Shown: positions 1 to 64,000 of the stretch, one piece after another
Position numbering within the stretch: position 1 is the stretch's first letter
Layout: every line of letters begins with the position of its first letter
Source of the DNA: Nocardioides cavernaquae
GTDB lineage: Bacteria; Actinomycetota; Actinomycetes; Propionibacteriales; Nocardioidaceae
Direction: 5' to 3'
Length of the DNA stretch: 64,000 nucleotides
Assembly: GCF_003600895.1 (NCBI RefSeq)
Contig: NZ_QYRP01000002.1
Location: 1,178,001 to 1,242,000, forward strand
Translations under genes and position numbers: made by a program
Notes under the pieces: generated by a model
The model's database searches: none
What the model saw: the letters and a program-made list of their open reading frames with translations, nothing else
What the model was told of the DNA's origin: nothing

Positions 1-70
1 TTCCGCTCACATGCTCTTGCAGCAGGAAGTTTTCCGTTCGTTATCCCATCGTGCTGCTAACCTCGCCGCC

Positions 71-607
71 ATGGCCCGAAACGACAAGGCGCCGCATGAG
101 CATGCGCGGACTGAGCAGGTGCCACCGGACGGCGCCCTGTCCGGCAAGGCCCCGGCCCGCATCGACGACGAGATCGACGCGGGGATCGTCCGCGAGATCT
201 CCGCCAACGCCCGGGCGACCCTGTCCGATCTCTCCACGGCGGTAGCGCTCTCCGTCTCCGCGGTGCAGACGCGCCTGCGCCGGCTGGAGGCGCGTGGCGT
301 CATCACCGGCTACCGCGCGATCGTCGAGCCCGCTGCCGTTGGCAAGCCGCTCGCCGCCTTCGTCGAGATCACGCCCCTCGACCCCGGCCAGCCCGACAAC
401 GCACCCGAGCTGCTCGAGCACCTCGCCGAGATCGAGGCGTGCCACTCGATCGCCGGCGACGCGAGCTACATCCTCTTCGTGCGCGTCGCGTCACCGCGCC
501 ATCTCGAGGGCCTGATCCGCGACATCCGCAGCGCCGCCTCGGTCAGCACCCGCACGACCGTCGTGCTCCAGACCTTCTACGAGAACCGCCCGATCCTCCC
601 CGCCTGA
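71..607 (+). CDS. Lrp/AsnC-family transcriptional regulator
   Basis: DNA-binding regulator of the feast/famine (Lrp/AsnC) family. An N-terminal winged helix-turn-helix (DDEIDAGIVREISANARATL, then a recognition helix around SVSAVQTRLRRLEARGVI) is followed by an alpha/beta ligand-sensing (RAM) domain ending in TTVVLQTFYENRP. About 178 residues from the chosen ATG. A further in-frame ATG lies 60 bases upstream, but the added residues are unlike the family and neither start has a clear Shine-Dalgarno sequence. The target is not visible; the gene faces the agmatine genes convergently, so any control of them is speculation. Confidence 0.85.
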   Translation: MARNDKAPHEHARTEQVPPDGALSGKAPARIDDEIDAGIVREISANARATLSDLSTAVALSVSAVQTRLRRLEARGVITGYRAIVEPAAVGKPLAAFVEITPLDPGQPDNAPELLEHLAEIEACHSIAGDASYILFVRVASPRHLEGLIRDIRSAASVSTRTTVVLQTFYENRPILPA

Positions 608-617
608 GGTTCGGGGG

Positions 618-1562
618 TCAGGCCTCCGCGACCAGGCTTGCGTAGGTGTCGGGGCGGCGGGTCTGCAGGAACGGGAAGAGCGTCAGCCAGTCCTTGCGCT
701 GGTCGAGGTCGAGCGTGGCAACGAGTACGGCGTCGCCCTCGCGCGGCGCCTGGGCCAGGATCCGGCCGTAGGGATCGCTGATGAACGACGAGCCGTAGAA
801 GCTGACCCGGCCCTCGTCACCCCAGCGATTCGGCACGCACATGAACAGGCCGTTGGCGATGCCGTTGCCGACGATGACCTGCTGCCACAGCGGCTGGGTG
901 TCGAAGTCGGGGTGGTCGGGCTCGGACCCGATCGCGGTCGGGTAGGCGAGCACCTCGGCGCCGGCCAGGGAGTAGGCGCGCGCCACCTCCGGGAACCACT
1001 CGTCCCAGCAGGTCGGCAGGCCGAGCTTCGGCGCGCCAGGCAGGTCGGCGACGTGCACCGGGTACGGCTCATCGGCCGGGCCGTGGCGGAAGAAGAGGTC
1101 CTCGAAGTAGCCCTCGGTCACCGGGATGTGCAGCTTGCGGGTGCGACCCACGAGCGCTCCTCCGGGCGCGACCAGGATCGCGGTGTTGTAGCCGAGGCCG
1201 TCATCGCTCCCCTCGGGAGCCGCAGCCGCCTCGTAGAGCGAGGCGTGCACGAGGACGCCGAACTCGCCGGCCAGCTTCGAGGCCAGCACGCGCGTCGGGC
1301 CGTGCTCGATCGACTCGGCCAGGTCGGCCGGGCGACCCGTGGGCCGAAGGTCGGCCGGATAGCGCGACAGCGTGAGCTCGGGGAGGAACACGACCTGCGC
1401 GCCGGCCTCGGCTGCGCGGCGTACGCCGTCGGTCAGGGCTGCGGCGTGCGTTGCGGGGTCTTCGTGCCAGTGCACCTGGACGACGCCGACGGTCAGGGTG
1501 CGGGCATCGCCCGGTGCGACGCGGGCGAGCGAGGGCTGGGGATTCGCGGTGATGAGCTGCAT
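618..1562 (-). CDS. aguB: N-carbamoylputrescine amidase (nitrilase superfamily)
   Basis: Carbon-nitrogen hydrolase that should convert N-carbamoylputrescine to putrescine, CO2 and ammonia, the second step after agmatine deiminase. The catalytic Glu-Lys-Cys triad is visible as LPELTLSRYP (Glu), RKLHIP (Lys) and LPTCWDEWFPE (Cys). At 314 residues it is slightly longer than typical AguB (about 290) because of an N-terminal stretch before LTVGVVQVHW. The start at MQLITANPQ is chosen because longer frames run into the upstream deiminase gene. It lies 34 bases behind that gene and is probably co-transcribed; substrate assignment relies on that pairing. Confidence 0.87.
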   Translation of the reverse strand: MQLITANPQPSLARVAPGDARTLTVGVVQVHWHEDPATHAAALTDGVRRAAEAGAQVVFLPELTLSRYPADLRPTGRPADLAESIEHGPTRVLASKLAGEFGVLVHASLYEAAAAPEGSDDGLGYNTAILVAPGGALVGRTRKLHIPVTEGYFEDLFFRHGPADEPYPVHVADLPGAPKLGLPTCWDEWFPEVARAYSLAGAEVLAYPTAIGSEPDHPDFDTQPLWQQVIVGNGIANGLFMCVPNRWGDEGRVSFYGSSFISDPYGRILAQAPREGDAVLVATLDLDQRKDWLTLFPFLQTRRPDTYASLVAEA

Positions 1563-1596
1563 GGTTCGTGTCCTTGGCGAGATCGGGTTGGGGCGC

Positions 1597-2658
1597 TCAG
1601 AGCGCGGGCTGCTGCTGGGTGATGCAGTGGATGCCGCCACCGCGGTCGAAGATCGGGCGGGCGTCGATCTGCACGACGTCCCGCCCGGGGTACGCCGCGG
1701 CGAGCACCTCGCGGGCCTCGGCGTCAGCCGGGTCGTCGAAGGCGCACGCGATGACGGCGCCGTTGCAGACGTAGTGGTTGACGTAGCTCCAGTCGACCCA
1801 CCCCACGGCATCGCGCAACTGGGTCGGCGCCGGCAGGGCAACGACCTCGATCGGCTTGCCCTCGGCGTCGTGTTCCCCGTGAAACACGGTCGCGAGCTCG
1901 CGGCTGACCGCGGCGTCGGGGTGCGCATCGTTGCGCTGCTCGTGCAGGAGGACGACCCCTCGGTCAGCGAAGGTGGCCACGATGTCGACGTGCCCGCGAG
2001 TCCCGAACTTCTCGCTGTCCCGGGTCAGCCCGCGCGGAAGCCAGATCACCTTGCGCGCACCGACGGTGCGGGCCAGCTCGTCCTCGACCGCCTGCCTGGT
2101 CCAGCCCGCGTTGCGCCCGGGGTCGAGCTGGACGGTCTCGGTGACCAGGAAGGTGCCCGCGCCATCGGTGTGGATGCCGCCTCCCTCGTTGACCATCGGC
2201 GAGTCGATCCGGTGCGCACAAGAGGCTGAGGTGGCGACGAGGCTCGCGACGGCGTCGTGCTCCCAGGTGGCCCAGTCCTGCTGGCCCCATCCGTTGAAGA
2301 CCCAGTTGACCGCACCGAGGGCCGGACCGCCGTGCTGGTCGGCGCCGACGACGAAGGTTGGCCCGATGTCGCGGTACCAGGCATCGTCGAGCCGCACCTC
2401 GTGGAGCTCGATCGCGGGATCGAGAAGGCGGCGCGCGTGCGGACGCTCGTGAGGCGGGACCAGCATGCGGAGGGGCTCGCGCGCAACGATGGCGTTGGCG
2501 ACCGCAGCCCAGGTCGCACGGGCGATCTCGGCTTCTGCCGCACTCTCCCCCAGGGTGTAGCCGCTGCCCGGCCAGGCCATCCACGTGGCGTCATGGGGCG
2601 CGGTCTCCGCCGGCATCTGCCATCGAGACGCCGGTTGATTTGAACGCAATTCAAACAT
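1597..2658 (-). CDS. aguA: agmatine deiminase
   Basis: Hydrolyses agmatine to N-carbamoylputrescine and ammonia (guanidine-modifying superfamily, porphyromonas-type peptidylarginine deiminase fold). Family motifs are MPAETAPHDATWMAWPG near the N terminus, the NEGGGIHTDG acidic/His segment, and the C-terminal GGGIHCITQQ that carries the nucleophilic Cys. About 353 residues, normal for the family. The start is uncertain: ATG at 2658 gives MFELRSNQ, while ATG at 2616 (MPAET) would leave the 17-bp palindrome upstream as a conventional operator. First gene of a probable operon with aguB. Confidence 0.9.
   Translation of the reverse strand: MFELRSNQPASRWQMPAETAPHDATWMAWPGSGYTLGESAAEAEIARATWAAVANAIVAREPLRMLVPPHERPHARRLLDPAIELHEVRLDDAWYRDIGPTFVVGADQHGGPALGAVNWVFNGWGQQDWATWEHDAVASLVATSASCAHRIDSPMVNEGGGIHTDGAGTFLVTETVQLDPGRNAGWTRQAVEDELARTVGARKVIWLPRGLTRDSEKFGTRGHVDIVATFADRGVVLLHEQRNDAHPDAAVSRELATVFHGEHDAEGKPIEVVALPAPTQLRDAVGWVDWSYVNHYVCNGAVIACAFDDPADAEAREVLAAAYPGRDVVQIDARPIFDRGGGIHCITQQQPAL
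2639..2655. promoter_or_regulatory. 17-bp palindromic operator at the aguA start
   Basis: TTTGAACGCAATTCAAA has 6-bp arms (TTTGAA/TTCAAA) around a 5-base spacer. A related 17-mer with the same spacing lies in front of the permease, across the TetR gene. Both are therefore candidate sites for that TetR regulator. The site covers codons 2-7 if aguA starts at 2658. Confidence 0.55.
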
Positions 2659-2832
2659 GATCAGACGGTAAACCTGCGTCGCCGGCCGGCGCAAGCCCCT
2701 TCCGCCCACCGAGTCGCCGCGAAGCCTTCGGGAAGGCGCGGAAACACCGTCGGGCCCTGCTGCGCATGGGCAGCGGGGCTCGGCGTACGCGCAGGCGGAC
2801 CGCGCGAGGGCTCGCGAGGTGGGGAGGTCGGG

Positions 2833-3441
2833 CTAGCGGACAGGCAGGAGTGCGCGGGCGTGCTGGACGGCGTCGGCAGCCGTCATGTCGGGCTCGCCCA
2901 GGACAACGGCGACGCTCAAGCCGTCGAGCAGCGCACAGATCCTCCGGGCGAGGTTCGACGACTCCGGAATCCCTTCGGCAGCCAGCAGCTCGGCGAGGGC
3001 GACGCGCCACACCTGGTCCAGCGCGTCGTAGGAGTTGCGGAGTGGCTCGCTGCGGAGCACGCGTGGCCAGAGCTCGATCCAGACCAGCCACCTCGGATCG
3101 CCGAGGCCGGTCGGGAGGAACTGCGTGCAGAACAGGTCGAAGCGCGCCTCGAACGACATCTCCTCGGTCAACGACTCGGCCCAGCGCTCCCACAGCTGGT
3201 CCTCGCTCCAGCGGAGCACCTCGAGCAGGATCTCGTCCTTGCTGCCGAAGTAGTAGAGGAGGTGGCCCGCGCTGGTGTCCACCCGGCGCCCGAGCTCGGC
3301 GAGCGTGAGGTCGGCGAGTCCCTTCTCGACGAGGAGCTGCCACGCCTCCTCGAGGACGCGCTCCCGCGGGCGATCGAGACGGCGATGGCGCCGGGGAGCC
3401 GCGGCGCCGTCGGCGGGGGCCTTTGTTAAATCGGACGACAT
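2833..3441 (-). CDS. TetR/AcrR-family regulator, probable agmatine/polyamine regulator
   Basis: About 202 residues with an N-terminal TetR helix-turn-helix (RERVLEEAWQLLVEKGLADL, LAELGRRVDTSAGHLLYYFGSKDEIL) and a helical C-terminal ligand domain of BetI-like type. ATG at 3441 is preferred over GTG at 3453 because the GGGGTG ribosome-binding-like sequence is better spaced for it. It is divergent from the permease and follows in the same direction as the region upstream of aguA. Matching palindromes at both flanking promoters suggest it represses the deiminase operon and the transporter; ligand unknown, agmatine or a related amine is a guess. Confidence 0.8.
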   Translation of the reverse strand: MSSDLTKAPADGAAAPRRHRRLDRPRERVLEEAWQLLVEKGLADLTLAELGRRVDTSAGHLLYYFGSKDEILLEVLRWSEDQLWERWAESLTEEMSFEARFDLFCTQFLPTGLGDPRWLVWIELWPRVLRSEPLRNSYDALDQVWRVALAELLAAEGIPESSNLARRICALLDGLSVAVVLGEPDMTAADAVQHARALLPVR

Positions 3442-3499
3442 TTCAGAGGTCACCCCTTGACCCTAGCCGTGAGCGAGGCGCATAGTCGGGGCACTCCAA

Positions 3500-3516
3500 T
3501 TTGTATGTCGTTCAAA
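3500..3516. promoter_or_regulatory. 17-bp palindromic operator upstream of the permease
   Basis: TTTGTATGTCGTTCAAA has the same 17-bp frame as the site at the start of aguA (TTTGNANGNNNTTCAAA shared). It lies 20 bases before the permease start codon and about 60 bases upstream of the divergent TetR gene, so it could control both. Confidence 0.55.
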
Positions 3517-3536
3517 TCACACTCATGAGGTGTCTA

Positions 3537-4931
3537 ATGTCCACTGTGTCCGACTCCCCCGGCGTCCCGACGGCAGCCGCCTCCGATGACAGGCCCGTCG
3601 AGCACGGCCTCAAGCCAGTGCTCGGCCTGACCGCCGTCATCCTCCTGACGCTCTCCTGCGTCACTCCCGCCTCCAGCCTCTTCATCATCGTTCCCGAGCT
3701 GCTCGCCTCACAGGGCTCGGGCGTCGTGCTCACCCTGCTCGTCGGCGTACTCATCTCCGCGGCCGTGGGCATCTGCTACTCCGAGCTCGGCACGCGTACG
3801 CCGAGCAGCGGCGGCGAGTACGCGATGGTGACCCACACGCTCGGCCGTCCCGCGGGCTGGCTCACCTTCGCGCTCACCTCCGCGACCCTGATCGTCATCC
3901 CCCCGGTCATCGCCCTCGGCACCGCCGACTACCTGGCACCGATCGTCGGCCTGGACCGCGCGACCACCGGCGCCGTGGTCATGCTGCTCGCGACCGCCAC
4001 CGGTCTCCTCGACATCAAGTCGAACGCCTACGTCACCGGTGCGTTCCTGGTCGTCGAGACCATCGCCGCTGGCGCGGTGGCGTGGCTCGGCTTCTCCCAC
4101 GCGGAGCGCGGCTTCGACACGCTGTGGCAGGCACAGGTCAGCGACGGCAGCTCGCTCACGCCGTTCACCGCAGGCATCCTGCTCTCCGGCCTCGCCATCG
4201 CCATCTTCACCTGCTCGGGCTTCACCACCGCGACATACCTCGCCGAGGAGATGGTCGAACCCCGCCGCAACGTGAAGTGGGCGGTCCTCGGTTCCCTGGC
4301 ACTCGGCGCCGTGATCATCATCGTCCCGACCATCGCGACGGTGCTCGGCGTCGGCTCGCTCAACGACCTCGCGACCGGCACCTTCCCCGAGTACGTCACC
4401 GCCTGGTCCAGCCCCCGCATGTCTGCCGCGATCAGCGTCGGCATCGCCGTGGCAATCCTCAACGCGGTCATCGTGATGGTGATCCAGAACTCCCGCGTCG
4501 TCTACGCCACTGCCCGCGACAAGGCGTGGCCCGAGCCCATCAACAACGCGCTCGCCACGCTGCACCCGCGCTTCGGCTCCCCGGTGATCGCCACGCTCCT
4601 CGTCGGCGTGCCCGGCGCGCTCATGGCTTGGCTCATGGACATCGAGGCGCTGCTCGGCATCACCTCGGTCATCCTGGCGTCGGTCTACATGACCGTCGCC
4701 GTGGCTGCCCTCTTCGTACGCCGCGCCCCCCACGCCGGCTGGAGGATGCCGCTGTGGCCCGCCGCCCCGGTCCTCGTGATCGTCGGCGTGGGCTACGCGC
4801 TCAGGGAGTCCGCTCTCGGTGACCTCGTCGCAGTGGGCGCTCTCCTGGGCGCGGCACTCATCTACTACGTCGGCTACCTGCGCCCCCGCTCGACCACGCA
4901 CTTCCTGGTCGACGACCGGGCCGATTCCTGA
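3537..4931 (+). CDS. APC-family amino acid/polyamine permease
   Basis: Inner-membrane secondary transporter of the amino acid-polyamine-organocation superfamily, about 464 residues with roughly 12 hydrophobic segments beginning at LKPVLGLTAVILLTLSCVTPASSLFI. It retains the glycine-rich segment YSELGTRTPSSGGEYAMV typical of APC TM2-3. The ATG at 3537 is chosen because GAGG sits 6-9 bases upstream; earlier TTG or ATG codons would run into the operator. Context (agmatine deiminase, carbamoylputrescine amidase, shared operator) suggests uptake or exchange of agmatine, putrescine or a related amine; specificity cannot be read from sequence. Confidence 0.85.
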   Translation: MSTVSDSPGVPTAAASDDRPVEHGLKPVLGLTAVILLTLSCVTPASSLFIIVPELLASQGSGVVLTLLVGVLISAAVGICYSELGTRTPSSGGEYAMVTHTLGRPAGWLTFALTSATLIVIPPVIALGTADYLAPIVGLDRATTGAVVMLLATATGLLDIKSNAYVTGAFLVVETIAAGAVAWLGFSHAERGFDTLWQAQVSDGSSLTPFTAGILLSGLAIAIFTCSGFTTATYLAEEMVEPRRNVKWAVLGSLALGAVIIIVPTIATVLGVGSLNDLATGTFPEYVTAWSSPRMSAAISVGIAVAILNAVIVMVIQNSRVVYATARDKAWPEPINNALATLHPRFGSPVIATLLVGVPGALMAWLMDIEALLGITSVILASVYMTVAVAALFVRRAPHAGWRMPLWPAAPVLVIVGVGYALRESALGDLVAVGALLGAALIYYVGYLRPRSTTHFLVDDRADS

Positions 4932-4947
4932 TCGCAGCCCGGAGACG

Positions 4948-4981
4948 ACGGAGGGGCCCAGCAACTGCTGGGCCCCTCCGT
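4948..4981. terminator. bidirectional intrinsic terminator
   Basis: A 16-bp perfect stem (ACGGAGGGGCCCAGCA paired with its complement) closed by a 2-base loop, followed by TTCTTT. It sits between the convergent ends of the permease and the malic enzyme and can serve both. Confidence 0.85.
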
Positions 4982-4991
4982 TCTTTGCAGC

Positions 4992-6380
4992 TCAGATCTT
5001 CACGACCTCCGGGCCCTTGATTGCCTCGGCGACAGCCTTCGGCACCGCCGGGTTGAAGACGCTCGGGATGATGAAGCTGGCGTGGAGCTCCTCGTCGGTG
5101 ACGGTCGCCGCGATGGCGTACGCCGCGCGCAGCAGCATGGCCGGAGTGATCTCGCTGGCGCGTGCGTCGAGAAGGCCGCGGAAGACACCCGGGAAGGCGA
5201 GCACGTTGTTGATCTGGTTGGGGTAGTCGCTGCGGCCGCTGGCCACCACCGCGGCGTACTTCGAAGCCTCGACCGGGTCGACCTCGGGGTCCGGGTTGGC
5301 GAGGGCGAAGACGATGGGCTGGTCGGCCATGTCCGCGATCCACTCGGCCTTGAGCACGCCCGGCCCGCTCACGCCGATGAAGACATCAGATCCGGCCAGG
5401 CCGTCGCGGAGCTCACCGCGGAGGCAGCTCGCGTTCGTGCGGCCGGCGAGTGCGGCCTTGGCGGGCGGCAGGGTGCTGTCATCGCGCGACAGGAGCCCTT
5501 CCCGGTCCCAGACCACGACATCGCCGACGCCGCCGGCGAGGAGCAGGTCCACGATGGCCGAGCCTGCAGCGCCGGCGCCCGAGACGACCACCCGCACGTC
5601 ATTCACGGCCTTGCCGACGACACGGAGCGCATTCGTGAGCGCCGCGAGGACCACGATGGCGGTTCCGTGTTGGTCGTCGTGGAACACGGGAATGTCGAGC
5701 GAGGCACGGAGCCGACGCTCGATCTCGAAGCAGCGCGGCGCAGCGATGTCCTCGAGGTTGATGCCGCCGAACCCGGGAGCGATCAGCTCCACGGTGCGGA
5801 CGATCTCGTCCACATCCTGGGTGTCGAGGCAGATCGGCCACGCGTCGATGTTGGCGAAGCGCTTGAACAGCGCGGCCTTGCCCTCCGTCACGGGCAGTGA
5901 GGCGCCCGGGCCGATGTTGCCGAGGCCGAGAACTGCGGACCCGTCGGTGACGACGGCAACGGCGTTGCCCTTGATGGTCAGCTTGGGAATGTCCTCAGGG
6001 TGCTCGGCCAGCGCCATGCAGACCCGACCAACCCCTGGCGTGTAGGCCATCGACAGGTCGTCACGGTTCTTCAACGGGACCTTGCTCGCGACTTCGATCT
6101 TGCCGCCCAGGTGCAGCAGGAACGTCCGGTCTGACACCTTGTGCACGGTGATGCCGTCGAGTCCCTCCACCACTTTCACGAGCTGCTCGCTGTGGTCGGC
6201 GTCCCGCGCACTGCACGTCACGTCGACGACCAGGCGGTCGTGCCGTGACTCGGCGACGTCGATGGCGGTGACGATGCCGCCCGAAGCGGCAATCGACGTT
6301 GCGACAGTGCCGACGACTGCGAAGTCAGGGCGCGTGTAGAGGCGGATAGTGACGGAGTACGACGACGGTGTGACGCTCAT
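4992..6380 (-). CDS. NAD(P)-dependent malic enzyme with N-terminal ACT domain
   Basis: Oxidative decarboxylation of malate to pyruvate. About 462 residues: an N-terminal ACT-like regulatory domain (residues about 5-80), then the malic N domain (SMAYTPGVGRVC, KGNAVAVVTDGSAVLGLGNIG, FGGINLEDIAAP) and a Rossmann NAD-binding domain (VVVSGAGAAGSAIVDLLLAGG, FALANPDPEVDP, NQINNVLAFPGVFRG). ATG at 6380 is favoured over GTG at 6389 because the AGGAAGGTGGAG ribosome-binding site is better placed. This ACT-malic architecture is common in Gram-positive bacteria. Cofactor preference is not determined. Confidence 0.92.
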   Translation of the reverse strand: MSVTPSSYSVTIRLYTRPDFAVVGTVATSIAASGGIVTAIDVAESRHDRLVVDVTCSARDADHSEQLVKVVEGLDGITVHKVSDRTFLLHLGGKIEVASKVPLKNRDDLSMAYTPGVGRVCMALAEHPEDIPKLTIKGNAVAVVTDGSAVLGLGNIGPGASLPVTEGKAALFKRFANIDAWPICLDTQDVDEIVRTVELIAPGFGGINLEDIAAPRCFEIERRLRASLDIPVFHDDQHGTAIVVLAALTNALRVVGKAVNDVRVVVSGAGAAGSAIVDLLLAGGVGDVVVWDREGLLSRDDSTLPPAKAALAGRTNASCLRGELRDGLAGSDVFIGVSGPGVLKAEWIADMADQPIVFALANPDPEVDPVEASKYAAVVASGRSDYPNQINNVLAFPGVFRGLLDARASEITPAMLLRAAYAIAATVTDEELHASFIIPSVFNPAVPKAVAEAIKGPEVVKI

Positions 6381-6466
6381 GGGCTCCACCTTCCTCCCCC
6401 AAGGGGCTTACGCGGAAGTAACAGAGGGGCCCGGTTCTGACGCCAGAGGGCCCGATGCTCCGTGGT

Positions 6467-6482
6467 TGTTTCACGGGAAACA
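6467..6482. promoter_or_regulatory. degenerate parS site inside a hairpin loop
   Basis: TGTTTCACGGGAAACA differs by one base from the parS consensus TGTTTCACGTGAAACA. It lies in the loop of an inverted repeat (CAGAGGGCC at 6444-6452 with GGCCCTCTG at 6486-6494) in the 270-base gap between the malic enzyme and parB. The same gap holds a short tandem CCTGGGCCTTCG duplication near 6615-6645 and no gene I can support. Confidence 0.6.
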
Positions 6483-6651
6483 TCAGGCCCTCTGTGGTCG
6501 TCATGTCGACATATTGCTTTATTGTCTTATTGCTTTGGGGATCGCGCTGGGTCGACAGGCGTCCCGTCCCGCGGACCAGCCGTCACCCACAACGGGCCCG
6601 GCCGGTGATCGAGGCCTGGGCCTTCGAGCCTGGGCCTTCGGGCCCGAGGGA

Positions 6652-7782
6652 TCAGATCGGGCGATCGTGACGGTTGCGCGGATCCACCACGTCGACGATC
6701 CGGCGCAGGTCGTCCAGTGAGGCGAACTCGATGGTGATCTTGCCCTTGGACTTGCCGAGCTCGACCTTCACGCGGGTCTCCAGGCGGTCACTCAGGCGCT
6801 CGGAGATGTCGTCGAGTCCCGGAGCCACCGGCTTGCGCCGCTGGGTGCGCTGGCCACCACGACCGTGTTCTCCAACGGCGACGATCTCCTCGAGGCCGCG
6901 GACGCTGATGCCCTCGGCCACGACGCGCTGGGCCAGACGGTCCTGGATCTCGGCGTCCTCGACAGCGAGGAGCGAGCGAGCGTGCCCAGCGGACAGGACG
7001 CCCGCCGCCACACGGCGCTGCACCGCAGGCGAGAGCTTGAGGAGCCGGAGCGTGTTGCTGATCTGCGGGCGCGAGCGGCCGATCCGGGTCGCCAGCTCGT
7101 CGTGCGTGCAGCCGAAGTCATCCAGGAGCTGACGGTAGGCAGCCGCCTCCTCGAGCGAGTTCAGCTGCGAGCGGTGGAGGTTCTCCAGGAGCGCGTCCCG
7201 GAGCATGTCGTCGTCCTCGGTCTGCCGCACGATCGCGGGAATCCGATCGAGGCCGGCCTCCTGCGAAGCGCGCCAGCGCCGCTCACCCATGATCAGCTCA
7301 AACGTGCCCGGACCGGACTCGCGGACCACGATGGGCTGCAGCAGACCGATCTCGCGGATCGAGTGGACCAGCTCTGCCAGTGCCTCTTCTTCGAAGACCT
7401 GGCGCGGCTGCCACTGGTTGGGCGTGATCTGCGTGATCGGGAGCTCAGCGAAGTAAGCGCCCGTCTCGATGACGCCGCCGGCGACCGCGGCGTGCCGGCC
7501 ACCCTCACCGTTGGCTCCCGAGCCACCCGCACCACCGGCGGCGTCCGGAGCGGTCGTCGCCGCGGATGATCCCGTTCCCAGCTGCGAGCCGGTCGTCCCG
7601 GCAGCAGGGGCGTCTGGAGCCGACTGCGCGCCTGCATCCGACGTCGAGCCGTTGCCGTTGGTCGAAGGCGGGGCCTTCGGGAAGATCGGCGCCGGGGCAA
7701 CTTCGTCATCCACGGGAGCCGTCGGGATGAGGGCACCGAGGCCACGTCCCAGTCCGCGTCGCTGGGGCTGTCGATCGTTCAT
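6652..7782 (-). CDS. parB: chromosome partitioning protein ParB
   Basis: CTP-dependent sliding clamp that binds parS near the origin and works with ParA in chromosome segregation. About 376 residues: an N-terminal [13 protein letters not shown] motif, a long Gly/Ala/Ser-rich linker (about residues 25-105), the ParB catalytic box around [12 protein letters not shown] and [14 protein letters not shown], a helix-turn-helix ([21 protein letters not shown]), and a C-terminal dimerisation segment. The ATG at 7782 overlaps the parA stop codon; a GTG one codon earlier is also possible. Translationally coupled to parA. Confidence 0.96.
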
Positions 7783-8750
7783 CACGCCTGCGCCTTCCGT
7801 GCCATCTCGCGTGCCGCCTCCAGGTAACTGAGCGCTCCCGGTGAGCCCGGATCGTAGGTCATCACCGTCTGGCTGTAGGACGGCGCCTCGGAGACACGCA
7901 CAGAACGCGGGATGTAGGTCTTCAGCACCGTGTCACCGAAGTGATCACGCACTTCCTCGGCAACACCGGCTGCGAGTCGGGTGCGCGCGTCGTACATGGT
8001 GATCAGGATGGTCGAGACCGAAAGCTTCTGGTTGAGGTGCTTCTTCACCATCTCGACGGTCTCGAGCAGCATGCCGAGGCCCTCGAGGGCGTAGTACTCC
8101 GCCTGGATCGGGATGACCATCTCCTCGCCGGCCACGAGGGCGTTCAGTGTGAGCAGGCCGAGTGACGGCGGGCAGTCGACCAGGACGTAGTCGAAGCGCT
8201 CGTCGCCCGCGACATCGGCATCGCCGACCGTCGGGTGACCGAAGATCGCCTTCTGCAGCCGGCTCTCGCGGGCGACCACGGAGACCAGCTCGATCTCAGC
8301 GCCGGCAAGGTCGATCGTTGCCGGGACCACCCACAGGTTGGGCTGGTCGGGACACGGCTGCACGACGTCAGCGAGAGCGTCGCCGTTCACGAGCATGTCG
8401 TACGTCGAGGGCACGCCACGGTGGTGGTCGATGTTCAGTGCCGTGGAGGCGTTGCCCTGGGGGTCGAGGTCGATGACCAGGACCCGCTGGCCGAGCTGCG
8501 CGAGCGCAGCCGCCAGGTTCACCGTGGACGTCGTCTTGCCAACGCCACCCTTCTGGTTCGCCACCACCATGACGCGGGTACGGCCCGGTCGGTGCAGCGG
8601 CGGACGAGCCATCGATCCCTGGCGTGCGAGGACGGAGTGCTCCGCGGCTCGCGCCAGCGGAGTGGTTTCGTCTGCGAACGTGGGTCCGGCGTCGGCGAGG
8701 TCTGCGGCGGTCCTGACCACGAATCCCGAGCCTGTTTCACGTGAAACCAC
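7782..8750 (-). CDS. parA: chromosome partitioning ATPase ParA
   Basis: Deviant Walker-A ATPase ([50 protein letters not shown]) that drives segregation of ParB-parS complexes. About 322 residues, with an extra N-terminal arm of some 55 residues before the ATPase core, as is common in actinobacteria. The GTG start is read as MVSRETGSG, and codons 2-6 are formed by a parS site. Followed directly by parB with overlapping start/stop. Confidence 0.96.
8733..8748. promoter_or_regulatory. parS site within the first codons of parA
   Basis: TGTTTCACGTGAAACC matches the parS consensus in 15 of 16 positions. It encodes Val-Ser-Arg-Glu-Thr at the start of ParA on the minus strand. Confidence 0.85.
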
Positions 8751-8833
8751 GAGGTCCTCTTCCTGTGGATGAATTGCCTCCGCCTGTGGATGACGCGCTC
8801 ACGGAGGAGGTTCTACCGGTGGAAAACCACCGT

Positions 8834-9586
8834 TCAGCTCCGCGAGCGACCAGTCCGGCCGCGGGCCTTGCCTTGGTTCCGCGAGCCCCTCGAAGCGGGA
8901 CGCGCAGGGGTCAAAACTACCTTCCCGGGATCGGCCCAGGCCACCCGCACTGCACAGGTGGGATCGTCGATGAGACCCTCACCGACTGGCAGCACCTCCG
9001 GTGCCGCACAACCCAGCTGCGCGAGCACTGATGCGGCCTCCACAATCTCCTCGGAGATCGAGCTGCCCTTCAGCGCGACCAGAGCGCCGTGCGGGGCGAC
9101 CAGGGGCATTGACCATCCCAGGAGGCGCTCCAGGGGTGCCACAGCGCGTGAGGTGACGACATCGAACCGGGCCTTGCCGTGGAGCTCATCCGCCCGACCA
9201 CGGTGCACTGTCACATGGGACAGTTCGAGCTGCTCGACGATCTCGGAGAGATAGGTGGTCCGCCGCAGGAGTGGCTCGACCAGGGTGATGGTGAGGTCTG
9301 GGCGAGCGATGGCCAGCACCAGGCCGGGAAGACCAGCGCCACTGCCGATGTCGCACACGGTCGCGCCGTCAGGAATCAGGTCCGCCAGGGCACCACAGTT
9401 GAGAAGGTGGCGCTCCCAGAGCCGCGGAACCTCACGAGGACCGATCAGACCGCGGACCACGCCGTCCGTCGCCAGCGACTCGGCGTACGCGGTGATCAGG
9501 GGGAGTCGGTCGGAAGGAAAAACCCCCCGCACCGAAGCCGGGGGCTCCGGCAGTGCGGGGGGCGTTTCACGTGAAACGTCATTCAC
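8834..9586 (-). CDS. rsmG: 16S rRNA (guanine527-N7)-methyltransferase RsmG
   Basis: SAM-dependent methyltransferase for position G527 of 16S rRNA (formerly GidB). About 250 residues. SAM-binding motif CDIGSGAGLPGLVLAIARP, preceded by the family helix LWERHLLNCGALADLIP and followed by LVEPLLRRTTYLSEIVEQL and DVVTSRAVAPLERLLGW. The GTG start gives MNDVSRETPP, again with parS inside the N-terminal codons. A C-terminal Arg/Gly/Ser-rich tail (RGSRNQGKARGRTGRS) is extra. Transcribed with the jag-yidC group upstream and parAB downstream. Confidence 0.95.
   Translation of the reverse strand: MNDVSRETPPALPEPPASVRGVFPSDRLPLITAYAESLATDGVVRGLIGPREVPRLWERHLLNCGALADLIPDGATVCDIGSGAGLPGLVLAIARPDLTITLVEPLLRRTTYLSEIVEQLELSHVTVHRGRADELHGKARFDVVTSRAVAPLERLLGWSMPLVAPHGALVALKGSSISEEIVEAASVLAQLGCAAPEVLPVGEGLIDDPTCAVRVAWADPGKVVLTPARPASRGSRNQGKARGRTGRSRS
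9563..9578. promoter_or_regulatory. parS site within the first codons of rsmG
   Basis: CGTTTCACGTGAAACG is a perfect 16-bp palindrome containing the complete GTTTCACGTGAAAC parS core. It encodes the VSRET residues of RsmG. Confidence 0.88.
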
Positions 9587-9596
9587 GTCAACACTC

Positions 9597-10127
9597 TCAG
9601 GCGGGCAGAACGACGACGTAGCGACGCGGCTCGGCGCCCTCGGACTCAGACTGCAGACCCGCAGCGGCGACCGCGTCGTGCACGACCTTGCGCTCGAACG
9701 GGGACATCGGCTTCAGCGACACGGGCTCGCCCGACGCCTTGACCTCGGCCACGGTCTTGTCCGCCAGCACCACGAGCTCCTCACGCTGGCGCGCGCGGTA
9801 GCCGCTCACGTCGAGCATCAGGCGGGAGCGCTCGCCGGTCTCGCGGTAGACCGCGAGCCGGGTCAGCTCCTGGAGAGCCTCGAGGACCTCGCCTCGTGCA
9901 CCCACGAGCTGGCTCAGGTCCGCGCCGACGATGGAGACTGCCGCCCGGTCGCCCTCGACGTCCATGTCGAGATCGCCATCAAGGTCAGCGATGTCGAGGA
10001 GCTCCTCGAGGTAGTCCGCTGCGATGTCGCCCTCGTTCTCGAGGCGCTCGACACGGCTCGGACGTCCAGCGCCCGACTCCACGACGTCCTCGTCAGTGGT
10101 TTGCACGGTGGTGGTCTCGTCGCTCAC
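9597..10127 (-). CDS. khpB: Jag/KhpB RNA-binding protein (KH and R3H domains)
   Basis: Small RNA-binding protein that accompanies yidC in most Gram-positive genomes. About 176 residues: an acidic N-terminal region (DIADLDGDLDMDVEGD), a type II KH domain (VSIVGADLSQLVGARGEVLE), and a C-terminal R3H domain (PFERKVVHDAVAAAGLQSES). The jag-specific N-terminal domain of Bacillus SpoIIIJ-associated protein is absent, as is usual in actinobacteria. It overlaps the end of yidC by 4 bases, indicating coupling. Confidence 0.92.
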   Translation of the reverse strand: MSDETTTVQTTDEDVVESGAGRPSRVERLENEGDIAADYLEELLDIADLDGDLDMDVEGDRAAVSIVGADLSQLVGARGEVLEALQELTRLAVYRETGERSRLMLDVSGYRARQREELVVLADKTVAEVKASGEPVSLKPMSPFERKVVHDAVAAAGLQSESEGAEPRRYVVVLPA

Positions 10128-11089
10128 TTCTGCTCTCCCTGCGGACGGTTCTTCTTGCGCTGCTCGCGCGACTGCTTCTTCGGCTGCTGCCGGACCGGGG
10201 CCTCCGGGGCGGGGGCCTCCGTGCCGGTCGCCGTGGACGTGGGTGCAACGGTGCCGCCGTGGCGGGCTGCCTTGTGTGCGTCACGCTTCGCCTTCTCCTC
10301 GGCGGCCGGCGTGCCGGGGCCCGGGTTGCGGCGGATCACGTAGAACTGCTGGCCCATGGTCCACAGGTTCGAGACGGTCCAGTAGACAAGGACACCGATC
10401 GGAAAGGCGATGCCACCGACCGCGAAGACGACCGGGAGGATGTAGAGCAACATCTTCTGCTGCTGCGCATACGGCCCCTCGAGCGCCGTCTTGGGCATGT
10501 TCTTGGTCATCAGCTGACGCTGGGTGACGAACGTGGTGATGAACATGGCGAAGACCAGGACCAACGCCATAACCTGCACGCCGATGTCACCATCAGCGCG
10601 CATGAACGTCGACGCGATGTTCACCCCGAACAGCTTGGCCTCACCGAACTGCTGAGCCTGCTCGAGCGTCAGGATGCCCTTGGGCTTCTCGTGAGCCGCC
10701 TGGTCGAGCAATCGGAAGAGCGCCAGGAAGATCGGCATCTGCAGCAGGATCGGCAGGCACGAGGCAAACGGGTTGGTGCCCGCTTCCTTGTACAGCTTCA
10801 TCGTCTCCTGCGTGAGCCGCTCACGGTCGTGGCCGAACTTCTTCTGCAGCTCCTTCACCTGGGGCTGCAACAGCTGCATGTTGCGTGAGGACTTGATCTG
10901 CTTCACGAAGAGCGGGATCAGCGCGGCACGGATGACGATCGTGAGGCCCACGATCGACAGCACCCAAGCGGCACCGCTTTCAGGAGCGAGGAACGCGCTG
11001 AACAGCTTGTGGAAGCCGACCAGCACTAGCGAGATGACGTAGTAGAGCGGCGTCATGATGAAGCCGCCGATGGCGCCGAAGAAGGACAC
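10124..11089 (-). CDS. yidC: membrane protein insertase YidC (Oxa1 family)
   Basis: Inserts and folds membrane proteins, alone or with SecYEG. About 321 residues. The Oxa1 core with TM segments begins at VLSIVGLTIVIRAALIPLFVKQ, which carries the functional Arg in TM1 (TIVIRAALIP); KLYKEAGTNPFASCLPILLQ is the cytoplasmic hairpin and TM2 region. The C-terminal tail is rich in Lys/Arg (KKQSREQRKKN), suited to ribosome binding. The GTG start follows the yidD stop directly, with GGAG upstream. Part of the rnpA-yidD-yidC-jag-rsmG run. Confidence 0.96.
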   Translation of the reverse strand: MSFFGAIGGFIMTPLYYVISLVLVGFHKLFSAFLAPESGAAWVLSIVGLTIVIRAALIPLFVKQIKSSRNMQLLQPQVKELQKKFGHDRERLTQETMKLYKEAGTNPFASCLPILLQMPIFLALFRLLDQAAHEKPKGILTLEQAQQFGEAKLFGVNIASTFMRADGDIGVQVMALVLVFAMFITTFVTQRQLMTKNMPKTALEGPYAQQQKMLLYILPVVFAVGGIAFPIGVLVYWTVSNLWTMGQQFYVIRRNPGPGTPAAEEKAKRDAHKAARHGGTVAPTSTATGTEAPAPEAPVRQQPKKQSREQRKKNRPQGEQK

Positions 11090-11353
11090 TCAAGCTCCTT
11101 GAATGGGGGCGGAGGGTGCAGGGCAAGCTGTGGGGGCCGAGCGAGGTGGAACCGGGTCGTAGCCGCCTGCTGCCCACGGGTGGCAGCGACCGAGACGGCG
11201 TACGGCGAGCCAGCTGCCGCGGAGGGAACCGTGCTGCTGCACGGCTTCCAGCGCGTAGGCCGAACAACTCGGGTGATAGCGACAGACCTGGCCGTAGAGC
11301 GGGCTGATCAACAGCCGGTAGAGCTTCAGGAACCCGATCAGCAGGTACTTCAT
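11090..11353 (-). CDS. yidD: membrane protein insertion efficiency factor YidD
   Basis: Small (87 aa) membrane-associated protein that helps YidC-dependent insertion. The family signature is intact: [65 protein letters not shown], with the conserved Cys residues (CRYHPSCS and RCHP). It sits between rnpA and yidC, its usual place. Confidence 0.95.
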
Positions 11354-11369
11354 CGAGCACTCGCCTTCA

Positions 11370-11702
11370 TCAGGAAATCCGCTCCAGCGCGGTCGCCAGA
11401 TCTCGACCCAGCTCGTCGTACGACGCGTCCGCTGAGGCGGGAAGTGCCCTGATCACGAGCACAGCAGAGCCCGGGAGCGAGGAAACTTGCTCCCGGGCCA
11501 GGTGTCGCAGCCGGCGCTTCACGCGGTTGCGGGTGACAGCAGGGCCGACGGCCTTGCTCACCACGAATCCGACACGGGCCGGCAACTCCTCCGATGGCAC
11601 CCACAAGTGGGCGACAAGGGTGCGTGTGCCGGCTCGGCGACCATGTCGCGTTGCGCTCCGGAAGTCCTCACCAGACGTGAGCCGGTGCTCCCGGGGCAAC
11701 AA
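11370..11702 (-). CDS. rnpA: ribonuclease P protein component
   Basis: Protein subunit of RNase P, which processes the 5' ends of tRNAs with the catalytic RNA. 110 residues: [24 protein letters not shown] at the N terminus and the signature [21 protein letters not shown], the RNR motif that contacts RNA. The start is one of two consecutive TTG codons and no good ribosome-binding site is seen, so translation may depend on coupling to rpmH, 24 bases upstream. Confidence 0.95.
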
Positions 11703-11726
11703 GGCCGCGCGGATTCGTTGGTGGGC

Positions 11727-11864
11727 TCAGACGGCGATCTGCTTGCGGCCCTTGCTGCGACGCGAGGACAGGATGGCGCGACCGGCGCGGGTGCGCATGC
11801 GGAGGCGGAAACCGTGCTTCTTGTGACGGCGACGGTTGTTCGGCTGGTAGGTGCGCTTGCTCAC
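11727..11864 (-). CDS. rpmH: 50S ribosomal protein L34
   Basis: 45-residue basic protein starting [20 protein letters not shown] and ending RKQIAV, a near-perfect L34. The GTG start is fixed by a GGAGAT ribosome-binding site eight bases upstream. Divergent from dnaA across the origin region, the standard arrangement. Confidence 0.97.
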
Positions 11865-12407
11865 GACTGATCTCCGATGCGGGGAATCGATTCCAGGGGG
11901 TGTCCACGACCCGGTGCGGCGGCGGAGCAGCTTTTCGGCTGGCACCGCCCACCCACGGCAACGCCCACCATGAGGTGGGTGTCCGTGGACATGCGGCACC
12001 GGTCGACACCGGGACGACCTAGCAACGGTACGCGCTGCGGAAACACAGGGTCAAACCCACGACTGACTTGCCTGTGGATGAACCCTTGCTGAGGCCTCGT
12101 TCGGCTTGTTACGTTCCCTGTCTTCCAGCGCGCTGTCCACCGCTCTCCACAGGCAGGATCGGAGGTGCTGTGGCGTGGCTCACATTGTCCCCAATTGCGC
12201 GTCTGACCTGCAGAAACATCAAGAACAGCGTGGCTTTCCGGGGAGCTGGGAGAGGCGTCATCCACACCCGGGGAGCATGGTTCACAACCTGTGGATAAAG
12301 TTGTGGAACAAGTTTCGTCGTCCGGCGTCCCGCTGGTGACGTGACAAGAAGTGTGACGGAGGCGACCGCATGGGCGGTCGGACGACACGAAGGAGTCTGG
12401 GTCGATC
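11865..12407. other. rpmH-dnaA intergenic region with DnaA boxes
   Basis: 543 bases without a gene I can support. It contains one exact DnaA box (TGTGGATAA, 12290-12298), weaker ones (TGTGGATGA at 12073, CTGTCCACC near 12133, TTGTCCCCA near 12186, TTGTGGAAC near 12301), and presumably the divergent rpmH and dnaA promoters. It may be part of the origin or the autoregulatory region of dnaA. An AAGGAG ribosome-binding site precedes the dnaA GTG. Confidence 0.6.
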
Positions 12408-13835
12408 GTGGAGAACACCGAGGGAAATGCGCTTGACCTGGCAACGGTCTGGCGCAACCTGGTCAACGACCTGCAGCCCAACCAGCGAGCCTGGCTCCGT
12501 TCGAGCGAGCCGGTCACGCTGCACGAGACGACGGCGATCATCGCCGTTCCCAATGACTTCACCCGCACCCAGCTCGAGGGCCGTCTCCGGACCCGGCTCG
12601 AGGACTCGCTGAGCGACGCATTCGGCACCAACATCCGGATCGCGGTCACGGTCAACCCGCAGCTCGATGACGGCATCGTCGTCGAGGAGATGCCCCCGGT
12701 CGGGAAGCACATGGCTCCTGAGCCGGATGACGAGCCCGAGCCGACAAGTCACTTTGTCGACATGACGACAGAGACGTCGCCTTCGCCGAGCGCGCTCGAG
12801 ACCCGCCTCAACCCCAAGTACGTCTTCGAGACCTTCGTCATCGGCTCGTCGAACCGATTCCCCCATGCAGCCGCCGTCGCGGTTGCCGAAGCGCCCGGCA
12901 AGGCCTACAACCCACTTCTGGTCTACGGCGACTCCGGGCTGGGCAAGACCCACTTGCTGCACGCCATCGGCCACTACGTCCGGTCGCTCTATCGCGGTGC
13001 CAAGGTCCGCTACGTCTCCTCGGAGGAGTTCACGAACGAGTTCATCAACTCGATCAAGGACAAGAAGACCGAGCAGTTCCAGAAGCGCTATCGCGACGTC
13101 GATGTCCTGCTGATCGACGACATCCAGTTCCTCGAGGGCAAGACGCAGACGCAGGAGGAGTTCTTCCACACCTTCAACGCGCTGCACAACGCCAACAAGC
13201 AGATCGTCCTCACGTCCGACCGCGCGCCCAAGCGCCTCGAGGCACTCGAGGACCGCCTGCGCAGCCGCTTCGAGTGGGGCCTCATCACCGACGTCCAGCC
13301 GCCCGACCTGGAGACCCGCATCGCGATCCTGCGCAAGAAGGCCGCGATCGACCGGCTCACCGCGCCGCCGGACGTGCTCGAGTTCATCGCGTCGAAGATC
13401 CAGACCAACATCCGCGAGCTCGAAGGCGCCCTGATCCGCGTCACGGCGTTCGCCAACCTCAACCGCCAGGAAGTCGACATGACCCTGGCCGAGATCGTCC
13501 TGAAGGACCTGATCCCCGAGGGTGGCGAGCCGCAGATCACCGCGGCGCAGATCATCGCCCAGACCGCGGCGTACTTCGGTGTCTCCATCGAGGAGCTGAC
13601 CGGGCCGAGCCGCGGTCGCCACCTGGTCACCGGGCGCCAGATCGCGATGTACCTCTGCCGGGAGCTGACCGACCTCTCGCTGCCCAAGATCGGCAAGCAG
13701 TTCGGCGATCGCGACCACACAACGGTGATGTACGCAGACCGGAAGATCAACCAGCTGCTCGCCGAGCGGCGCGCCGTCTTCAACCAGGTCAGCGAGCTCA
13801 CGAACCGGATCAAGATGCAGGCCCGTCAGGGCTGA
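12408..13835 (+). CDS. dnaA: chromosomal replication initiator DnaA
   Basis: AAA+ initiator that binds DnaA boxes and opens oriC. 475 residues with the four usual domains: N-terminal DnaB/self-interaction domain, a variable acidic linker (around [14 protein letters not shown]), an ATPase domain ([46 protein letters not shown]), and a C-terminal DNA-binding domain with the signature [38 protein letters not shown] start preceded by AAGGAG. Confidence 0.98.
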
Positions 13836-14248
13836 GGAGCAGGGTCGCGGCTGACAAGACGTGCCCGAGCCTGTGGAATGAATGTCATTCCTGGTCCGAA
13901 ACACACGCCTGTCATCTGTGCACAACTGTGGAATCAGCGCACAGGGCACCGACGAAACCACAGGCCGGTGCACGGGGTACGACGGCAGCGCACAGGTCCT
14001 GTGCACTCCAAAAGCACCTCTGACCTGCAGGAACAGTAGTTGTCCACAGTTTCCACGGACCCTATGACAACTAATAGACCTCTACACATCCCATCGACCG
14101 CCAACTCCCTGACGGCTGGCTTTCTGGGGAGAACCCCGTCCGGGGAGCTGCGGGGAAACCACAAGTCCCCCCGCGCCCTCCCCATGTCTCGGGCCACATG
14201 GCAGGATGCTCAGTCCAGACTTGTCATTTCCCCACGGAGGCCCGAGAA
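13836..14248. other. dnaA-dnaN intergenic region, probable oriC
   Basis: 413 bases with no gene. In Streptomyces and mycobacteria the functional oriC lies here. Seen here: one exact DnaA box TTGTCCACA (14040-14048), near-boxes TGTGGAATG (about 13873) and TGTGGAATC (about 13926), palindromic TGTGCACA-type stretches, and a relatively AT-rich run (CTATGACAACTAATAGACC, about 14061-14080) that could be an unwinding element or the dnaN promoter. Few strong boxes compared with Streptomyces. Confidence 0.6.
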
Positions 14249-15379
14249 GTGAAGTTCCGCATCGAGCGCGACGCCCTCGCCGACGCTGTCGCCTGGGCCG
14301 CCCGCTCCCTGCCCGTCCGTCCCAGCGTCCCGGTTCTCGCCGGCCTGCTCATCGAAGCGGGCCAGGACGGGCTGGTCCTGTCGAGCTTCGACTACGAGAC
14401 GTCCGCACGGGCCACGCTGGCTGCCGAGGTCGCCGACGAAGGCACTGCCCTGGTCAGCGGCCGCCTCCTGGCCGACATCTGTCGCAACCTTCCGGCCAAG
14501 CCGGTCGACGTCGTGCTGGATGGTTCGCGGGTGACGCTGACGTGTGGCTCGGCGCGCTTCTCGCTGCAGACGATGCCGGTCGACGACTACCCGACACTTC
14601 CGGACATGCCCGCGGCCACTGGCAAGGTGGCCAGCGACGAGTTCGCCCAGGCCGTCAGCCAGGCGGTCACGGCCGCCGGCCGCGACGACATGCTTCCGGT
14701 CCTGACCGGTGTCCGCATCGAGATCGACGGCGACACGATCAGCCTTCTGGCGACCGACCGGTTCCGGTTGTCGCACCGGGAGCTCTCCTGGTCCCCGAAC
14801 ACCCCCGACGAGTCGGTTGCAGCGCTGGTGCCCGCGAAGGTGCTCGCCGACACCGCCAAGTCGCTGACCGCCGGTTCCGAGATCACGATCGCGCTCTCTG
14901 CCTCCGGCACGGGCGACGGCATCATCGGCTTCGAGGGCTCGTTCGCCGGCGGCGTGCGCCGCACGACGACCCGTCTCCTCGACGGTGAGTTCCCCAAGGT
15001 CCGCAGCCTGTTCCCGCTGGAGCACCAGACCACCGCCATCGTCGACAAGGCGGCGCTGATCGAGTCGGTCAAGCGCGTCGCCCTCGTCGCCGAGCGCAAC
15101 ACCGCGGTGCAGCTCGCCTTCAGCGACGGCGTACTCACCCTGGACGCCGGATCCGGTGACGAGGCCCAGGCCAGCGAGTCGGTCCAGGCAGACATCACGG
15201 GCGAGGACATCACCACGGGCTTCAACCCGACCTTCCTGCTTGACGGCCTCGGCGCGATCGACGAGTCGGTCGTCGAGCTCGCCTTCACGCAGGCGAGCAA
15301 GCCTGTCGTGATCAGCGGCAAGGGCGAGGAGACCGGCGGGTTCCGCTACCTCCTGATGCCGCGTCGCCTCCTGTCGTAA
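14249..15379 (+). CDS. dnaN: DNA polymerase III beta subunit (sliding clamp)
   Basis: Ring-shaped processivity clamp for replication. 376 residues in three repeated clamp folds, starting VKFRIERDALADAVAWAARSLP and ending YLLMPRRLL, the normal C-terminal MP-x-R motif. The GTG start is fixed by ACGGAGG 9-15 bases upstream; longer frames lack the family N terminus. Second gene of the dnaA-dnaN-gnd-recF series. Confidence 0.98.
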   Translation: MKFRIERDALADAVAWAARSLPVRPSVPVLAGLLIEAGQDGLVLSSFDYETSARATLAAEVADEGTALVSGRLLADICRNLPAKPVDVVLDGSRVTLTCGSARFSLQTMPVDDYPTLPDMPAATGKVASDEFAQAVSQAVTAAGRDDMLPVLTGVRIEIDGDTISLLATDRFRLSHRELSWSPNTPDESVAALVPAKVLADTAKSLTAGSEITIALSASGTGDGIIGFEGSFAGGVRRTTTRLLDGEFPKVRSLFPLEHQTTAIVDKAALIESVKRVALVAERNTAVQLAFSDGVLTLDAGSGDEAQASESVQADITGEDITTGFNPTFLLDGLGAIDESVVELAFTQASKPVVISGKGEETGGFRYLLMPRRLLS

Positions 15380-15420
15380 CGCTGCGCCAACCAAGCACCC
15401 CTCGACTCGAAGGAACTCGC

Positions 15421-16302
15421 ATGGAGATCGGACTCATCGGCCTCGGCAAGATGGGCGGCAACATGCGCGAGCGGTTGCGCCGCGCAGGCCACACGGTCGT
15501 CGGTTTCGACCGTGACCCTGCGCTGGCCGATGTCGGCTCCCTCGAGGAGCTCGTCGCGAAGCTGCCCAGCCCCAGGGTGGTCTGGGTGATGGTTCCGGCC
15601 GGTGACCCGACGCGCTCGACGATCGGTGAGCTGAAGGAGCTGCTCGGCGAGGGCGACGTGGTCGTCGACGGCGGCAACTCCAAGTACACCGACGACGCGG
15701 TCAACGCCGCCTCGCTCGCGGAGAACGGCATTGGCTACGTCGACTGCGGTGTCTCCGGTGGTGTCTGGGGACTCGAGAACGGCTACGCCCTGATGTACGG
15801 CGGATCGGCCGAGCACGCCGCCAAGGTCATGCCGGCCTTCGAGGCGCTCAAGCCCGCGGACACCTCCGACGGGCTGGTGCACTGCGGTTCGACACCGGGT
15901 GCAGGCCACTTCGCGAAGATGGTCCACAACGGCATCGAGTACGCCATGATGCAGAGCTATGCCGAGGGCTGGGAGCTGCTCGACAAGGTCGACATCGTCG
16001 AGAACGTTCCGGAGATCTTCGCCTCATGGCGCACGGGCACCGTGGTGCGCTCCTGGCTGCTCGACCTCCTGGTCGACCAGCTCCGCGAGGACGAGCACCT
16101 GGACAAGATCCGCGGCTACGCGGAGGACTCCGGCGAGGGCCGGTGGACCGTCGAGGCTGCACTCGACAACGCGGTGCCGCTGCCGGCCATCTCGGCGTCG
16201 CTGTTCGCGCGGTTCGTCTCCCGCCAGGAGGATGACGTCGCGATGAAGGCGATCTCGGCGATGCGCAACGGCTTCGGTGGTCATGCAGTGAAGAAGGACT
16301 GA
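15421..16302 (+). CDS. gnd: 6-phosphogluconate dehydrogenase, decarboxylating (short form)
   Basis: Oxidises 6-phosphogluconate to ribulose 5-phosphate in the oxidative pentose phosphate pathway. 293 residues, the short GndA-like bacterial form rather than the 470-residue enzyme. N-terminal Rossmann fold [23 protein letters not shown]; substrate-binding [27 protein letters not shown], and [21 protein letters not shown]. An insertion between dnaN and recF is typical of many actinobacteria. GAAGGAACTCGC provides the ribosome-binding site. Confidence 0.95.
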
Positions 16303-16309
16303 CGACGCC

Positions 16310-17494
16310 CTGTATGTCAGCCACCTGACCCTGCACGACTTCCGGTCGTACGCCGACCTCGACGTCGCGCTGGAACCCGGGCCGATCGCGTTCATCGGGC
16401 GCAACGGGCAGGGCAAGACGAACCTGGTCGAGGCGATCGACTACCTCTCGCGGCTGTCGTCGCACCGGGTCTCGAGTGACGCACCGCTCGTGCGCGCAGG
16501 CGCCGAGCAGGCGATCATCCGCGCCGCAGTGGTCCGCGACGGTCGCAGCGCGACCCTCGAGATCGAGATCAACCCGGGCAAGTCCAACAAGGCCCGCGTC
16601 AACCGCACGTCACTCCCGCGTGCTCGCGAGCTGCTCGGTCTGGTGCGCACCGTGGTGTTCGCACCCGATGACCTCACGCTGGTGAAGGGTGACCCGTCGG
16701 ACCGGCGCAAGTTCCTCGACGACCTGCTCGTTCTTCGGGCCCCGCGGTTCGCAGGGGTCAGGTCCGACTACGACCGGATCCTGCGCCAGCGCAACACCCT
16801 GCTGAAGACGGCTGGCATGGCACGCCGGGGATCGAGCAGCCAGGAGGGCGCGCTCTCGACCCTCGAGGTGTGGAACGAGCACCTCGCGCGGGTGGGGGCA
16901 GAGCTGCTCGCTGCGCGCCTTCGCCTCGTCGCGGACCTCAATCCCCATGTGGGCAAGGCCTATGCGACGGTCGCGCGTGGAGCGGGGCGCGACGATGCCC
17001 GGATCGAGTACAAGTCGTCGCTGCCGTCGGTGGCTGAGGACGGCACACCAGGGGGTCGGCCCGACCGGGAGAAGCTGGAGATCGGCTGGCTCGAGGCGCG
17101 GTTGCTGGACGAGGTCGAGCGCCGGCGTCAGGACGAGCTGGACCGCGGCGTCTCACTGGTGGGCCCGCACCGCGACGAGCTCGTTCTCTCCCTCGGCAAC
17201 GGCGACCTGCGCCTGCCGGTGAAGGGCTATGCGTCCCACGGGGAGTCCTGGTCCTTTGCCCTGGCGCTCAAGCTGGCGTCGTACGACCTGTTGCGCTCCG
17301 AGGGTGACGACCCGATCCTGATCCTGGACGACGTGTTCGCCGAGCTCGACACCGGACGGCGCGAGCAGCTCGCTGACCTGGTCGCCGGTGCGGAGCAGGT
17401 GCTGGTCACCGCGGCGGTGGCCGACGACGTCCCGGCGGCGCTCGCCGGAACGCGGTACCTCGTCGGTGAGGGAGTTGTTTCACGTGAATCATGA
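16310..17494 (+). CDS. recF: recombination mediator RecF (apparent CTG start)
   Basis: ATP-binding SMC-like protein that loads RecA at single-strand gaps. About 394 residues: [18 protein letters not shown], Walker [15 protein letters not shown], signature-like [18 protein letters not shown], Walker [20 protein letters not shown]. No ATG, GTG or TTG occurs in frame between the preceding stop codon (16289) and residue 61, so the family N terminus can only be made from CTG at 16310 or another rare start. Starting at GTG 16490 would delete Walker A. It follows gnd by 7 bases and ends VVSRES inside a parS-like site. Confidence 0.92.
17476..17491. promoter_or_regulatory. parS-like site at the recF-dciA junction
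   Basis: TGTTTCACGTGAATCA matches parS in 15 of 16 positions. It contains the GTG start codon of the downstream gene and codes the last residues of RecF. Confidence 0.75.
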
Positions 17495-18083
17495 GGACCC
17501 TGAGGCGACGGACGGCGAGACCGGGACTCTCCCGGAGAAGGCCGAGGCGGCGCCGGCGCACGACGACACCGGGCTGGACCTGGCGCGGAACCTGGCGCGC
17601 TCGATCGCTGGTGCGGCGAAGAACGCGCCGCGCCAGAAGCCACGCAAGAGCGGCAAGACCGGGAAGTTCGGCCCCGGCCAGCGGCGTACGACGGTGCCGA
17701 AGGCGTCGGGTGCCTTCCCTGACGAGCGTGACCCGCAGACCCTCGACACGACGCTCGGTCGGCTCGTCGCCGACCACGGCTGGTCCCTCGACCTCAAGGT
17801 GCAGAGCGTGTTCGGTCGCTGGCCCGAGATCGTCGGAGCGGAGGTCGCGCAGCACTGCCAGCCGACGGCGTTCGTCGACGGCAAGCTCGTCGTGCGGACC
17901 GCGTCGACGGCCTGGGCCACGCAGCTCCGGCTGCTGGCGCCGACCCTCGTGAGGCGCCTCAACGAGGAGCTCGGCCACGGATCCGTCACGCTGATCGAGA
18001 TCGAGGGCCCGAACCTTCCGACCTGGAAGAAGGGCCGCTACAACAGCCGTGACGGGCGGGGTCCGCGCGACACCTACGGGTGA
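17484..18083 (+). CDS. dciA: DciA-family protein (DUF721), putative helicase operator
   Basis: About 199 residues. The C-terminal DUF721 domain ([65 protein letters not shown]) matches the DciA family, which interacts with the replicative helicase DnaB. The N-terminal 90 residues are low complexity and basic ([18 protein letters not shown]). GTG at 17484 is chosen because GAGGGAG lies about 10 bases upstream; it overlaps the end of recF by 11 bases. Location between recF and gyrB is the usual one in actinobacteria. Confidence 0.88.
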
Positions 18084-18096
18084 CGGAACACCTCCG

Positions 18097-18162
18097 ACAT
18101 CTCGACCGGCCATGGGGAACATCTCGGCGGGCCACGGGGAACATCTCGGCGCGAGAAATGGC
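18097..18162. repeat. three tandem 22-bp intergenic repeats (copy A)
   Basis: Three adjacent 22-base units beginning ACATCTCG (18097, 18119, 18141); the first two share ACATCTCG-CGGCCA-GGGGA and the third diverges in its second half. The same period and core (TCTCGGCG/TTTCGGCG followed by a GGCCA-like stretch) recur at two other intergenic sites in the window. Located just after dciA. Function unknown. Confidence 0.7.
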
Positions 18163-18250
18163 GATCTGACGGCATCGGATGCGTAGGGGGACCCAGCCGA
18201 CCCCCCAGAAGGGCCTCCGAGAGGCCTTTTTGGGCCCGCTGAGGGCATTT

Positions 18251-18259
18251 TTGTCCACA
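18251..18259 (+). promoter_or_regulatory. DnaA box upstream of gyrB
   Basis: TTGTCCACA, an exact consensus DnaA box, about 130 bases before gyrB in a 304-base gap that otherwise holds the 22-bp repeats and presumably the gyrB promoter (AAGATGACGTATCTGG region). A single 9-mer can occur by chance in this much sequence. Confidence 0.5.
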
Positions 18260-18387
18260 GATCCCCCAATCCAGAACGTCTGGTCCTACGTTCTGGGCCT
18301 TCTGACCGGTAAGATGACGTATCTGGTCGCCCGCTATCCGCAGCGCGACCTTCTGCATGTACGGACCGGAAATGAAGAGGTTGCCGA

Positions 18388-20511
18388 GTGTCGGAGAACG
18401 ACAAGGTCGAGACGTCCCCCGAGGCCGTTGGGACCAGCCCGACGCTCACCCCGAGCACCCAGGTCACCGCTGACTATGACGCGTCGGCCATCCAGGTCCT
18501 CGAAGGCCTCGAGGCGGTCCGCAAGCGCCCCGGCATGTACATCGGCTCGACCGGTGTCCGCGGTCTGCACCACCTGATCTGGGAGATCGTGGACAACGCG
18601 GTCGACGAGTCGCTCGCCGGTCACTGCGACAAGATCCTGGTGACGCTCAACGCCGACGGTTCCGTCAGCGTCGAGGACAACGGTCGCGGCATCCCGACCG
18701 ACACCGCTCCCGGGCAGGATGTGCCGGCGGCGACCCTCGCGCTCACCGTCCTCCACGCGGGCGGCAAGTTCGGTGGCGGCGGCTACAAGGTCTCCGGTGG
18801 CCTGCACGGCGTCGGCTCGTCCGTCGTCAACGCGCTGTCGACCTCGCTGCGCCTCGAGATCAAGAACCGTGGCCGCGTGTGGGAGCAGGACTTCTCCTCC
18901 GGCGTCCCTGACTACCCGCTGCGCGAGCTGCGCGTCCTCGAGGACGGGGAGCGCACCGGCACCAAGGTGACCTGGTACGCCTCCGACGACATCTTCGAGA
19001 CGACCGAGTACAACCTGGAGACGATCTCCAACCGCTTCCGCGAGATGGCGTTCCTCAACAAGGGCCTCCGCATCGTCCTGCGCGACGAGCGCCCCGAGGC
19101 AGAGTCCATCGTCGAGGCCATCGAGGACGACGCCGTCGCCCTGGGCGACACCGACGCCGAGCAGGCGACGCCGGACCAGCCGCACCGCGACGGTCACGCG
19201 CTCGAGCAGGTCTTCCACTACGAGCGTGGCCTGGCCGACTACGTCGACCACCTGAACAAGCGGAAGGCGACGCTCTCGCCGATCATCGCCTTCGAGGCCG
19301 AGACGTCGCAGGACGTCCCCAACCCGATGAGCCTCGAGATCGCGATGCAGTGGCAGGCCTCGTCGTACAACGAGTCGGTTCACACCTTCGCCAACACGAT
19401 CAACACCCCCGAGGGCGGGACGCACGAAGAGGGCTTCCGCGCGGCGCTCACCACGCTCGTCAACAAGTGGGGCGAGACGTGGGGCCTGATCAAGAAGAAG
19501 GAAGACCGCCTCACTGGTGACGACATCCGTGAGGGACTGACCGCGATCATCAGCCTCAAGATCGGCGAGCCGCAGTTCGAGGGCCAGACCAAGGCCAAGC
19601 TCGGCAACACCGAGGCAAAGGGCTTCACCCAGGGTGTCGTCAACGACCAGCTCGGTGCCTGGCTCGAGCAGAACCCGAGCGAGGGCAAGGAGATCCTGCG
19701 CAAGGCACAGGCCGCGGCGACCGCCCGCATCGCCGCCCGCAAGGCGCGCGACCTGGCCCGCAACCGCAAGGGCCTCCTCGGTGGCGGCGGCCTCCCGGGC
19801 AAGCTGTCCGACTGCCAGTCGACCAACCCCGCCGAGTGCGAGGTCTTCATCGTCGAGGGTGACTCCGCCGGTGGCTCGGCCCGCCAGGGTCGCGACCCGC
19901 GCATCCAGGCGATCCTCCCCATCCGCGGCAAGATCCTGAACGTCGAGAAGGCGCGCATCGACAAGGTGCTCGCCAACACCGAGGTCCAGGCGATCATCTC
20001 CGCGCTCGGCACCGGCGTGCACGAGGAGTTCAACCTCGAGAAGCTGCGCTACCACAAGGTCGTGCTGATGGCTGACGCCGACGTCGACGGCCACCACATC
20101 AACACCCTCCTGCTGACGCTGCTCTTCCGCTTCATGAAGCCGCTGATCGAGCACGGCTTCGTCTACATGGCGCAGCCGCCGCTCTACCGCTTGCGGTGGA
20201 ACAAGCCGGCCGAGCACGAGTTCGTCTACTCCGACTCCGAGCGCGACGCGCTCATGCGAGACGGACTGGCCCAGGGCAAGAAGCTCCCCAAGGAGAACCC
20301 GGTCCAGCGCTACAAGGGTCTCGGTGAGATGAACGCCGAGGAGCTGTGGGAGACCACGATGAACCCCGAGCAGCGCCTCATGCTCCAGGTGACCCTCGAC
20401 GACGCGGCGCAGGCGGACGAGATCTTCTCGACCCTCATGGGTGAGGACGTCGAGCAGCGACGCTCCTTCATCCAGCGCAACGCCAAGGACGTCCGATTCC
20501 TCGATATCTGA
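18388..20511 (+). CDS. gyrB: DNA gyrase subunit B
   Basis: ATPase subunit of DNA gyrase, which introduces negative supercoils with GyrA. 707 residues: GHKL ATPase ([44 protein letters not shown]), transducer, TOPRIM domain ([39 protein letters not shown]) and the C-terminal domain ([20 protein letters not shown]). GTG start, with GAGG upstream. Followed by gyrA 48 bases later. Confidence 0.98.
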
Positions 20512-20559
20512 GTCTCTAACCCAGACCTTAGATACCGGTAGAACGAGAGAGATCGCACA

Positions 20560-23228
<2,669 letters not shown>

Positions 23229-23229
<1 letters not shown>

Positions 23230-23738
23230 TGACCGAGGCGCCGAAGCAGACGCTGGGCGAGCGCATCACCAGCGCCATCTCGGCGGCTGGTGACGAGATG
23301 CGAGCCAGCGCCAACCCGGAGTCGAAGAGCGCGGCCGAGGCGGCTGCCGTGACCTCGGGTCTGCGTCCGCGGCGTGCGCGCCTGCGCCTGACCCGGATCG
23401 ACCCGTGGACGGTCATGAAGACGTCGTTCCTGCTGTCGGTCGCCTTCGGCATCGTCACGGTGGTCGCGGTCTTCGTGGTCTGGATCGTGCTCGGCATGGC
23501 CGGCGTCTGGGACTCCATCAACGAGACCGTCGGCGGCGTGATGGGTGGCTCGTCCGCGAGCGGATTCGAGGTCGAGAACTACCTCGGCACCACGCGCGTG
23601 CTCGGGTTCACCATGCTGGTGTCGGTCGTCAACGTCGTCCTCATCACCGCCATCGCGACCCTGGTGGCCTTCCTCTACAACATGGCTGCGGCGCTGCTCG
23701 GCGGCATCGAGGTCACGTTGGCCGAGGACGAGCGCTGA
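23229..23738 (+). CDS. DUF3566 transmembrane protein
   Basis: 169-residue membrane protein of the DUF3566 family always found behind gyrA in actinobacteria. A cytoplasmic N-terminal half (LRPRRARLRLTRIDPWTVMKTSFLLSVAFGIV) leads into two TM helices (about 70-95 and 130-155) and the conserved NMAAALLGGIEVTLAED end. Function unknown. The ATG overlaps the gyrA stop by one base, so it is translationally coupled. Confidence 0.92.
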
Positions 23739-23818
23739 CCCGTTTTGGTAGTGGGGACCGCCCTCCGGTAATGTTCCCCCTCGGTTCACGACGGGATATT
23801 TCTTGTCGTGACTGGCCC

Positions 23819-23892
23819 GCGCCTATAGCTCAGACGGTTAGAGCACCACACTGATAATGTGGGGGTCGGAGGTTCAAGTCCTCCTAGGCGCA
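23819..23892 (+). tRNA. tRNA-Ile (GAT)
   Basis: 74-nt cloverleaf: acceptor GCGCCTA/TAGGCGC, anticodon stem CCACA/TGTGG around loop CTGATAA (anticodon GAT), T arm GGAGG-TTCAAGT-CCTCC, discriminator A. CCA is not encoded. Usual position behind gyrA. Confidence 0.97.
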
Positions 23893-23898
23893 CCGAAA

Positions 23899-23927
23899 GA
23901 ACGGCCCCGCATCACGCGGGGCCGTTC
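23899..23927 (+). terminator. hairpin terminator after tRNA-Ile
   Basis: 12-bp perfect stem GAACGGCCCCGC / GCGGGGCCGTTC with a 5-base loop, six bases after the tRNA. Confidence 0.8.
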
Positions 23928-23981
23928 GGCATTTCGGGGTGGATTGGTGAGGGGTCGTCGGTGCTTGATAACCTCCGCATC

Positions 23982-24098
23982 ATGAAGAAGATCCTGCTGG
24001 TCCTCCTTGCCGCTGCTGGTGCCGCGTTCGCCAAGAAGAAGATGGGCGAGTCCAAGAAGGAGCAGGCGCTCTGGGCGCAGGCCACCGACAACGTCTGA
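23982..24098 (+). CDS. DLW-39 family small protein
   Basis: 38-residue protein [30 protein letters not shown]: an N-terminal hydrophobic segment then a Lys-rich stretch and the family's DLW-like end (QALWAQATD). This tiny family lies between the two tRNAs behind gyrA in many actinobacteria. Function unknown. ATG chosen because the upstream frame extends into the terminator. Confidence 0.8.
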
Positions 24099-24129
24099 TC
24101 TTCACCCGGGCCGGATCTCCGGCCAATCC

Positions 24130-24201
24130 GGGGCCTTGGCGCAATTGGTAGCGCACCTGCTTTGCAAGCAGGGGTTAGGGGTTCGAGTCCCCTAGGCTCC
24201 A
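24130..24201 (+). tRNA. tRNA-Ala (TGC), integration target
   Basis: 72-nt cloverleaf: acceptor GGGGCCT/AGGCTCC (one G-T pair), anticodon arm CCTGC-TTTGCAA-GCAGG (anticodon TGC), T loop GTTCGAG, discriminator A, no encoded CCA. Its 3' half is repeated at 37558-37601, so the gene serves as attachment site for the adjacent integrase and is reconstituted by the inserted DNA. Confidence 0.97.
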
Positions 24202-24202
24202 C
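24160..24202. other. attL (inside tRNA-Ala)
   Basis: 43 bases from the anticodon loop to just past the discriminator base, repeated with one extra G at the right end of the element. This copy is the functional tRNA. Confidence 0.9.
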
Positions 24203-24209
24203 CGCTGGT

Positions 24210-24244
24210 GAGAGGCCCTTTTCCCGTGTGGAAGAGGGCCTCTC
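24210..24244 (+). terminator. element-borne hairpin behind tRNA-Ala
   Basis: 10-bp stem GAGAGGCCCT / AGGGCCTCTC with a 15-base loop, eight bases after the tRNA. The element may supply this as a replacement for the native tRNA terminator, which now lies beyond attR. No clear T tract. Confidence 0.5.
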
Positions 24245-24252
24245 TCCACGTC

Positions 24253-24275
24253 CTGCAGCAGCAAACTGCAGCAAC
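24253..24275. repeat. candidate integrase arm site, left
   Basis: 23 bases containing CTGCAGCA twice; 21 of 23 positions match a segment at 37452-37474 near attR, in the same orientation. It lies between attL and the integrase stop codon. Reading it as an arm-type integrase site is inference. Confidence 0.4.
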
Positions 24276-24279
24276 CCGG

Positions 24280-25500
24280 TCACTGTTCGCCCCCTGCCAG
24301 CCGTGATCCGAGCTGCGCGAGCGCGTCCCGAGTGCTCTGGGAAGTGACCTGGCTGTAGATGTCCATCGTCACCGCGATCTGGCTGTGGCGAAGGATCGTC
24401 ATCGCGACCCGTGGGTGCACGCCGAGCTCGACGAGAAGCGACGCGCAGGTACGCCGCGTCGAGTGGACCGAGACCACAGGGACCCCGGCGGCCTCCGCGC
24501 GCTCCTTGAACTTGCGGTGGAAGTTTCGCGGGTCCAGCGGAAGCCCGAAGCGCGTCGTCAGGACGAGGCCCGACTTGTGCCATGCCTCGCCGGCGCGAAG
24601 TCGCGAAACCTTTTCCAGCGTCTGGTGTGACTTCAGGGCATCGAGTGCGATGTCAGGTAGGGGAAGTGCGGCATCCGAGGCGGAGGTCTTCGTCCTGCGA
24701 CGGATCAGTTGGCCATCGACCCGTTGAAGTTGCCACTCGATCCTTGCCTCCCGGCCGTCTAGGTCGACGTCCTCCCACGCGAGGCCCAGGAGTTCGCCGC
24801 GGCGCAGGCCGAGGACAAGCATGAGGACGTAGCCGGCGTGCAGCGGATCGCCCGCGCTCCGCGACGATTCGAGGAACTTACGGGCATCGTCGACGCTCCA
24901 GACCGTGCGCGACTTCTTCCGTGGCACGGGGACTCTGACAAGAGCAGCCACGTTCCTCGACACGAGCTCGTCGCGCATCGCCTGGGTGAGCGCACCACGG
25001 AGGACCATCCACGCCTGATGAACGGTCCACTCCGCAGCCACCTGACCGCAGCACTTCCCCAGCTCGCAGCATCGCGGCTTCTCCCTCGCGGCGTCCTTCG
25101 CCTGGGCGCAGCACTGGCACCGTGTGCGAAGTGCATTGACCCACGTCTGGACATCGCGGACGGTCAGTCGGTCTAGCCGCTTCTTCCCCAGGTCCTGAAC
25201 GATGTAGCGCCGACAAAACAGGTCGTAGTTCGACGCCGTCGACGGTGCCAGGCTCGGGCGGACCACCTCGGTCAGCCAGCCGTCCAGGTATGACTCGAGA
25301 GTCGGGAACTTGGTGTTGACTGGGCCGCGGGCCGCCGCAGATCGAATCGCCTGTAGCTTGTCGACAACCTCGGGCCTCGACTTCGCGCTGACGTACTTCC
25401 GTTGCCGCCGGCCGGACGGCGTCGTCACCCAGACATAGCCACGGAAGCCGTGCTCGTAGGGGTAGATCGAGCCCTCGCCGTTGAGCCGCTTGCGGGCCAT
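24280..25500 (-). CDS. site-specific tyrosine integrase
   Basis: Catalyses integration into and excision from tRNA-Ala. About 406 residues: N-terminal arm-binding domain, SAM-like core-binding domain (TFPTLESYLDGWLTEVVRPSL..), and catalytic domain with Arg in LGLRRGELLGLAWED, HSTRRTCASLLVE (His-x-x-Arg), LRHSQ (His) and nucleophile Tyr in TMDIYSQVT. A Cys-rich insert (CQCCAQAKD..KPRCCELGKCCG) in the core-binding domain is common in actinobacterial AICE integrases. Start MARKRLNGEGS overlaps the excisionase stop codon, indicating coupling. Confidence 0.95.
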   Translation of the reverse strand: MARKRLNGEGSIYPYEHGFRGYVWVTTPSGRRQRKYVSAKSRPEVVDKLQAIRSAAARGPVNTKFPTLESYLDGWLTEVVRPSLAPSTASNYDLFCRRYIVQDLGKKRLDRLTVRDVQTWVNALRTRCQCCAQAKDAAREKPRCCELGKCCGQVAAEWTVHQAWMVLRGALTQAMRDELVSRNVAALVRVPVPRKKSRTVWSVDDARKFLESSRSAGDPLHAGYVLMLVLGLRRGELLGLAWEDVDLDGREARIEWQLQRVDGQLIRRRTKTSASDAALPLPDIALDALKSHQTLEKVSRLRAGEAWHKSGLVLTTRFGLPLDPRNFHRKFKERAEAAGVPVVSVHSTRRTCASLLVELGVHPRVAMTILRHSQIAVTMDIYSQVTSQSTRDALAQLGSRLAGGEQ

Positions 25501-25703
25501 CACGCGTCCTCGCCTTCGGCAGCGCGTCGGGCGACGTACTCGTCGACCCATTCCGGAAGGATCCGTCGCGAACGCCCATCCTTCAGGGAACGCAGGTCCC
25601 CCTGCAGGATCAGCATCCTGACCTTGGACTCGCCGTAGCCGAGCATCACCGCGACTTCCGCCACCGAGTGCCAGCGCGGGCGAAGGGAAACTGCCTCACT
25701 CAT
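25500..25703 (-). CDS. excisionase (helix-turn-helix, Xis)
   Basis: 67-residue HTH_17/MerR-like DNA-binding protein (HSVAEVAVMLGYGESKVRMLILQGDLRSLKDGRSRRILPEWVDEYV), the typical excisionase fold next to AICE integrases. It likely directs integrase towards excision. Stop overlaps the integrase ATG. The 198-base gap to rep contains a consensus DnaA box (25884-25892) and AT-poor inverted stretches but no gene. Confidence 0.88.
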   Translation of the reverse strand: MSEAVSLRPRWHSVAEVAVMLGYGESKVRMLILQGDLRSLKDGRSRRILPEWVDEYVARRAAEGEDA

Positions 25704-25901
25704 GGTTCCTCCCGAGAGATGTGTGGGTGGCTCGCGGCCGCCCGCCGTTGGATTGTTCGGTCTCCGTCCTGCCCGTCAAGGGCTTCGTCACTTCGTGATT
25801 CGCTCCGCTCACCCCTGACAGCCAGGACGGAGACCTTGCTGGCTGGCTATCGGGCGGCCGCGGGGTTGTGGTTGCCGAACGGGTTGTCCACAGGCCCGGG
25901 G

Positions 25902-27413
25902 TCACGCAGCCGGGCCGGCGCGGATCGCCTCCTTTGCGGCCTCGTACTGCTCACGCCACGCGCGTCGTTGCCTGATCGACTGAGCGATGGTCGCGGCGTA
26001 ATTCCGTTCTTCTACCGGGATGTCTTCCCAGACGAACCGCGGCAGGCCGTCGTCGGCGATCACGTCAGGTGCGAGCCGACGAGCCTCGGGCGCTTCGATC
26101 CCTGCCTCTTCGAGCACAGCCCGCACAACAGCGGAGCGGTCGGCCTTGTGGTCGGCGAGCGTCTTGCCGGTCCAGTGCCGCGAGACCAGCACTCTCCGGC
26201 CCCCGAGGCCGAGGTGTTCGCGATCGTGCGCCTTCGAGTCGCATTGGCCCGGGACCAGTCCGGGCGCGGGGTCCTTGGGCGTGACGCCGTAGCGCAGCCA
26301 GTTGGCGCAGGTCTCGGAGCACGGCAGCCATCGAACCTGGGCATGGAGCCGGTCGATGTGCGCCTCGTACGCCGGATCGGGTGCTTCCTCGTCGGCGTAC
26401 GTTTCGGCGACTGACTTGGTGAGGTACTTGCACAGGTAGGACACCGCGCGGCGGGTTTCCTCGCTGTCGCCGACGATGCCCTTGATGTCGACCTGGGCAC
26501 CGAAGCGCATCACATGCGACGGCGCTTCCGACTCGGCTTCCTCAAGCGCCTGTTCCCAGCTCGGGAGCAGTGCCCTTGACGCGGGGTCGTAGTAGCTGCG
26601 CGATTCGGGGTCCCAGATCGGGAGAACGCGGTCGAAGACCACGCGGTCGGTTGGTGGCCACCAGAGCGCGAAGTACGTCGCCGCAGTGACCTGGCGCAGG
26701 GTCTGGCGAGGGATGGCACCGCGCAACGCAGTGTGCAAATGGGGAGCCAGCCGCTTCTGTGGTTCGACGGTCGCGAAGTACTGCACCTTGTAGCCGGCGC
26801 AACGCCGTAGGTTCTGCCACCAGCGGTCAACCAGCCGCGGGAACAACATCGCGTCGAGGGCGGCGCGGCGGTAGTCGTACCGGGATGGATCGATCGGGAC
26901 ACCGATCCCGGACCGGATGCGCCCGTAGCTGGGCAGGGTGAGGGTGATGAACATCGACGGCCGGAACGTCACCCCCGTTCGAGGATCGGTGAAGGTGCGC
27001 CCGAGGGTCGTGTACTCGGGCTGAACCTTCGGGAGATCCGAGAATCCATCGAGGCGCCGCGTCGACCGGACCCGACGATCACAATTCGGCTCCTGCTCAT
27101 CCGGTTCCTCGTCATCCTCGTCAAGGTCCGGCGGGTCCTCGAGATCGTCGTCGGGGAGCGGGTCGTCGACTAGGTGCCACCCCTCGCGGCATTGCTGCAT
27201 TCGAAGCCGGCGGGCCTTGTCAGCGCAGGCCGGGCAGACCGAGGCGCGGGTGGATCCGCACGGGATCGGGACCGAGGTGACCTGGCCGGTGAGCCGATCC
27301 GTGACCTTCCGGAGCAGCGGGCGCCGGCAAACTCCGACATGGTCTGCGCCGGCCTGCACCATCGAGGTCGTGATTGGCTCGGCTGTCGCGGTCAGCATCG
27401 GAGACCGGCGCAT
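25902..27413 (-). CDS. RepSA-like replication initiator
   Basis: About 503 residues. Expected to start rolling-circle replication of the excised circle, as RepSA does in pSAM2. A zinc-ribbon-like cluster (CGSTRASVCPACADKARRLRMQQC) precedes the replication domain, in which YFATVEPQKRLAPHLHTALRGAIPR carries a His-x-His motif of HUH type and FITLTLPSYGRI the preceding strand. Acidic low-complexity segment around residues 95-120 (PDDDLEDPPDLDEDDEEPDE). ATG at 27413 overlaps the WhiB-like stop; a GTG four codons earlier is possible. Confidence 0.85.
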   Translation of the reverse strand: MRRSPMLTATAEPITTSMVQAGADHVGVCRRPLLRKVTDRLTGQVTSVPIPCGSTRASVCPACADKARRLRMQQCREGWHLVDDPLPDDDLEDPPDLDEDDEEPDEQEPNCDRRVRSTRRLDGFSDLPKVQPEYTTLGRTFTDPRTGVTFRPSMFITLTLPSYGRIRSGIGVPIDPSRYDYRRAALDAMLFPRLVDRWWQNLRRCAGYKVQYFATVEPQKRLAPHLHTALRGAIPRQTLRQVTAATYFALWWPPTDRVVFDRVLPIWDPESRSYYDPASRALLPSWEQALEEAESEAPSHVMRFGAQVDIKGIVGDSEETRRAVSYLCKYLTKSVAETYADEEAPDPAYEAHIDRLHAQVRWLPCSETCANWLRYGVTPKDPAPGLVPGQCDSKAHDREHLGLGGRRVLVSRHWTGKTLADHKADRSAVVRAVLEEAGIEAPEARRLAPDVIADDGLPRFVWEDIPVEERNYAATIAQSIRQRRAWREQYEAAKEAIRAGPAA

Positions 27414-27697
27414 CAGGCCGCCCACCCGTCGTCGCCCACGTGGAAGTCGTCCACCTGGAGATGGTGGCGACTCTCACCGGCCCAGAACCCCGCCGTGATG
27501 TGCGCTTGATCCGCGAAGGTCTCGCACGAAGCTCGGACCGGGCACCCGGCGCAAGCCTCTGCCATCAGGTCGAGCAGGATGTCCGGCACGCGCCGCGGGT
27601 TCTCGATCCACGGGAGCCCCGGCATATGAACGCACGCGGCATCAGCCATCCAGTCGGTTCGGAGCCGGGGTGCCCGAACCCGGGGCGCCCGGCTCAT
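27413..27697 (-). CDS. WhiB-family iron-sulfur regulator
   Basis: 94 residues. The WhiB Cys pattern is complete: Cys in DAACVHMP, then CAGCPVRASC (C-x2-C-x5-C), followed by the GFWAGE variant of the G-[IV]-W-G-G turn. Such proteins bind a 4Fe-4S cluster and usually contact the principal sigma factor. It sits inside the element, overlapping traSA by 4 bases upstream and rep by 3 downstream, so it should be made with the transfer/replication genes. A role in timing of excision or replication is inference. Confidence 0.88.
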   Translation of the reverse strand: MSRAPRVRAPRLRTDWMADAACVHMPGLPWIENPRRVPDILLDLMAEACAGCPVRASCETFADQAHITAGFWAGESRHHLQVDDFHVGDDGWAA

Positions 27698-29178
27698 GAT
27701 GCACCTCCACCCACCGGGTCTTTGACCAGACGAATCGACTCGCGGTCAGAGCGCGGAGTGCGGGGCTTGCGCGCCCGGGGAGCAGCCGCCTCTCCGAACT
27801 CGGCATTGAGCGGATCGGTGGTGCGTGGTGGCGCGACATCGATGCGAACATCGGTCCGATATCGGGTCGCCAGGTCCCGGATCAGGTCGTCGGGCCAGTA
27901 GTCCGCCCGCACGCGATCGGCGGCGCCCGTGTCATCGACGACCCAGGCAGTGCCGGGGAAGGTCGGCGAGATCCGGTGGGCCGGAGCGACCCGGGTCATG
28001 CCGTCACCGAGCACCATGACCGTTTCGTCGCCGGAGCGAAGGCGAAGCGCGACGGTCTGGGTGAACAGTCCGCGCATGGTGACTACGTCCTTGCGGGGGT
28101 CCTGTACACACGCCACCACGACGACCCCAAGGGCACGCCCTTGGGTCAGGATCTCCGACAGCAGGCGCTCAGCGTCGCGGCGGATCGATGAATCGGCGTA
28201 CGCCGTGAGGGCTGCCAGCTCATCGATCACGAGGACATGCAGCGGATCCCCGACGACTGGCTGGTGCAGGCGAGTGGTTCCGGCCATCGCCGCGCCGCGT
28301 TCATCGATCACTGTCATGAGTGTCTTGAGCACCCCGAGCGCGTCGACGGGTGTGTACGCGTGGGCCGAGAACAGGCCGGATCCCATTGCTAGTTCGACAC
28401 CGCGTTTGAGGTCGACGCCCCAGAGCCGGACCACGTCGGCCCGGACTGCAGGAGCGAGGCCGCAGCAGATCCCCCAGAGGACCGAGCCCTTGCCGGCGCC
28501 CGAGCAGCCCGCGACGAGGGTGTGCCGACCGCGGATCGTGAGCGACCACTCGCCGCCGCCCTGGGCACGTCCGAGCCGGACTTGATCACACACGGCGCGG
28601 GGTTCCGGCTCGACCGCTGTCGCATGCGTAGTAAGGGCGTCAGCCATGACGAGCTCGATGACCGTCGTGCAGCCGGACGCGCCCCCTGAGACCGGGCGGG
28701 TTCGGTATGCAACCGCGGCCAGCGTGGACGCGAGCCGGGGAGCGGCGTCGTCCAGATCCTCCGTCGTCTGGCCAGCACGAGCGCGGATCGTGACTTCCAG
28801 CAGGTGACCTCGCGTGCGGACCCGACGCAGCCGAGGAACCACAACCTGATGCTCAGTCACCCGCTTGCCATCGCGGCGCTTGACCACGGCCACGGAGCCA
28901 GACAGGCCACACGACGCGGCAAGGTCCTTCCAGCTGCGACGGACCCGACGACGCCATCGCCAGCGGCGCAACGGTCCGGAGCACCAACGCTCGTAGGACA
29001 CCGGTGAAGCCGCGTGCCAGAGAGTCGCGAGGAGGCCGGGGGCAAGGCCAGCGGCGAGGAATGGTGCCGCCGCGTTCGTCGAACCGAGGCCCAGAGCAAC
29101 GACGGCCAGGAACAGCCAGACTCCGACCCAGCGGCGATGACGACCGGCCCACCGGGCGAACCATGCCGGGGACCTCAT
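27694..29178 (-). CDS. FtsK/SpoIIIE-type DNA translocase (TraSA-like)
   Basis: 494 residues. Likely moves double-stranded DNA between mycelia/cells, the transfer mode of AICEs. Two N-terminal membrane segments (WVGVWLFLAVVALGL; AAPFLAAGLAPGLLATLW), then the ATPase domain with Walker A AGCSGAGKGSVLW and Walker B HVLVIDELAALTAY. Smaller than chromosomal FtsK and lacks the gamma domain. Overlaps the WhiB-like gene and the small upstream gene by a few bases, forming one operon. Confidence 0.9.
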   Translation of the reverse strand: MRSPAWFARWAGRHRRWVGVWLFLAVVALGLGSTNAAAPFLAAGLAPGLLATLWHAASPVSYERWCSGPLRRWRWRRRVRRSWKDLAASCGLSGSVAVVKRRDGKRVTEHQVVVPRLRRVRTRGHLLEVTIRARAGQTTEDLDDAAPRLASTLAAVAYRTRPVSGGASGCTTVIELVMADALTTHATAVEPEPRAVCDQVRLGRAQGGGEWSLTIRGRHTLVAGCSGAGKGSVLWGICCGLAPAVRADVVRLWGVDLKRGVELAMGSGLFSAHAYTPVDALGVLKTLMTVIDERGAAMAGTTRLHQPVVGDPLHVLVIDELAALTAYADSSIRRDAERLLSEILTQGRALGVVVVACVQDPRKDVVTMRGLFTQTVALRLRSGDETVMVLGDGMTRVAPAHRISPTFPGTAWVVDDTGAADRVRADYWPDDLIRDLATRYRTDVRIDVAPPRTTDPLNAEFGEAAAPRARKPRTPRSDRESIRLVKDPVGGGAS

Positions 29179-29381
29179 CAGAACCCACTCCCGTCGAGCA
29201 CCCTTACTGCGCGAGCAACGAGGTCGTGAGCGTCCTCGGTCGAGTTGATCGCCCGCTCAATCTCTTCGGTGAGGCGTTTCGAGACTGGGTCAACGAGTTT
29301 CAGGGCTGCGAACGCCCGATCGAGGCAGTCGTCGAGCAGCTTCTCGGCCCGGCTCAGGTCATCGAGCAGACGCGCGCTCAT
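29178..29381 (-). CDS. small helical hypothetical protein of the element
   Basis: 67 residues (MSARLLDDLSRAEKLLDDCL..VRVLDGSGF), predicted mostly helical with heptad-like Leu/Ala spacing. No family recognised. ATG overlaps the end of the next gene upstream and its stop overlaps traSA, so the tight operon supports it as real. Confidence 0.65.
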   Translation of the reverse strand: MSARLLDDLSRAEKLLDDCLDRAFAALKLVDPVSKRLTEEIERAINSTEDAHDLVARAVRVLDGSGF

Positions 29382-29599
29382 GACGTGCCGTTCCCGTCAT
29401 CGAATTCCATCGGGGCGAGGACGACTTCGGACAAGACATTGCCCATGAGGTTGTCTGCCGCCAGAGCCAGAGTGTTGGCACCGGCCTCAAGCCGACGATC
29501 GACGTGGGAGAGCAGCTCCGCAGCGTCAGTGAGCGCCTCAGCGGCAAAGTGGAGCCTGCCACTCGCACACAGGAAGCGGTCGTTTCGAAGACTCATCAT
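29378..29599 (-). CDS. small hypothetical protein of the element
   Basis: 73 residues (MMSLRNDRFLCASGRLHFAAEALTDAAELL..), helical, no recognised family. Overlaps both neighbours by 4 bases in the Pra-to-TraSA operon. Could be an accessory spread or control protein by position only. Confidence 0.65.
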   Translation of the reverse strand: MMSLRNDRFLCASGRLHFAAEALTDAAELLSHVDRRLEAGANTLALAADNLMGNVLSEVVLAPMEFDDGNGTS

Positions 29600-30015
29600 G
29601 CGACCGCCTTCGGCTCACCGCGGGAGGCACCCGGTGCCTGGACTCCGAGCGCGCGGAGAGACCATGTGAGACGGGCCCGAATGCCCGAGTCGTCGATCCA
29701 CGGGACCGCGATGATCCCGGTGAACTCGACCTGTGTGAACGGCGTGCCGGACTTGTTCTCCGGGGGAACCGGCTGCACCTTGGCGGCGACCTTCACCGAC
29801 ACCGCCTTGTCCTTCTTGCCGGCGTCCGGATCGGCGTCGAAGACGGACACGGTCCACAGCGGGAGGTTGGTCTCCTGGTCGATCGCTTGCGGCCGAGATC
29901 CGTCGGGGCGCGGGTTGGCGTTGAAGTCAGCCAGAGGCTCGAAGGCATCGACGATGTAGGCCCCGTGCGGGAAGACATCACGGTGGTTCATGGGGATTCG
30001 GCGCGGGATAGCCAT
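29596..30015 (-). CDS. Pra-like activator of replication, integration and excision
   Basis: 139 residues starting MAIPRRIPMNHRDVFPHGAYIV, with DQETNLPLWTVSVFDADPDAGKK, PPENKSGTPFTQVEFTG and SLRALGVQAP. This pattern matches the AICE family annotated as plasmid replication, integration and excision activator (Pra of pSAM2), recognised from memory of the family. First gene of the leftward operon that leads to rep, excisionase and integrase; its promoter region carries the GntR operator repeats. Confidence 0.65.
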   Translation of the reverse strand: MAIPRRIPMNHRDVFPHGAYIVDAFEPLADFNANPRPDGSRPQAIDQETNLPLWTVSVFDADPDAGKKDKAVSVKVAAKVQPVPPENKSGTPFTQVEFTGIIAVPWIDDSGIRARLTWSLRALGVQAPGASRGEPKAVA

Positions 30016-30029
30016 CTCAGTTCTCCTGT

Positions 30030-30123
30030 CTAGGTTGCCTAGCCAAATCGGCTAGTGAAACCACCATGCCTAGGTTGGCTAGTCAAGTCAAGAGTGACGA
30101 ACGAACTTTCCTAGGTTGGCTAG
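30030..30123. promoter_or_regulatory. repeated operators between pra and the GntR gene
   Basis: Three copies of CTAGGTTGSCTAG (30030-30042, 30070-30082, 30111-30123) at 40-41-base spacing, about four helical turns, in the divergent promoter region. A further inverted repeat CTAGCC-AAATC-GGCTAG spans 30039-30055. Likely binding sites for the adjacent GntR (KorSA-like) protein. Confidence 0.75.
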
Positions 30124-30146
30124 CGAAGTTGTGGGAGTCTGGGGGC

Positions 30147-30989
30147 ATGAGCCTGGATCCCGATGACCCTCGCCCGCCGTACCAGCAGGTTGCGGGTGCG
30201 CTTCGTGCCGCGATCCTGACGCGCAAGATCGAGCCCGGTCAGAAGCTTCCGAGTCAGTCGGAACTCGCCACGACGTATGGCGTTGCCCGGATGACGATCC
30301 AGCAGGCGCTCCGGTTGCTGAAGGACGAAGGACTGACTGTTTCCCGCCAGGGGAGCGGTGTTTTCGCCAGGCACCGCACCGAGCGACCGATCGGCCTGCG
30401 ACCACACATCGAGAACGCATTCGAGGCGGAAACGGTGCGGATCGACTTCTCGGGCTACACCGCGGAGACCCTCCACGGCATCCTGTCCGAGCCTCTCGAC
30501 AAGGTGCGTGCAGGCCGACTCACGCCCAAGGCGATCCACGTGCGCCTGCTTCTGTCGGACATGGCCCGCCCTCTCGCGCTGCCCGTCCTCGAGAACAACG
30601 ATCCGGCGGCCTCCAGTGCGGTGCGCGACCGAATGGCAGAGATCGGAGCACGTCACGCCGGCGCGATTCAAGCCTCAATCGAGGAGCTCGCTGACCTTGA
30701 GCTCGTACCCACCGCCACCGTCGAGGTGCGGGTTCACGGCTCTGCTCCGCTGTTCAAGGCGTACCTGATCAACGACACCGATGCGTTCTTCGGCTACTAC
30801 CCCGTGGTGAAGCACGACGTTCGCATCGACGGCAAGAAGGCAACCATCCTCGACCCGATGGGCAAGGATGCGGTCCTCTTCCAGCACACCGACGACGGCG
30901 ATCCTGACTCGACCGGTTCCCAGTTCGTGGCCCAGACCCGCGCATGGTTCGACAGCATCTGGAACACCATCGCCACCCCGGACTCATGA
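30147..30989 (+). CDS. GntR-family repressor (KorSA-like)
   Basis: 280 residues: an N-terminal GntR winged helix (RPPYQQVAGALRAAILTRKIEPGQKLPSQSELATTYGVARMTIQQALRLLKDEGLTVSRQGSGVFARH) and a C-terminal domain of about 200 residues that does not look like the usual UTRA effector domain. KorSA of pSAM2 represses pra; position and operators suggest the same here. ATG at 30147 preferred (GGGAG upstream); the longer frame would start among the operators. Coupled to the HAD gene. Confidence 0.87.
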   Translation: MSLDPDDPRPPYQQVAGALRAAILTRKIEPGQKLPSQSELATTYGVARMTIQQALRLLKDEGLTVSRQGSGVFARHRTERPIGLRPHIENAFEAETVRIDFSGYTAETLHGILSEPLDKVRAGRLTPKAIHVRLLLSDMARPLALPVLENNDPAASSAVRDRMAEIGARHAGAIQASIEELADLELVPTATVEVRVHGSAPLFKAYLINDTDAFFGYYPVVKHDVRIDGKKATILDPMGKDAVLFQHTDDGDPDSTGSQFVAQTRAWFDSIWNTIATPDS

Positions 30990-31645
30990 TGTCGGCGATC
31001 GACCTTCTCTCACGGGCCCGGGCGTTCCTCCTGGACTTCGACGGGCCGATCGCTGCGCTGATGCCGTCGCCGGCGAATGAATTGGCCGCCCGGGAGGCCC
31101 GTCGACCACTTATGGGAGTCGACCTGCCGCTTGAGATCGAGAGCGCCAGCGATCACCTAGCGGTTCTGCGATGGGCTCGACTGAATGCCGACGACGCGAC
31201 TTCACTTGCCGTGGAAGCGGCCTGCACGGAGGTCGAGATCGATGCAGCTGGGAAGTGCGATCCGAGTCCTACGGGTGCGCGCCTTTTCGAGTTGGCCTCG
31301 GAGCTGGACATTCCGATCGCGGTTGTCAGCAACAACTCGACGCTCTCAGTGCACGTGTTCCTTGACCGGGTGGGATGGCTGGACCAGGTCGACGTGCTGG
31401 CCTGTCGCACCCCTGAGACGGTCGACCTGATCAAGCCGAGCCCTCACTTGCTTCGAATTGCTGCTGATGCTCTTCGGATTCCTATCGAAGACACCGTCTT
31501 CGTCGGTGACTCGGTCAGCGACGTAATTGCCTCAAAGGCCGCTGGCTGCCCCGTTCTCGGCTTGGCGAAGAACGAGCGCCGGCGGATGGAGCTCGTCGGG
31601 GGCGGAGCGGATCAGGTGATCTCGCTCAATGCAGCCGCCTTCTGA
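30986..31645 (+). CDS. HAD-superfamily phosphatase
   Basis: 219 residues of the HAD hydrolase superfamily: motif I LLDFDGPIAAL, motif II VVSNNSTLS, motif III Lys in LIKPSPHLL and acidic motif IV VFVGDSVSDVIASKAAG. A phosphoglycolate-phosphatase-like small-molecule phosphatase by family. It overlaps the stop codon of the GntR gene (ATGATGA), so the two are co-translated. In pSAM2 a Nudix hydrolase (Pif) sits in the transfer-immunity role; whether this HAD enzyme has a comparable signalling or immunity role is speculation. Confidence 0.85.
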   Translation: MMSAIDLLSRARAFLLDFDGPIAALMPSPANELAAREARRPLMGVDLPLEIESASDHLAVLRWARLNADDATSLAVEAACTEVEIDAAGKCDPSPTGARLFELASELDIPIAVVSNNSTLSVHVFLDRVGWLDQVDVLACRTPETVDLIKPSPHLLRIAADALRIPIEDTVFVGDSVSDVIASKAAGCPVLGLAKNERRRMELVGGGADQVISLNAAAF

Positions 31646-31735
31646 AACGTCGGCCGACCGTGCACCTTTGGTTCTCGCGGGCTCGCGATCTGCGTGGGTC
31701 GCTGGGGAAACGGCCTTGAGATCTGCTCCGCAGAC

Positions 31736-32392
31736 TCATGCGAACGGAACGCTACGGCCCGTCACGTCCAAGGCGCGCTTCTCCCTACATGCCCGCACGA
31801 AGTAGTCGGGGTACACCGCAGTTGACGGAGTGACGTGACTACTAGGTGGGCGGTACGGGCCGTACTTCGGCGCGAGCGATGGCACCCACTGGACCGCGGT
31901 GCCGTCGGGCCTAAGGAACCATTCACGGGCGTCGGAGTCGCGGGAATCAGGGTCCTTGGTATTGCGCCTGAATGCGAAACGCCACCCAAGAATATCTGTT
32001 TCGGTCCCACCGAAACGCTTCCGTGCCTGGCGTGCCTCTTCACGGGCCTTGGAATGCTTCCACATTTGAGCCAACTCGTGGCCGCTGACAGCACGAAGGC
32101 GAGTTCGACCGTTGTCAACGGAATCGTCGCCAGCCACGTAGTGCATCAGATCCTCGAAGCTCGCGAGAGGGAGGCTTGCCCTCCGAGCAGCCTCGTCATG
32201 CGATGCCTCGACGCGCCTTTGGCGTTCCACAGGAGTGGGCTGCATGGACCGACACATCGGATAGCAGCGGAGTGGTCCTTCTCCCTGCCCCAGTCCCGAT
32301 GCATGGTTTCGGCACCGCGCATCGCCGCATGATTGGCATACCCCGACGGCGAAGATGCCGCACTCGCAAACTGGCGTCGCGCTCAAGGTCAT
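31736..32392 (-). CDS. hypothetical protein with N-terminal Cys cluster
   Basis: 218 residues. The N terminus CECGIFAVGVCQSCGDARCRNHASG resembles a small zinc-binding knuckle; the remainder is polar with a Trp/Tyr-rich C-terminal part (GWRFAFRRNTKDPDSRDSDAREWFLRPDG; PEY-like PDYFVRACREKRAL). No family recognised. Element cargo of lower GC than the flanks. Confidence 0.6.
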   Translation of the reverse strand: MTLSATPVCECGIFAVGVCQSCGDARCRNHASGLGQGEGPLRCYPMCRSMQPTPVERQRRVEASHDEAARRASLPLASFEDLMHYVAGDDSVDNGRTRLRAVSGHELAQMWKHSKAREEARQARKRFGGTETDILGWRFAFRRNTKDPDSRDSDAREWFLRPDGTAVQWVPSLAPKYGPYRPPSSHVTPSTAVYPDYFVRACREKRALDVTGRSVPFA

Positions 32393-32551
32393 CGCAGCCC
32401 GGTTCCTTCGCTCCTAGACGTGATCAGGGGGATCAAGTCACAGCCGCAAATCTAGAGCTGGTCCGCGATCGCGCGACGCAAAAACGACAAATTCTCGTTG
32501 GAATCCGCCTCATGACTAATGCGGGAGAAGCGACGGAGTCTGGAATGCGGG

Positions 32552-32857
32552 TCAGATCTCAGTATCAAGCGACCAGATGGTCAGTGCGTGCCGGCTGCCG
32601 GGTTGGAGTGATCCGCACCCCTCGCATGGGTCAGTCCCGTAGTCGCGCTCTTCCTCGCCACATCCGATTACGGAGCGGTGGCCGATCCATCGACTCTCGC
32701 ACTCGTGCTCGTCATCGAGGATGCCACCGACGACAGTCGTTTCAGGTCCGACTAGCCCGAGCGGTGCCAAGTCGGACTCTTCGCCCACGCTGCCCGGATC
32801 TCGTCTCGCGTGCGTCAGGAAGCACGCCTTGCAGACCCACGCCGTGCGGCCACTCAT
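32552..32857 (-). CDS. small Cys-rich protein (zinc-ribbon-like)
   Basis: 101 residues with CKACFLTH near the start and CEGCGSLQPGSRHALTIW near the end, a pattern recalled from small actinobacterial element/phage proteins that end CEGCGS..G.RHALT. Probably metal-binding; function unknown. Confidence 0.55.
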   Translation of the reverse strand: MSGRTAWVCKACFLTHARRDPGSVGEESDLAPLGLVGPETTVVGGILDDEHECESRWIGHRSVIGCGEEERDYGTDPCEGCGSLQPGSRHALTIWSLDTEI

Positions 32858-33044
32858 CTAGCGCTCGCCGCGACCGATTCCGGGTCGCCTGTCCATCCCA
32901 GAGCGATCACCCCTGTTGGTCCCATGCTCGCGAGTCTGGCAGGAGTTCGGCGGAAACAGTCGGTTGCTAAGCACCCTGATGCACCATCCTTCTTCCGAGC
33001 TGCGGTGCGCGGGGCATCCGGCCAACGAGGCCCACTTGACGGGC

Positions 33045-34049
33045 GTGGAGGCCCAAGTGGCAGCACCGTATGTCTCGATCAAACGACTCGCTGACAACTC
33101 AATGGCAGCGATGCTGGCGGCGGTCGAGGTCTACAACAAACCCCAGATGACGTACCGCGACGAAGTGACCGTGATGCTCATCGTCAACGCATGGGAACTC
33201 GCGCTCAAGGCGACGCTGAGGCAGAAGAACCGTTCGATCTTCTACACGAAGCAACGTGCTGAGCGGTATCGGTCGATCACGCTCGACGACGCGCTGAGCC
33301 GAGTGGCCAACCACAAGCTCTGGCCCGCCGCTATCGATGGCAATGCCGTGACGGCAAATATCAAGGCGTTGGCCGAGTACCGGGACAGGGCGATTCACCT
33401 CTACAACGCACAGGGCCTCGGGGCGGTCATCTACCCCTTCCTTCAACAGAACGTCCTCAACTACCGGGACTTCATGCTGGCCCAGTTCAAGAAGGACCTT
33501 GCGGACTCAATGACCTGGCAGTTGCTCCCGCTGGGCGCCACCGCTCCGGCCGACGTTGTTCGATTCATGCGGGTCGACAAGACGGCAACGATCGTGTCGG
33601 AGGTGCAGGACTTCATCGACGAGCTTCGTTCGCTCATGGATTCGGCGGAGGCCGCAGGCGGAGATCTCGCGCGCGTTGCGACGGTTTACGACATCAACCT
33701 GCAGTCAGTGAAGAAGATGACGAGCGCGGATCTGGTCGTGGCCGTGTCACCGGGTGCAGGGGGCAAGATCGTCATGCAGAAGAGCGATCCCAACCAGACT
33801 CATCCCTACAGCATGAAGGAACTTCTCGCTCGTGCGAACAAGAAGCGGACCGGACGTCTACTGACCAGCTACGACCACCAGGCCATTTGCTGGAAAGAGA
33901 ACCTGCGGACGAACGCGCGATTCGCGTGGAAGCACGGAGCTGCTGCAACGCATGTCTGGTCAGGCGATGCTGTCAGTCACTTCGCCAGCCTCAGCGACGC
34001 GTACTGCGACGCGGTGAAGGCCGAATACTCTTCGCGCCCCCGCGGTTGA
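33045..34049 (+). CDS. DUF3644 domain protein
   Basis: About 334 residues. The N-terminal 170 residues match DUF3644: RLADNSMAAMLAAVEVYNKPQMTYRDEVTVMLIVNAWELALKATL, then LAEYRDRAIHLYN. This family often occurs beside restriction and other defence genes. The C-terminal 130 residues (KRTGRLLTSYDHQAICWKENLRTN) look like a separate, HTH-like DNA-binding or recognition module. Start uncertain: GTG at 33045 fits the family N terminus, ATG at 32979 would add 22 residues. First gene of the rightward cargo. Confidence 0.75.
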   Translation: MEAQVAAPYVSIKRLADNSMAAMLAAVEVYNKPQMTYRDEVTVMLIVNAWELALKATLRQKNRSIFYTKQRAERYRSITLDDALSRVANHKLWPAAIDGNAVTANIKALAEYRDRAIHLYNAQGLGAVIYPFLQQNVLNYRDFMLAQFKKDLADSMTWQLLPLGATAPADVVRFMRVDKTATIVSEVQDFIDELRSLMDSAEAAGGDLARVATVYDINLQSVKKMTSADLVVAVSPGAGGKIVMQKSDPNQTHPYSMKELLARANKKRTGRLLTSYDHQAICWKENLRTNARFAWKHGAAATHVWSGDAVSHFASLSDAYCDAVKAEYSSRPRG

Positions 34050-34138
34050 CCCCAGGGGCACGGACGCGTCGAGCAGCACCCTGGACCGGACACAGCGGCG
34101 GAACTCGGATTTGCCGGATTTGGCTCTGAAGGATCAAG

Positions 34139-34159
34139 GCGGCCGGCTTCGCCGGCCGC
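34139..34159 (+). terminator. hairpin after the DUF3644 gene
   Basis: 9-bp stem GCGGCCGGC / GCCGGCCGC with a TTC loop, 90 bases after the stop codon. No other gene is seen in the 263 bases before the endonuclease gene. Confidence 0.6.
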
Positions 34160-34312
34160 GGCAGCGGGGCCCCGCGCTCCGGGCGTGCGGCCTAGCGGCC
34201 GGTCCCTGCGCGCACCCCACCGCCCTGCAGTTCGTCTCGGATCGCCATAGAGCCCATTGCCGCCACCGCATGCAGCCGAATCTCACGCCGGCACCGACCT
34301 CGGTCGCCTACT

Positions 34313-35557
34313 GTGGCCGTACGTCGAGCCAAGACCGAACGGACGCAGATTTTGAATCTCGGTGATTACGCCGGCCGCCTCGCGGGAGGTCACCCTGTAC
34401 GGAGCGGGGAGATCTTCGCGAAGGTCTTGGTGCCGAACGACGACTCAGGCAAGCACGGTGTTGTCATACCTACATCCGTTTACCCGTTCTTCCCTGAGAT
34501 CGACATCCCGGATCCGCGGCAGAACGAAACCGTATTCTTCGAGGTCTACGACGTTCGGCACAACAGACTCCACCGCCTGGCGTGGAAGTACTACGAGCGC
34601 TATCCCGAGCGTCGCATCACGCGTCTCCCGGTCGTTCTCAACAATCGGTCCGCGGGACGTCGACTCGTGGTGTTTGCTCGCATGCAGCTGGCGGATGGAA
34701 CCCACCTGTTCAGCGTCGACACCCTCGTCGAAGGAATTGATGAGGGCTTTCACGATGTCCTGAGCCTGCTCTTCCCGTCCCCCGCGGCAAACGACGAGGG
34801 CGCGTACGTAGTGCTGCCCCTCGATGCACCACCCTTCACGATCGACGCGGATCTTGGTGCCTTCCTCGACGAGTTCGATCGAGTGGAAGCGATGGGATTC
34901 ATCCGGTCGCTTCGTGTCGGAACGACGGGCGTGGGATACACCTTTGAGACCTTGCTCGGGATCGAGGAGAACAACGATCAGACGGCCGACTTCCGAGGCA
35001 TTGAAATCAAGACGAAGATGGTCCGCGAGAGTGGCTCGTCATCCTCACCGACCAACCTGTTCCAGCTTGGACCGGATTGGCGGATCCCGGGGCCGATGCT
35101 CAATCGCCTTGAGGTGATCGGTCAGCCTGATGATCAGGGCCGGCTGGCCTGCTACTCGCGGGTGACCACGACTCCAAACAACAAGCGTCTCTGGTTGGAC
35201 CCCGGAGTCGGCCCATACCGCGACGTTGCCTTGCTACTCGAAGAAGCGATCATCGGCGGGTGGAGTAGCGATCGCCTGGCAGAACGTCTCGCCGAGAAGC
35301 ACTCCCGGGCTGTCTTTGTGAAGGCTGCGGGGCGGCGTCAGGCTGGCGAGGACCTGTTCCACTACCAGCAAGTCGTCTACTGCGAGCGACCTGACATCGG
35401 TCGATTCCTGGACTTGGTGGAAGCACGTCGGATCGTGTTCGAGTTCGCGATGCGCGAGAACGGGCGCGGGGGTGTCAGGAACCACGGATATCCGTGGCGG
35501 CTGATCGATCAGCGTGAACTCGATCAACTCTTCGCGCTCCAGATGCAGTTGCGCTAG
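34313..35557 (+). CDS. MvaI/BcnI-family type II restriction endonuclease
   Basis: 414 residues. The family core GVGYTFETLLGIEENNDQTADFRGIEIKTK carries the PD-(D/E)xK catalytic residues (Asp in ADFRG, Glu-x-Lys in IEIKT). MvaI cuts CCWGG and BcnI CCSGG, so a CCNGG-like site is likely; the exact target is not visible. The N-terminal 170 residues form an extra domain not seen in the compact MvaI. GTG start. Convergent with and overlapping vsr by 4 bases; the matching methyltransferase lies just beyond. Confidence 0.87.
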   Translation: MAVRRAKTERTQILNLGDYAGRLAGGHPVRSGEIFAKVLVPNDDSGKHGVVIPTSVYPFFPEIDIPDPRQNETVFFEVYDVRHNRLHRLAWKYYERYPERRITRLPVVLNNRSAGRRLVVFARMQLADGTHLFSVDTLVEGIDEGFHDVLSLLFPSPAANDEGAYVVLPLDAPPFTIDADLGAFLDEFDRVEAMGFIRSLRVGTTGVGYTFETLLGIEENNDQTADFRGIEIKTKMVRESGSSSSPTNLFQLGPDWRIPGPMLNRLEVIGQPDDQGRLACYSRVTTTPNNKRLWLDPGVGPYRDVALLLEEAIIGGWSSDRLAERLAEKHSRAVFVKAAGRRQAGEDLFHYQQVVYCERPDIGRFLDLVEARRIVFEFAMRENGRGGVRNHGYPWRLIDQRELDQLFALQMQLR

Positions 35558-36003
35558 GTCCGGATCGGTCCACGGAATTCCACCGTCTCGCTCGACCCCC
35601 GTAGCCAACCGGCGAGGTCCTCGACGTCGAACCCGCCCGAGCGGATCGAACACTCCCAGACGACTGCGACGCGCCAGCCTAGATCGAGGCACGACTGCTT
35701 TGCGGCCGCGTCGCGCCGACGATTGGTGTCGAACTTGTTCATCCAGAACTCGGTCCGGGTCGTCGGGATCCTGAAGTACTTGCAGTCCTCGTGGCCATGC
35801 CAGAAGCAGCCGTGGACAAAAACGACCGCGTGATACCTGGGGAGGACTACGTCAGGCGAGCCTGGGAGGCTCCGGACATGAAGGCGGAACCGGAATCCGG
35901 CCGCGTGCAGAGCCCGCCGAACCGTGAGTTCGGGCTTCGTCTCCGAGGAGCGGATCCCGGCCATCATGCGGCTTCGGGTCGTGGCGTCTACGACGTCGAC
36001 CAT
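35554..36003 (-). CDS. vsr: very short patch repair endonuclease Vsr
   Basis: 149 residues. Nicks next to T:G mismatches made by deamination of 5-methylcytosine, so it normally accompanies a C5-cytosine methyltransferase. Motifs: MMAGIRSSETKPELTVRRALHAAGFRFRLH, LPGSPDVVLPRYHAVVFVHGCFWHGHEDCK (catalytic Asp and zinc-binding residues), and WRVAVVWEC. Same strand as, and downstream of, the methyltransferase. Confidence 0.93.
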   Translation of the reverse strand: MVDVVDATTRSRMMAGIRSSETKPELTVRRALHAAGFRFRLHVRSLPGSPDVVLPRYHAVVFVHGCFWHGHEDCKYFRIPTTRTEFWMNKFDTNRRRDAAAKQSCLDLGWRVAVVWECSIRSGGFDVEDLAGWLRGSSETVEFRGPIRT

Positions 36004-36070
36004 CGATCGCTCTCATGTCCAAGATAGGCACGACGCCTTGCCGCGCTGAGCTGTCGACAATACCCCGAGA

Positions 36071-37135
36071 TCAGGCGGCGGGACGCTTGGCGACGGCTGC
36101 GGCGATGTGAGGGGCCATGATCTGGGCGACGGCGCCGATCGCCGGAACAACCACGCTGTTTCCGAACTGCTTGTACGCCTGCGTGTCACTCACGGGGATG
36201 ACGAAGTTGTCGCTGAAGCCCATGAGTCGCGCGCACTCGCGTGGCGTGAGTCGACGGGGACGCGAGCCGACCTGCTCAACAAGGATCTCGGACCCATCCT
36301 TGTAGTAGCGCGCGGACAGCGTTCGCGTTGTCATGCCAGGTCGGACGAGACCAAAGCCGAAGCCGTTACCCGCGGCCTTGTGCTTGGCTGCGTAGTTCTG
36401 GAGATAGGTCCACATGTGCTCGGTGAGCGTGTACCGGTCACGAACCCGATTCGTGTCGTGATCGAAGAACCGGCCATCGTCGTGGGGAATGACGGGTTCC
36501 GAACCGTCTGTCTTATGCAGGATGGACTCAACCTTCGGGCCGCTGGCCGGCAGCTCCAGATCGTCGAATGTGAAGTCGTTCGGCTCCCTGAAGCCGACCA
36601 GCATGATGCGCTCGCGATTCTGCGGGGTGAAGCGGATCCCGTTCACGACCTTGTACGACAGCTGGTACTGCAGCTCGTCTTCCAATGTCTGACGGATGAC
36701 CTCGAACGTCCGGCCCTTGTCGTGGGACTGGAGGTTCTTGACGTTCTCCAGCAGGAAGGCTTTCGGCTGGCGCTCCTTGATGATCCGCTTCACGTCGAAG
36801 AAGAGCGTTCCCTGCGTGGGGTCGAGGAATCCGTGTGCCCGACCAAGCGCGTTCTTCTTGGAGACACCAGCGATGGAGAAGGGCTGGCAGGGGAATCCAC
36901 CGAGAAGGACATCGTGGTCCGGGACCTCAGACGGCCGCACCTCCGTGATGTCCCCCCGGAAGATGTGGCTCTCGCCGTCAGCGAAGTTGGTGTCGTAGGT
37001 GAGCTTCGCGTACTTGTTCCACTCGCTGGTGAATACGCACGACCCTCCGACATTCTGAAACGCGGTCCTGATCCCGCCGATGCCGGCGAACAGGTCGGCA
37101 AAGGTGAACGTCTCGTCCGCCACCATCGAAGTCAT
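36071..37135 (-). CDS. DNA (cytosine-5)-methyltransferase, Dcm-type
   Basis: 354 residues with ordered motifs: [32 protein letters not shown] (catalytic Cys), [27 protein letters not shown], target-recognition region about 200-290, [37 protein letters not shown]. Protects host DNA against the adjacent endonuclease; Dcm-like enzymes recognise CCWGG, compatible with an MvaI-type partner. [10 protein letters not shown] is chosen as start; the frame extends further upstream without family similarity. Confidence 0.93.
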
Positions 37136-37451
37136 CGCTCTGTGTTCCTCTCGCGCATTCTGTCGCCAATCCTCGCTGACCTGCCTCACGATCAAGCGAG
37201 CGACACCCTCACACCTGCCGTGGACTCAAACTGGTGGACCCCAGGATGCCCTCAACGGCGGTCGAAAGCCAGGTTGACACCCGCGGTGAGCATCCACACT
37301 TCTGCCGCCGGCCGAGGTGTCTGTCCCGCGGCCCAGCATGACCTGCGCCTCCGACAGGTGCACCCAACCGTCGGCGCACCTGTGGAAAAGGTGACGGAGG
37401 GCAGCGCGAACAGCGGCTGGAGTGGAGCGCGACGGACGCCGCTTCTCCCAA

Positions 37452-37474
37452 CTGCAGCAGCAGCCTGCAGCAAC
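37452..37474. repeat. candidate integrase arm site, right
   Basis: 23 bases matching the left copy at 24253-24275 in 21 positions, 84 bases inside attR. The 420-base stretch from the methyltransferase start to attR shows no gene I can support. Confidence 0.4.
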
Positions 37475-37557
37475 GCTGTGAGCGAGCAACGACGGATCGA
37501 GCTGCCCCATGGGGCCGGCGCGCTCTCTGGTGCCGCTCAGCAACGCTCCGTCCGGCA

Positions 37558-37601
37558 CTTTGCAAGCAGGGGGTTAGGGGTTCGAGTCCCCTAGGCTCCA
37601 C
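37558..37601. other. attR (3' half of tRNA-Ala)
   Basis: 44-base near-copy of the tRNA-Ala 3' half with five G instead of four after GCA. There is no 5' half, so it is not a tRNA gene. Right end of the element. Confidence 0.9.
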
Positions 37602-37609
37602 AACGCTCT

Positions 37610-37656
37610 GATGGGGTGGGACTGCAGTCATCTGGTGACTGCAATCCCACCCCATC
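37610..37656 (+). terminator. displaced terminator of tRNA-Ala
   Basis: 21-bp stem with one mismatch (GATGGGGTGGGACTGCAGTCA and its partner), 5-base loop, then TCCTGTTTT. It directly follows attR, so before integration it lay immediately behind tRNA-Ala. It also insulates the lipoprotein gene. Confidence 0.75.
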
Positions 37657-37676
37657 TCCTGTTTTAGGGTGTCCCG

Positions 37677-38684
37677 GTGCGCATGCTTCTCGGGGCGGTC
37701 CTCTCCACCGCAGTCCTGACCGGCTGCAGCGCGCCCGCTTCTCCTGGTCCGACGGCTGCGCCCCAGCCGACCGCGGTGCCCCCGGAGCTGCGGCTGCCAG
37801 ACCACCCGACCAGCGACGTCTGGCGCGGGCTGGCCCTCGTTCCGGCGGATGTCGAGGTCGTGACGCTGACCGATCTCGACCAGGTCCGCGCGCGGTTCGG
37901 GGTCCCCGACCTCTCCAGCAACGACACGATGGCCGAGCGGACCGCGTTCTGGGAGCGGGCGGAGCGGGAGGCGTCGCTGCTCACCGAAGGGGTGCTGCGT
38001 CCGGAGGCATCGCGCCTCTGGCTCGACCACGGGATCAGTGAGGACGACGTCGACTGGGAGGTCCACTTCACCGGAGCCTCCGGGAGAGGGTACGTCGTCG
38101 CGTTCCGCCCCGACCTGGACATGAAGCGGGTGCGGTCGGCACTCCAGGAGAGGTCGCTGCGCGGCGCCCGGCTTCTTCCTGAGCAGCACCTGCTCGTGAA
38201 GGGAGCCGCAGAGGACGGCGAACCGGTCTGGGCGGCGGATCCGGTGCTGCCGCAGCTGACCGACGACCAGGCGGAGTCGGCGTACCTGCGACGGGGGTGT
38301 GTCCCGGTCCGGACCGCGCTCGGCGACGACGCGACGTACGACGACATGGAAGCGCTGCTGGCCAAGCAGGACCCGCACCACCTGCGGCCGCTCGAGGCGT
38401 TCTCGGTCTCGTTCCTGGGAGAGATCGTCACCGCGCGGCTCGGCGGTGGGCGCATCGACCTGCTGGACCGTGCCGACCTGAGCGAGGTGTGGCCGCGCAC
38501 GGACGGGGATGCACCGACCTTCCGCGACGGCTACGTCGGAGAGCCGGTGGACGATCCCTCAACGGGCCGGATCGGTTACCAGGTCACCAACCCGCCAGCG
38601 GCGGCAGCGGTCACGCTGGCGGAGTTGTTGCCGTTCGCGGTCTGCAACGACGCCGTGCCGATCGAGGAGCCGACCGGGCTCTGA
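37677..38684 (+). CDS. putative lipoprotein
   Basis: 335 residues with a lipoprotein signal: MRMLLGAVLSTAVLTGCSAPASPGP (lipobox LTGC). The mature part has no family I recognise; the end (GYQVTNPPAAAAVTLAELLPFAVC) and DSD/HF segments suggest an extracellular folded domain. Start is GTG at 37677 or ATG two codons later. First chromosomal gene right of the element. Confidence 0.75.
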   Translation: MRMLLGAVLSTAVLTGCSAPASPGPTAAPQPTAVPPELRLPDHPTSDVWRGLALVPADVEVVTLTDLDQVRARFGVPDLSSNDTMAERTAFWERAEREASLLTEGVLRPEASRLWLDHGISEDDVDWEVHFTGASGRGYVVAFRPDLDMKRVRSALQERSLRGARLLPEQHLLVKGAAEDGEPVWAADPVLPQLTDDQAESAYLRRGCVPVRTALGDDATYDDMEALLAKQDPHHLRPLEAFSVSFLGEIVTARLGGGRIDLLDRADLSEVWPRTDGDAPTFRDGYVGEPVDDPSTGRIGYQVTNPPAAAAVTLAELLPFAVCNDAVPIEEPTGL

Positions 38685-38690
38685 CCCGCG

Positions 38691-39488
38691 TCACGAGAGC
38701 GCGTCGAACTCCGTGGCGTCGTGGGCGGAGAAGATGGTGATCTCCGGGTGGGACGACCGCAGCTCGCGCAGGCGCTCCTGGTTGGTGCGCCGCTGGTCCT
38801 CGTAGACAGCCATGAGCTTCTGGAAGCCGACCAGCCCGAAGTTGAGGACCGGAGGAGTCTCCAGCTCGCCGGCCCAGAAGTAGGAGTCACCCGCGTGGAG
38901 GGTCCAGCTGCCGTCGGGCTGCCGCACCGCGACGCCGGAGTGACCGCGCGTGTGGCCCCGCAGCGGGATCAGCACGATGTCGTCGCCGACGGCCTTGACG
39001 CCCGTGAACCCGAACCAGTCGTCGCCTCCCGCCTCGTGCAGCGCCCACTCGGGTCCGTGGGCCCACTGGCCCGGGATGTAGCGCCGCTTCTCGAGCAGCG
39101 ACTTCGGGGCCATCGCGGCGGTGTGCTCGGCCGCGTCGACGTGGATCCGCGCGCCCGGGAAGTCGCCGATCCCGCCGGCGTGGTCGACATCGAGGTGGGT
39201 CAGGACGACATCCGTCACGTCAACGGCTGCGAAGCCAAGCGCTGCGATCTGGGCCTGAGCGGTCTCGCGGCTGTCGAGCACCGGCCGCACCCCGGCGAGG
39301 AACGGGCGACCGAGCCGGCGCTTGTTGGCGAGGTCCTCCGTGCCGAAGCCGCTGTCGACAAGGACCAGGCCCTCGGGTCGCTCCACGAGGAGGCAGTGGG
39401 AGACCATACGGCGGGGCATCAGCCGGCCGCCGGGGGCAGCGAGCGGGCGCATCGTCCCGCAGTTGAGGTGGTGGATCCGCGTCGTCAT
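38691..39488 (-). CDS. metallo-beta-lactamase-fold hydrolase
   Basis: 265 residues with the MBL zinc motif THLDVDHAGG, then HVDAAEH, HTRGHSGVAV and LHAGDSYF, and the first-strand Asp VLVDSGFGTED. Resembles the AttM/lactonase-like branch, so a lactone or thioester is a plausible substrate; not determinable. Convergent with the lipoprotein and divergent from SURF1. Confidence 0.85.
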   Translation of the reverse strand: MTTRIHHLNCGTMRPLAAPGGRLMPRRMVSHCLLVERPEGLVLVDSGFGTEDLANKRRLGRPFLAGVRPVLDSRETAQAQIAALGFAAVDVTDVVLTHLDVDHAGGIGDFPGARIHVDAAEHTAAMAPKSLLEKRRYIPGQWAHGPEWALHEAGGDDWFGFTGVKAVGDDIVLIPLRGHTRGHSGVAVRQPDGSWTLHAGDSYFWAGELETPPVLNFGLVGFQKLMAVYEDQRRTNQERLRELRSSHPEITIFSAHDATEFDALS

Positions 39489-39510
39489 GCCCCGATCGTA
39501 GGCTTGCGCC

Positions 39511-40284
39511 GTGCCCGACCGCCCGCATCCGCTCCATCCGCGTTACTGGGCGGTCCATCTCCTGGCACTGGCGTGCGTTGCCGCGGCGGTCGCACTCGGA
39601 TACTGGCAGTACGACGCGTGGCACGCGAAGCGGGACGCAGCGGCTCGCGACCTCAGCCAGATCCCCGCCCTGCCGTTGACCCAGGTCATGGGTCCGGACG
39701 ACCCCTTCCCCGGGAAGTACGTGGGCCAGCCGGTCGCGCTGCGCGGCACCTGGGAGCCTGACGGCACCATCCTGATCAGCGGCCGTGAGCGCAACGGGGT
39801 CGACGGCTACTGGGTCGTGACGCCGCTCGAGGTCGGTCCCGGGACCGCGGAGCTGATGGTGGTGCGCGGCTGGGCCGCCTCGCGGACGGATGTTCCGGCG
39901 GCTCCACGCGGAGCGGCTGAGCTCACCGGCTGGCTGCAGCCGGCAGAAGGCACGGGTGCCGTCGACGACGACGCGACCGACGACGTACTCCCGCAGCTGC
40001 GGATCGCCGACGCCCTCCACCACGTCAGCGGCGACCTCTACGGTGCGTACGCCGTGGCTCAGCCCGCGATCGCCACGGCGGGGAGCAACACCGGCACCGA
40101 TGGTCTCGAGCGTGCCGAGCTCGACCAGCTCCCTCCCTCGCCGCGCTTCACCGCGATCCGCAACCTGTTCTACGCGATCGAGTGGTGGTTCTTTGCGGGG
40201 TTCGCGGTCTTCATGTGGTGGCGCTGGCTGAGCGACGACGTGCTGGGTGACGAACCTGACCACCTGCAGGATGACCGGGAGTGA
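39511..40284 (+). CDS. SURF1 family cytochrome oxidase assembly protein
   Basis: 257 residues with the SURF1 layout: an N-terminal TM helix (YWAVHLLALACVAAAVALGYWQY, containing the conserved G-x-WQ), a periplasmic beta-rich domain with LISGRERNGVDGYWVVTPL, and a C-terminal TM helix (WWFFAGFAVFMWWRWL). Assists insertion of haem a in cytochrome aa3 oxidase. GTG start. Confidence 0.92.
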   Translation: MPDRPHPLHPRYWAVHLLALACVAAAVALGYWQYDAWHAKRDAAARDLSQIPALPLTQVMGPDDPFPGKYVGQPVALRGTWEPDGTILISGRERNGVDGYWVVTPLEVGPGTAELMVVRGWAASRTDVPAAPRGAAELTGWLQPAEGTGAVDDDATDDVLPQLRIADALHHVSGDLYGAYAVAQPAIATAGSNTGTDGLERAELDQLPPSPRFTAIRNLFYAIEWWFFAGFAVFMWWRWLSDDVLGDEPDHLQDDRE

Positions 40285-40309
40285 AGCCCTGCCGGGTACC
40301 GTTCTGCGC

Positions 40310-40642
40310 GTGAAGCTCTTCGGTGTCTACAAGGTCCTGGCGTTCGTCGTCGGCGTGCTGCTCATCGTTGGCACCGCCGCCTCGCTGTGCAACTACCTGC
40401 TCGCCGATGGCAGCACTCTGCAGGAGCTGGGCGAGCAGGTCTCGATCGTGTGGATGCTCCACGGCTGGGTCTACATCGTGTACGTCGTGGTCGCGTTCCT
40501 GCTCTCGCAGCGCGCCGGCTGGAAGCTCAGCTTCCTCGGACTGCTGCTGCTCTCCGGCCTCGTGCCGGTGCTGATCTTCTTCGTCGAGCGCAAGGTCGAG
40601 GCGCGCCTGCGCAACGAGAACCCGGAGCTGGTCAGCTCCTGA
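40310..40642 (+). CDS. DUF3817 membrane protein
   Basis: 110 residues with three hydrophobic helices (YKVLAFVVGVLLIVGTAASLC; VSIVWMLHGWVYIVYVVVAFLL; LGLLLLSGLVPVLIFFVERKVE), matching DUF3817, an actinobacterial family that often follows SURF1-like genes. Function unknown. GTG at 40310 preferred; ATG at 40271, overlapping SURF1, is possible. Confidence 0.85.
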   Translation: MKLFGVYKVLAFVVGVLLIVGTAASLCNYLLADGSTLQELGEQVSIVWMLHGWVYIVYVVVAFLLSQRAGWKLSFLGLLLLSGLVPVLIFFVERKVEARLRNENPELVSS

Positions 40643-40674
40643 CCTGCTGACCCGGGGTCAGCCGGCCCGCGAGC

Positions 40675-40710
40675 CAGTCGCCCGGGAGTCAGTCGCCCGG
40701 GAGTCAGTCG
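40675..40710. repeat. 15-bp tandem duplication
   Basis: CAGTCGCCCGGGAGT twice in tandem followed by a partial third copy, ending at the stop codon of the next (minus-strand) gene. Probably slippage. Confidence 0.7.
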
Positions 40711-41027
40711 ATGACCGGGTCCTGGAGTTCTTCGACCTCGTCGATGACGGGTGCCTGCCAGTCGGAGCCACCGCCGAGCAGGCGGCGGATCCCCATGTAC
40801 GCGAGCGCGGCGAGACCGCCGAGCGCGATCAGCTTCTTCACGTTGCCTCCCAGGGGCTTCGGTTCGGTCGACTTCTTGGGCACGGATGCGCCCTTCTCCT
40901 TGGCGATCTTGCGACCCTTGTTCAACATCTTCGGGCCCTTGGTCGCGATCTGGTTGAGCGACTTCTCGATCTGCGGGGCCCACTGGTCGACGAGGTCGAC
41001 CAGGTCCTTGCCCTTGAGCTGTGCCAT
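40704..41027 (-). CDS. small single-pass membrane protein
   Basis: 107 residues: a helical N terminus (GKDLVDLVDQWAPQIEKSLN), a basic Lys-rich middle (KKSTEPKPLGGNVKK), one TM helix (LIALGGLAALAYMGIRRLL) and an acidic tail. No recognised family. Confidence 0.75.
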   Translation of the reverse strand: MAQLKGKDLVDLVDQWAPQIEKSLNQIATKGPKMLNKGRKIAKEKGASVPKKSTEPKPLGGNVKKLIALGGLAALAYMGIRRLLGGGSDWQAPVIDEVEELQDPVID

Positions 41028-41179
41028 GAGTCGATCCTGCCCGACGGGCGGTAACCGCTGCCAGAGTTTTCCGTCCGGGAAGGGCTCGTCAGCAGAGGTG
41101 TGCCGGTCGAGGTTGGCCCGTTGGGTCCCGCCTGCGAAGATCAGGGGGCATCGTCGTACCTCTTTTGCGAAAGGCAGCC

Positions 41180-41695
41180 ATGTCTGACCTGCAGGCCACC
41201 CTCAAGACCACCATGGGTGACATCAAGATCAACCTGTTCCCCAACCACGCTCCGGCCACGGTCGAGAACTTCGTCGGCCTCGCCGAGGGTACGAAGGACT
41301 ACTCCGACGACGCCGGTCGCTCGGGCGAGAAGTACTACGACGGCCTCGGTTTCCACCGCGTCATCGCTGACTTCATGCTCCAGGGCGGTTGCCCGCTCGG
41401 CACCGGCACCGGCGGCCCGGGCTACACGTTCAAGGACGAGTTCCACCCGGAGCTCAACTTCGGCAAGCCCTACCTGCTCGCCATGGCCAACGCCGGCCCG
41501 GGCACCAACGGCTCGCAGTTCTTCATCACCGTTGCGGCCACGCCGTGGCTGAACAACCGCCACACGATCTTCGGTGAGGTCGCCGACCAGGAGTCGCGCG
41601 ACGTCGTCGACGCCATCGGTGTCACCCCTACCGGCCCCGGCGACCGCCCGAAGACCCCCGTGGTCATCGAGTCGGTCGAGATCACCCGCTCCTGA
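41180..41695 (+). CDS. ppiA: peptidyl-prolyl cis-trans isomerase (cyclophilin)
   Basis: 171-residue cyclophilin-type foldase without signal peptide, hence cytoplasmic. Motifs: FHRVIADFMLQGG, ELNFGKPYLLAMANAGPGTNGSQFFIT and NNRHTIFGEV with the catalytic Arg (FHRV) and Phe/Gln residues (GSQFFI). Position before the rhomboid gene matches the Mycobacterium ppiA locus. AAAGG precedes the ATG. Confidence 0.96.
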   Translation: MSDLQATLKTTMGDIKINLFPNHAPATVENFVGLAEGTKDYSDDAGRSGEKYYDGLGFHRVIADFMLQGGCPLGTGTGGPGYTFKDEFHPELNFGKPYLLAMANAGPGTNGSQFFITVAATPWLNNRHTIFGEVADQESRDVVDAIGVTPTGPGDRPKTPVVIESVEITRS

Positions 41696-41735
41696 GCTCA
41701 CGACCCTGAGCGACAACGCTGCCTCCTCAGCCCCG

Positions 41736-42635
41736 GTGTGCCATCGGCACCCGGGGCGGGAGGCGCACATCCGCTGCCAGCGCTGCGAGCGCCCGATCTG
41801 CCCGGACTGCATGCTCCCGGCGGCAGTCGGCTTCCAGTGCCCCTCGTGCGTGAAGGAGGGCGCGAAGTCCACCCGCGCTGGTCGCACGGCGTACGGCGGG
41901 GCGCGCGTCGCCGACCCGACCCTCACCTCCAAGGTGCTGATCGGCATCAACGTGCTGGTGTGGCTGCTGCTGACCGCGACCGGAGGCAACGCGAGTGACT
42001 GGCTCTACCGGCTCGCGCTGATCCCGGTCGGACGCTGTGTCCAGGGCGCCGGCTGGTTCCCCAGCGTCGGCAGCGAACAGATCTGCTCGACGGTTGCACC
42101 TGCCCAGTGGTTCCCCGGTGTCGGTGACGGAGCCTTCTGGCAGCTCCTCACGACGATGTTCACGCACGTCGACCTGATCCACATCGGCTTCAACATGCTC
42201 GCGCTCTGGGTGCTAGGTCCCCAGCTCGAGCTGGCGTTGGGACGGATCCGCTTCCTGGCGCTGTACCTGCTCTCCGGGCTCGCCGGCTCCGCCCTCGTCT
42301 TCTGGTCCGCTGCCGCCGGTGTCCCGACGATCGGCGCCTCCGGCGCGGTCTTCGGCCTGATGGGCGCGTTGCTGATCCTTGCGATCAAGGTGCGCGGCAA
42401 CGTGCAGAACCTGTTGTTCTGGATCGGCATCAATGCCGCGATCACTGTGGTCGGGCGCGGCTTCATCTCCTGGCAGGCCCACCTCGGCGGCTTCCTCGGC
42501 GGACTCGCGCTGATGGCGATCTTCGTCTTCTCGCCCAAGGGCCCGCAGCGGGCCCGCTGGCAGCTCGCCGGCGTCGCGGCGTACGCCGTCGTGGTGGTCG
42601 CCGCGATCGCGGCGCGCTCCCTCGCCCTCGCCTGA
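41736..42635 (+). CDS. rhomboid family intramembrane serine protease
   Basis: About 299 residues. An N-terminal zinc-binding B-box-like domain (CHRHPGREAHIRCQRCERPICPDC..GFQCPSC) precedes six TM helices with catalytic Ser in TIGASGAVFG and His in SWQAHLGGFLGG. Cleaves membrane substrates within the bilayer. Start uncertain: GTG at 41736 begins exactly at the zinc domain; a CTG at 41706 would give LSDNAASS, closer to related proteins. No clear ribosome-binding site for either. Sits 40 bases after ppiA. Confidence 0.88.
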   Translation: MCHRHPGREAHIRCQRCERPICPDCMLPAAVGFQCPSCVKEGAKSTRAGRTAYGGARVADPTLTSKVLIGINVLVWLLLTATGGNASDWLYRLALIPVGRCVQGAGWFPSVGSEQICSTVAPAQWFPGVGDGAFWQLLTTMFTHVDLIHIGFNMLALWVLGPQLELALGRIRFLALYLLSGLAGSALVFWSAAAGVPTIGASGAVFGLMGALLILAIKVRGNVQNLLFWIGINAAITVVGRGFISWQAHLGGFLGGLALMAIFVFSPKGPQRARWQLAGVAAYAVVVVAAIAARSLALA

Positions 42636-42775
42636 CGCCAGACCGACGTCGGCGCGGGCCACCATGCGCGGCCCCGGGCATCTGGGCCCGTCATGGGGTC
42701 GGATGACGGGCCTCTTTCGACGGTCCCGTTGATCTGGGCCCCGCTCTGGCCGTTGGCGCCTGCCCCGGCGACGAG

Positions 42776-42810
42776 GAGTTATCCACACTGTGGATAACTC
42801 CTGTGGATTA
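42776..42810. promoter_or_regulatory. DnaA-box palindrome between rhomboid and crgA
   Basis: TTATCCACA (42779-42787) and TGTGGATAA (42789-42797), both exact DnaA boxes facing each other across one base, extended to a 25-base palindrome with GAG/CTC ends; a further near-box TGTGGATTA follows at 42802-42810. The 318-base gap has no gene. Confidence 0.75.
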
Positions 42811-42851
42811 CTTACACCCCTGTGATTCCGCAGGTCAGAGGCACAAATGCA

Positions 42852-42879
42852 GAACGCCCCGCCGGATGGCGGGGCGTTC
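42852..42879. terminator. hairpin terminator between rhomboid and crgA
   Basis: 12-bp perfect stem GAACGCCCCGCC / GGCGGGGCGTTC with a GGAT loop between converging genes. Confidence 0.75.
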
Positions 42880-42894
42880 AGCTGGACAAGAGTT

Positions 42895-42960
42895 GACGTC
42901 TCGGCCCACCAAGGTTGACGTTTCGGCGGGCCAGAACTGACCTTTCGGCGGGGCTACTCC
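42895..42960. repeat. three tandem 22-bp intergenic repeats (copy B)
   Basis: Units start at 42895, 42917 and 42939 with GACGTCTCGG, GACGTTTCGG and GACCTTTCGG; the middle reads TTTCGGCGGGCCAG. The last unit contains the crgA stop codon. Same 22-base period as copies A and C. Confidence 0.75.
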
Positions 42961-43445
42961 CACTTGGTGGCGTAGGTGAAGCCCACCGCCATGAAGCCGA
43001 TGCCGACCATCAGGTTGAACTGGCCGAGGTCGGAGAGCAGCCAGATGGCGCCGTCGGAACCAGCAGGGCGGTTGGCGAAGACGTAGAACGTGCAGATCCA
43101 GATCAGGCCGACCAGGAAGCAGCCGAGCATGCCGACCAGGACACCGCGGCCCCGGCCCAGCGGCGTCTTCTTGTGTGCGGCGAAGATCAGGCCGAGGTAG
43201 ATCGCGCCGAAGCCGACCGCCCAGTTCCAGGTGTCGAGCTTCTTCATGCCCGGGATCAGGGCCTTCGGCTCCTTGCCCTTCTGGAAGGTCTCCTGCCAGC
43301 CCTGCACGTCGTGCAGGTGCAGCGTCCAGATCACGACCCAGGCGATGCCCGCCACCATCAGCAGCAGCGAGAGCAGGAAACGAACCGAGAAGAGCGGTCC
43401 GGCCGACGGATCGACATACTGCTGATTGGCCTTGAGCTTCGACAC
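42954..43445 (-). CDS. crgA: CrgA-like cell division protein, two CrgA units
   Basis: CrgA is a small divisome membrane protein of actinobacteria, usually about 85-95 residues with two TM helices. This one has 163 residues. The C-terminal half (WICTFYVFANRPAG..LSDLGQFNLMVGIGFMAVGFTYATKW) is a normal CrgA unit; the N-terminal half repeats the pattern (GPLFSVRFLLSLLLMVAGIAWVVIW..LDTWNWAVGFGAIYLGLIFA). Four TM helices in all. This reads as an internal duplication. It keeps the usual place beside DUF881 and pknB. Confidence 0.85.
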   Translation of the reverse strand: MSKLKANQQYVDPSAGPLFSVRFLLSLLLMVAGIAWVVIWTLHLHDVQGWQETFQKGKEPKALIPGMKKLDTWNWAVGFGAIYLGLIFAAHKKTPLGRGRGVLVGMLGCFLVGLIWICTFYVFANRPAGSDGAIWLLSDLGQFNLMVGIGFMAVGFTYATKWE

Positions 43446-43507
43446 GAGGGTCCTCCAGCGATCGGGGCGCCGCGCAGGATCGCGCGACCCCGGCTAGCGT
43501 AGTCGGC

Positions 43508-44314
43508 ATGACCGGCGCACCTGACGCGCCACCCACGGGTGGCGCGCACGAGGGATCTTCCCGCTTCCCGCGGCCATCCCTCCATCGCCCCTCGCTGCGG
43601 CGTCCGTGGGCCGTGGTCACGCCCGTGGTCTTCCTCATGACCGGCGGCCTCTTCGCCGTGAGCGCGGCCAACAGCGAGGGCACCGACCTGCGTCCGGGGC
43701 GCACGACGGACCTGGCCGGTCTGGTCCACGTGGAGGACCAGCACCTGCGCTCCCTCCAGGCCGAGTCGCGCGAGCTCAGCCGGCAGGTCGAGGCACTGAC
43801 CGCCAACTCCAAGGACCTGCGCGTGCGCCAGGCGCAGGCCCAGGCACGGCAGGCGCGCAAGCCCGCGGGTCTCACCAAGGTCAGTGGCCCCGGCATCACG
43901 GTCACCCTGTCCGACGCCCCGCGCGAGGTGCGCGACTCGAGCGACGAGGACATCAACAAGCTTGTCGTGCACCAGCAGGACATCCAGGCCGTCGTCAACG
44001 CGATGTGGGCGGCCGGCGCCACCGCAGTCACCATCGAGGGCCAGCGCGTGGTCACCACCACCGGCATCCAGTGCGCCGGCAGCTCGGTGCAGGTCAACGG
44101 GCTCTACTTCCCGCAGCCCTACGAGATCAGCGCGGTGGGCGACCCGGATGTCCTCGAGGGGCGGATCGCGGTCGACAGCTACCTCGCCGAGTACCGGCGC
44201 CAGTCCGAGCTCAGCAGCATCCAGATCGGCTGGTCGCTGGACCGCGAGGACGACATCGTCGCCCCGGCGTACGCCGGCCTGGTGCGGCCGGCGTACGCGA
44301 AGCCGTTGAGCTGA
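43508..44314 (+). CDS. DUF881 family protein
   Basis: 268 residues with an N-terminal TM helix (PWAVVTPVVFLMTGGLFAVSAANS), a coiled-coil (ESRELSRQVEALTANSKDLRVRQAQAQARQARK), and a DUF881 domain (GPGITVTLSDAPRE..NKLVVHQQDIQAVVNAMWAAGATAVTIEGQRV). Family of the actinobacterial crgA-pknB locus, probably cell-envelope or division related. Divergent from crgA. Confidence 0.9.
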   Translation: MTGAPDAPPTGGAHEGSSRFPRPSLHRPSLRRPWAVVTPVVFLMTGGLFAVSAANSEGTDLRPGRTTDLAGLVHVEDQHLRSLQAESRELSRQVEALTANSKDLRVRQAQAQARQARKPAGLTKVSGPGITVTLSDAPREVRDSSDEDINKLVVHQQDIQAVVNAMWAAGATAVTIEGQRVVTTTGIQCAGSSVQVNGLYFPQPYEISAVGDPDVLEGRIAVDSYLAEYRRQSELSSIQIGWSLDREDDIVAPAYAGLVRPAYAKPLS

Positions 44315-44324
44315 CGCCAGACCT

Positions 44325-44387
44325 GACCTTTCGGCGCACCAGACCTGACTTTTCGGCGCACCAATCCTGGCCTCTCGGCCGCGGGGA

Positions 44388-44390
<3 letters not shown>
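44325..44390. repeat. three tandem 22-bp intergenic repeats (copy C)
   Basis: Units at 44325, 44347 and 44369 start GACCTTTCGGCGCACCAG, GACTTTTCGGCGCACCAA and GGCCTCTCGGCC. They begin directly behind the DUF881 gene and end at the pknB stop codon. Same period as copies A and B. Confidence 0.75.
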
Positions 44391-46151
<1,761 letters not shown>

Positions 46152-46176
46152 GGGTGCTTGTCCTTCGCGCGGTTCA

Positions 46177-47598
46177 TCAGAGGCCGGGGAGCGGGTTGGT
46201 GGGGCTGGTGGTTGCGGCAGTCGTCGGAGCGGTGGTGGCCGTGGTCGGCGACTCCGACGGAGTGGGTGACTCGCTGGGCGTCGGTGCCTCGCCCCAGAAC
46301 CGGACGGTCACGGTCTGGCCCTTGGTCAGCGTGCCCGTCGGGTTGCAGTCGATGACGTCGCCGGCGATCTCGTCGCCGGGGTTGTCCTGCGGCTCGCGGG
46401 CGACCGAGAGGTCACGTCGGGTGATCGAGTCGGCGACGTCGTCGATCTGCCCTGAGCAGACCGTCGCCGGCAGCTCGACGGTGTTGTCGGTGGCGGAGCT
46501 CGTCGTGACCGCAGGGGTCGTCGACGGAGTCTCCGACGGCTCCTGCCCGCTGTCGAGGTTCTGCCACAGCGCCCAGCCGACGAGGACCAGCAGTGCTCCG
46601 AGCAGGATCGCGACCAGCCAGAGCCAGCCACCGCCCTGCTTCTGCACGGGCTGCTCGCCGGAGTACGCCGAGGCGGGAGGCAGTCCGGTGAGCACCGCCG
46701 TGGCGGGCGCGGCCGGAACAACCGGCTTGCCGAGGGAGGTGTCGACCGGAACCGTGTGCGGTGCCAGGGGCGCAACAGCGTCGGGGTCGCGCAGGGCAAC
46801 CGCCAGGGCTGCGCCGTCACGGAACCGGTCCTTCGGATCCTTCGCCAGGCAGCGGTAGACGACAGCGGCCAGGCCCGGCGGCACGTCGGCGGGCAGGTCC
46901 GGCACCGGCTCGCGCACGTGGGCGAGCGCGGTGGCGACGGGGGAGTCGGCGTCGAAGGGACGCCGTCCGGCCAGGCACTCGTAGAGCACCACGCCGAGGG
47001 AGTACACGTCGCTGGCGTAGGACGCCGGTCGACCCTCGGCCTGCTCGGGGGAGAGGTACTGAGGAGTGCCCATCACCTGGCCGGTGCGGGTCAGCGCGAC
47101 GCCGTCACCGGCGCGGGCGATGCCGAAGTCGGTCACCTTCACCTGGCGATCCGGTGTGACCAGCAGGTTGGCAGGCTTCACGTCGCGGTGGACGATGCCG
47201 GCGCGGTGGGCGGCGCCGAGCGCGTCCGCGACCTGGGAGAGCAGTGCCGTGGCCTGGTCGGCCGGCATCGGCTTGCCGCGGCGCAGCAGCGCCGAGAGCG
47301 GCTTGCCGTCGACGAGCTCCATGACCAGGTAGGGACGGTGGGACCCCTGGGTGCTCCGGGAGGCGTCGCCGAAGTCGAAGACGGACGCGATGCCGGGGTG
47401 GTGCAGCGCGGCCGCGTGCCGCGCCTCGGTCTCGAAGCGGGCGCGGAACTCCGGGTCGTCGGCGAGCTCGGTCTTGAGCAGCTTGATCGCAACGGGCCGG
47501 TGCAGGACCGTGTCGGTGCCGCGCCAGACCTCGCCCATGCCACCGGTCGCGATGCGTTCGTCGAGCTGGTAGCGCTCGAGGTCATCGGCGTAGGTCAT
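46177..47598 (-). CDS. pknA: Ser/Thr protein kinase PknA
   Basis: 473 residues: kinase domain (DERIATGGMGEVWRGTDTVLHRPVAIKLLK; HRDVKPANLLVTPDRQVKVTDFGIAR), TM helix (LWLVAILLGALLVLVGWALW) and an extracellular region with one PASTA-like module (TVELPATVCSGQIDDVADSI..). Phosphorylates cell division proteins together with PknB. The ATG overlaps the pbpA stop; a longer open frame upstream belongs to pbpA sequence and is not coding. Confidence 0.95.
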   Translation of the reverse strand: MTYADDLERYQLDERIATGGMGEVWRGTDTVLHRPVAIKLLKTELADDPEFRARFETEARHAAALHHPGIASVFDFGDASRSTQGSHRPYLVMELVDGKPLSALLRRGKPMPADQATALLSQVADALGAAHRAGIVHRDVKPANLLVTPDRQVKVTDFGIARAGDGVALTRTGQVMGTPQYLSPEQAEGRPASYASDVYSLGVVLYECLAGRRPFDADSPVATALAHVREPVPDLPADVPPGLAAVVYRCLAKDPKDRFRDGAALAVALRDPDAVAPLAPHTVPVDTSLGKPVVPAAPATAVLTGLPPASAYSGEQPVQKQGGGWLWLVAILLGALLVLVGWALWQNLDSGQEPSETPSTTPAVTTSSATDNTVELPATVCSGQIDDVADSITRRDLSVAREPQDNPGDEIAGDVIDCNPTGTLTKGQTVTVRFWGEAPTPSESPTPSESPTTATTAPTTAATTSPTNPLPGL

Positions 47599-49067
47599 CG
47601 GTTGATCACCGCTTCCATGACTGCCTTGGCGATCGGGCCACCGAGGCCACCACCCGAGATCTCGGAGTTGACCCGGTTGCTGTTCTGGATCATGACGGCG
47701 ACCGCGATCTGCGGGTCGTCGGCGGGTGCGAAGGAGACGAACCAGGCGTAGTTGGCGATGTCGTCGCGGCCGGTCTGGGCCGTGCCGGTCTTGCCAGCGA
47801 CCCGGATGCCCGGGATCCGGGCCGTGCCTGCCGTGCCCTGGTCGACGACGCCGACCATCATGTCGGTGAGCTGGCGGGCCGTCGCGGCGCTGATCGCCCG
47901 GCTGTAGACCTCGTTCTTGCTCTTGCCCAGGGAGTCGAAGTCCGGCGAGCGGATCTCGTCGACCAGGTGCGGGCGCATCACCTCGCCGCGGTTGGCGATG
48001 CCGGCGGCGACCATGGCCATCTGCAGCGGTGTCGCCCTGACGTTGGACTGGCCGAAGCCGGACAGGCCGGTCTGGGCCCGGTCGAGGTCGCCGGGGTACG
48101 CGCTCTTCGCCTGGCCCGGAAGGTCGAGCAGCGAGGTGTCGTTGAAGCCGAACTTCTCCGACATCTCGCGCATCTTGTCCACGCCCAGCTCGTCGGCGAT
48201 CTTCGCGAACGTCGTGTTGCACGACCACTCGAGGGAGAACTTCAGCGTGACGGTCGAGGGGTTGCAGGCGTTGCCGGTCGCGTTGGTGACGCGTCCGGCT
48301 TCGTTGGACGTCAGCGGCAGCTGGTACGACGCGCCGGCCGGCACCTGCGACTCGGGGCCGTAGAGGCCCTCCTCGATGGCGGCTGCGGCAGTCACCAGCT
48401 TGAAGGTGGAGCCGGGCGGGAGCGTCGTCTGGATCGCGCGGTTCAGCTTGGGCTGGTCCTTGCGCGCATTGAGGGCGGCGTCGGCGTCGCGCACCGACGT
48501 CAGGTCGTGGGAGGCAAGCTTGTTGGGGTCGAACGATGGCACGGACACCATGGCCAGCACGCGGCCGGTGGCGGGTTCGAGGGCCACGACCGAGCCCTGG
48601 GTGCCTTCGCCGAGCGCCAGCAACCCGTCGTACGCCGCGCGCTGCGCCGCAGGGTCGAGGGTGAGCTCGACGCTGCCGCCCTTGGGCTGCGCATTGCTGA
48701 GCAGGTCGACCAGGCGGGTCACGAAGAGCTGCGGGTCGTCACCGGAGAGCACGTCGTTCTCGGCCCGCTCGATGCCGGACTGGGAGAAGAAGGAGAACCA
48801 GCCCGTGACGTGGGCGAAGAGCGCCGGCCGGGGGTAGGTCCGCTGCCACTCGTAGCGGTCGTCGGACTTCTTCGACTCGGCGACGGGGTCACCGTCGACG
48901 AGGATCGCCCCCCGCTCGCGTGCGAACGACGCCTCGATCACGCGGCGGTTCAGGGAGTTGCCGTTGAGGTCGTCGGCCTTGACGTACTGGAGGTACGTCG
49001 CGTTGCCGAGCAGGACCAGGAAGAGCAGTCCGCAGAAGAGCGACAGTGTGCGGATCGGCTTGTTCAC
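47595..49067 (-). CDS. pbpA: penicillin-binding protein PbpA (class B)
   Basis: Peptidoglycan transpeptidase of the division/elongation machinery. 490 residues: N-terminal TM (TLSLFCGLLFLVLLGNATYLQYV), a dimerisation/linker region, and the transpeptidase with SxxK in PPGSTFKLVTAA, SxN in SLEWSCNTTFAK and KTG in VAGKTGTAQTG. GTG start overlaps the rodA end. Substrate of PknA/PknB-linked control in related bacteria. Confidence 0.95.
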   Translation of the reverse strand: MNKPIRTLSLFCGLLFLVLLGNATYLQYVKADDLNGNSLNRRVIEASFARERGAILVDGDPVAESKKSDDRYEWQRTYPRPALFAHVTGWFSFFSQSGIERAENDVLSGDDPQLFVTRLVDLLSNAQPKGGSVELTLDPAAQRAAYDGLLALGEGTQGSVVALEPATGRVLAMVSVPSFDPNKLASHDLTSVRDADAALNARKDQPKLNRAIQTTLPPGSTFKLVTAAAAIEEGLYGPESQVPAGASYQLPLTSNEAGRVTNATGNACNPSTVTLKFSLEWSCNTTFAKIADELGVDKMREMSEKFGFNDTSLLDLPGQAKSAYPGDLDRAQTGLSGFGQSNVRATPLQMAMVAAGIANRGEVMRPHLVDEIRSPDFDSLGKSKNEVYSRAISAATARQLTDMMVGVVDQGTAGTARIPGIRVAGKTGTAQTGRDDIANYAWFVSFAPADDPQIAVAVMIQNSNRVNSEISGGGLGGPIAKAVMEAVINR

Positions 49068-50482
49068 GCGAACTTCACCACCTGGGTGGTCTCGGCTTCG
49101 GACGGCTCGTCGGACGACAGGTCCGGCACGGGCCGGCGGGCCTGGTCGGAGATGCGGAGGAGCAGCGCCACGATCACCCAGTTGGCGACGAGGGACGAAC
49201 CACCGTAGGAGAGGAAGGGGGTGGTGAGGCCGGTCAGCGGGATCAGGTCCGTGACGCCGCCGATGACGACGAAGACCTGCAGCGCGAAGACCACACCGAG
49301 GCCGCAGGCCACGAGCTTGCCGAAGCCGTCGCGGCAGACCAGGGCGGCGCGCAGTGCGCGCTCGACGATGATCCCGTAGAGCAGGATCACTGCCATGACG
49401 CCGGTCAGTCCGAGCTCTTCACCGATCGCGCCCACGATGAAGTCGCTCTCGGCGTAGGGGATCAGGTCGGGTCGGCCCGCGCCGAGGCCGCGGCCGAGCA
49501 GCCCGCCCCAGGACATGCCGAACATCGACAGGCCGACCTGCTGGGAGCCGTCGTCCCAGGCGCGGAACGGATCCAGCCAGTCGAGGACGCGGGACTGCAC
49601 GTGACCGAAGACCTGGTAGCCGAAGAAGGCACCCGCGAAGAAGAGCGCGGCACCGACGACGAGCCAGCCGGGGCGCTCGGTCGAGACGTAGAGCATCGTC
49701 AGGAAGATGCCGAAGAAGAGCAGCGACGAGCCGAGGTCGTGCTGGAAGACCAGGATCCCGAGGCTGATCAGCCACATCGCGAGGATCGGGCCGAGGTCGC
49801 GGCCGCGGGGCAGGTCGACGAAGAAGAAGCGGCGGCCCGCGAGGGCGAGCGCGTCACGGTGCACCACCAAGTAGCCCGCGAAGGCGATGACGAGCAGGAC
49901 CTTGGCGACCTCGCCGGGCTGCATGCCGACCGGACCGAGGTCGACCCAGATGCGCGCTCCGTTGGTCTCCTTGCCGATCACCGGCATGATCGGCATCAGC
50001 AGCAGCACGATCGCGGCAAGGCCGCTCGTGTAGGTGAACCGCTGCAGCACCCGGTGGTCGCGCAGGACCGAGAGCGTGCCGATGAAGAGCCCGACGCCGA
50101 TCGTCATCCAGATCAGCTGGTCGGTGGCGAAGGTCTTGGGCTCGCGGCCGGCTCCCGCGGCCTGGGCGATCTCGGCTAGGTCGAGCCGGCGGATCACCGC
50201 CAGGCCGAGGCCGTTGAGCGCGGCGACGACGGGAAGCAGCACGGGGTCGGCGTACGGCGCGGTCCTGCGGACCGTCACGTGGCAGGCGATGATCAGCAGC
50301 GCCAGCCAGCCGCCGTACGTGAGGATGTTGGTGGGGACCTCGCCGTCGACGCCGATGCCGACCGCGGCGTAGCCGCCGATGCCGACGACGAGCGCCTGGA
50401 TAAGCAGGAAGAGCTCTGCACCGCGGCGACGCCGATGGACGAAGCCGAGGAACCCGGGCTGGCCGGTCTGGCTGCGCGGCAT
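49064..50482 (-). CDS. rodA: SEDS-family peptidoglycan glycosyltransferase (RodA/FtsW)
   Basis: 472-residue polytopic membrane enzyme that polymerises lipid II, partner of PbpA. SEDS features: about ten TM helices, the catalytic loop region WVDLGPVGMQPGEVAKVLLVIAFAGYLV with the conserved Glu/Asp, and PFLSYGGSSLVANWVIVALLLRIS. Starts just inside the pstP stop codon. Confidence 0.95.
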   Translation of the reverse strand: MPRSQTGQPGFLGFVHRRRRGAELFLLIQALVVGIGGYAAVGIGVDGEVPTNILTYGGWLALLIIACHVTVRRTAPYADPVLLPVVAALNGLGLAVIRRLDLAEIAQAAGAGREPKTFATDQLIWMTIGVGLFIGTLSVLRDHRVLQRFTYTSGLAAIVLLLMPIMPVIGKETNGARIWVDLGPVGMQPGEVAKVLLVIAFAGYLVVHRDALALAGRRFFFVDLPRGRDLGPILAMWLISLGILVFQHDLGSSLLFFGIFLTMLYVSTERPGWLVVGAALFFAGAFFGYQVFGHVQSRVLDWLDPFRAWDDGSQQVGLSMFGMSWGGLLGRGLGAGRPDLIPYAESDFIVGAIGEELGLTGVMAVILLYGIIVERALRAALVCRDGFGKLVACGLGVVFALQVFVVIGGVTDLIPLTGLTTPFLSYGGSSLVANWVIVALLLRISDQARRPVPDLSSDEPSEAETTQVVKFA

Positions 50483-51921
50483 CAGGCCTCGCCCCCGGTG
50501 GTGCCGGACGTCGTGGGGGCGGGCTTGGGCGTCGGGCTCGGTGTCGTGGTCTGCTCGCCGTCCAGCTTGTCGGCCTGGAGCGAGGTCACCAGGTTGGAGA
50601 CGGTGCGTCGTGCGTCCTCGAGGCTGCTGGCATCGATCCCTTCCTGGAGGGTGCCGCGGACGTACTCGCTGAGGGTGTCGACCTGCAGGTCGGACTCCTC
50701 GTAGGGCTTGCCCAGGTCGAGCGACCCCACCTCCGCGTCGATGCCGCGGAAGATGGTGACGGTGCCGTCGTGGACCCCGACGTAGTACTGCTTCTGGCTC
50801 CAGAAGTACGCCGCGGCGCCGGCCATCCAGAAGAGTCCGAGCACGACCGCGGTCGCGGCGAGCCGCTTGAGGGTGACGAAGCGACGCGGCGCGCGGGGCG
50901 CATAACGCACGGTCTCGGGGTCCAGCGGATCCGCCGGGATCGCGCGGGGGTAGTCGTCCGGAAGAGCGGGCACCGGCTCGAGCTCACCGGTGTCGCCGGA
51001 GCGGTGGCCCCGGAACCTGCCGCCCATCGTGGTGGCCATGCCGGAGCGGCGACGTGGCAGCTCGGCGGCGGCACCCACGAGGAGCGGGTCCTCGGTGGGA
51101 GCGACGGTGGTGTTGTCGGCCGCGATCACGTCGGCCACGACGCAGGTGACGTTGTCGGTGCTGCCCGCCTCGAGGCTGGCGCGGACCAGCTCGACAACGG
51201 CGAAGTCAGGGGTGGCGGTGCCGAGGATGTCGGCGATCCGGTCGTCCTCGAGGACTCCGCAGGCGCCGTCGCTGCAGAGCATCACCCGGTCACCGGGGGC
51301 GAGCTCGACGAGGAAGAGGTCGGGCTCGGCGTCGTGGACACCGTCGATGGCCTGGAGGATCAGGTTGCGGTGCGGGTGCACTCGCGACTCTGCCTCGGTG
51401 ATCCGTCCTTCGTCGATGAGCGACTGGACGAAGGTGTGGTCCTTGGTGAGCTGCTTGAGCTCGCCGCCGCGCAGGAGGTAGGCGCGGGTGTCACCGACGT
51501 GACCGATCGCCAGCTGGTGCCCGTCGAAGAGCGCGAGCGTCGCGGTCGTGCTGGTGCCGTTGAGCTGGGGGTCCTGCTCGACGAGCTCACCGATCCGGTC
51601 GTGGGCGCGGTGCAGCGCGCCCGCAACGAGCGCAATCAGGTCGCCTGCCGGCTGCTGGTCAAGCTTGCGCAGCTGCTGGATGGTCGTGCTCGAGGCGACG
51701 TCGCCACGGGCAGCGCCGCCCACGCCGTCGCAGACGGAGAGCAGCCACGGGCCGGCGTAGCCGGAGTCCTGGTTGTCCTTGCGGACGCGGCCGACGTCGG
51801 AGAGCGCCGCGAACTGCAGCCGCAGGGCCGCGTTGGGCACGCTCCCGCCAGCGTCAGGGATGGCTGCCGGTTCCGTGCCGGTGTTGACGGAGTCCTCGGG
51901 GCTGCCGGCGTTCACGGGCAT
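50482..51921 (-). CDS. pstP: PP2C-type Ser/Thr phosphatase PstP
   Basis: Reverses phosphorylation by PknA and PknB. 479 residues: PP2C catalytic domain with metal-binding DNQDSGYAGPWLLSVCDGVGGAARGD, GHVGDTRAYLL and LVEL..RVMLCSDGACGVL, one TM helix (ATAVVLGLFWMAGAAAYFWSQ) and an extracellular stretch with a Thr/Pro tail. GAGGAAG ahead of its ATG, four bases after fhaB. Confidence 0.95.
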   Translation of the reverse strand: MPVNAGSPEDSVNTGTEPAAIPDAGGSVPNAALRLQFAALSDVGRVRKDNQDSGYAGPWLLSVCDGVGGAARGDVASSTTIQQLRKLDQQPAGDLIALVAGALHRAHDRIGELVEQDPQLNGTSTTATLALFDGHQLAIGHVGDTRAYLLRGGELKQLTKDHTFVQSLIDEGRITEAESRVHPHRNLILQAIDGVHDAEPDLFLVELAPGDRVMLCSDGACGVLEDDRIADILGTATPDFAVVELVRASLEAGSTDNVTCVVADVIAADNTTVAPTEDPLLVGAAAELPRRRSGMATTMGGRFRGHRSGDTGELEPVPALPDDYPRAIPADPLDPETVRYAPRAPRRFVTLKRLAATAVVLGLFWMAGAAAYFWSQKQYYVGVHDGTVTIFRGIDAEVGSLDLGKPYEESDLQVDTLSEYVRGTLQEGIDASSLEDARRTVSNLVTSLQADKLDGEQTTTPSPTPKPAPTTSGTTGGEA

Positions 51922-51925
51922 GCGG

Positions 51926-52402
51926 CTACTTCCTCAGCTCGAGGATGGTCTTGCCGATGCGGATCCGGGTGCCGAGGGTGACCGTCGTCGGCTGCGTGAT
52001 GCGGGTGGCGCCGACGTAGGTGCCGTTGGTGGAGCCGAGGTCCTCGACGAACCACTGCTCGCCCGAGGCAGCGATCCGCGCGTGACGGGTCGAGACGTAG
52101 TCGTCGTCGAGGCGGATGGCGGCGTCGGGTCCGCGGCCGATCAGCAGCGGCGCCTGGGACAGGTCGGCCCGCTCGCCGGCGTTGCCGCCCTCGGTGACGA
52201 TGACGTGGGTGGCCGCGCCGCGCCGCTTGGCCGGGGCCTTGGCGGGCTTGGCCGGCCGGGCGTTGGCCGGCTTCGGTGCAGCTCCGGAGGAGAGGCGTGC
52301 GCCGAACATGTCGGTGCGGATCACCGAGATCGCCGAGAGCACGAAGATCCACAGCACCGCCAGGTAGGCGATGCGGATCAGGAAGAGAGTCAACTCAGAC
52401 AT
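51926..52402 (-). CDS. fhaB: FHA domain protein FhaB (FipA)
   Basis: 158 residues: an N-terminal TM helix (SELTLFLIRIAYLAVLWIFVLSAISV), a Pro/Lys linker, and a C-terminal forkhead-associated domain (LLIGRGPDAAIRLDDDYVSTRHARI..VEDLGSTNGTYVG) that binds phosphothreonine targets of the kinases. ATG at 52402 inside the last codons of fhaA; an in-frame ATG two codons earlier is possible. Confidence 0.92.
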   Translation of the reverse strand: MSELTLFLIRIAYLAVLWIFVLSAISVIRTDMFGARLSSGAAPKPANARPAKPAKAPAKRRGAATHVIVTEGGNAGERADLSQAPLLIGRGPDAAIRLDDDYVSTRHARIAASGEQWFVEDLGSTNGTYVGATRITQPTTVTLGTRIRIGKTILELRK

Positions 52403-53102
52403 TTTCATCCTGACTGCCGGCCACCCTGTGAACGGTCATTGTCGTGTTGCCCAGCCGGACCGTCGACCCGTCGTACAGAGTGGCGGACTGGGCAGCGTTG
52501 CCGTCGATCAGGATCCCGTTGGTCGAGCCGAGGTCCTGCACCGAGAGGCGGTCGCCTTCGAGGCGGAAGCGAGCGTGGTGGCGGCTGATCCCGGGGTCGT
52601 TGATCTGCAGGTCGACATCGGTGCCGCGGCCCACCACGAGGCCCGGCGGGTTCACCGGGTTCTTGGCCCCGTTGACGTCGAGGAACCAGCGGGCCCGCGC
52701 CACCTGCGTGTCGGAGGCGTGCGTCGTCACCTTGGCCTGGGCTGCGCTGCGCACCCGGAACCGGCCGGTGGTCAGGTCATTGGCGACGTCGAACTCGATC
52801 CGCACGGGACCCGGGAAGACATAGCTCTGGTGCTCGGCGTGCTCCCGCAGGCTGTCGGTGAGCTCGGCGGCGAGGGTCGAGTCGAAGGGCGCGAGCCGCT
52901 CGAGGTCGCCGGGGCTCAGCTCCACGTGGAACGAGTTCGGCACCAGCCGACGGTCCCTGCTGAGGATCTGGGAGTTGTTGTCGACCTCGCGCTGGAGCGC
53001 GGCGGAGATCTCCACCGGCTGCACGGCGCTGCGGAAGACCCGAGCGAAGGTACCCGCGACGAACTGCTCGAGCTTGTCCTCGAAGCGCTGTAGACCGCTC
53101 AT
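52395..53102 (-). CDS. fhaA: FHA domain protein FhaA (DUF3662 + FHA)
   Basis: 235 residues: an N-terminal DUF3662 domain (GLQRFEDKLEQFVAGTFARVFRSAVQPVEIS.. SRDRRLVPNSFHVEL) and a C-terminal FHA domain (LVVGRGTDVDLQINDPGISRHHARF..VQDLGSTNGILI). Shorter than the Mycobacterium protein because it lacks a long Pro/Gly linker. GGAAGGAGGTGCC precedes ATG at 53102. First gene of the kinase operon, next to tRNA-Leu as usual. Confidence 0.94.
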   Translation of the reverse strand: MSGLQRFEDKLEQFVAGTFARVFRSAVQPVEISAALQREVDNNSQILSRDRRLVPNSFHVELSPGDLERLAPFDSTLAAELTDSLREHAEHQSYVFPGPVRIEFDVANDLTTGRFRVRSAAQAKVTTHASDTQVARARWFLDVNGAKNPVNPPGLVVGRGTDVDLQINDPGISRHHARFRLEGDRLSVQDLGSTNGILIDGNAAQSATLYDGSTVRLGNTTMTVHRVAGSQDENV

Positions 53103-53268
53103 GGCACCTCCTTCCACGTCGTATGTCGGGGCCCGCGGCTCTGCCGCCCAGTGGGCACTGTGCCCCGCTGCCCAGCGATCGTATCGGCCTTGGCCATGGG
53201 CGTCCGGGGACGCACCGGGGCCGGTTTGGGCGATCCGGCGGGGCTGGGATAACCTTGGCCCGCTTCAC

Positions 53269-53351
53269 GCGCGAGTGGCGGAACGGCAGACGCGCTGGCT
53301 TCAGGTGCCAGTGTCCGAAAGGGCGTGGGGGTTCAAATCCCCCCTCGCGCA
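53269..53351 (+). tRNA. tRNA-Leu (CAG)
   Basis: 83-nt class II tRNA: acceptor GCGCGAG/CTCGCGC, anticodon arm CTGGC-TTCAGGT-GCCAG (anticodon CAG), long variable arm GTGTCCGAAAGGGCGT, T loop TTCAAAT. CCA not encoded. Confidence 0.97.
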
Positions 53352-53416
53352 CGTGAATCAGGTGGGCCCGGTCGAGAGACGGGGCCCACCTTGCGTTTGC
53401 TGCGGGCCGGCAGCGC

Positions 53417-54313
53417 TCAGAGAGCGAAGCTGACCCCGGTCTTCTCCTCGCTGAGCGCCCAGAGGTCGGCTGCGAGTTGCTCGTCGCGCGCCTGCCGGCT
53501 CGGCCTGGCGGGTCCGATCGGTCCGCGGCTCTCACGCATCCGCTGCGGTCCCGTGTAGGAGCCTGGCTCGCCCAGCGTCGCGGCGTACAGCGTGGGGTTG
53601 GCGCCCTTGGCGGCGGACTGGAACAGCACGGGCATGAAGTACGGCGCGGTGAGGTGGATCAGCCGGTTGGCGCCCATGCCGTCGCGCGAGGCGACCAGAT
53701 TGGTGGCGGAGATGCCCGGGTGCGCCGCGGTCGAGACGACCTTCGAGCCCGAGGCCGTCGCCCGGCGGTGCAGCTCACGGGAGAAGAGCACGTTGGCGAG
53801 CTTGGAGTTGCCGTAGTAGCGCTCGGCCGCGTAGCCCTCCGGCGGGTTCGCGTCGAGGACGCGGGCGTCGCCGCGGTGGTGCGCGATGGAGGCAACCGTC
53901 ACAACGCGCGGCGCCTCCGCCTCGAGGAGCGCGGGCAGCAGGCGACCCGTGAGCGCGAAGTGACCGAGGTGGTTCGTGCCGAACATGAGCTCGTGGCCGT
54001 CGGCCGTCTCGCGGTAGCTCGGCGGGGTCATCACGCCCGCGTTGTTGACCAGCAGGTCGAGTGGTCCGTCCCATCGCTCGGCGAAGTCACGGACCGAGTC
54101 GAGAGAGGCCAGGTCGAGCTGCTCGACGTGGGTCGTGCCCGGGATTGCGCGGGCGGCCTCGGTCGCCGCATCGGTGTTGCGGCAGGCCAGGGTCACCTCC
54201 GCGCCGCGCGCAGCAAGCTCGCGCGCGGTCACCTCACCGATGCCGGCGTTGCTGCCGGTCACGATCGCTCGTACGCCGGTCAGGTCCGGAAGGTCAGCAG
54301 GGGTGAAGGACAT
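53417..54313 (-). CDS. short-chain dehydrogenase (retinol dehydrogenase-like)
   Basis: 298 residues of the classical SDR family: cofactor motif AIVTGSNAGIGEVTARELAARG, LLVNNAGVMTPP, SxnYxxxK-type site YYGNSKLANVLF (Tyr and Lys present), and a C-terminal HPGISATNL. Resembles retinol/WW-domain dehydrogenase-like oxidoreductases; substrate unknown. GAGGAG before ATG. Confidence 0.88.
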   Translation of the reverse strand: MSFTPADLPDLTGVRAIVTGSNAGIGEVTARELAARGAEVTLACRNTDAATEAARAIPGTTHVEQLDLASLDSVRDFAERWDGPLDLLVNNAGVMTPPSYRETADGHELMFGTNHLGHFALTGRLLPALLEAEAPRVVTVASIAHHRGDARVLDANPPEGYAAERYYGNSKLANVLFSRELHRRATASGSKVVSTAAHPGISATNLVASRDGMGANRLIHLTAPYFMPVLFQSAAKGANPTLYAATLGEPGSYTGPQRMRESRGPIGPARPSRQARDEQLAADLWALSEEKTGVSFAL

Positions 54314-54747
54314 CGTGACTCCTCGAAAACTGGGGGATGGCGCCAGTGTTGCGCGCGGTTGGTCAGCCCCCGCTTGTGGCCCCACAGTCGTGCGGCCAAA
54401 CCCCCGGTTTCCGGGAAGGCTCTTCCGTCCATGGCGCACAGGTGTGTCGTATCGAGGAAGAAGGCCCCTCCGCAGCGGGCGCTCTTGGCCGCACACGTGG
54501 GTTTGTCGCCGGTGAACCCACGCATCCCTGAACCGGTGTCAGCAAGCGTGATCTCGACGATCTGTACACCTCCCGCAGGGGTGTAAACCGTCATCGGACG
54601 CGGGACGAACCCGCAGGTCAGCAGCTATTTCACGCACCGACGAGCGGCGCTGGCGACCTGCCGACCGAAGGTCACGGGAAGGGGTGGATGTCCGATGGAA
54701 AATCTGGACCTTCCCGGCAGCACGCGCGCGGGTCAATACTGCCAACC
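54314..54747. other. divergent intergenic region with a palindrome
   Basis: About 430 bases between two divergent short-chain dehydrogenases. Contains an inverted repeat TACACC-N9-GGTGTA (54565-54585) of operator type and presumably both promoters. Open frames here (for example one starting at 54594 on the minus strand) have no supporting similarity. Confidence 0.4.
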
Positions 54748-55800
54748 ATGGCCAACCCGTTGAACCAGATCAGCAACCTCGTCTCCCAGGCAGTGTCCGG
54801 CCCGGTCGGTGCGCTCACCGACGCCGTGCACCGTCCCTCGTCCGTCGGACGCCACCGCCCGCTCTACGGGCTCAACGTCCTGGACGCGCTCCGCGGCAAG
54901 TCGCTGGAGAACTCCGTCAAGGACAAGGTCACCCTGATCACGGGTGCGTCCTCGGGCATCGGCGCGACGACGGCGATCCGGATCGGTGCGGCGGGTGGCG
55001 AGGTCGTCCTCGTGGCCCGCGGGCGCGAGAAGCTCGAGGAGACCGCGAAGCTGGTCGAGGCCGCGGGTGGCAAGGCGCACGTCTATCCGTGCGACCTCTC
55101 CGACATGGACGCGATCCCCCAGATGGCGCAGCAGGTGCAGGCCGACCTCGGCCAGATCGACATCCTGGTCAACAACGCCGGCCGCTCGATCCGCCGATCG
55201 CTGGAGCTGTCCTACGACCGCTTCCACGACTACGAGCGCACGATGCAGCTCAACTACTTCGCCCCGGTGCGACTCTGCCTCGAGGTGCTGCCCGGCATGC
55301 GCGAGCGCGGTTTCGGCCACGTCGTGAACGTGTCGTCGATCGGTGTGCAGACGCGCGCTCCGCGCTTCGGTGCGTACGTCGCGAGCAAGGCTGCGCTCGA
55401 CATGCTCTGCGACACCTGGCAGGCCGAGACCCGCGACGACGGTGTGCGCTTCTCCACCGTGCACATGGTGCTGGTGCGCACGCCGATGATCAGCGCGACG
55501 ACGATCTACCAGAAGTTCCCCGCCCTCACCCCGGATGAGGCGGCCGACGTGCTGGCGGACGCGATCGTGCACCAGCCACGCCGGGTCAGCCCGGCCTTCG
55601 GACACGCCGCGGCGTTCGCCGACGCGATCAGTCCCCAGTTCATGGACATGGTCCGCGGGGCCGGCTTCAAGATGTTCCCCGACTCCAAGGCAGCGCGGGG
55701 CGAGGGTCAGCCCGCTCCTGCCGAGGCACCGGTGGCGGACGGCAGCCTGACCCCGGCGGCCAAGATCTTCACCGAGGTCACGCGCGGCAACCACTGGTGA
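54748..55800 (+). CDS. short-chain dehydrogenase/reductase
   Basis: 350 residues from ATG at 54748. Rossmann motif LITGASSGIGATTAIRIGAAGG, DLSDMDAIPQ, LVNNAGRSIRRS, catalytic Ser in VVNVSSIGVQT and YVASKAAL (Tyr-x3-Lys), and an N-terminal 60-residue extension plus a Pro/Ala C-terminal tail. Typical of actinobacterial SDRs of unknown lipid or alcohol substrate. An upstream ATG at 54688 has a GGAAGGGG ribosome-binding-like sequence and would add 20 residues. Confidence 0.85.
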   Translation: MANPLNQISNLVSQAVSGPVGALTDAVHRPSSVGRHRPLYGLNVLDALRGKSLENSVKDKVTLITGASSGIGATTAIRIGAAGGEVVLVARGREKLEETAKLVEAAGGKAHVYPCDLSDMDAIPQMAQQVQADLGQIDILVNNAGRSIRRSLELSYDRFHDYERTMQLNYFAPVRLCLEVLPGMRERGFGHVVNVSSIGVQTRAPRFGAYVASKAALDMLCDTWQAETRDDGVRFSTVHMVLVRTPMISATTIYQKFPALTPDEAADVLADAIVHQPRRVSPAFGHAAAFADAISPQFMDMVRGAGFKMFPDSKAARGEGQPAPAEAPVADGSLTPAAKIFTEVTRGNHW

Positions 55801-55837
55801 CGCCGGGGCCGCCCGCCTCGGCGGGTTGGGTCACAGG

Positions 55838-56194
55838 TCAGCGGTCCAGGTAGAGGTCGTCGCCCTGCTTGACGACCTTCGCCCGGCCGAGCGGAACCAC
55901 GGCGCTGATGCCCTTGAAGAGGGCGCCGAGTCCGGGGATCTTGGCGAAGACGCCCTGGGGGCCGCGGACCATGCGGCCCGACGAGACGTCGTACTTCGCG
56001 CCGTGCCAGGGACAGACCAGGCAGCCGTCCTTGGCGATGGCTCCGTTGGCGAGGTCGGCTCCGAGGTGACGGCACCGACGGCCGACGGCGAAGTAGTGAT
56101 CCTGCTCCGCGCTGCCGTTGTTGCCGACGGCGTAACCGTCGACGCCCTTGACGGTGCGGCGCGGGAATGACCTGGCGGGTCCGACGAGCTTCAT
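55838..56194 (-). CDS. Rieske [2Fe-2S] domain protein
   Basis: 118 residues with the Rieske motif CRHLGADLANGAIAKDGCLVCPWHGAKYDVSSG (Cys-x-His and Cys-x2-His). A stand-alone small Rieske electron carrier or the N-terminal type of a reductase partner; ends with a basic region. A much longer open frame continues upstream through the nitroreductase in antisense and is not believed. Confidence 0.88.
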   Translation of the reverse strand: MKLVGPARSFPRRTVKGVDGYAVGNNGSAEQDHYFAVGRRCRHLGADLANGAIAKDGCLVCPWHGAKYDVSSGRMVRGPQGVFAKIPGLGALFKGISAVVPLGRAKVVKQGDDLYLDR

Positions 56195-56260
56195 GGCTGC
56201 CTCCGGTTGGCTTCGCCTCAGCCTACGGCGGGGCACCACAGTGCTGCCTAGACTCGGCGT

Positions 56261-56839
56261 GTGCCGAACCCGGACCTGACCCCGCTCCTGCGCGACCGTT
56301 GCAGCCCCCGCGTCTTCGACCCGGCCCACCGGCTGGCCGAGCCTGATCTCCGGTTGCTCCTCGAGGCGGCCCGCTGGGCGCCGAGCGCGGGCAACTCCCA
56401 GCCGTGGGCCTTCCTCGTGGGAGTCCGTGGCGACCGGACGCACCGGGAGATCTGCCAGCACCTGTCGCGGGGCAACTCCGGGTGGGTGCCGAGGGCCAGC
56501 GCCGTGCTGATCTCGGTCTGCCGGATCGCATCCGACCCGGACGACGACGCGCCGGCCTTCTCCGACTACGCCCAGTACGACGTCGGCCAGGCCGTCGCGA
56601 ACCTCACCGTCCAGGCCTCTGCGCTCGGCCTCAGCGTGCACCAGTTCGCCGGCTTCGACCACGACGCCGTGACGGCCGCGTTCGGGGTGCCCGCGCACTG
56701 GAAGGTCACCACTGGTGTCGCGATCGGTCGGGTCGGGGACCCGACGACGACCGACATCCCCGAGCGGAAGCCGTCGGACCGCAAGCCGCTCTCCGAGTTC
56801 GTGTACGCCGGGCAGTGGGGCGCGGCGTACGACGCCTGA
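56261..56839 (+). CDS. nitroreductase family protein
   Basis: 192 residues of the FMN-dependent nitroreductase family: LLRDRCSPRVFDPAH, FMN-binding LLLEAARWAPSAGNSQPWAF, and DVGQAVANLTVQASALGLSVHQFAG..PAHWKVTTGVAIG. Reduces nitro compounds, quinones or enones by NAD(P)H; substrate unknown. GTG start. Adjacent to and divergent from the Rieske gene. Confidence 0.88.
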   Translation: MPNPDLTPLLRDRCSPRVFDPAHRLAEPDLRLLLEAARWAPSAGNSQPWAFLVGVRGDRTHREICQHLSRGNSGWVPRASAVLISVCRIASDPDDDAPAFSDYAQYDVGQAVANLTVQASALGLSVHQFAGFDHDAVTAAFGVPAHWKVTTGVAIGRVGDPTTTDIPERKPSDRKPLSEFVYAGQWGAAYDA

Positions 56840-56860
56840 CCGGTCGCCGGGCGTGCTTGG

Positions 56861-57547
56861 ATGACCACCATGCTGTCCCGCCTCACCTCTCGCCACGGCG
56901 TCTCGGTGGCTCTCGTGGTCTTCGTCATGGTGCTGATCACGTTCCCCGTGGTCTGGAGCGCCTGGAACTCGTGGCGTCTCGACGTCGTGGGTGTGGAGAC
57001 GACGGCCGAGGTCACCGGCACCGACACGCTTCCCCCGAGCTCGCCCCAGCCTGACCGGTTCTTCATCCGCTACCACCTGCCGACCGACGCGGACCCGCAG
57101 CACTCCCAGTACACCGCCGAGGTCGACGAGGAGACCTATGAGTCGGCGAAGGCGACGGACCAGGTTCGCGCGACCTACCTCCCGGGCAACCCGGGCGCCA
57201 ACGTCGTCGAGGGCCACGTGTCCAACCGGATCGTGCTCTGGCTCGTCCTCGCGGCAGACCTCTCCATGCTCGGCGTCCTTGCCCTGGCGCTGAAGTTCGG
57301 CGACAGGCCGGAGCAGCAGCTGGTCCTGCTGGCCACGGAGGACGTGGTGCGGTGCAAGCCCGGGTTCGCGGTCGAGCAGGACGGCTTGAACTACGTCGTG
57401 CGCGGTGACATCGTCTCCATCGGCACCGGCGAGTTCGTGATCCACGTCGGAGCCGGACGTGACGTGCGGGTCGTGCTCGGTGAGTACCGCAACCCGGTGG
57501 GGCACCAGCAGCCGGCCGAGGTGCGGGGACGCAGCTTCACTCCCTGA
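56861..57547 (+). CDS. DUF3592-like membrane protein
   Basis: 228 residues: an N-terminal TM helix (VSVALVVFVMVLITFPVVWSAWNS), a beta-rich domain (TTAEVTGTD..RFFIRYHL..VRATYLPGNPGANVVEG) of DUF3592 type, a second TM helix (RIVLWLVLAADLSMLGVLALAL), and a cytoplasmic tail. Function unknown. Confidence 0.7.
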   Translation: MTTMLSRLTSRHGVSVALVVFVMVLITFPVVWSAWNSWRLDVVGVETTAEVTGTDTLPPSSPQPDRFFIRYHLPTDADPQHSQYTAEVDEETYESAKATDQVRATYLPGNPGANVVEGHVSNRIVLWLVLAADLSMLGVLALALKFGDRPEQQLVLLATEDVVRCKPGFAVEQDGLNYVVRGDIVSIGTGEFVIHVGAGRDVRVVLGEYRNPVGHQQPAEVRGRSFTP

Positions 57548-57608
57548 CCGGTCACCGCGACCGAAAAATCGCAGGACCCCGCGTCGCAGTTGCTGAGACG
57601 CTGGCCCC

Positions 57609-58367
57609 ATGCCGACCACGCTGTCTGTCACCGAGCACCTCGAAGGACTACGGGAGGCGCTGGTCTCCTTCGTCCGGTACGCCGACCGCGCCGGCCTGCG
57701 CGCGGGGGTGCCGACCACGCCGGACTGGAACGTCCGCAACCTGATCGCCCACCAGGGGATGGTGCACCGCTGGGCTGCGGGCAACCTACGCGGTCTGAGC
57801 TCTGACCCCGAGGCGCTCGAGCGGGAGGGTCAGACCTCCATCGATCCGGTCGAGTGGTTGCGCGACGGCGCGATCGACTTCGTGACAGCCCTGACCCAGG
57901 CGCCGGAGACGGTCGGCGCTCCCGTCTTCCTCCACGATGCACCCGGCCCGCGGCAGTTCTGGGCGCGGCGGCAGTGCCACGAGACCACCATCCATGCCGT
58001 CGACGCGATGGCGGCCGCGCTCGGGCGGGCGCCGTCGGGGGAGGAGACCTGGATCGGTCCGGCGCTCGCGCTCGACGGGATCGATGAGCTGGTGCGTGGC
58101 TTCCTTCCGCGGCCGAAGTCGACGTTGCGCTCGGACGAGCCGGTCACGATCGCGGTCCGTCCCGACGAGGGGGAGCGGGCCTGGCTGGTGTCCGTCTCGC
58201 CCGAGCCCGCGGTGACGGAGGAGGTCTCCGTTGCGGATACCCGGTGCGCTGCGGCGGACATCCAGCTGACAGGTGGCGCGGTGAGTCTCTACCTGCAGCT
58301 GTGGAACCGTGCCGCCGCGCACGCGGTACCCGAGTTGTGGCGAGAGCGCAGCCGCATCGTCTGGTGA
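57609..58367 (+). CDS. mycothiol-dependent maleylpyruvate isomerase-family protein
   Basis: 252 residues of the DinB/MDMPI superfamily: TPDWNVRNLIAHQGMVHRWAAGNL, then the metal-site His in RQCHETTIHAVDAMAAALG, and an MDMPI C-terminal domain (VRPDEGERAWLVSVSPEP..QLTGGAVSLYLQLWNR). Probably a thiol-dependent transferase/isomerase or mycothiol enzyme; specific reaction unknown. Precedes the AlkB cluster. Confidence 0.82.
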   Translation: MPTTLSVTEHLEGLREALVSFVRYADRAGLRAGVPTTPDWNVRNLIAHQGMVHRWAAGNLRGLSSDPEALEREGQTSIDPVEWLRDGAIDFVTALTQAPETVGAPVFLHDAPGPRQFWARRQCHETTIHAVDAMAAALGRAPSGEETWIGPALALDGIDELVRGFLPRPKSTLRSDEPVTIAVRPDEGERAWLVSVSPEPAVTEEVSVADTRCAAADIQLTGGAVSLYLQLWNRAAAHAVPELWRERSRIVW

Positions 58368-58422
58368 CCCTTCACACCCTTGACACCCTGTGTTTACAAA
58401 AGGAGACTGGGCGTCAAGAGAG

Positions 58423-58447
58423 TTTACAGATCGGCTCCATTTGTAAA
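58423..58447. promoter_or_regulatory. TTTACA-N13-TGTAAA operator, alkB copy 1
   Basis: Perfect 6-bp inverted arms with a 13-base spacer, 36 bases before the start codon. A TTGACAC (-35-like) and an additional TTTACA (58393) lie upstream. The same structure precedes the two other alkB genes. Confidence 0.75.
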
Positions 58448-58482
58448 GAGTCGGTCTGGACGAAGGATCCGGAGGCGCACCA

Positions 58483-59994
58483 ATGACTGATCCCACGGCG
58501 GGCACCGTTCGCGACGGCACGACCGGCATCGACGGCGAGGAGTGGAAGGACGGCAAGAAGTACGCCTGGCTCCTGGGCATCGTCGTCCCGATCCTGCCGC
58601 TCCTCGGCATCATGGGGGCCACCGGCCTGGACTGGAAGTGGGCGCTCTGGATCGGGCCCATCGCGATCTTCGTGGTCATCGCCCTGCTCGACGTGCTGCT
58701 CGGCCTCGACGGCAAGAACCCGCCGGAGGAGATGATCGACGAGCTCGAGAACAACCGTTACTACCGCTGGGTGACCTACGCCTACCTGCCGTTCCAGTAC
58801 GCCGGGCTCGCCGCCGTCATGTACTTCATCGCGGTGGGCAATCCGTTCGCGGCGGTCGCCGACCTGTTCGGCACCGTCCCCGGCGCCGGGATCTTCGACG
58901 AGGTCACGCTCTCCGTCTGGGACAAGATCGGCGTCGCGATCACCGCCGGCTGCGTCGCGGGCATCGGGATCAACACCGCGCACGAGCTGGGCCACAAGAA
59001 GGAGTCGGTCGAGCGCTGGCTCTCCAAGATCGCGCTCGCCCAGTCGTTCTACGGTCACTTCTACATCGAGCACAACCGGGGCCACCACGTCCGCGTGGCC
59101 ACGCCTGAGGACCCGGCTTCCTCGCGGCTCGGGGAGACCTTCTACGAGTTCTGGCCGCGGACCGTGTCGGGCTCGCTGAAGTCGGCGTGGGAGCTCGAGG
59201 CCAAGCGCTACAAGCGCAAGGGCACGCACCCGTTCCACCTCGGCAACGAGGTGCTCAACGCCTGGGCCATGTCGGTCGTGCTCTTCGGTGGCCTGATCGC
59301 GTGGCTCGGCGTCGGCATCGCGCCGTACCTGCTGATCAACATCGTGTTCGGCTTCTCGCTGCTGGAGGTCGTCAACTACCTCGAGCACTACGGCATGCTG
59401 CGCCAGAAGGTCGGTCCCGAGGGCAAGCAGCGCTACGAGCGCGTCGCCCCGCGGCACTCGTGGAACTCCAACAACCGGGTGACCAACATCTTCCTGTACC
59501 ACCTGCAGCGCCACTCGGACCACCACGCGAACCCCACCCGCCGCTACCAGGCCCTGCGCGACTTCGAAGAGGCCCCGGTGCTGCCGTGCGGCTACGCCGG
59601 CGCCATCGTCCTCGCGGTCATTCCGCCCGTCTGGCGACGCGTGATGGACAAGAAGGTGCTCTCCCACCTCGGCGGCGACATCACCCTCGCCAACATCCAG
59701 CCCCGCAAGAGGGCGTACTACTACGAGAAGTACGCCGCGGCGCCGCACGAGGTCGTGCCCGTCGCCGACGACGTCACTGCGCACTCCTTCGACAACGTCG
59801 AGGTCCTCGCGGCGAAGTGCCCGGGTTGCTCCTACGTCTACGAGGTCGCGGCAGGTGACGAGCACGAGGGCTGGGCCGCCGGCACGGCGTGGGCCGAGAT
59901 CCCCGACACCTGGTGCTGCCCGGACTGCGGGGTGCGCGAGAAGGTCGACTTCATCGCGGTCGACCCGGAGACCCTGAAGGTCGACGCCCGCTGA
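58483..59994 (+). CDS. alkB: alkane 1-monooxygenase-rubredoxin fusion, copy 1
   Basis: Integral membrane di-iron hydroxylase that oxidises the terminal carbon of n-alkanes, with its electron donor rubredoxin fused at the C terminus. 503 residues: TM helices in the first 150, His boxes HELGHKKESVERW (about residue 167), EHNRGHHVRVATPEDPASS (about 197), LQRHSDHHANPTRRY (about 343), also NYLEHYGM; rubredoxin from about 445 with CPGCSYVYEV and CCPDCGVREK. GGAGG-type site before the ATG. Confidence 0.96.
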   Translation: MTDPTAGTVRDGTTGIDGEEWKDGKKYAWLLGIVVPILPLLGIMGATGLDWKWALWIGPIAIFVVIALLDVLLGLDGKNPPEEMIDELENNRYYRWVTYAYLPFQYAGLAAVMYFIAVGNPFAAVADLFGTVPGAGIFDEVTLSVWDKIGVAITAGCVAGIGINTAHELGHKKESVERWLSKIALAQSFYGHFYIEHNRGHHVRVATPEDPASSRLGETFYEFWPRTVSGSLKSAWELEAKRYKRKGTHPFHLGNEVLNAWAMSVVLFGGLIAWLGVGIAPYLLINIVFGFSLLEVVNYLEHYGMLRQKVGPEGKQRYERVAPRHSWNSNNRVTNIFLYHLQRHSDHHANPTRRYQALRDFEEAPVLPCGYAGAIVLAVIPPVWRRVMDKKVLSHLGGDITLANIQPRKRAYYYEKYAAAPHEVVPVADDVTAHSFDNVEVLAAKCPGCSYVYEVAAGDEHEGWAAGTAWAEIPDTWCCPDCGVREKVDFIAVDPETLKVDAR

Positions 59995-60102
59995 CCTGAG
60001 GCCCGGCAGCCGGAGGCTCAACGGCCGGACCAGACCGCGGGTGTTGTCTCGAACACCATGTCCTTGACACCTGTATGAACGTCATGCGAGCCTCCGTGAG
60101 GT

Positions 60103-60127
60103 TTTACAGGGGGAGGGCTCTTGTAAA
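60103..60127. promoter_or_regulatory. TTTACA-N13-TGTAAA operator, alkB copy 2
   Basis: Same arms and spacer as in front of copies 1 and 3. A TTGACAC lies about 40 bases upstream. Confidence 0.75.
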
Positions 60128-60152
60128 GGGAGAGTCTGAGGAGGCTCGCAAC

Positions 60153-61685
60153 ATGATCGATCCGACCGCTGGCACCGTCCCCGTGGGGTCCACGGAGGCA
60201 TGGAAGGACAAGAAGCGCTACCTGTGGCTTCTCGGCCTCATGGTCCCGGGCTTCGGCATCCTGGCCGTGGTGGCCTATGCCTACACCGACTGGTGGTGGC
60301 TGCTGCTCGCCGGGCCGGCTCTGGTCAACGTGATCATCCCGGTCTTCGACCTCATCTTCGGCAAGGACTCGTCCAATCCGCCGGACGAGGTGATCGAGGC
60401 GCTCGAGAACGACAAGTACTACCGCTGGGTGGTCTACGCGTTCCTGCCGCTGCAGTTCTTCATCCTCTGGGCGGTCTTCTACCTGGTCACCCAGGGCAAC
60501 CCGATCCTCGCCGTCACCAACCTGCTCAACATCACCGACTGGGCCGCCGCCAACCTCGGCGCTGACCTGGTCCGCCCGATGGCCGAGAACGGCGCCTCCG
60601 ACCTGACCTGGTTCGAGAAGACGTCGATTGCCTTCTCCGCCGCCGCCGTCATGGGCATCGGCATCAACACTGCGCACGAGCTGGGCCACAAGAAGGAGTC
60701 GGTCGAGCGCTGGCTCTCGAAGATCGCCCTTGCGCCGACCTTCTACGGCCACTTCTACATCGAGCACAACCGGGGTCACCACGTCCGCGTCGCCACCCCC
60801 GAGGACCCGGCCTCCTCGCGCCTGGGCGAGTCCTTCTACACGTTCTGGTTCCGCACCGTCTCGGGTTCCTTCAAGAGCGCCTGGGAGCTCGAGGCCAAGC
60901 GCTACAAGCGCAAGGGCACGCACCCGTTCCACCTGGGCAACGACGTGCTCAACGCGTGGCTGATGTCTGCGGTGCTCTTCGGTGCCTCGATCGCCTACTT
61001 CGGCATCGGGCTGCTCCCGTACGCGCTGGTCATCATCGTCGCCGGCTTCTCGCTGCTGGAGATCATCAACTACGTCGAGCACTACGGCCTCTGCCGCCAG
61101 AAGGTCGGTCCGCCCGAGCGCCAGCGCTACGAGCGGGTCGCCCCGCGCCACTCGTGGAACTCGAACAACATCGTCACCAACATCTTCCTGTACCACCTGC
61201 AGCGTCACTCGGACCACCACGCGAACCCGGTCCGCCGCTACCAGGCGCTGCGCGACTTCGAGGAGTCCCCGGCGCTGCCGACCGGCTACGCGGGCACGCT
61301 GACGCTGGCGCTGTTCCCGCCGCTGTGGCGCAAGGTCATGGACGACCGCGTCTTCCACCACATCGGCAACGACATCACCCAGGCCAACATCCAGCCGAGC
61401 AAGCGCGAGAAGTACTTCGCGAAGTACGGCACCGCCGAGCAGCAGCGGGTCGAGGCGGGCGAGGACGTGACGGCGCAGCACTTCGACATCGAGGTCCTCG
61501 CGGCGAAGTGCCCGGGTTGCTCCTACGTCTACGAGGTCGCGGCGGGCAACGAGCACGAGGGCTTCGCCGCCGGCACCGCCTGGAACGAGATCCCGGACGA
61601 CTGGACCTGCCCCGACTGCGGCGTGCGGGAGAAGCTCGACTTCGTCCCGGTCGACCCGGAGACCCTCCAGGTCGAGGCCAGCTGA
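60153..61685 (+). CDS. alkB: alkane 1-monooxygenase-rubredoxin fusion, copy 2
   Basis: 510 residues. Same domains: His boxes HELGHKKESVERW, EHNRGHHVRVATPEDPASS, LQRHSDHHANPVRRY, then fused rubredoxin (CPGCSYVYEV..CPDCGVREKLDFV). The N-terminal third and linker differ most from copies 1 and 3 (for example an inserted NLLNITDWAAANLGADL). ATG at 60153 chosen from GAGG upstream; an earlier ATG at 60075 lies upstream of the operator. Confidence 0.96.
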   Translation: MIDPTAGTVPVGSTEAWKDKKRYLWLLGLMVPGFGILAVVAYAYTDWWWLLLAGPALVNVIIPVFDLIFGKDSSNPPDEVIEALENDKYYRWVVYAFLPLQFFILWAVFYLVTQGNPILAVTNLLNITDWAAANLGADLVRPMAENGASDLTWFEKTSIAFSAAAVMGIGINTAHELGHKKESVERWLSKIALAPTFYGHFYIEHNRGHHVRVATPEDPASSRLGESFYTFWFRTVSGSFKSAWELEAKRYKRKGTHPFHLGNDVLNAWLMSAVLFGASIAYFGIGLLPYALVIIVAGFSLLEIINYVEHYGLCRQKVGPPERQRYERVAPRHSWNSNNIVTNIFLYHLQRHSDHHANPVRRYQALRDFEESPALPTGYAGTLTLALFPPLWRKVMDDRVFHHIGNDITQANIQPSKREKYFAKYGTAEQQRVEAGEDVTAQHFDIEVLAAKCPGCSYVYEVAAGNEHEGFAAGTAWNEIPDDWTCPDCGVREKLDFVPVDPETLQVEAS

Positions 61686-61724
61686 CGGGAGAACCGAACC
61701 CGGCGGGCCATGGCCCGCACCGTC

Positions 61725-61756
61725 CAGGCGGCGTACTTTCTCAAGTACGCCGCCTG
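61725..61756 (+). terminator. terminator after alkB copy 2
   Basis: 14-bp perfect stem CAGGCGGCGTACTT / AAGTACGCCGCCTG with a TCTC loop. A 16-bp GCGGGCCATGGCCCGC palindrome lies just before it. This supports separate transcription of copy 3. Confidence 0.75.
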
Positions 61757-61880
61757 CGGCGTTTCTCGGGCGTCCTCGCCTCCAGCGCTGCACGTGGTGC
61801 GGCTCACACTGTTTGGAACGCAGTGTTCCCGACACCTTGTTGACACGCCGTCTTTACAAATGTGACCGTTGTGTCAACGC

Positions 61881-61905
61881 TTTACAAGCAACCTGCTTTT
61901 GTAAA
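61881..61905. promoter_or_regulatory. TTTACA-N13-TGTAAA operator, alkB copy 3
   Basis: Same arms and 13-base spacer; a TTGACAC and an additional TTTACA (61853) lie upstream as in copy 1. Confidence 0.75.
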
Positions 61906-61928
61906 AGGCAAGCCGAGGAGGCTCGACG

Positions 61929-63443
61929 ATGGTGGATCCGACCGCCGGTACCGTTCCAGCAGGAACGACCGAAGACTGGAAGGACAAGAAGCGCTACCTG
62001 TGGCTTCTCGGCCTGCTGATCCCGGGCCTCGGCATCATCGCCGTCCTGGCCTACGCGCAGTTCGAGCTCGGCGTCGTGCTCTGGGCCGGCCCGATCCTGA
62101 TCCTCGTGGTCGTCCCGATCCTCGACCTGATCTTCGGGCTCGACGCCTCCAACCCGCCTGACGACATCATCGAGGCGCTGGAGAACGACAAGTACTACCG
62201 CTGGATCACCTACCTGTACCTGCCGATCCAGTACTTCGTGCTGATCGCTGCGATGTACATGGTCGTCGTCGGCAACCCGATCGCAGCGCTGGCCGATCTC
62301 GTCGGCATCAAGGATGCGATCGACGGCAGTGCCTTCTCGCAGCTGGTCCGCGACTTCGACCTCGCGTTGTGGGAGAAGATCGGCCTGGCCCTGTCCGTCG
62401 GCGCGATCGGCGGCATCGGCATCAACACCGCCCACGAGCTGGGCCACAAGAAGGAGGCCAACGAGCGTTGGCTCTCCAAGATCGCGCTGGCCCAGTCGGC
62501 GTACGGTCACTTCTACATCGAGCACAACCGCGGCCACCACGTCCGCGTCGCGACCCCGGAGGACCCCGCGTCCTCGCGCCTGGGTGAGAGTTTCTACGCC
62601 TTCTGGCCGCGCACGGTGTCCGGCTCGCTGAAGTCGGCCTGGGAGCTCGAGGCCAAGCGCTACCGCCGCAAGGGCACGCACCCGTTCCACTGGGGCAACG
62701 ACGTCCTGAACGCCTGGCTGATGACCGTGGTGCTCTTCGGTGGCCTCACCCTGTGGCTCGGCGTCGGCGTCCTGCCGTTCCTCGCGCTCCAGGCCGTCAT
62801 CGGGTTCTCGCTGCTGGAGGTCATCAACTACCTCGAGCACTACGGCATGAAGCGCCAGAAGGTCGGCCCTGAGGGCAAGCAGCGCTACGAGCGTGTCGCT
62901 CCGCGCCACTCGTGGAACAGCAACAACATCCCGACCAACGTGGTGCTCTACCACCTGCAGCGTCACTCGGACCACCACGCCAACCCGGTCCGTCGCTACC
63001 AGGCGCTGCGCGACTTCGAGGAGTCCCCGACGCTGCCCACGGGCTACGCCGGCTCGCTGACGATCGCCCTGTTCCCGCCGCTGTGGCGCAAGGTCATGGA
63101 CCAGCGCGTCGTCGACCACCTCGGTGGGGACATCACGCTGGCCAACATCGCGCCGCGCAAGAAGGACAAGTACTACGCGAAGTACGGCGTGGAGCTCGAG
63201 GGCGCCTTTGTGATCGGCGAGGACGTCACCGCGCAGAGCTTCGACACCGAGGTGCTCGCAGCGAAGTGCCCGGGTTGCTCCTACGTCTACGAGGTCGCTG
63301 TCGGCAACGAGCACGAGGGCTTCGCCGCCGGCACCGCGTGGAATGAGATTCCGGCCGACTGGACGTGTCCTGACTGCGGTGTCCGGGAGAAGATGGACTT
63401 CATCCCGGTCAACCCTGAGACGCTGAAGGTGGAAACGCGATGA
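61929..63443 (+). CDS. alkB: alkane 1-monooxygenase-rubredoxin fusion, copy 3
   Basis: 504 residues with the full AlkB His-box set (HELGHKKEANERW, EHNRGHHVRVATPEDPASS, LQRHSDHHANPVRRY) and a C-terminal rubredoxin (CPGCSYVYEVAVGNEHEGF..CPDCGVREKMDFI). Differs from the others in the N-terminal TM region and in the linker before rubredoxin (KDKYYAKYGVELEGAFVIGED). GAGGAGG ahead of the ATG. Its stop overlaps the ferredoxin ATG by 4 bases, so the two are coupled. Confidence 0.96.
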   Translation: MVDPTAGTVPAGTTEDWKDKKRYLWLLGLLIPGLGIIAVLAYAQFELGVVLWAGPILILVVVPILDLIFGLDASNPPDDIIEALENDKYYRWITYLYLPIQYFVLIAAMYMVVVGNPIAALADLVGIKDAIDGSAFSQLVRDFDLALWEKIGLALSVGAIGGIGINTAHELGHKKEANERWLSKIALAQSAYGHFYIEHNRGHHVRVATPEDPASSRLGESFYAFWPRTVSGSLKSAWELEAKRYRRKGTHPFHWGNDVLNAWLMTVVLFGGLTLWLGVGVLPFLALQAVIGFSLLEVINYLEHYGMKRQKVGPEGKQRYERVAPRHSWNSNNIPTNVVLYHLQRHSDHHANPVRRYQALRDFEESPTLPTGYAGSLTIALFPPLWRKVMDQRVVDHLGGDITLANIAPRKKDKYYAKYGVELEGAFVIGEDVTAQSFDTEVLAAKCPGCSYVYEVAVGNEHEGFAAGTAWNEIPADWTCPDCGVREKMDFIPVNPETLKVETR

Positions 63444-63631
63444 AGATCGTCGTCGATCGCGACAAGTGCGAAGGACTCGGCATGTGCGAGTCCATGGCTC
63501 ACGAGTACTTTGAGGTGGATGACGACGACATGCTCGTCATCCACGACGAGAACCCGCCGGAGGAGGACCGCAAGATGGTCCTCGCCGCGGTCAACTCCTG
63601 CCCGGTCCTCGCGCTGACGCTGGAAGGCTGA
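63440..63631 (+). CDS. small ferredoxin (3Fe-4S/4Fe-4S type)
   Basis: 63 residues: MKIVVDRDKCEGLGMCESMAHEYFEV and NSCPVLALTLEG. The Cys spacing (Cys-x5-Cys, then Cys-Pro) is that of the actinobacterial P450-associated ferredoxins with a single cluster. Overlaps alkB copy 3. It may supply electrons to rubredoxin or another oxygenase; no reductase gene is seen here. Confidence 0.88.
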   Translation: MKIVVDRDKCEGLGMCESMAHEYFEVDDDDMLVIHDENPPEEDRKMVLAAVNSCPVLALTLEG

Positions 63632-63676
63632 AGCCAGCAGCGCGAGGCGCTGCAGGGCTGCGGGCTGACAGTGCCG

Positions 63677-63738
63677 GGTTCCGGCCCGTAATCTGTTCGC
63701 CAGGCGGAAACGCCGGGTGGGCGGAGCGGGCCGGAACC
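63677..63738. promoter_or_regulatory. 12-bp inverted repeat before the TetR gene
   Basis: GGTTCCGGCCCG (63677-63688) and CGGGCCGGAACC (63727-63738), 38 bases apart, ending 32 bases before the TetR start. Could be operator half-sites or a terminator for the alkB3-ferredoxin transcript. It differs from the TTTACA-N13-TGTAAA element. Confidence 0.4.
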
Positions 63739-63770
63739 GCACGACCGCTGACTATCGAAAGGTGCCACCG

Positions 63771-64000
63771 TTGTCCGCCATGACCGTGGGGATCGCCGAG
63801 ACGGCCACGATCCGCGACCGCATCGTCGTGGCTGCGACCGAGGTGACCACGACCCAGGGCTGGTCATCGGTCACGATGTCCCGGCTGGCCGACGCGGTCG
63901 GCGTCAGCCGCCAGACCGTCTACAACGAGATCGGCACCAAGACCGCGCTGGCGGAGGCGATGATCCTCGGCGAGCTCGCTCGCTTCCTCGAGCGTGTCGA
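63771..64000 (+). CDS. TetR-family regulator (cut by window end)
   Basis: At least 76 residues before the window ends: DRIVVAATEVTTTQGWSSVTMSRLADAVGVSRQTVYNEIGTKTALAEAMILGELARFL, a clear TetR helix-turn-helix. TTG at 63771 is favoured (AAAGG 7-11 bases upstream), ATG at 63780 is possible. Its location suggests it senses alkanes or their products and acts on the shared alkB operators; not shown. Confidence 0.9.
   Translation, partial: MSAMTVGIAETATIRDRIVVAATEVTTTQGWSSVTMSRLADAVGVSRQTVYNEIGTKTALAEAMILGELARFLERV

Follow-up and report, generated by a model that had tools for sequence, protein, structure and literature searches.

The alkB cluster of Nocardioides cavernaquae raises the question of which protein recognises the similar sites that precede its three alkB genes. 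In the window, by which we mean the whole 64,000-nucleotide stretch analysed here, these genes encode AlkB-rubredoxin fusions and are followed by genes for a single-cluster ferredoxin and, in the same orientation, a TetR regulator (Table 1). The first-pass annotation of this DNA had reported TTTACA-N13-TGTAAA ahead of all three alkB genes, taken it as the site of a dimeric regulator and named the TetR protein as the candidate. The exact motif was confirmed at each alkB gene and, judged from sequence comparisons, the best explanation of the whole is that it is very probably the operator of this AlkX-type TetR protein.

Table 1. Sites, putative promoter boxes and genes of the alkB cluster (positions in the window)
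Feature	Position	Strand	Remark
Operator 1, alkB copy 1, TTTACA-N13-CGTCAA	58393..58417	.	1 mismatch to TTKACA-N13-TGTMAA
Operator 2, alkB copy 1, TTTACA-N13-TGTAAA	58423..58447	.	exact match
Sole operator, alkB copy 2, TTTACA-N13-TGTAAA	60103..60127	.	exact match
Operator 1, alkB copy 3, TTTACA-N13-TGTCAA	61853..61877	.	
Operator 2, alkB copy 3, TTTACA-N13-TGTAAA	61881..61905	.	exact match
TTGACA, putative -35 box, alkB copy 1	58380..58385	+	predicted
GAGACT, tentative -10 box, alkB copy 1	58403..58408	+	17-bp spacing; predicted
TTGACA, putative -35 box, alkB copy 2	60064..60069	+	predicted
GAGCCT, tentative -10 box, alkB copy 2	60088..60093	+	18-bp spacing; predicted
TTGACA, putative -35 box, alkB copy 3	61840..61845	+	predicted
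GACCGT, tentative -10 box, alkB copy 3	61864..61869	+	18-bp spacing; within operator 1; predicted
alkB copy 1, AlkB-rubredoxin fusion	58483..59994	+	FA_desaturase + Rubredoxin
alkB copy 2, AlkB-rubredoxin fusion	60153..61685	+	FA_desaturase + Rubredoxin
alkB copy 3, AlkB-rubredoxin fusion	61929..63443	+	FA_desaturase + Rubredoxin
Single-cluster ferredoxin	63440..63631	+	4-base start overlap with alkB copy 3 stop
TetR regulator, AlkX-like	63780..64000	+	leaves window, end at 64364

As annotated earlier, arms and gap were kept while spacers and flanks had diverged. The arms were identical at 12 of 12 positions in every pairwise comparison of the three copies, whereas merely 4-5 of the 13 spacer bases were common between copies, and 15-20 of the 60 bases upstream of the operators were identical when compared without alignment. 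In copies 1 and 3, the additional TTTACA noted previously proved to be the left arm of another palindrome, built in the same way and located 30 bp (copy 1) and 28 bp (copy 3) upstream of operator 2. These two copies thus carry a doubled inverted-repeat operator; a search of the region upstream of copy 2 found no second palindrome. The wider consensus is a 25-bp palindrome, TTKACA-N13-TGTMAA. Measured between centres, its half-sites are separated by 19 bp, seemingly a wide distance for a single TetR dimer. Six matches to the exact motif with at most two mismatches were present in the window, against 0.02 expected in shuffles. A match with one mismatch at 54563-54587, between two divergent SDR genes, was set aside, as it resembles a different, nearly continuous palindrome. 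The genome-wide search proposed in the first-pass annotation showed the motif to be rare: the 3.47-Mb genome holds three exact copies, all at the alkB genes, and no exact match to a reversed control pattern. The relaxed consensus, derived from the very promoters on which it was then counted, gave five matches genome-wide, four of them in these alkB promoters (control, none). The fifth (C2:1096251) was rejected as an operator, being a longer hairpin-like repeat that does not adjoin alkB or aldehyde dehydrogenase (ALDH) genes.

Based on sequence and fold comparison, the TetR protein encoded at the cluster end is a relative of AlkX. Both its DNA-binding domain (TetR_N) and its C-terminal domain (TetR_C_35) scored above cut-off, and its nearest PDB sequences are AlkX from Dietzia and Rv3249c, both in a sequence search (1.9e-17 and 8e-16, next match 1e-6) and in a profile search (6e-24 and 1e-23, next match 3e-9). 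With a 70%-identical ortholog as Foldseek query, AlkX proteins occupied ranks 1-7 by E-value at 26-30% identity in the fold alignment, although TM-scores were higher for FasR (up to 0.74) than for AlkX (up to 0.69). The locus resembles AlkX-alkW1 of Dietzia sp. DQ12-45-1b in having a related TetR gene downstream of alkB, and 6/6 Dietzia loci likewise carry a 6-13-6 palindrome twice upstream of alkB. In Dietzia, however, the arms read TAGACA or TGGACA instead of TTKACA, and the palindromes lie 23 bp apart (48 bp in total) instead of 28-31; the present system, for its part, has three alkB genes, each preceded by its own operator region, as well as a predicted second target operon. A study from 2016 reportedly described two dimers binding to a 48-bp inverted repeat in Dietzia.

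In Mycobacterium tuberculosis, AlkX (Rv3249c) is described in the main text of PMC9430723 as a TetR repressor of the adjoining alkB that shifts the alkB promoter and whose binding is lowered by palmitate. A TetR repressor adjoining alkB, shown there and predicted here, is common to both systems, whereas the rubredoxin genes are separate in M. tuberculosis and fused to alkB in our cluster. Rhodococcus AlkU, as described in PMC6921075, is a TetR repressor whose gene closes the alk operon and which binds the alkB upstream region, where recognition of inverted repeats with ACAAAT/ATTTGT was proposed and not mapped. The position of the regulator and the presence of inverted repeats upstream of alkB are shared with N. 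cavernaquae, but the repeat spacing differs.

The distribution of the site was surveyed in 147 Nocardioides genomes, which as related genomes are not independent samples. The site was found anywhere in the genome in 123 of the 126 genomes that possess alkB as well as the TetR ortholog (AlkX), and in 2 of the 21 remaining (AlkX without alkB, 0/4; alkB without AlkX, 1/4; neither, 1/13). In the three exceptions with both genes (G039, G111, and G114), no alkB was found within roughly 6.5 kb upstream of the TetR gene. All 89 alkB genes examined with a TetR ortholog in the same region have a palindrome with a 13-bp gap and at most two mismatches to the exact motif, while other gap lengths mostly gave 3-5 mismatches at these genes; six of the seven alkB genes without TetR in the region lack the site. 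One of these seven, at locus L175, showed four mismatches to the exact motif and two to the relaxed one. Going beyond the first-pass annotation, the sites are usually tandem, with palindrome pairs in 73 of the 89 alkB promoters, spaced exclusively by 28-31 bp. Among 100 genus regions, 93 of which were chosen around the TetR, 86 carry both genes. Because site and TetR ortholog largely occur together and are absent together across the genus, the TetR protein probably recognises the motif. An unlinked regulator, such as an AraC-type activator or a global regulator, could instead bind it, with the TetR protein as a bystander; two genomes with sites and no detected AlkX (G128, 77% complete, and G076, 89% complete) are in its favour, but the tracking of this TetR by the sites across the genus makes it improbable.

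The arms and the gap turn up unchanged in further genera and families. In regions picked around TetR or alkB, every perfect relaxed site was located within 220 bp upstream of one of these genes (149/149 in the 100 genus regions and 32/32 in 40 regions outside the genus), and in a scan of public genomes not tied to alkB, 109 of 116 tandem matches, among the matches listed, were just upstream of alkB. The consensus was not found at 14 loci from other genera of the Dietzia family. Outside the genus, 7 of 15 TetR relatives without an adjoining alkB carry the site (at most one mismatch) before the TetR gene itself, and eight do not. Those seven, together with the palindrome form shared with the Dietzia AlkX loci, also speak against an unlinked regulator. 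The earlier reading of the motif as the site of a dimeric regulator is supported by these comparative data.

In N. cavernaquae, a site with one mismatch also precedes an operon elsewhere in the genome encoding ALDH and a GMC oxidoreductase. Of 39 genomes that have AlkX together with a marked alkB, 36 contain an ALDH site with at most two mismatches (the exceptions being G001, G009, and G044), versus 2 of 15 in which AlkX was not found. It was not found in five genomes with AlkX and without a marked alkB, and these five, like the three exceptions, would be easier to reconcile with an unlinked regulator. All 20 non-alkB sites retrieved, among the matches listed, were ALDH sites, with G116 and G133 agreeing by coordinates; this tally left out G144 C38:900 and G004 C7:679. 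A general rule assigning all sites away from alkB to ALDH was rejected, being contradicted by G041 C23:37399, G092 C1:2081004, and G094 C3:724547, as well as by C2:1096251 in the present genome. The ALDH sites lie 49-93 bp from the start codon of the ALDH operon, a placement unusual for a simple repressor.

TTGACAC, also recorded in the first-pass annotation, is present further upstream of all three alkB genes and is best read as a putative -35 box and not as an operator arm. At loci L198-L200, TTGACA occurs at the same distance as in copy 1; scanning for sigma-70 promoters under strict settings gave no match at the three alkB genes of the cluster, the TTGACA of copy 1 included. That the hexamers of the motif are themselves sigma-factor core promoter elements and not a regulator site is very unlikely. 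The right arm of operator 1 does contain a TTGTCA, and operator 2 a TAnnnT, that are placed like -35 and -10 boxes, and promoter and operator elements therefore overlap; however, the arms are strict inverted repeats set 13 bp apart, the clade of N. cavernaquae loses these box positions while the palindromes stay, and the ALDH sites take other positions relative to the gene. Likeness of the three sites merely through mutual copying of the alkB genes, without selection, is more improbable still, since despite 65-72% identity of the AlkB proteins and common exact DNA tracts of up to 55 bp the arms are identical amid diverged spacers and flanks, and their recurrence in other genera and families contradicts it. 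A recent tandem triplication of alkB behind the identical sites was not adopted as an explanation; the three proteins formed one group in 0/200 bootstrap trees, yet a one-clade constraint was not rejected (p-AU 0.226).

With AlkX as the regulator, each 25-bp palindrome would be bound by the protein, and in most relatives the pair would overlie two parts of the alkB promoter, the -35 region and the stretch from -10 to +1; in N. cavernaquae and three close relatives, the pair seems shifted downstream with respect to the promoter. In the absence of alkane, AlkX would block the alkB promoters. Release by long-chain fatty acids is reported for the Dietzia and M. tuberculosis AlkX homologues, and such acids derived from alkanes may release AlkX here, thus creating positive feedback. 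The alkX gene probably shares a transcript with alkB copy 3, and AlkX would therefore repress its own gene.

Since the operator also precedes the ALDH-GMC operon, the regulon plausibly covers the route from alkane through alcohol and aldehyde to fatty acid. From predicted functions, AlkB would convert alkane to alcohol, GMC alcohol to aldehyde, and ALDH aldehyde to fatty acid. Whether AlkX of Nocardioides and relatives governs such a dispersed one-operator pathway, whose end product releases it, we regard as evenly balanced. Models liken the GMC oxidoreductase to 'cholesterol oxidase' and call the ALDH 'succinic semialdehyde dehydrogenase'. Neither this operator in Nocardioides nor a GMC-ALDH operon tied to AlkX was found in titles and abstract openings of the PMC literature, and "dehydrogenase" and ALDH and GMC terms were not found in the main text of PMC9430723, where the genes could appear as locus numbers. 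If the proposal is true, the GMC and ALDH proteins are enzymes of the alkane pathway under other names, and two annotations in the genus need revision. The comparative data extend the observation from one genome to a proposed binding code that can be predicted across a group of alkane regulators. In most relatives, some bases apparently serve both as promoter box and as operator arm, a possible reason for the fixed tandem spacing there, and the second target operon may offer a route to the alcohol and aldehyde steps of actinobacterial alkane degradation.

In this genome, the palindrome TTTACA-N13-TGTAAA reported by the first-pass annotation ahead of three alkB genes was found at all three positions, and the arms are identical across the copies while spacers and flanks differ, as had been described. 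The extra TTTACA noted 28-30 bases further upstream in copies 1 and 3 turned out to belong to a second palindrome, built like the first and located 30 bp (copy 1) or 28 bp (copy 3) upstream of it; no such second palindrome was seen in the promoter of copy 2. A genome-wide search, also suggested there, returned the exact motif three times, each time in one of these promoters, and a reversed control motif not at all. The relaxed consensus TTKACA-N13-TGTMAA gave five sites, four of them within the alkB promoters (control 0). Judged from sequence, the three palindromes are real regulatory sites, belonging to a system of an already known kind. The coordinates are summarized in the table below.

Coordinates of alkB genes, predicted operators and neighbouring features (C, contig of the genome named; other positions are those of the window or locus)
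Feature	Position	Strand	Remark
alkB copy 1	58483-59994	+	
Copy 1 operator 1	58393 (start)		
Copy 1 operator 2	58423-58447		exact motif
alkB copy 2	60153-61685	+	
Copy 2 operator	60103-60127		exact motif; sole operator
alkB copy 3	61929-63443	+	
Copy 3 operator 1	61853 (start)		
Copy 3 operator 2	61881-61905		exact motif
TetR (AlkX-like) gene	63780 (start)	+	closes the cluster
Palindrome	54563-54587		between dehydrogenase genes
Hairpin	61725-61756		between copies 2 and 3
ALDH-operon site, this genome	C2:2030513		one mismatch
Further alkB-like gene, this genome (L178)	C2:2270165		no TetR
Shared exact site, G092	C1:2081004		
Shared exact site, G094	C3:724547		
Tsukamurella locus (L334)	1190-3744		tandem sites

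The three alkB genes (58483-63443) share exact DNA tracts of up to 55 bp even though their proteins are just 65-72% identical; gene conversion or codon constraint may be the reason. In a protein tree, their products are not grouped together. A strong hairpin with a weak T tail between copies 2 and 3 is possibly a terminator, and is not reported by a terminator scan. The almost continuous palindrome flanked by divergent short-chain dehydrogenase genes is possibly the site of another regulator.

Across the genus, the exact motif was present in 56 of 147 genomes and the control in none. One locus was taken from each of 29 of the 55 other genomes with a match, and alkB adjoins the site in all 29. 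We also fetched 100 genus regions, 93 centred on TetR and seven on alkB genes lacking it; 86 contained alkB with a TetR orthologue, seven TetR without alkB, and seven alkB without TetR. The 86 regions and the three copies in the window gave 89 alkB promoters with TetR in the region, and all 89 contain a palindrome with a 13-bp gap at most two mismatches from the exact motif (none in 22, one in 54, two in 13); other gap lengths from 6 to 21 mostly gave 3-5 mismatches. At least one perfect site of the relaxed consensus, which was derived from these very promoters, is found in 87/89, and two sites in 73/89, with start-to-start spacings of 28 (4), 29 (3), 30 (55), and 31 bp (11). Every one of the 149 perfect relaxed sites in the 100 regions (716,538 bases) is at most 220 bp upstream of alkB or TetR. 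In L143 and L186, alkB retains two operators though TetR is located ~11-12 kb downstream. Six of the seven alkB genes lacking TetR have no site within two mismatches of the exact motif, including the further alkB-like gene of this genome and L175, which has two mismatches to the relaxed consensus. The seventh gene, from a 77% complete genome (G128), has two sites that match this consensus perfectly.

Searches for alkB, for TetR orthologues (AlkX; E < 1e-50, 130 genomes) and for the relaxed motif anywhere in the genome were combined for the 147 genomes. A site was present in 123/126 genomes with alkB and AlkX, 0/4 with AlkX only, 1/4 with alkB only, and 1/13 with neither. In the three site-less genomes of the first group (G039, G111, and G114), no alkB was found in the stretch fetched upstream of TetR, and the sites without a detected TetR belong to G128 and G076 (89% complete). 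The control motif gave one site across these genomes, in G140, and no site was found anywhere in 19 of 20 genomes chosen as lacking AlkX, alkB or their linkage.

The regulator itself is a protein of 194 aa with TetR_N and TetR_C_35 domains, continuing past the window end from position 64001. By sequence, the closest proteins of solved structure are AlkX from Dietzia (5ydp) and from M. tuberculosis (5d1w), with the next far behind. Foldseek searches with a model of the N. phosphati orthologue (mean pLDDT 86) also placed these two first by E-value; M. tuberculosis FasR gave somewhat higher TM-scores than the AlkX proteins. Six of six Dietzia loci (genus g139) carry two 6-13-6 palindromes upstream of alkB, 23 bp apart and spanning 48 bp in total, in agreement with the 48-bp AlkX operator reportedly described from Dietzia in 2016; one Dietzia genome (G524) holds a 100% match to 5ydp. 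A Dietzia transcriptome study has already pointed out that Nocardioides and other genera have TetR genes located downstream of alkB (PMC12472514).

In a class-level search (1e-30), TetR was matched in 80 of 394 genomes. Of 40 regions outside the genus, 25 hold alkB; upstream of the gene, 21 of these match the relaxed consensus perfectly and one with a single mismatch, and three have no site. In the 15 without alkB, the site before TetR's own gene is perfect in four, has one mismatch in three, and is absent in eight. A scan for the tandem pattern in contigs of one genome per species (84,980 species) gave at least 116 matches. Of the 116 listed, 109 are found ahead of alkB at a distance of 18-140 bp; the genera include Nocardioides, Pimelobacter, Lentzea, Amycolatopsis, and Intrasporangium. 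Five of the remaining seven (Boudabousia, Rhizobium, Cellulophaga, a Bacteroidia bacterium, and Adhaeribacter) may be due to chance, and one (L324) sits at the edge of its stretch. In Tsukamurella, the tandem sites separate an AlkX-like TetR gene (32% identical) from a divergently oriented GMC oxidoreductase (GMC) gene, and alkB was not found within this 8-kb locus.

Of the 55 alkB promoters with operators spaced by 30 bp, 53 carry TTGTCA within the right arm of operator 1. In operator 2, TAnnnT at base 12 (66/89 promoters) then follows 17 bp further downstream, an offset that fits -35 and -10 boxes. The outward right arm of operator 1 has G as its third base in 73/73 tandem promoters, compared with 25-64% in their other arms, and A as its seventh in 92%; this arm is constrained beyond the needs of the palindrome. 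In copies 1 and 3, as in their relatives L198-L200, TTGTCA is broken, because the seventh base is not kept. In these promoters, TTGACA precedes operator 1 by 13 bp and GAnnnT comes 17-18 bp after TTGACA, within operator 1, and the operator pair therefore appears displaced downstream relative to the putative promoter in this clade. A strict sigma-70 scan found none of the predicted boxes. The gap-30 promoters conserve CCTC (71-84% per base) immediately inward of the right arm of operator 1, with no symmetric partner seen in the left arm.

Among the matches listed, many genus genomes hold a further relaxed site besides the alkB pair. In all 20 that were fetched, an aldehyde dehydrogenase (ALDH) gene begins 49-93 bp downstream of the site, with a GMC gene after it; some extra sites are of other kinds, which rules out that every one is an ALDH site. 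NCBIfam classes the ALDH as a succinic semialdehyde dehydrogenase (above cut-off), and the GMC resembles a cholesterol oxidase model with a score below cut-off. In this genome, TGTACA-N13-TGTAAA is found 59-60 bp upstream of ALDH. Loci were then collected by dehydrogenase similarity, taking the best 30 and those of 30 genomes picked with site counts known, to add AlkX-less and more distant genomes (G113 in both), and allowing two mismatches to the relaxed consensus. The site was present in 36/39 genomes with AlkX and a marked alkB (18 perfect; misses G001, G009, and G044), in 2/15 where AlkX was not found, these being the incomplete G128 and G076, and in 0/5 with AlkX but an operator-less or absent alkB. 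Fisher's test of 36/39 against 2/15 gave p 4.6e-8, with relatedness ignored; 0.3% of shuffled upstream regions reach two mismatches. G113, with neither alkB nor AlkX, has an ALDH 90% identical to that of the site-marked G071 and a four-mismatch site at the equivalent position. The ALDH-operon site appears to precede the likely promoter, and AlkX may thus either repress or activate this operon. Many loci (L440-L459, L460-L517) have a second palindrome, approximately CTACC-N4-GGTAG, between the AlkX-type site and ALDH, ~35-60 bp upstream of the ALDH start; it is retained in several AlkX-less genomes too, so another regulator may act here. A similar exact site in G092 and G094, away from alkB and ALDH, is a possible third target.

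On the best reading of these analyses, AlkX would repress alkB by occluding its promoter, and fatty acids produced by the pathway would relieve the repression. Relief by fatty acids is taken from excerpts on AlkX homologues (PMC8784404; PMC9430723), not from this protein. The present work adds an operator consensus, a rule for its spacing, a shift particular to one clade, and a second target, through which the predicted regulon would extend, testably, to the rest of the alkane pathway.
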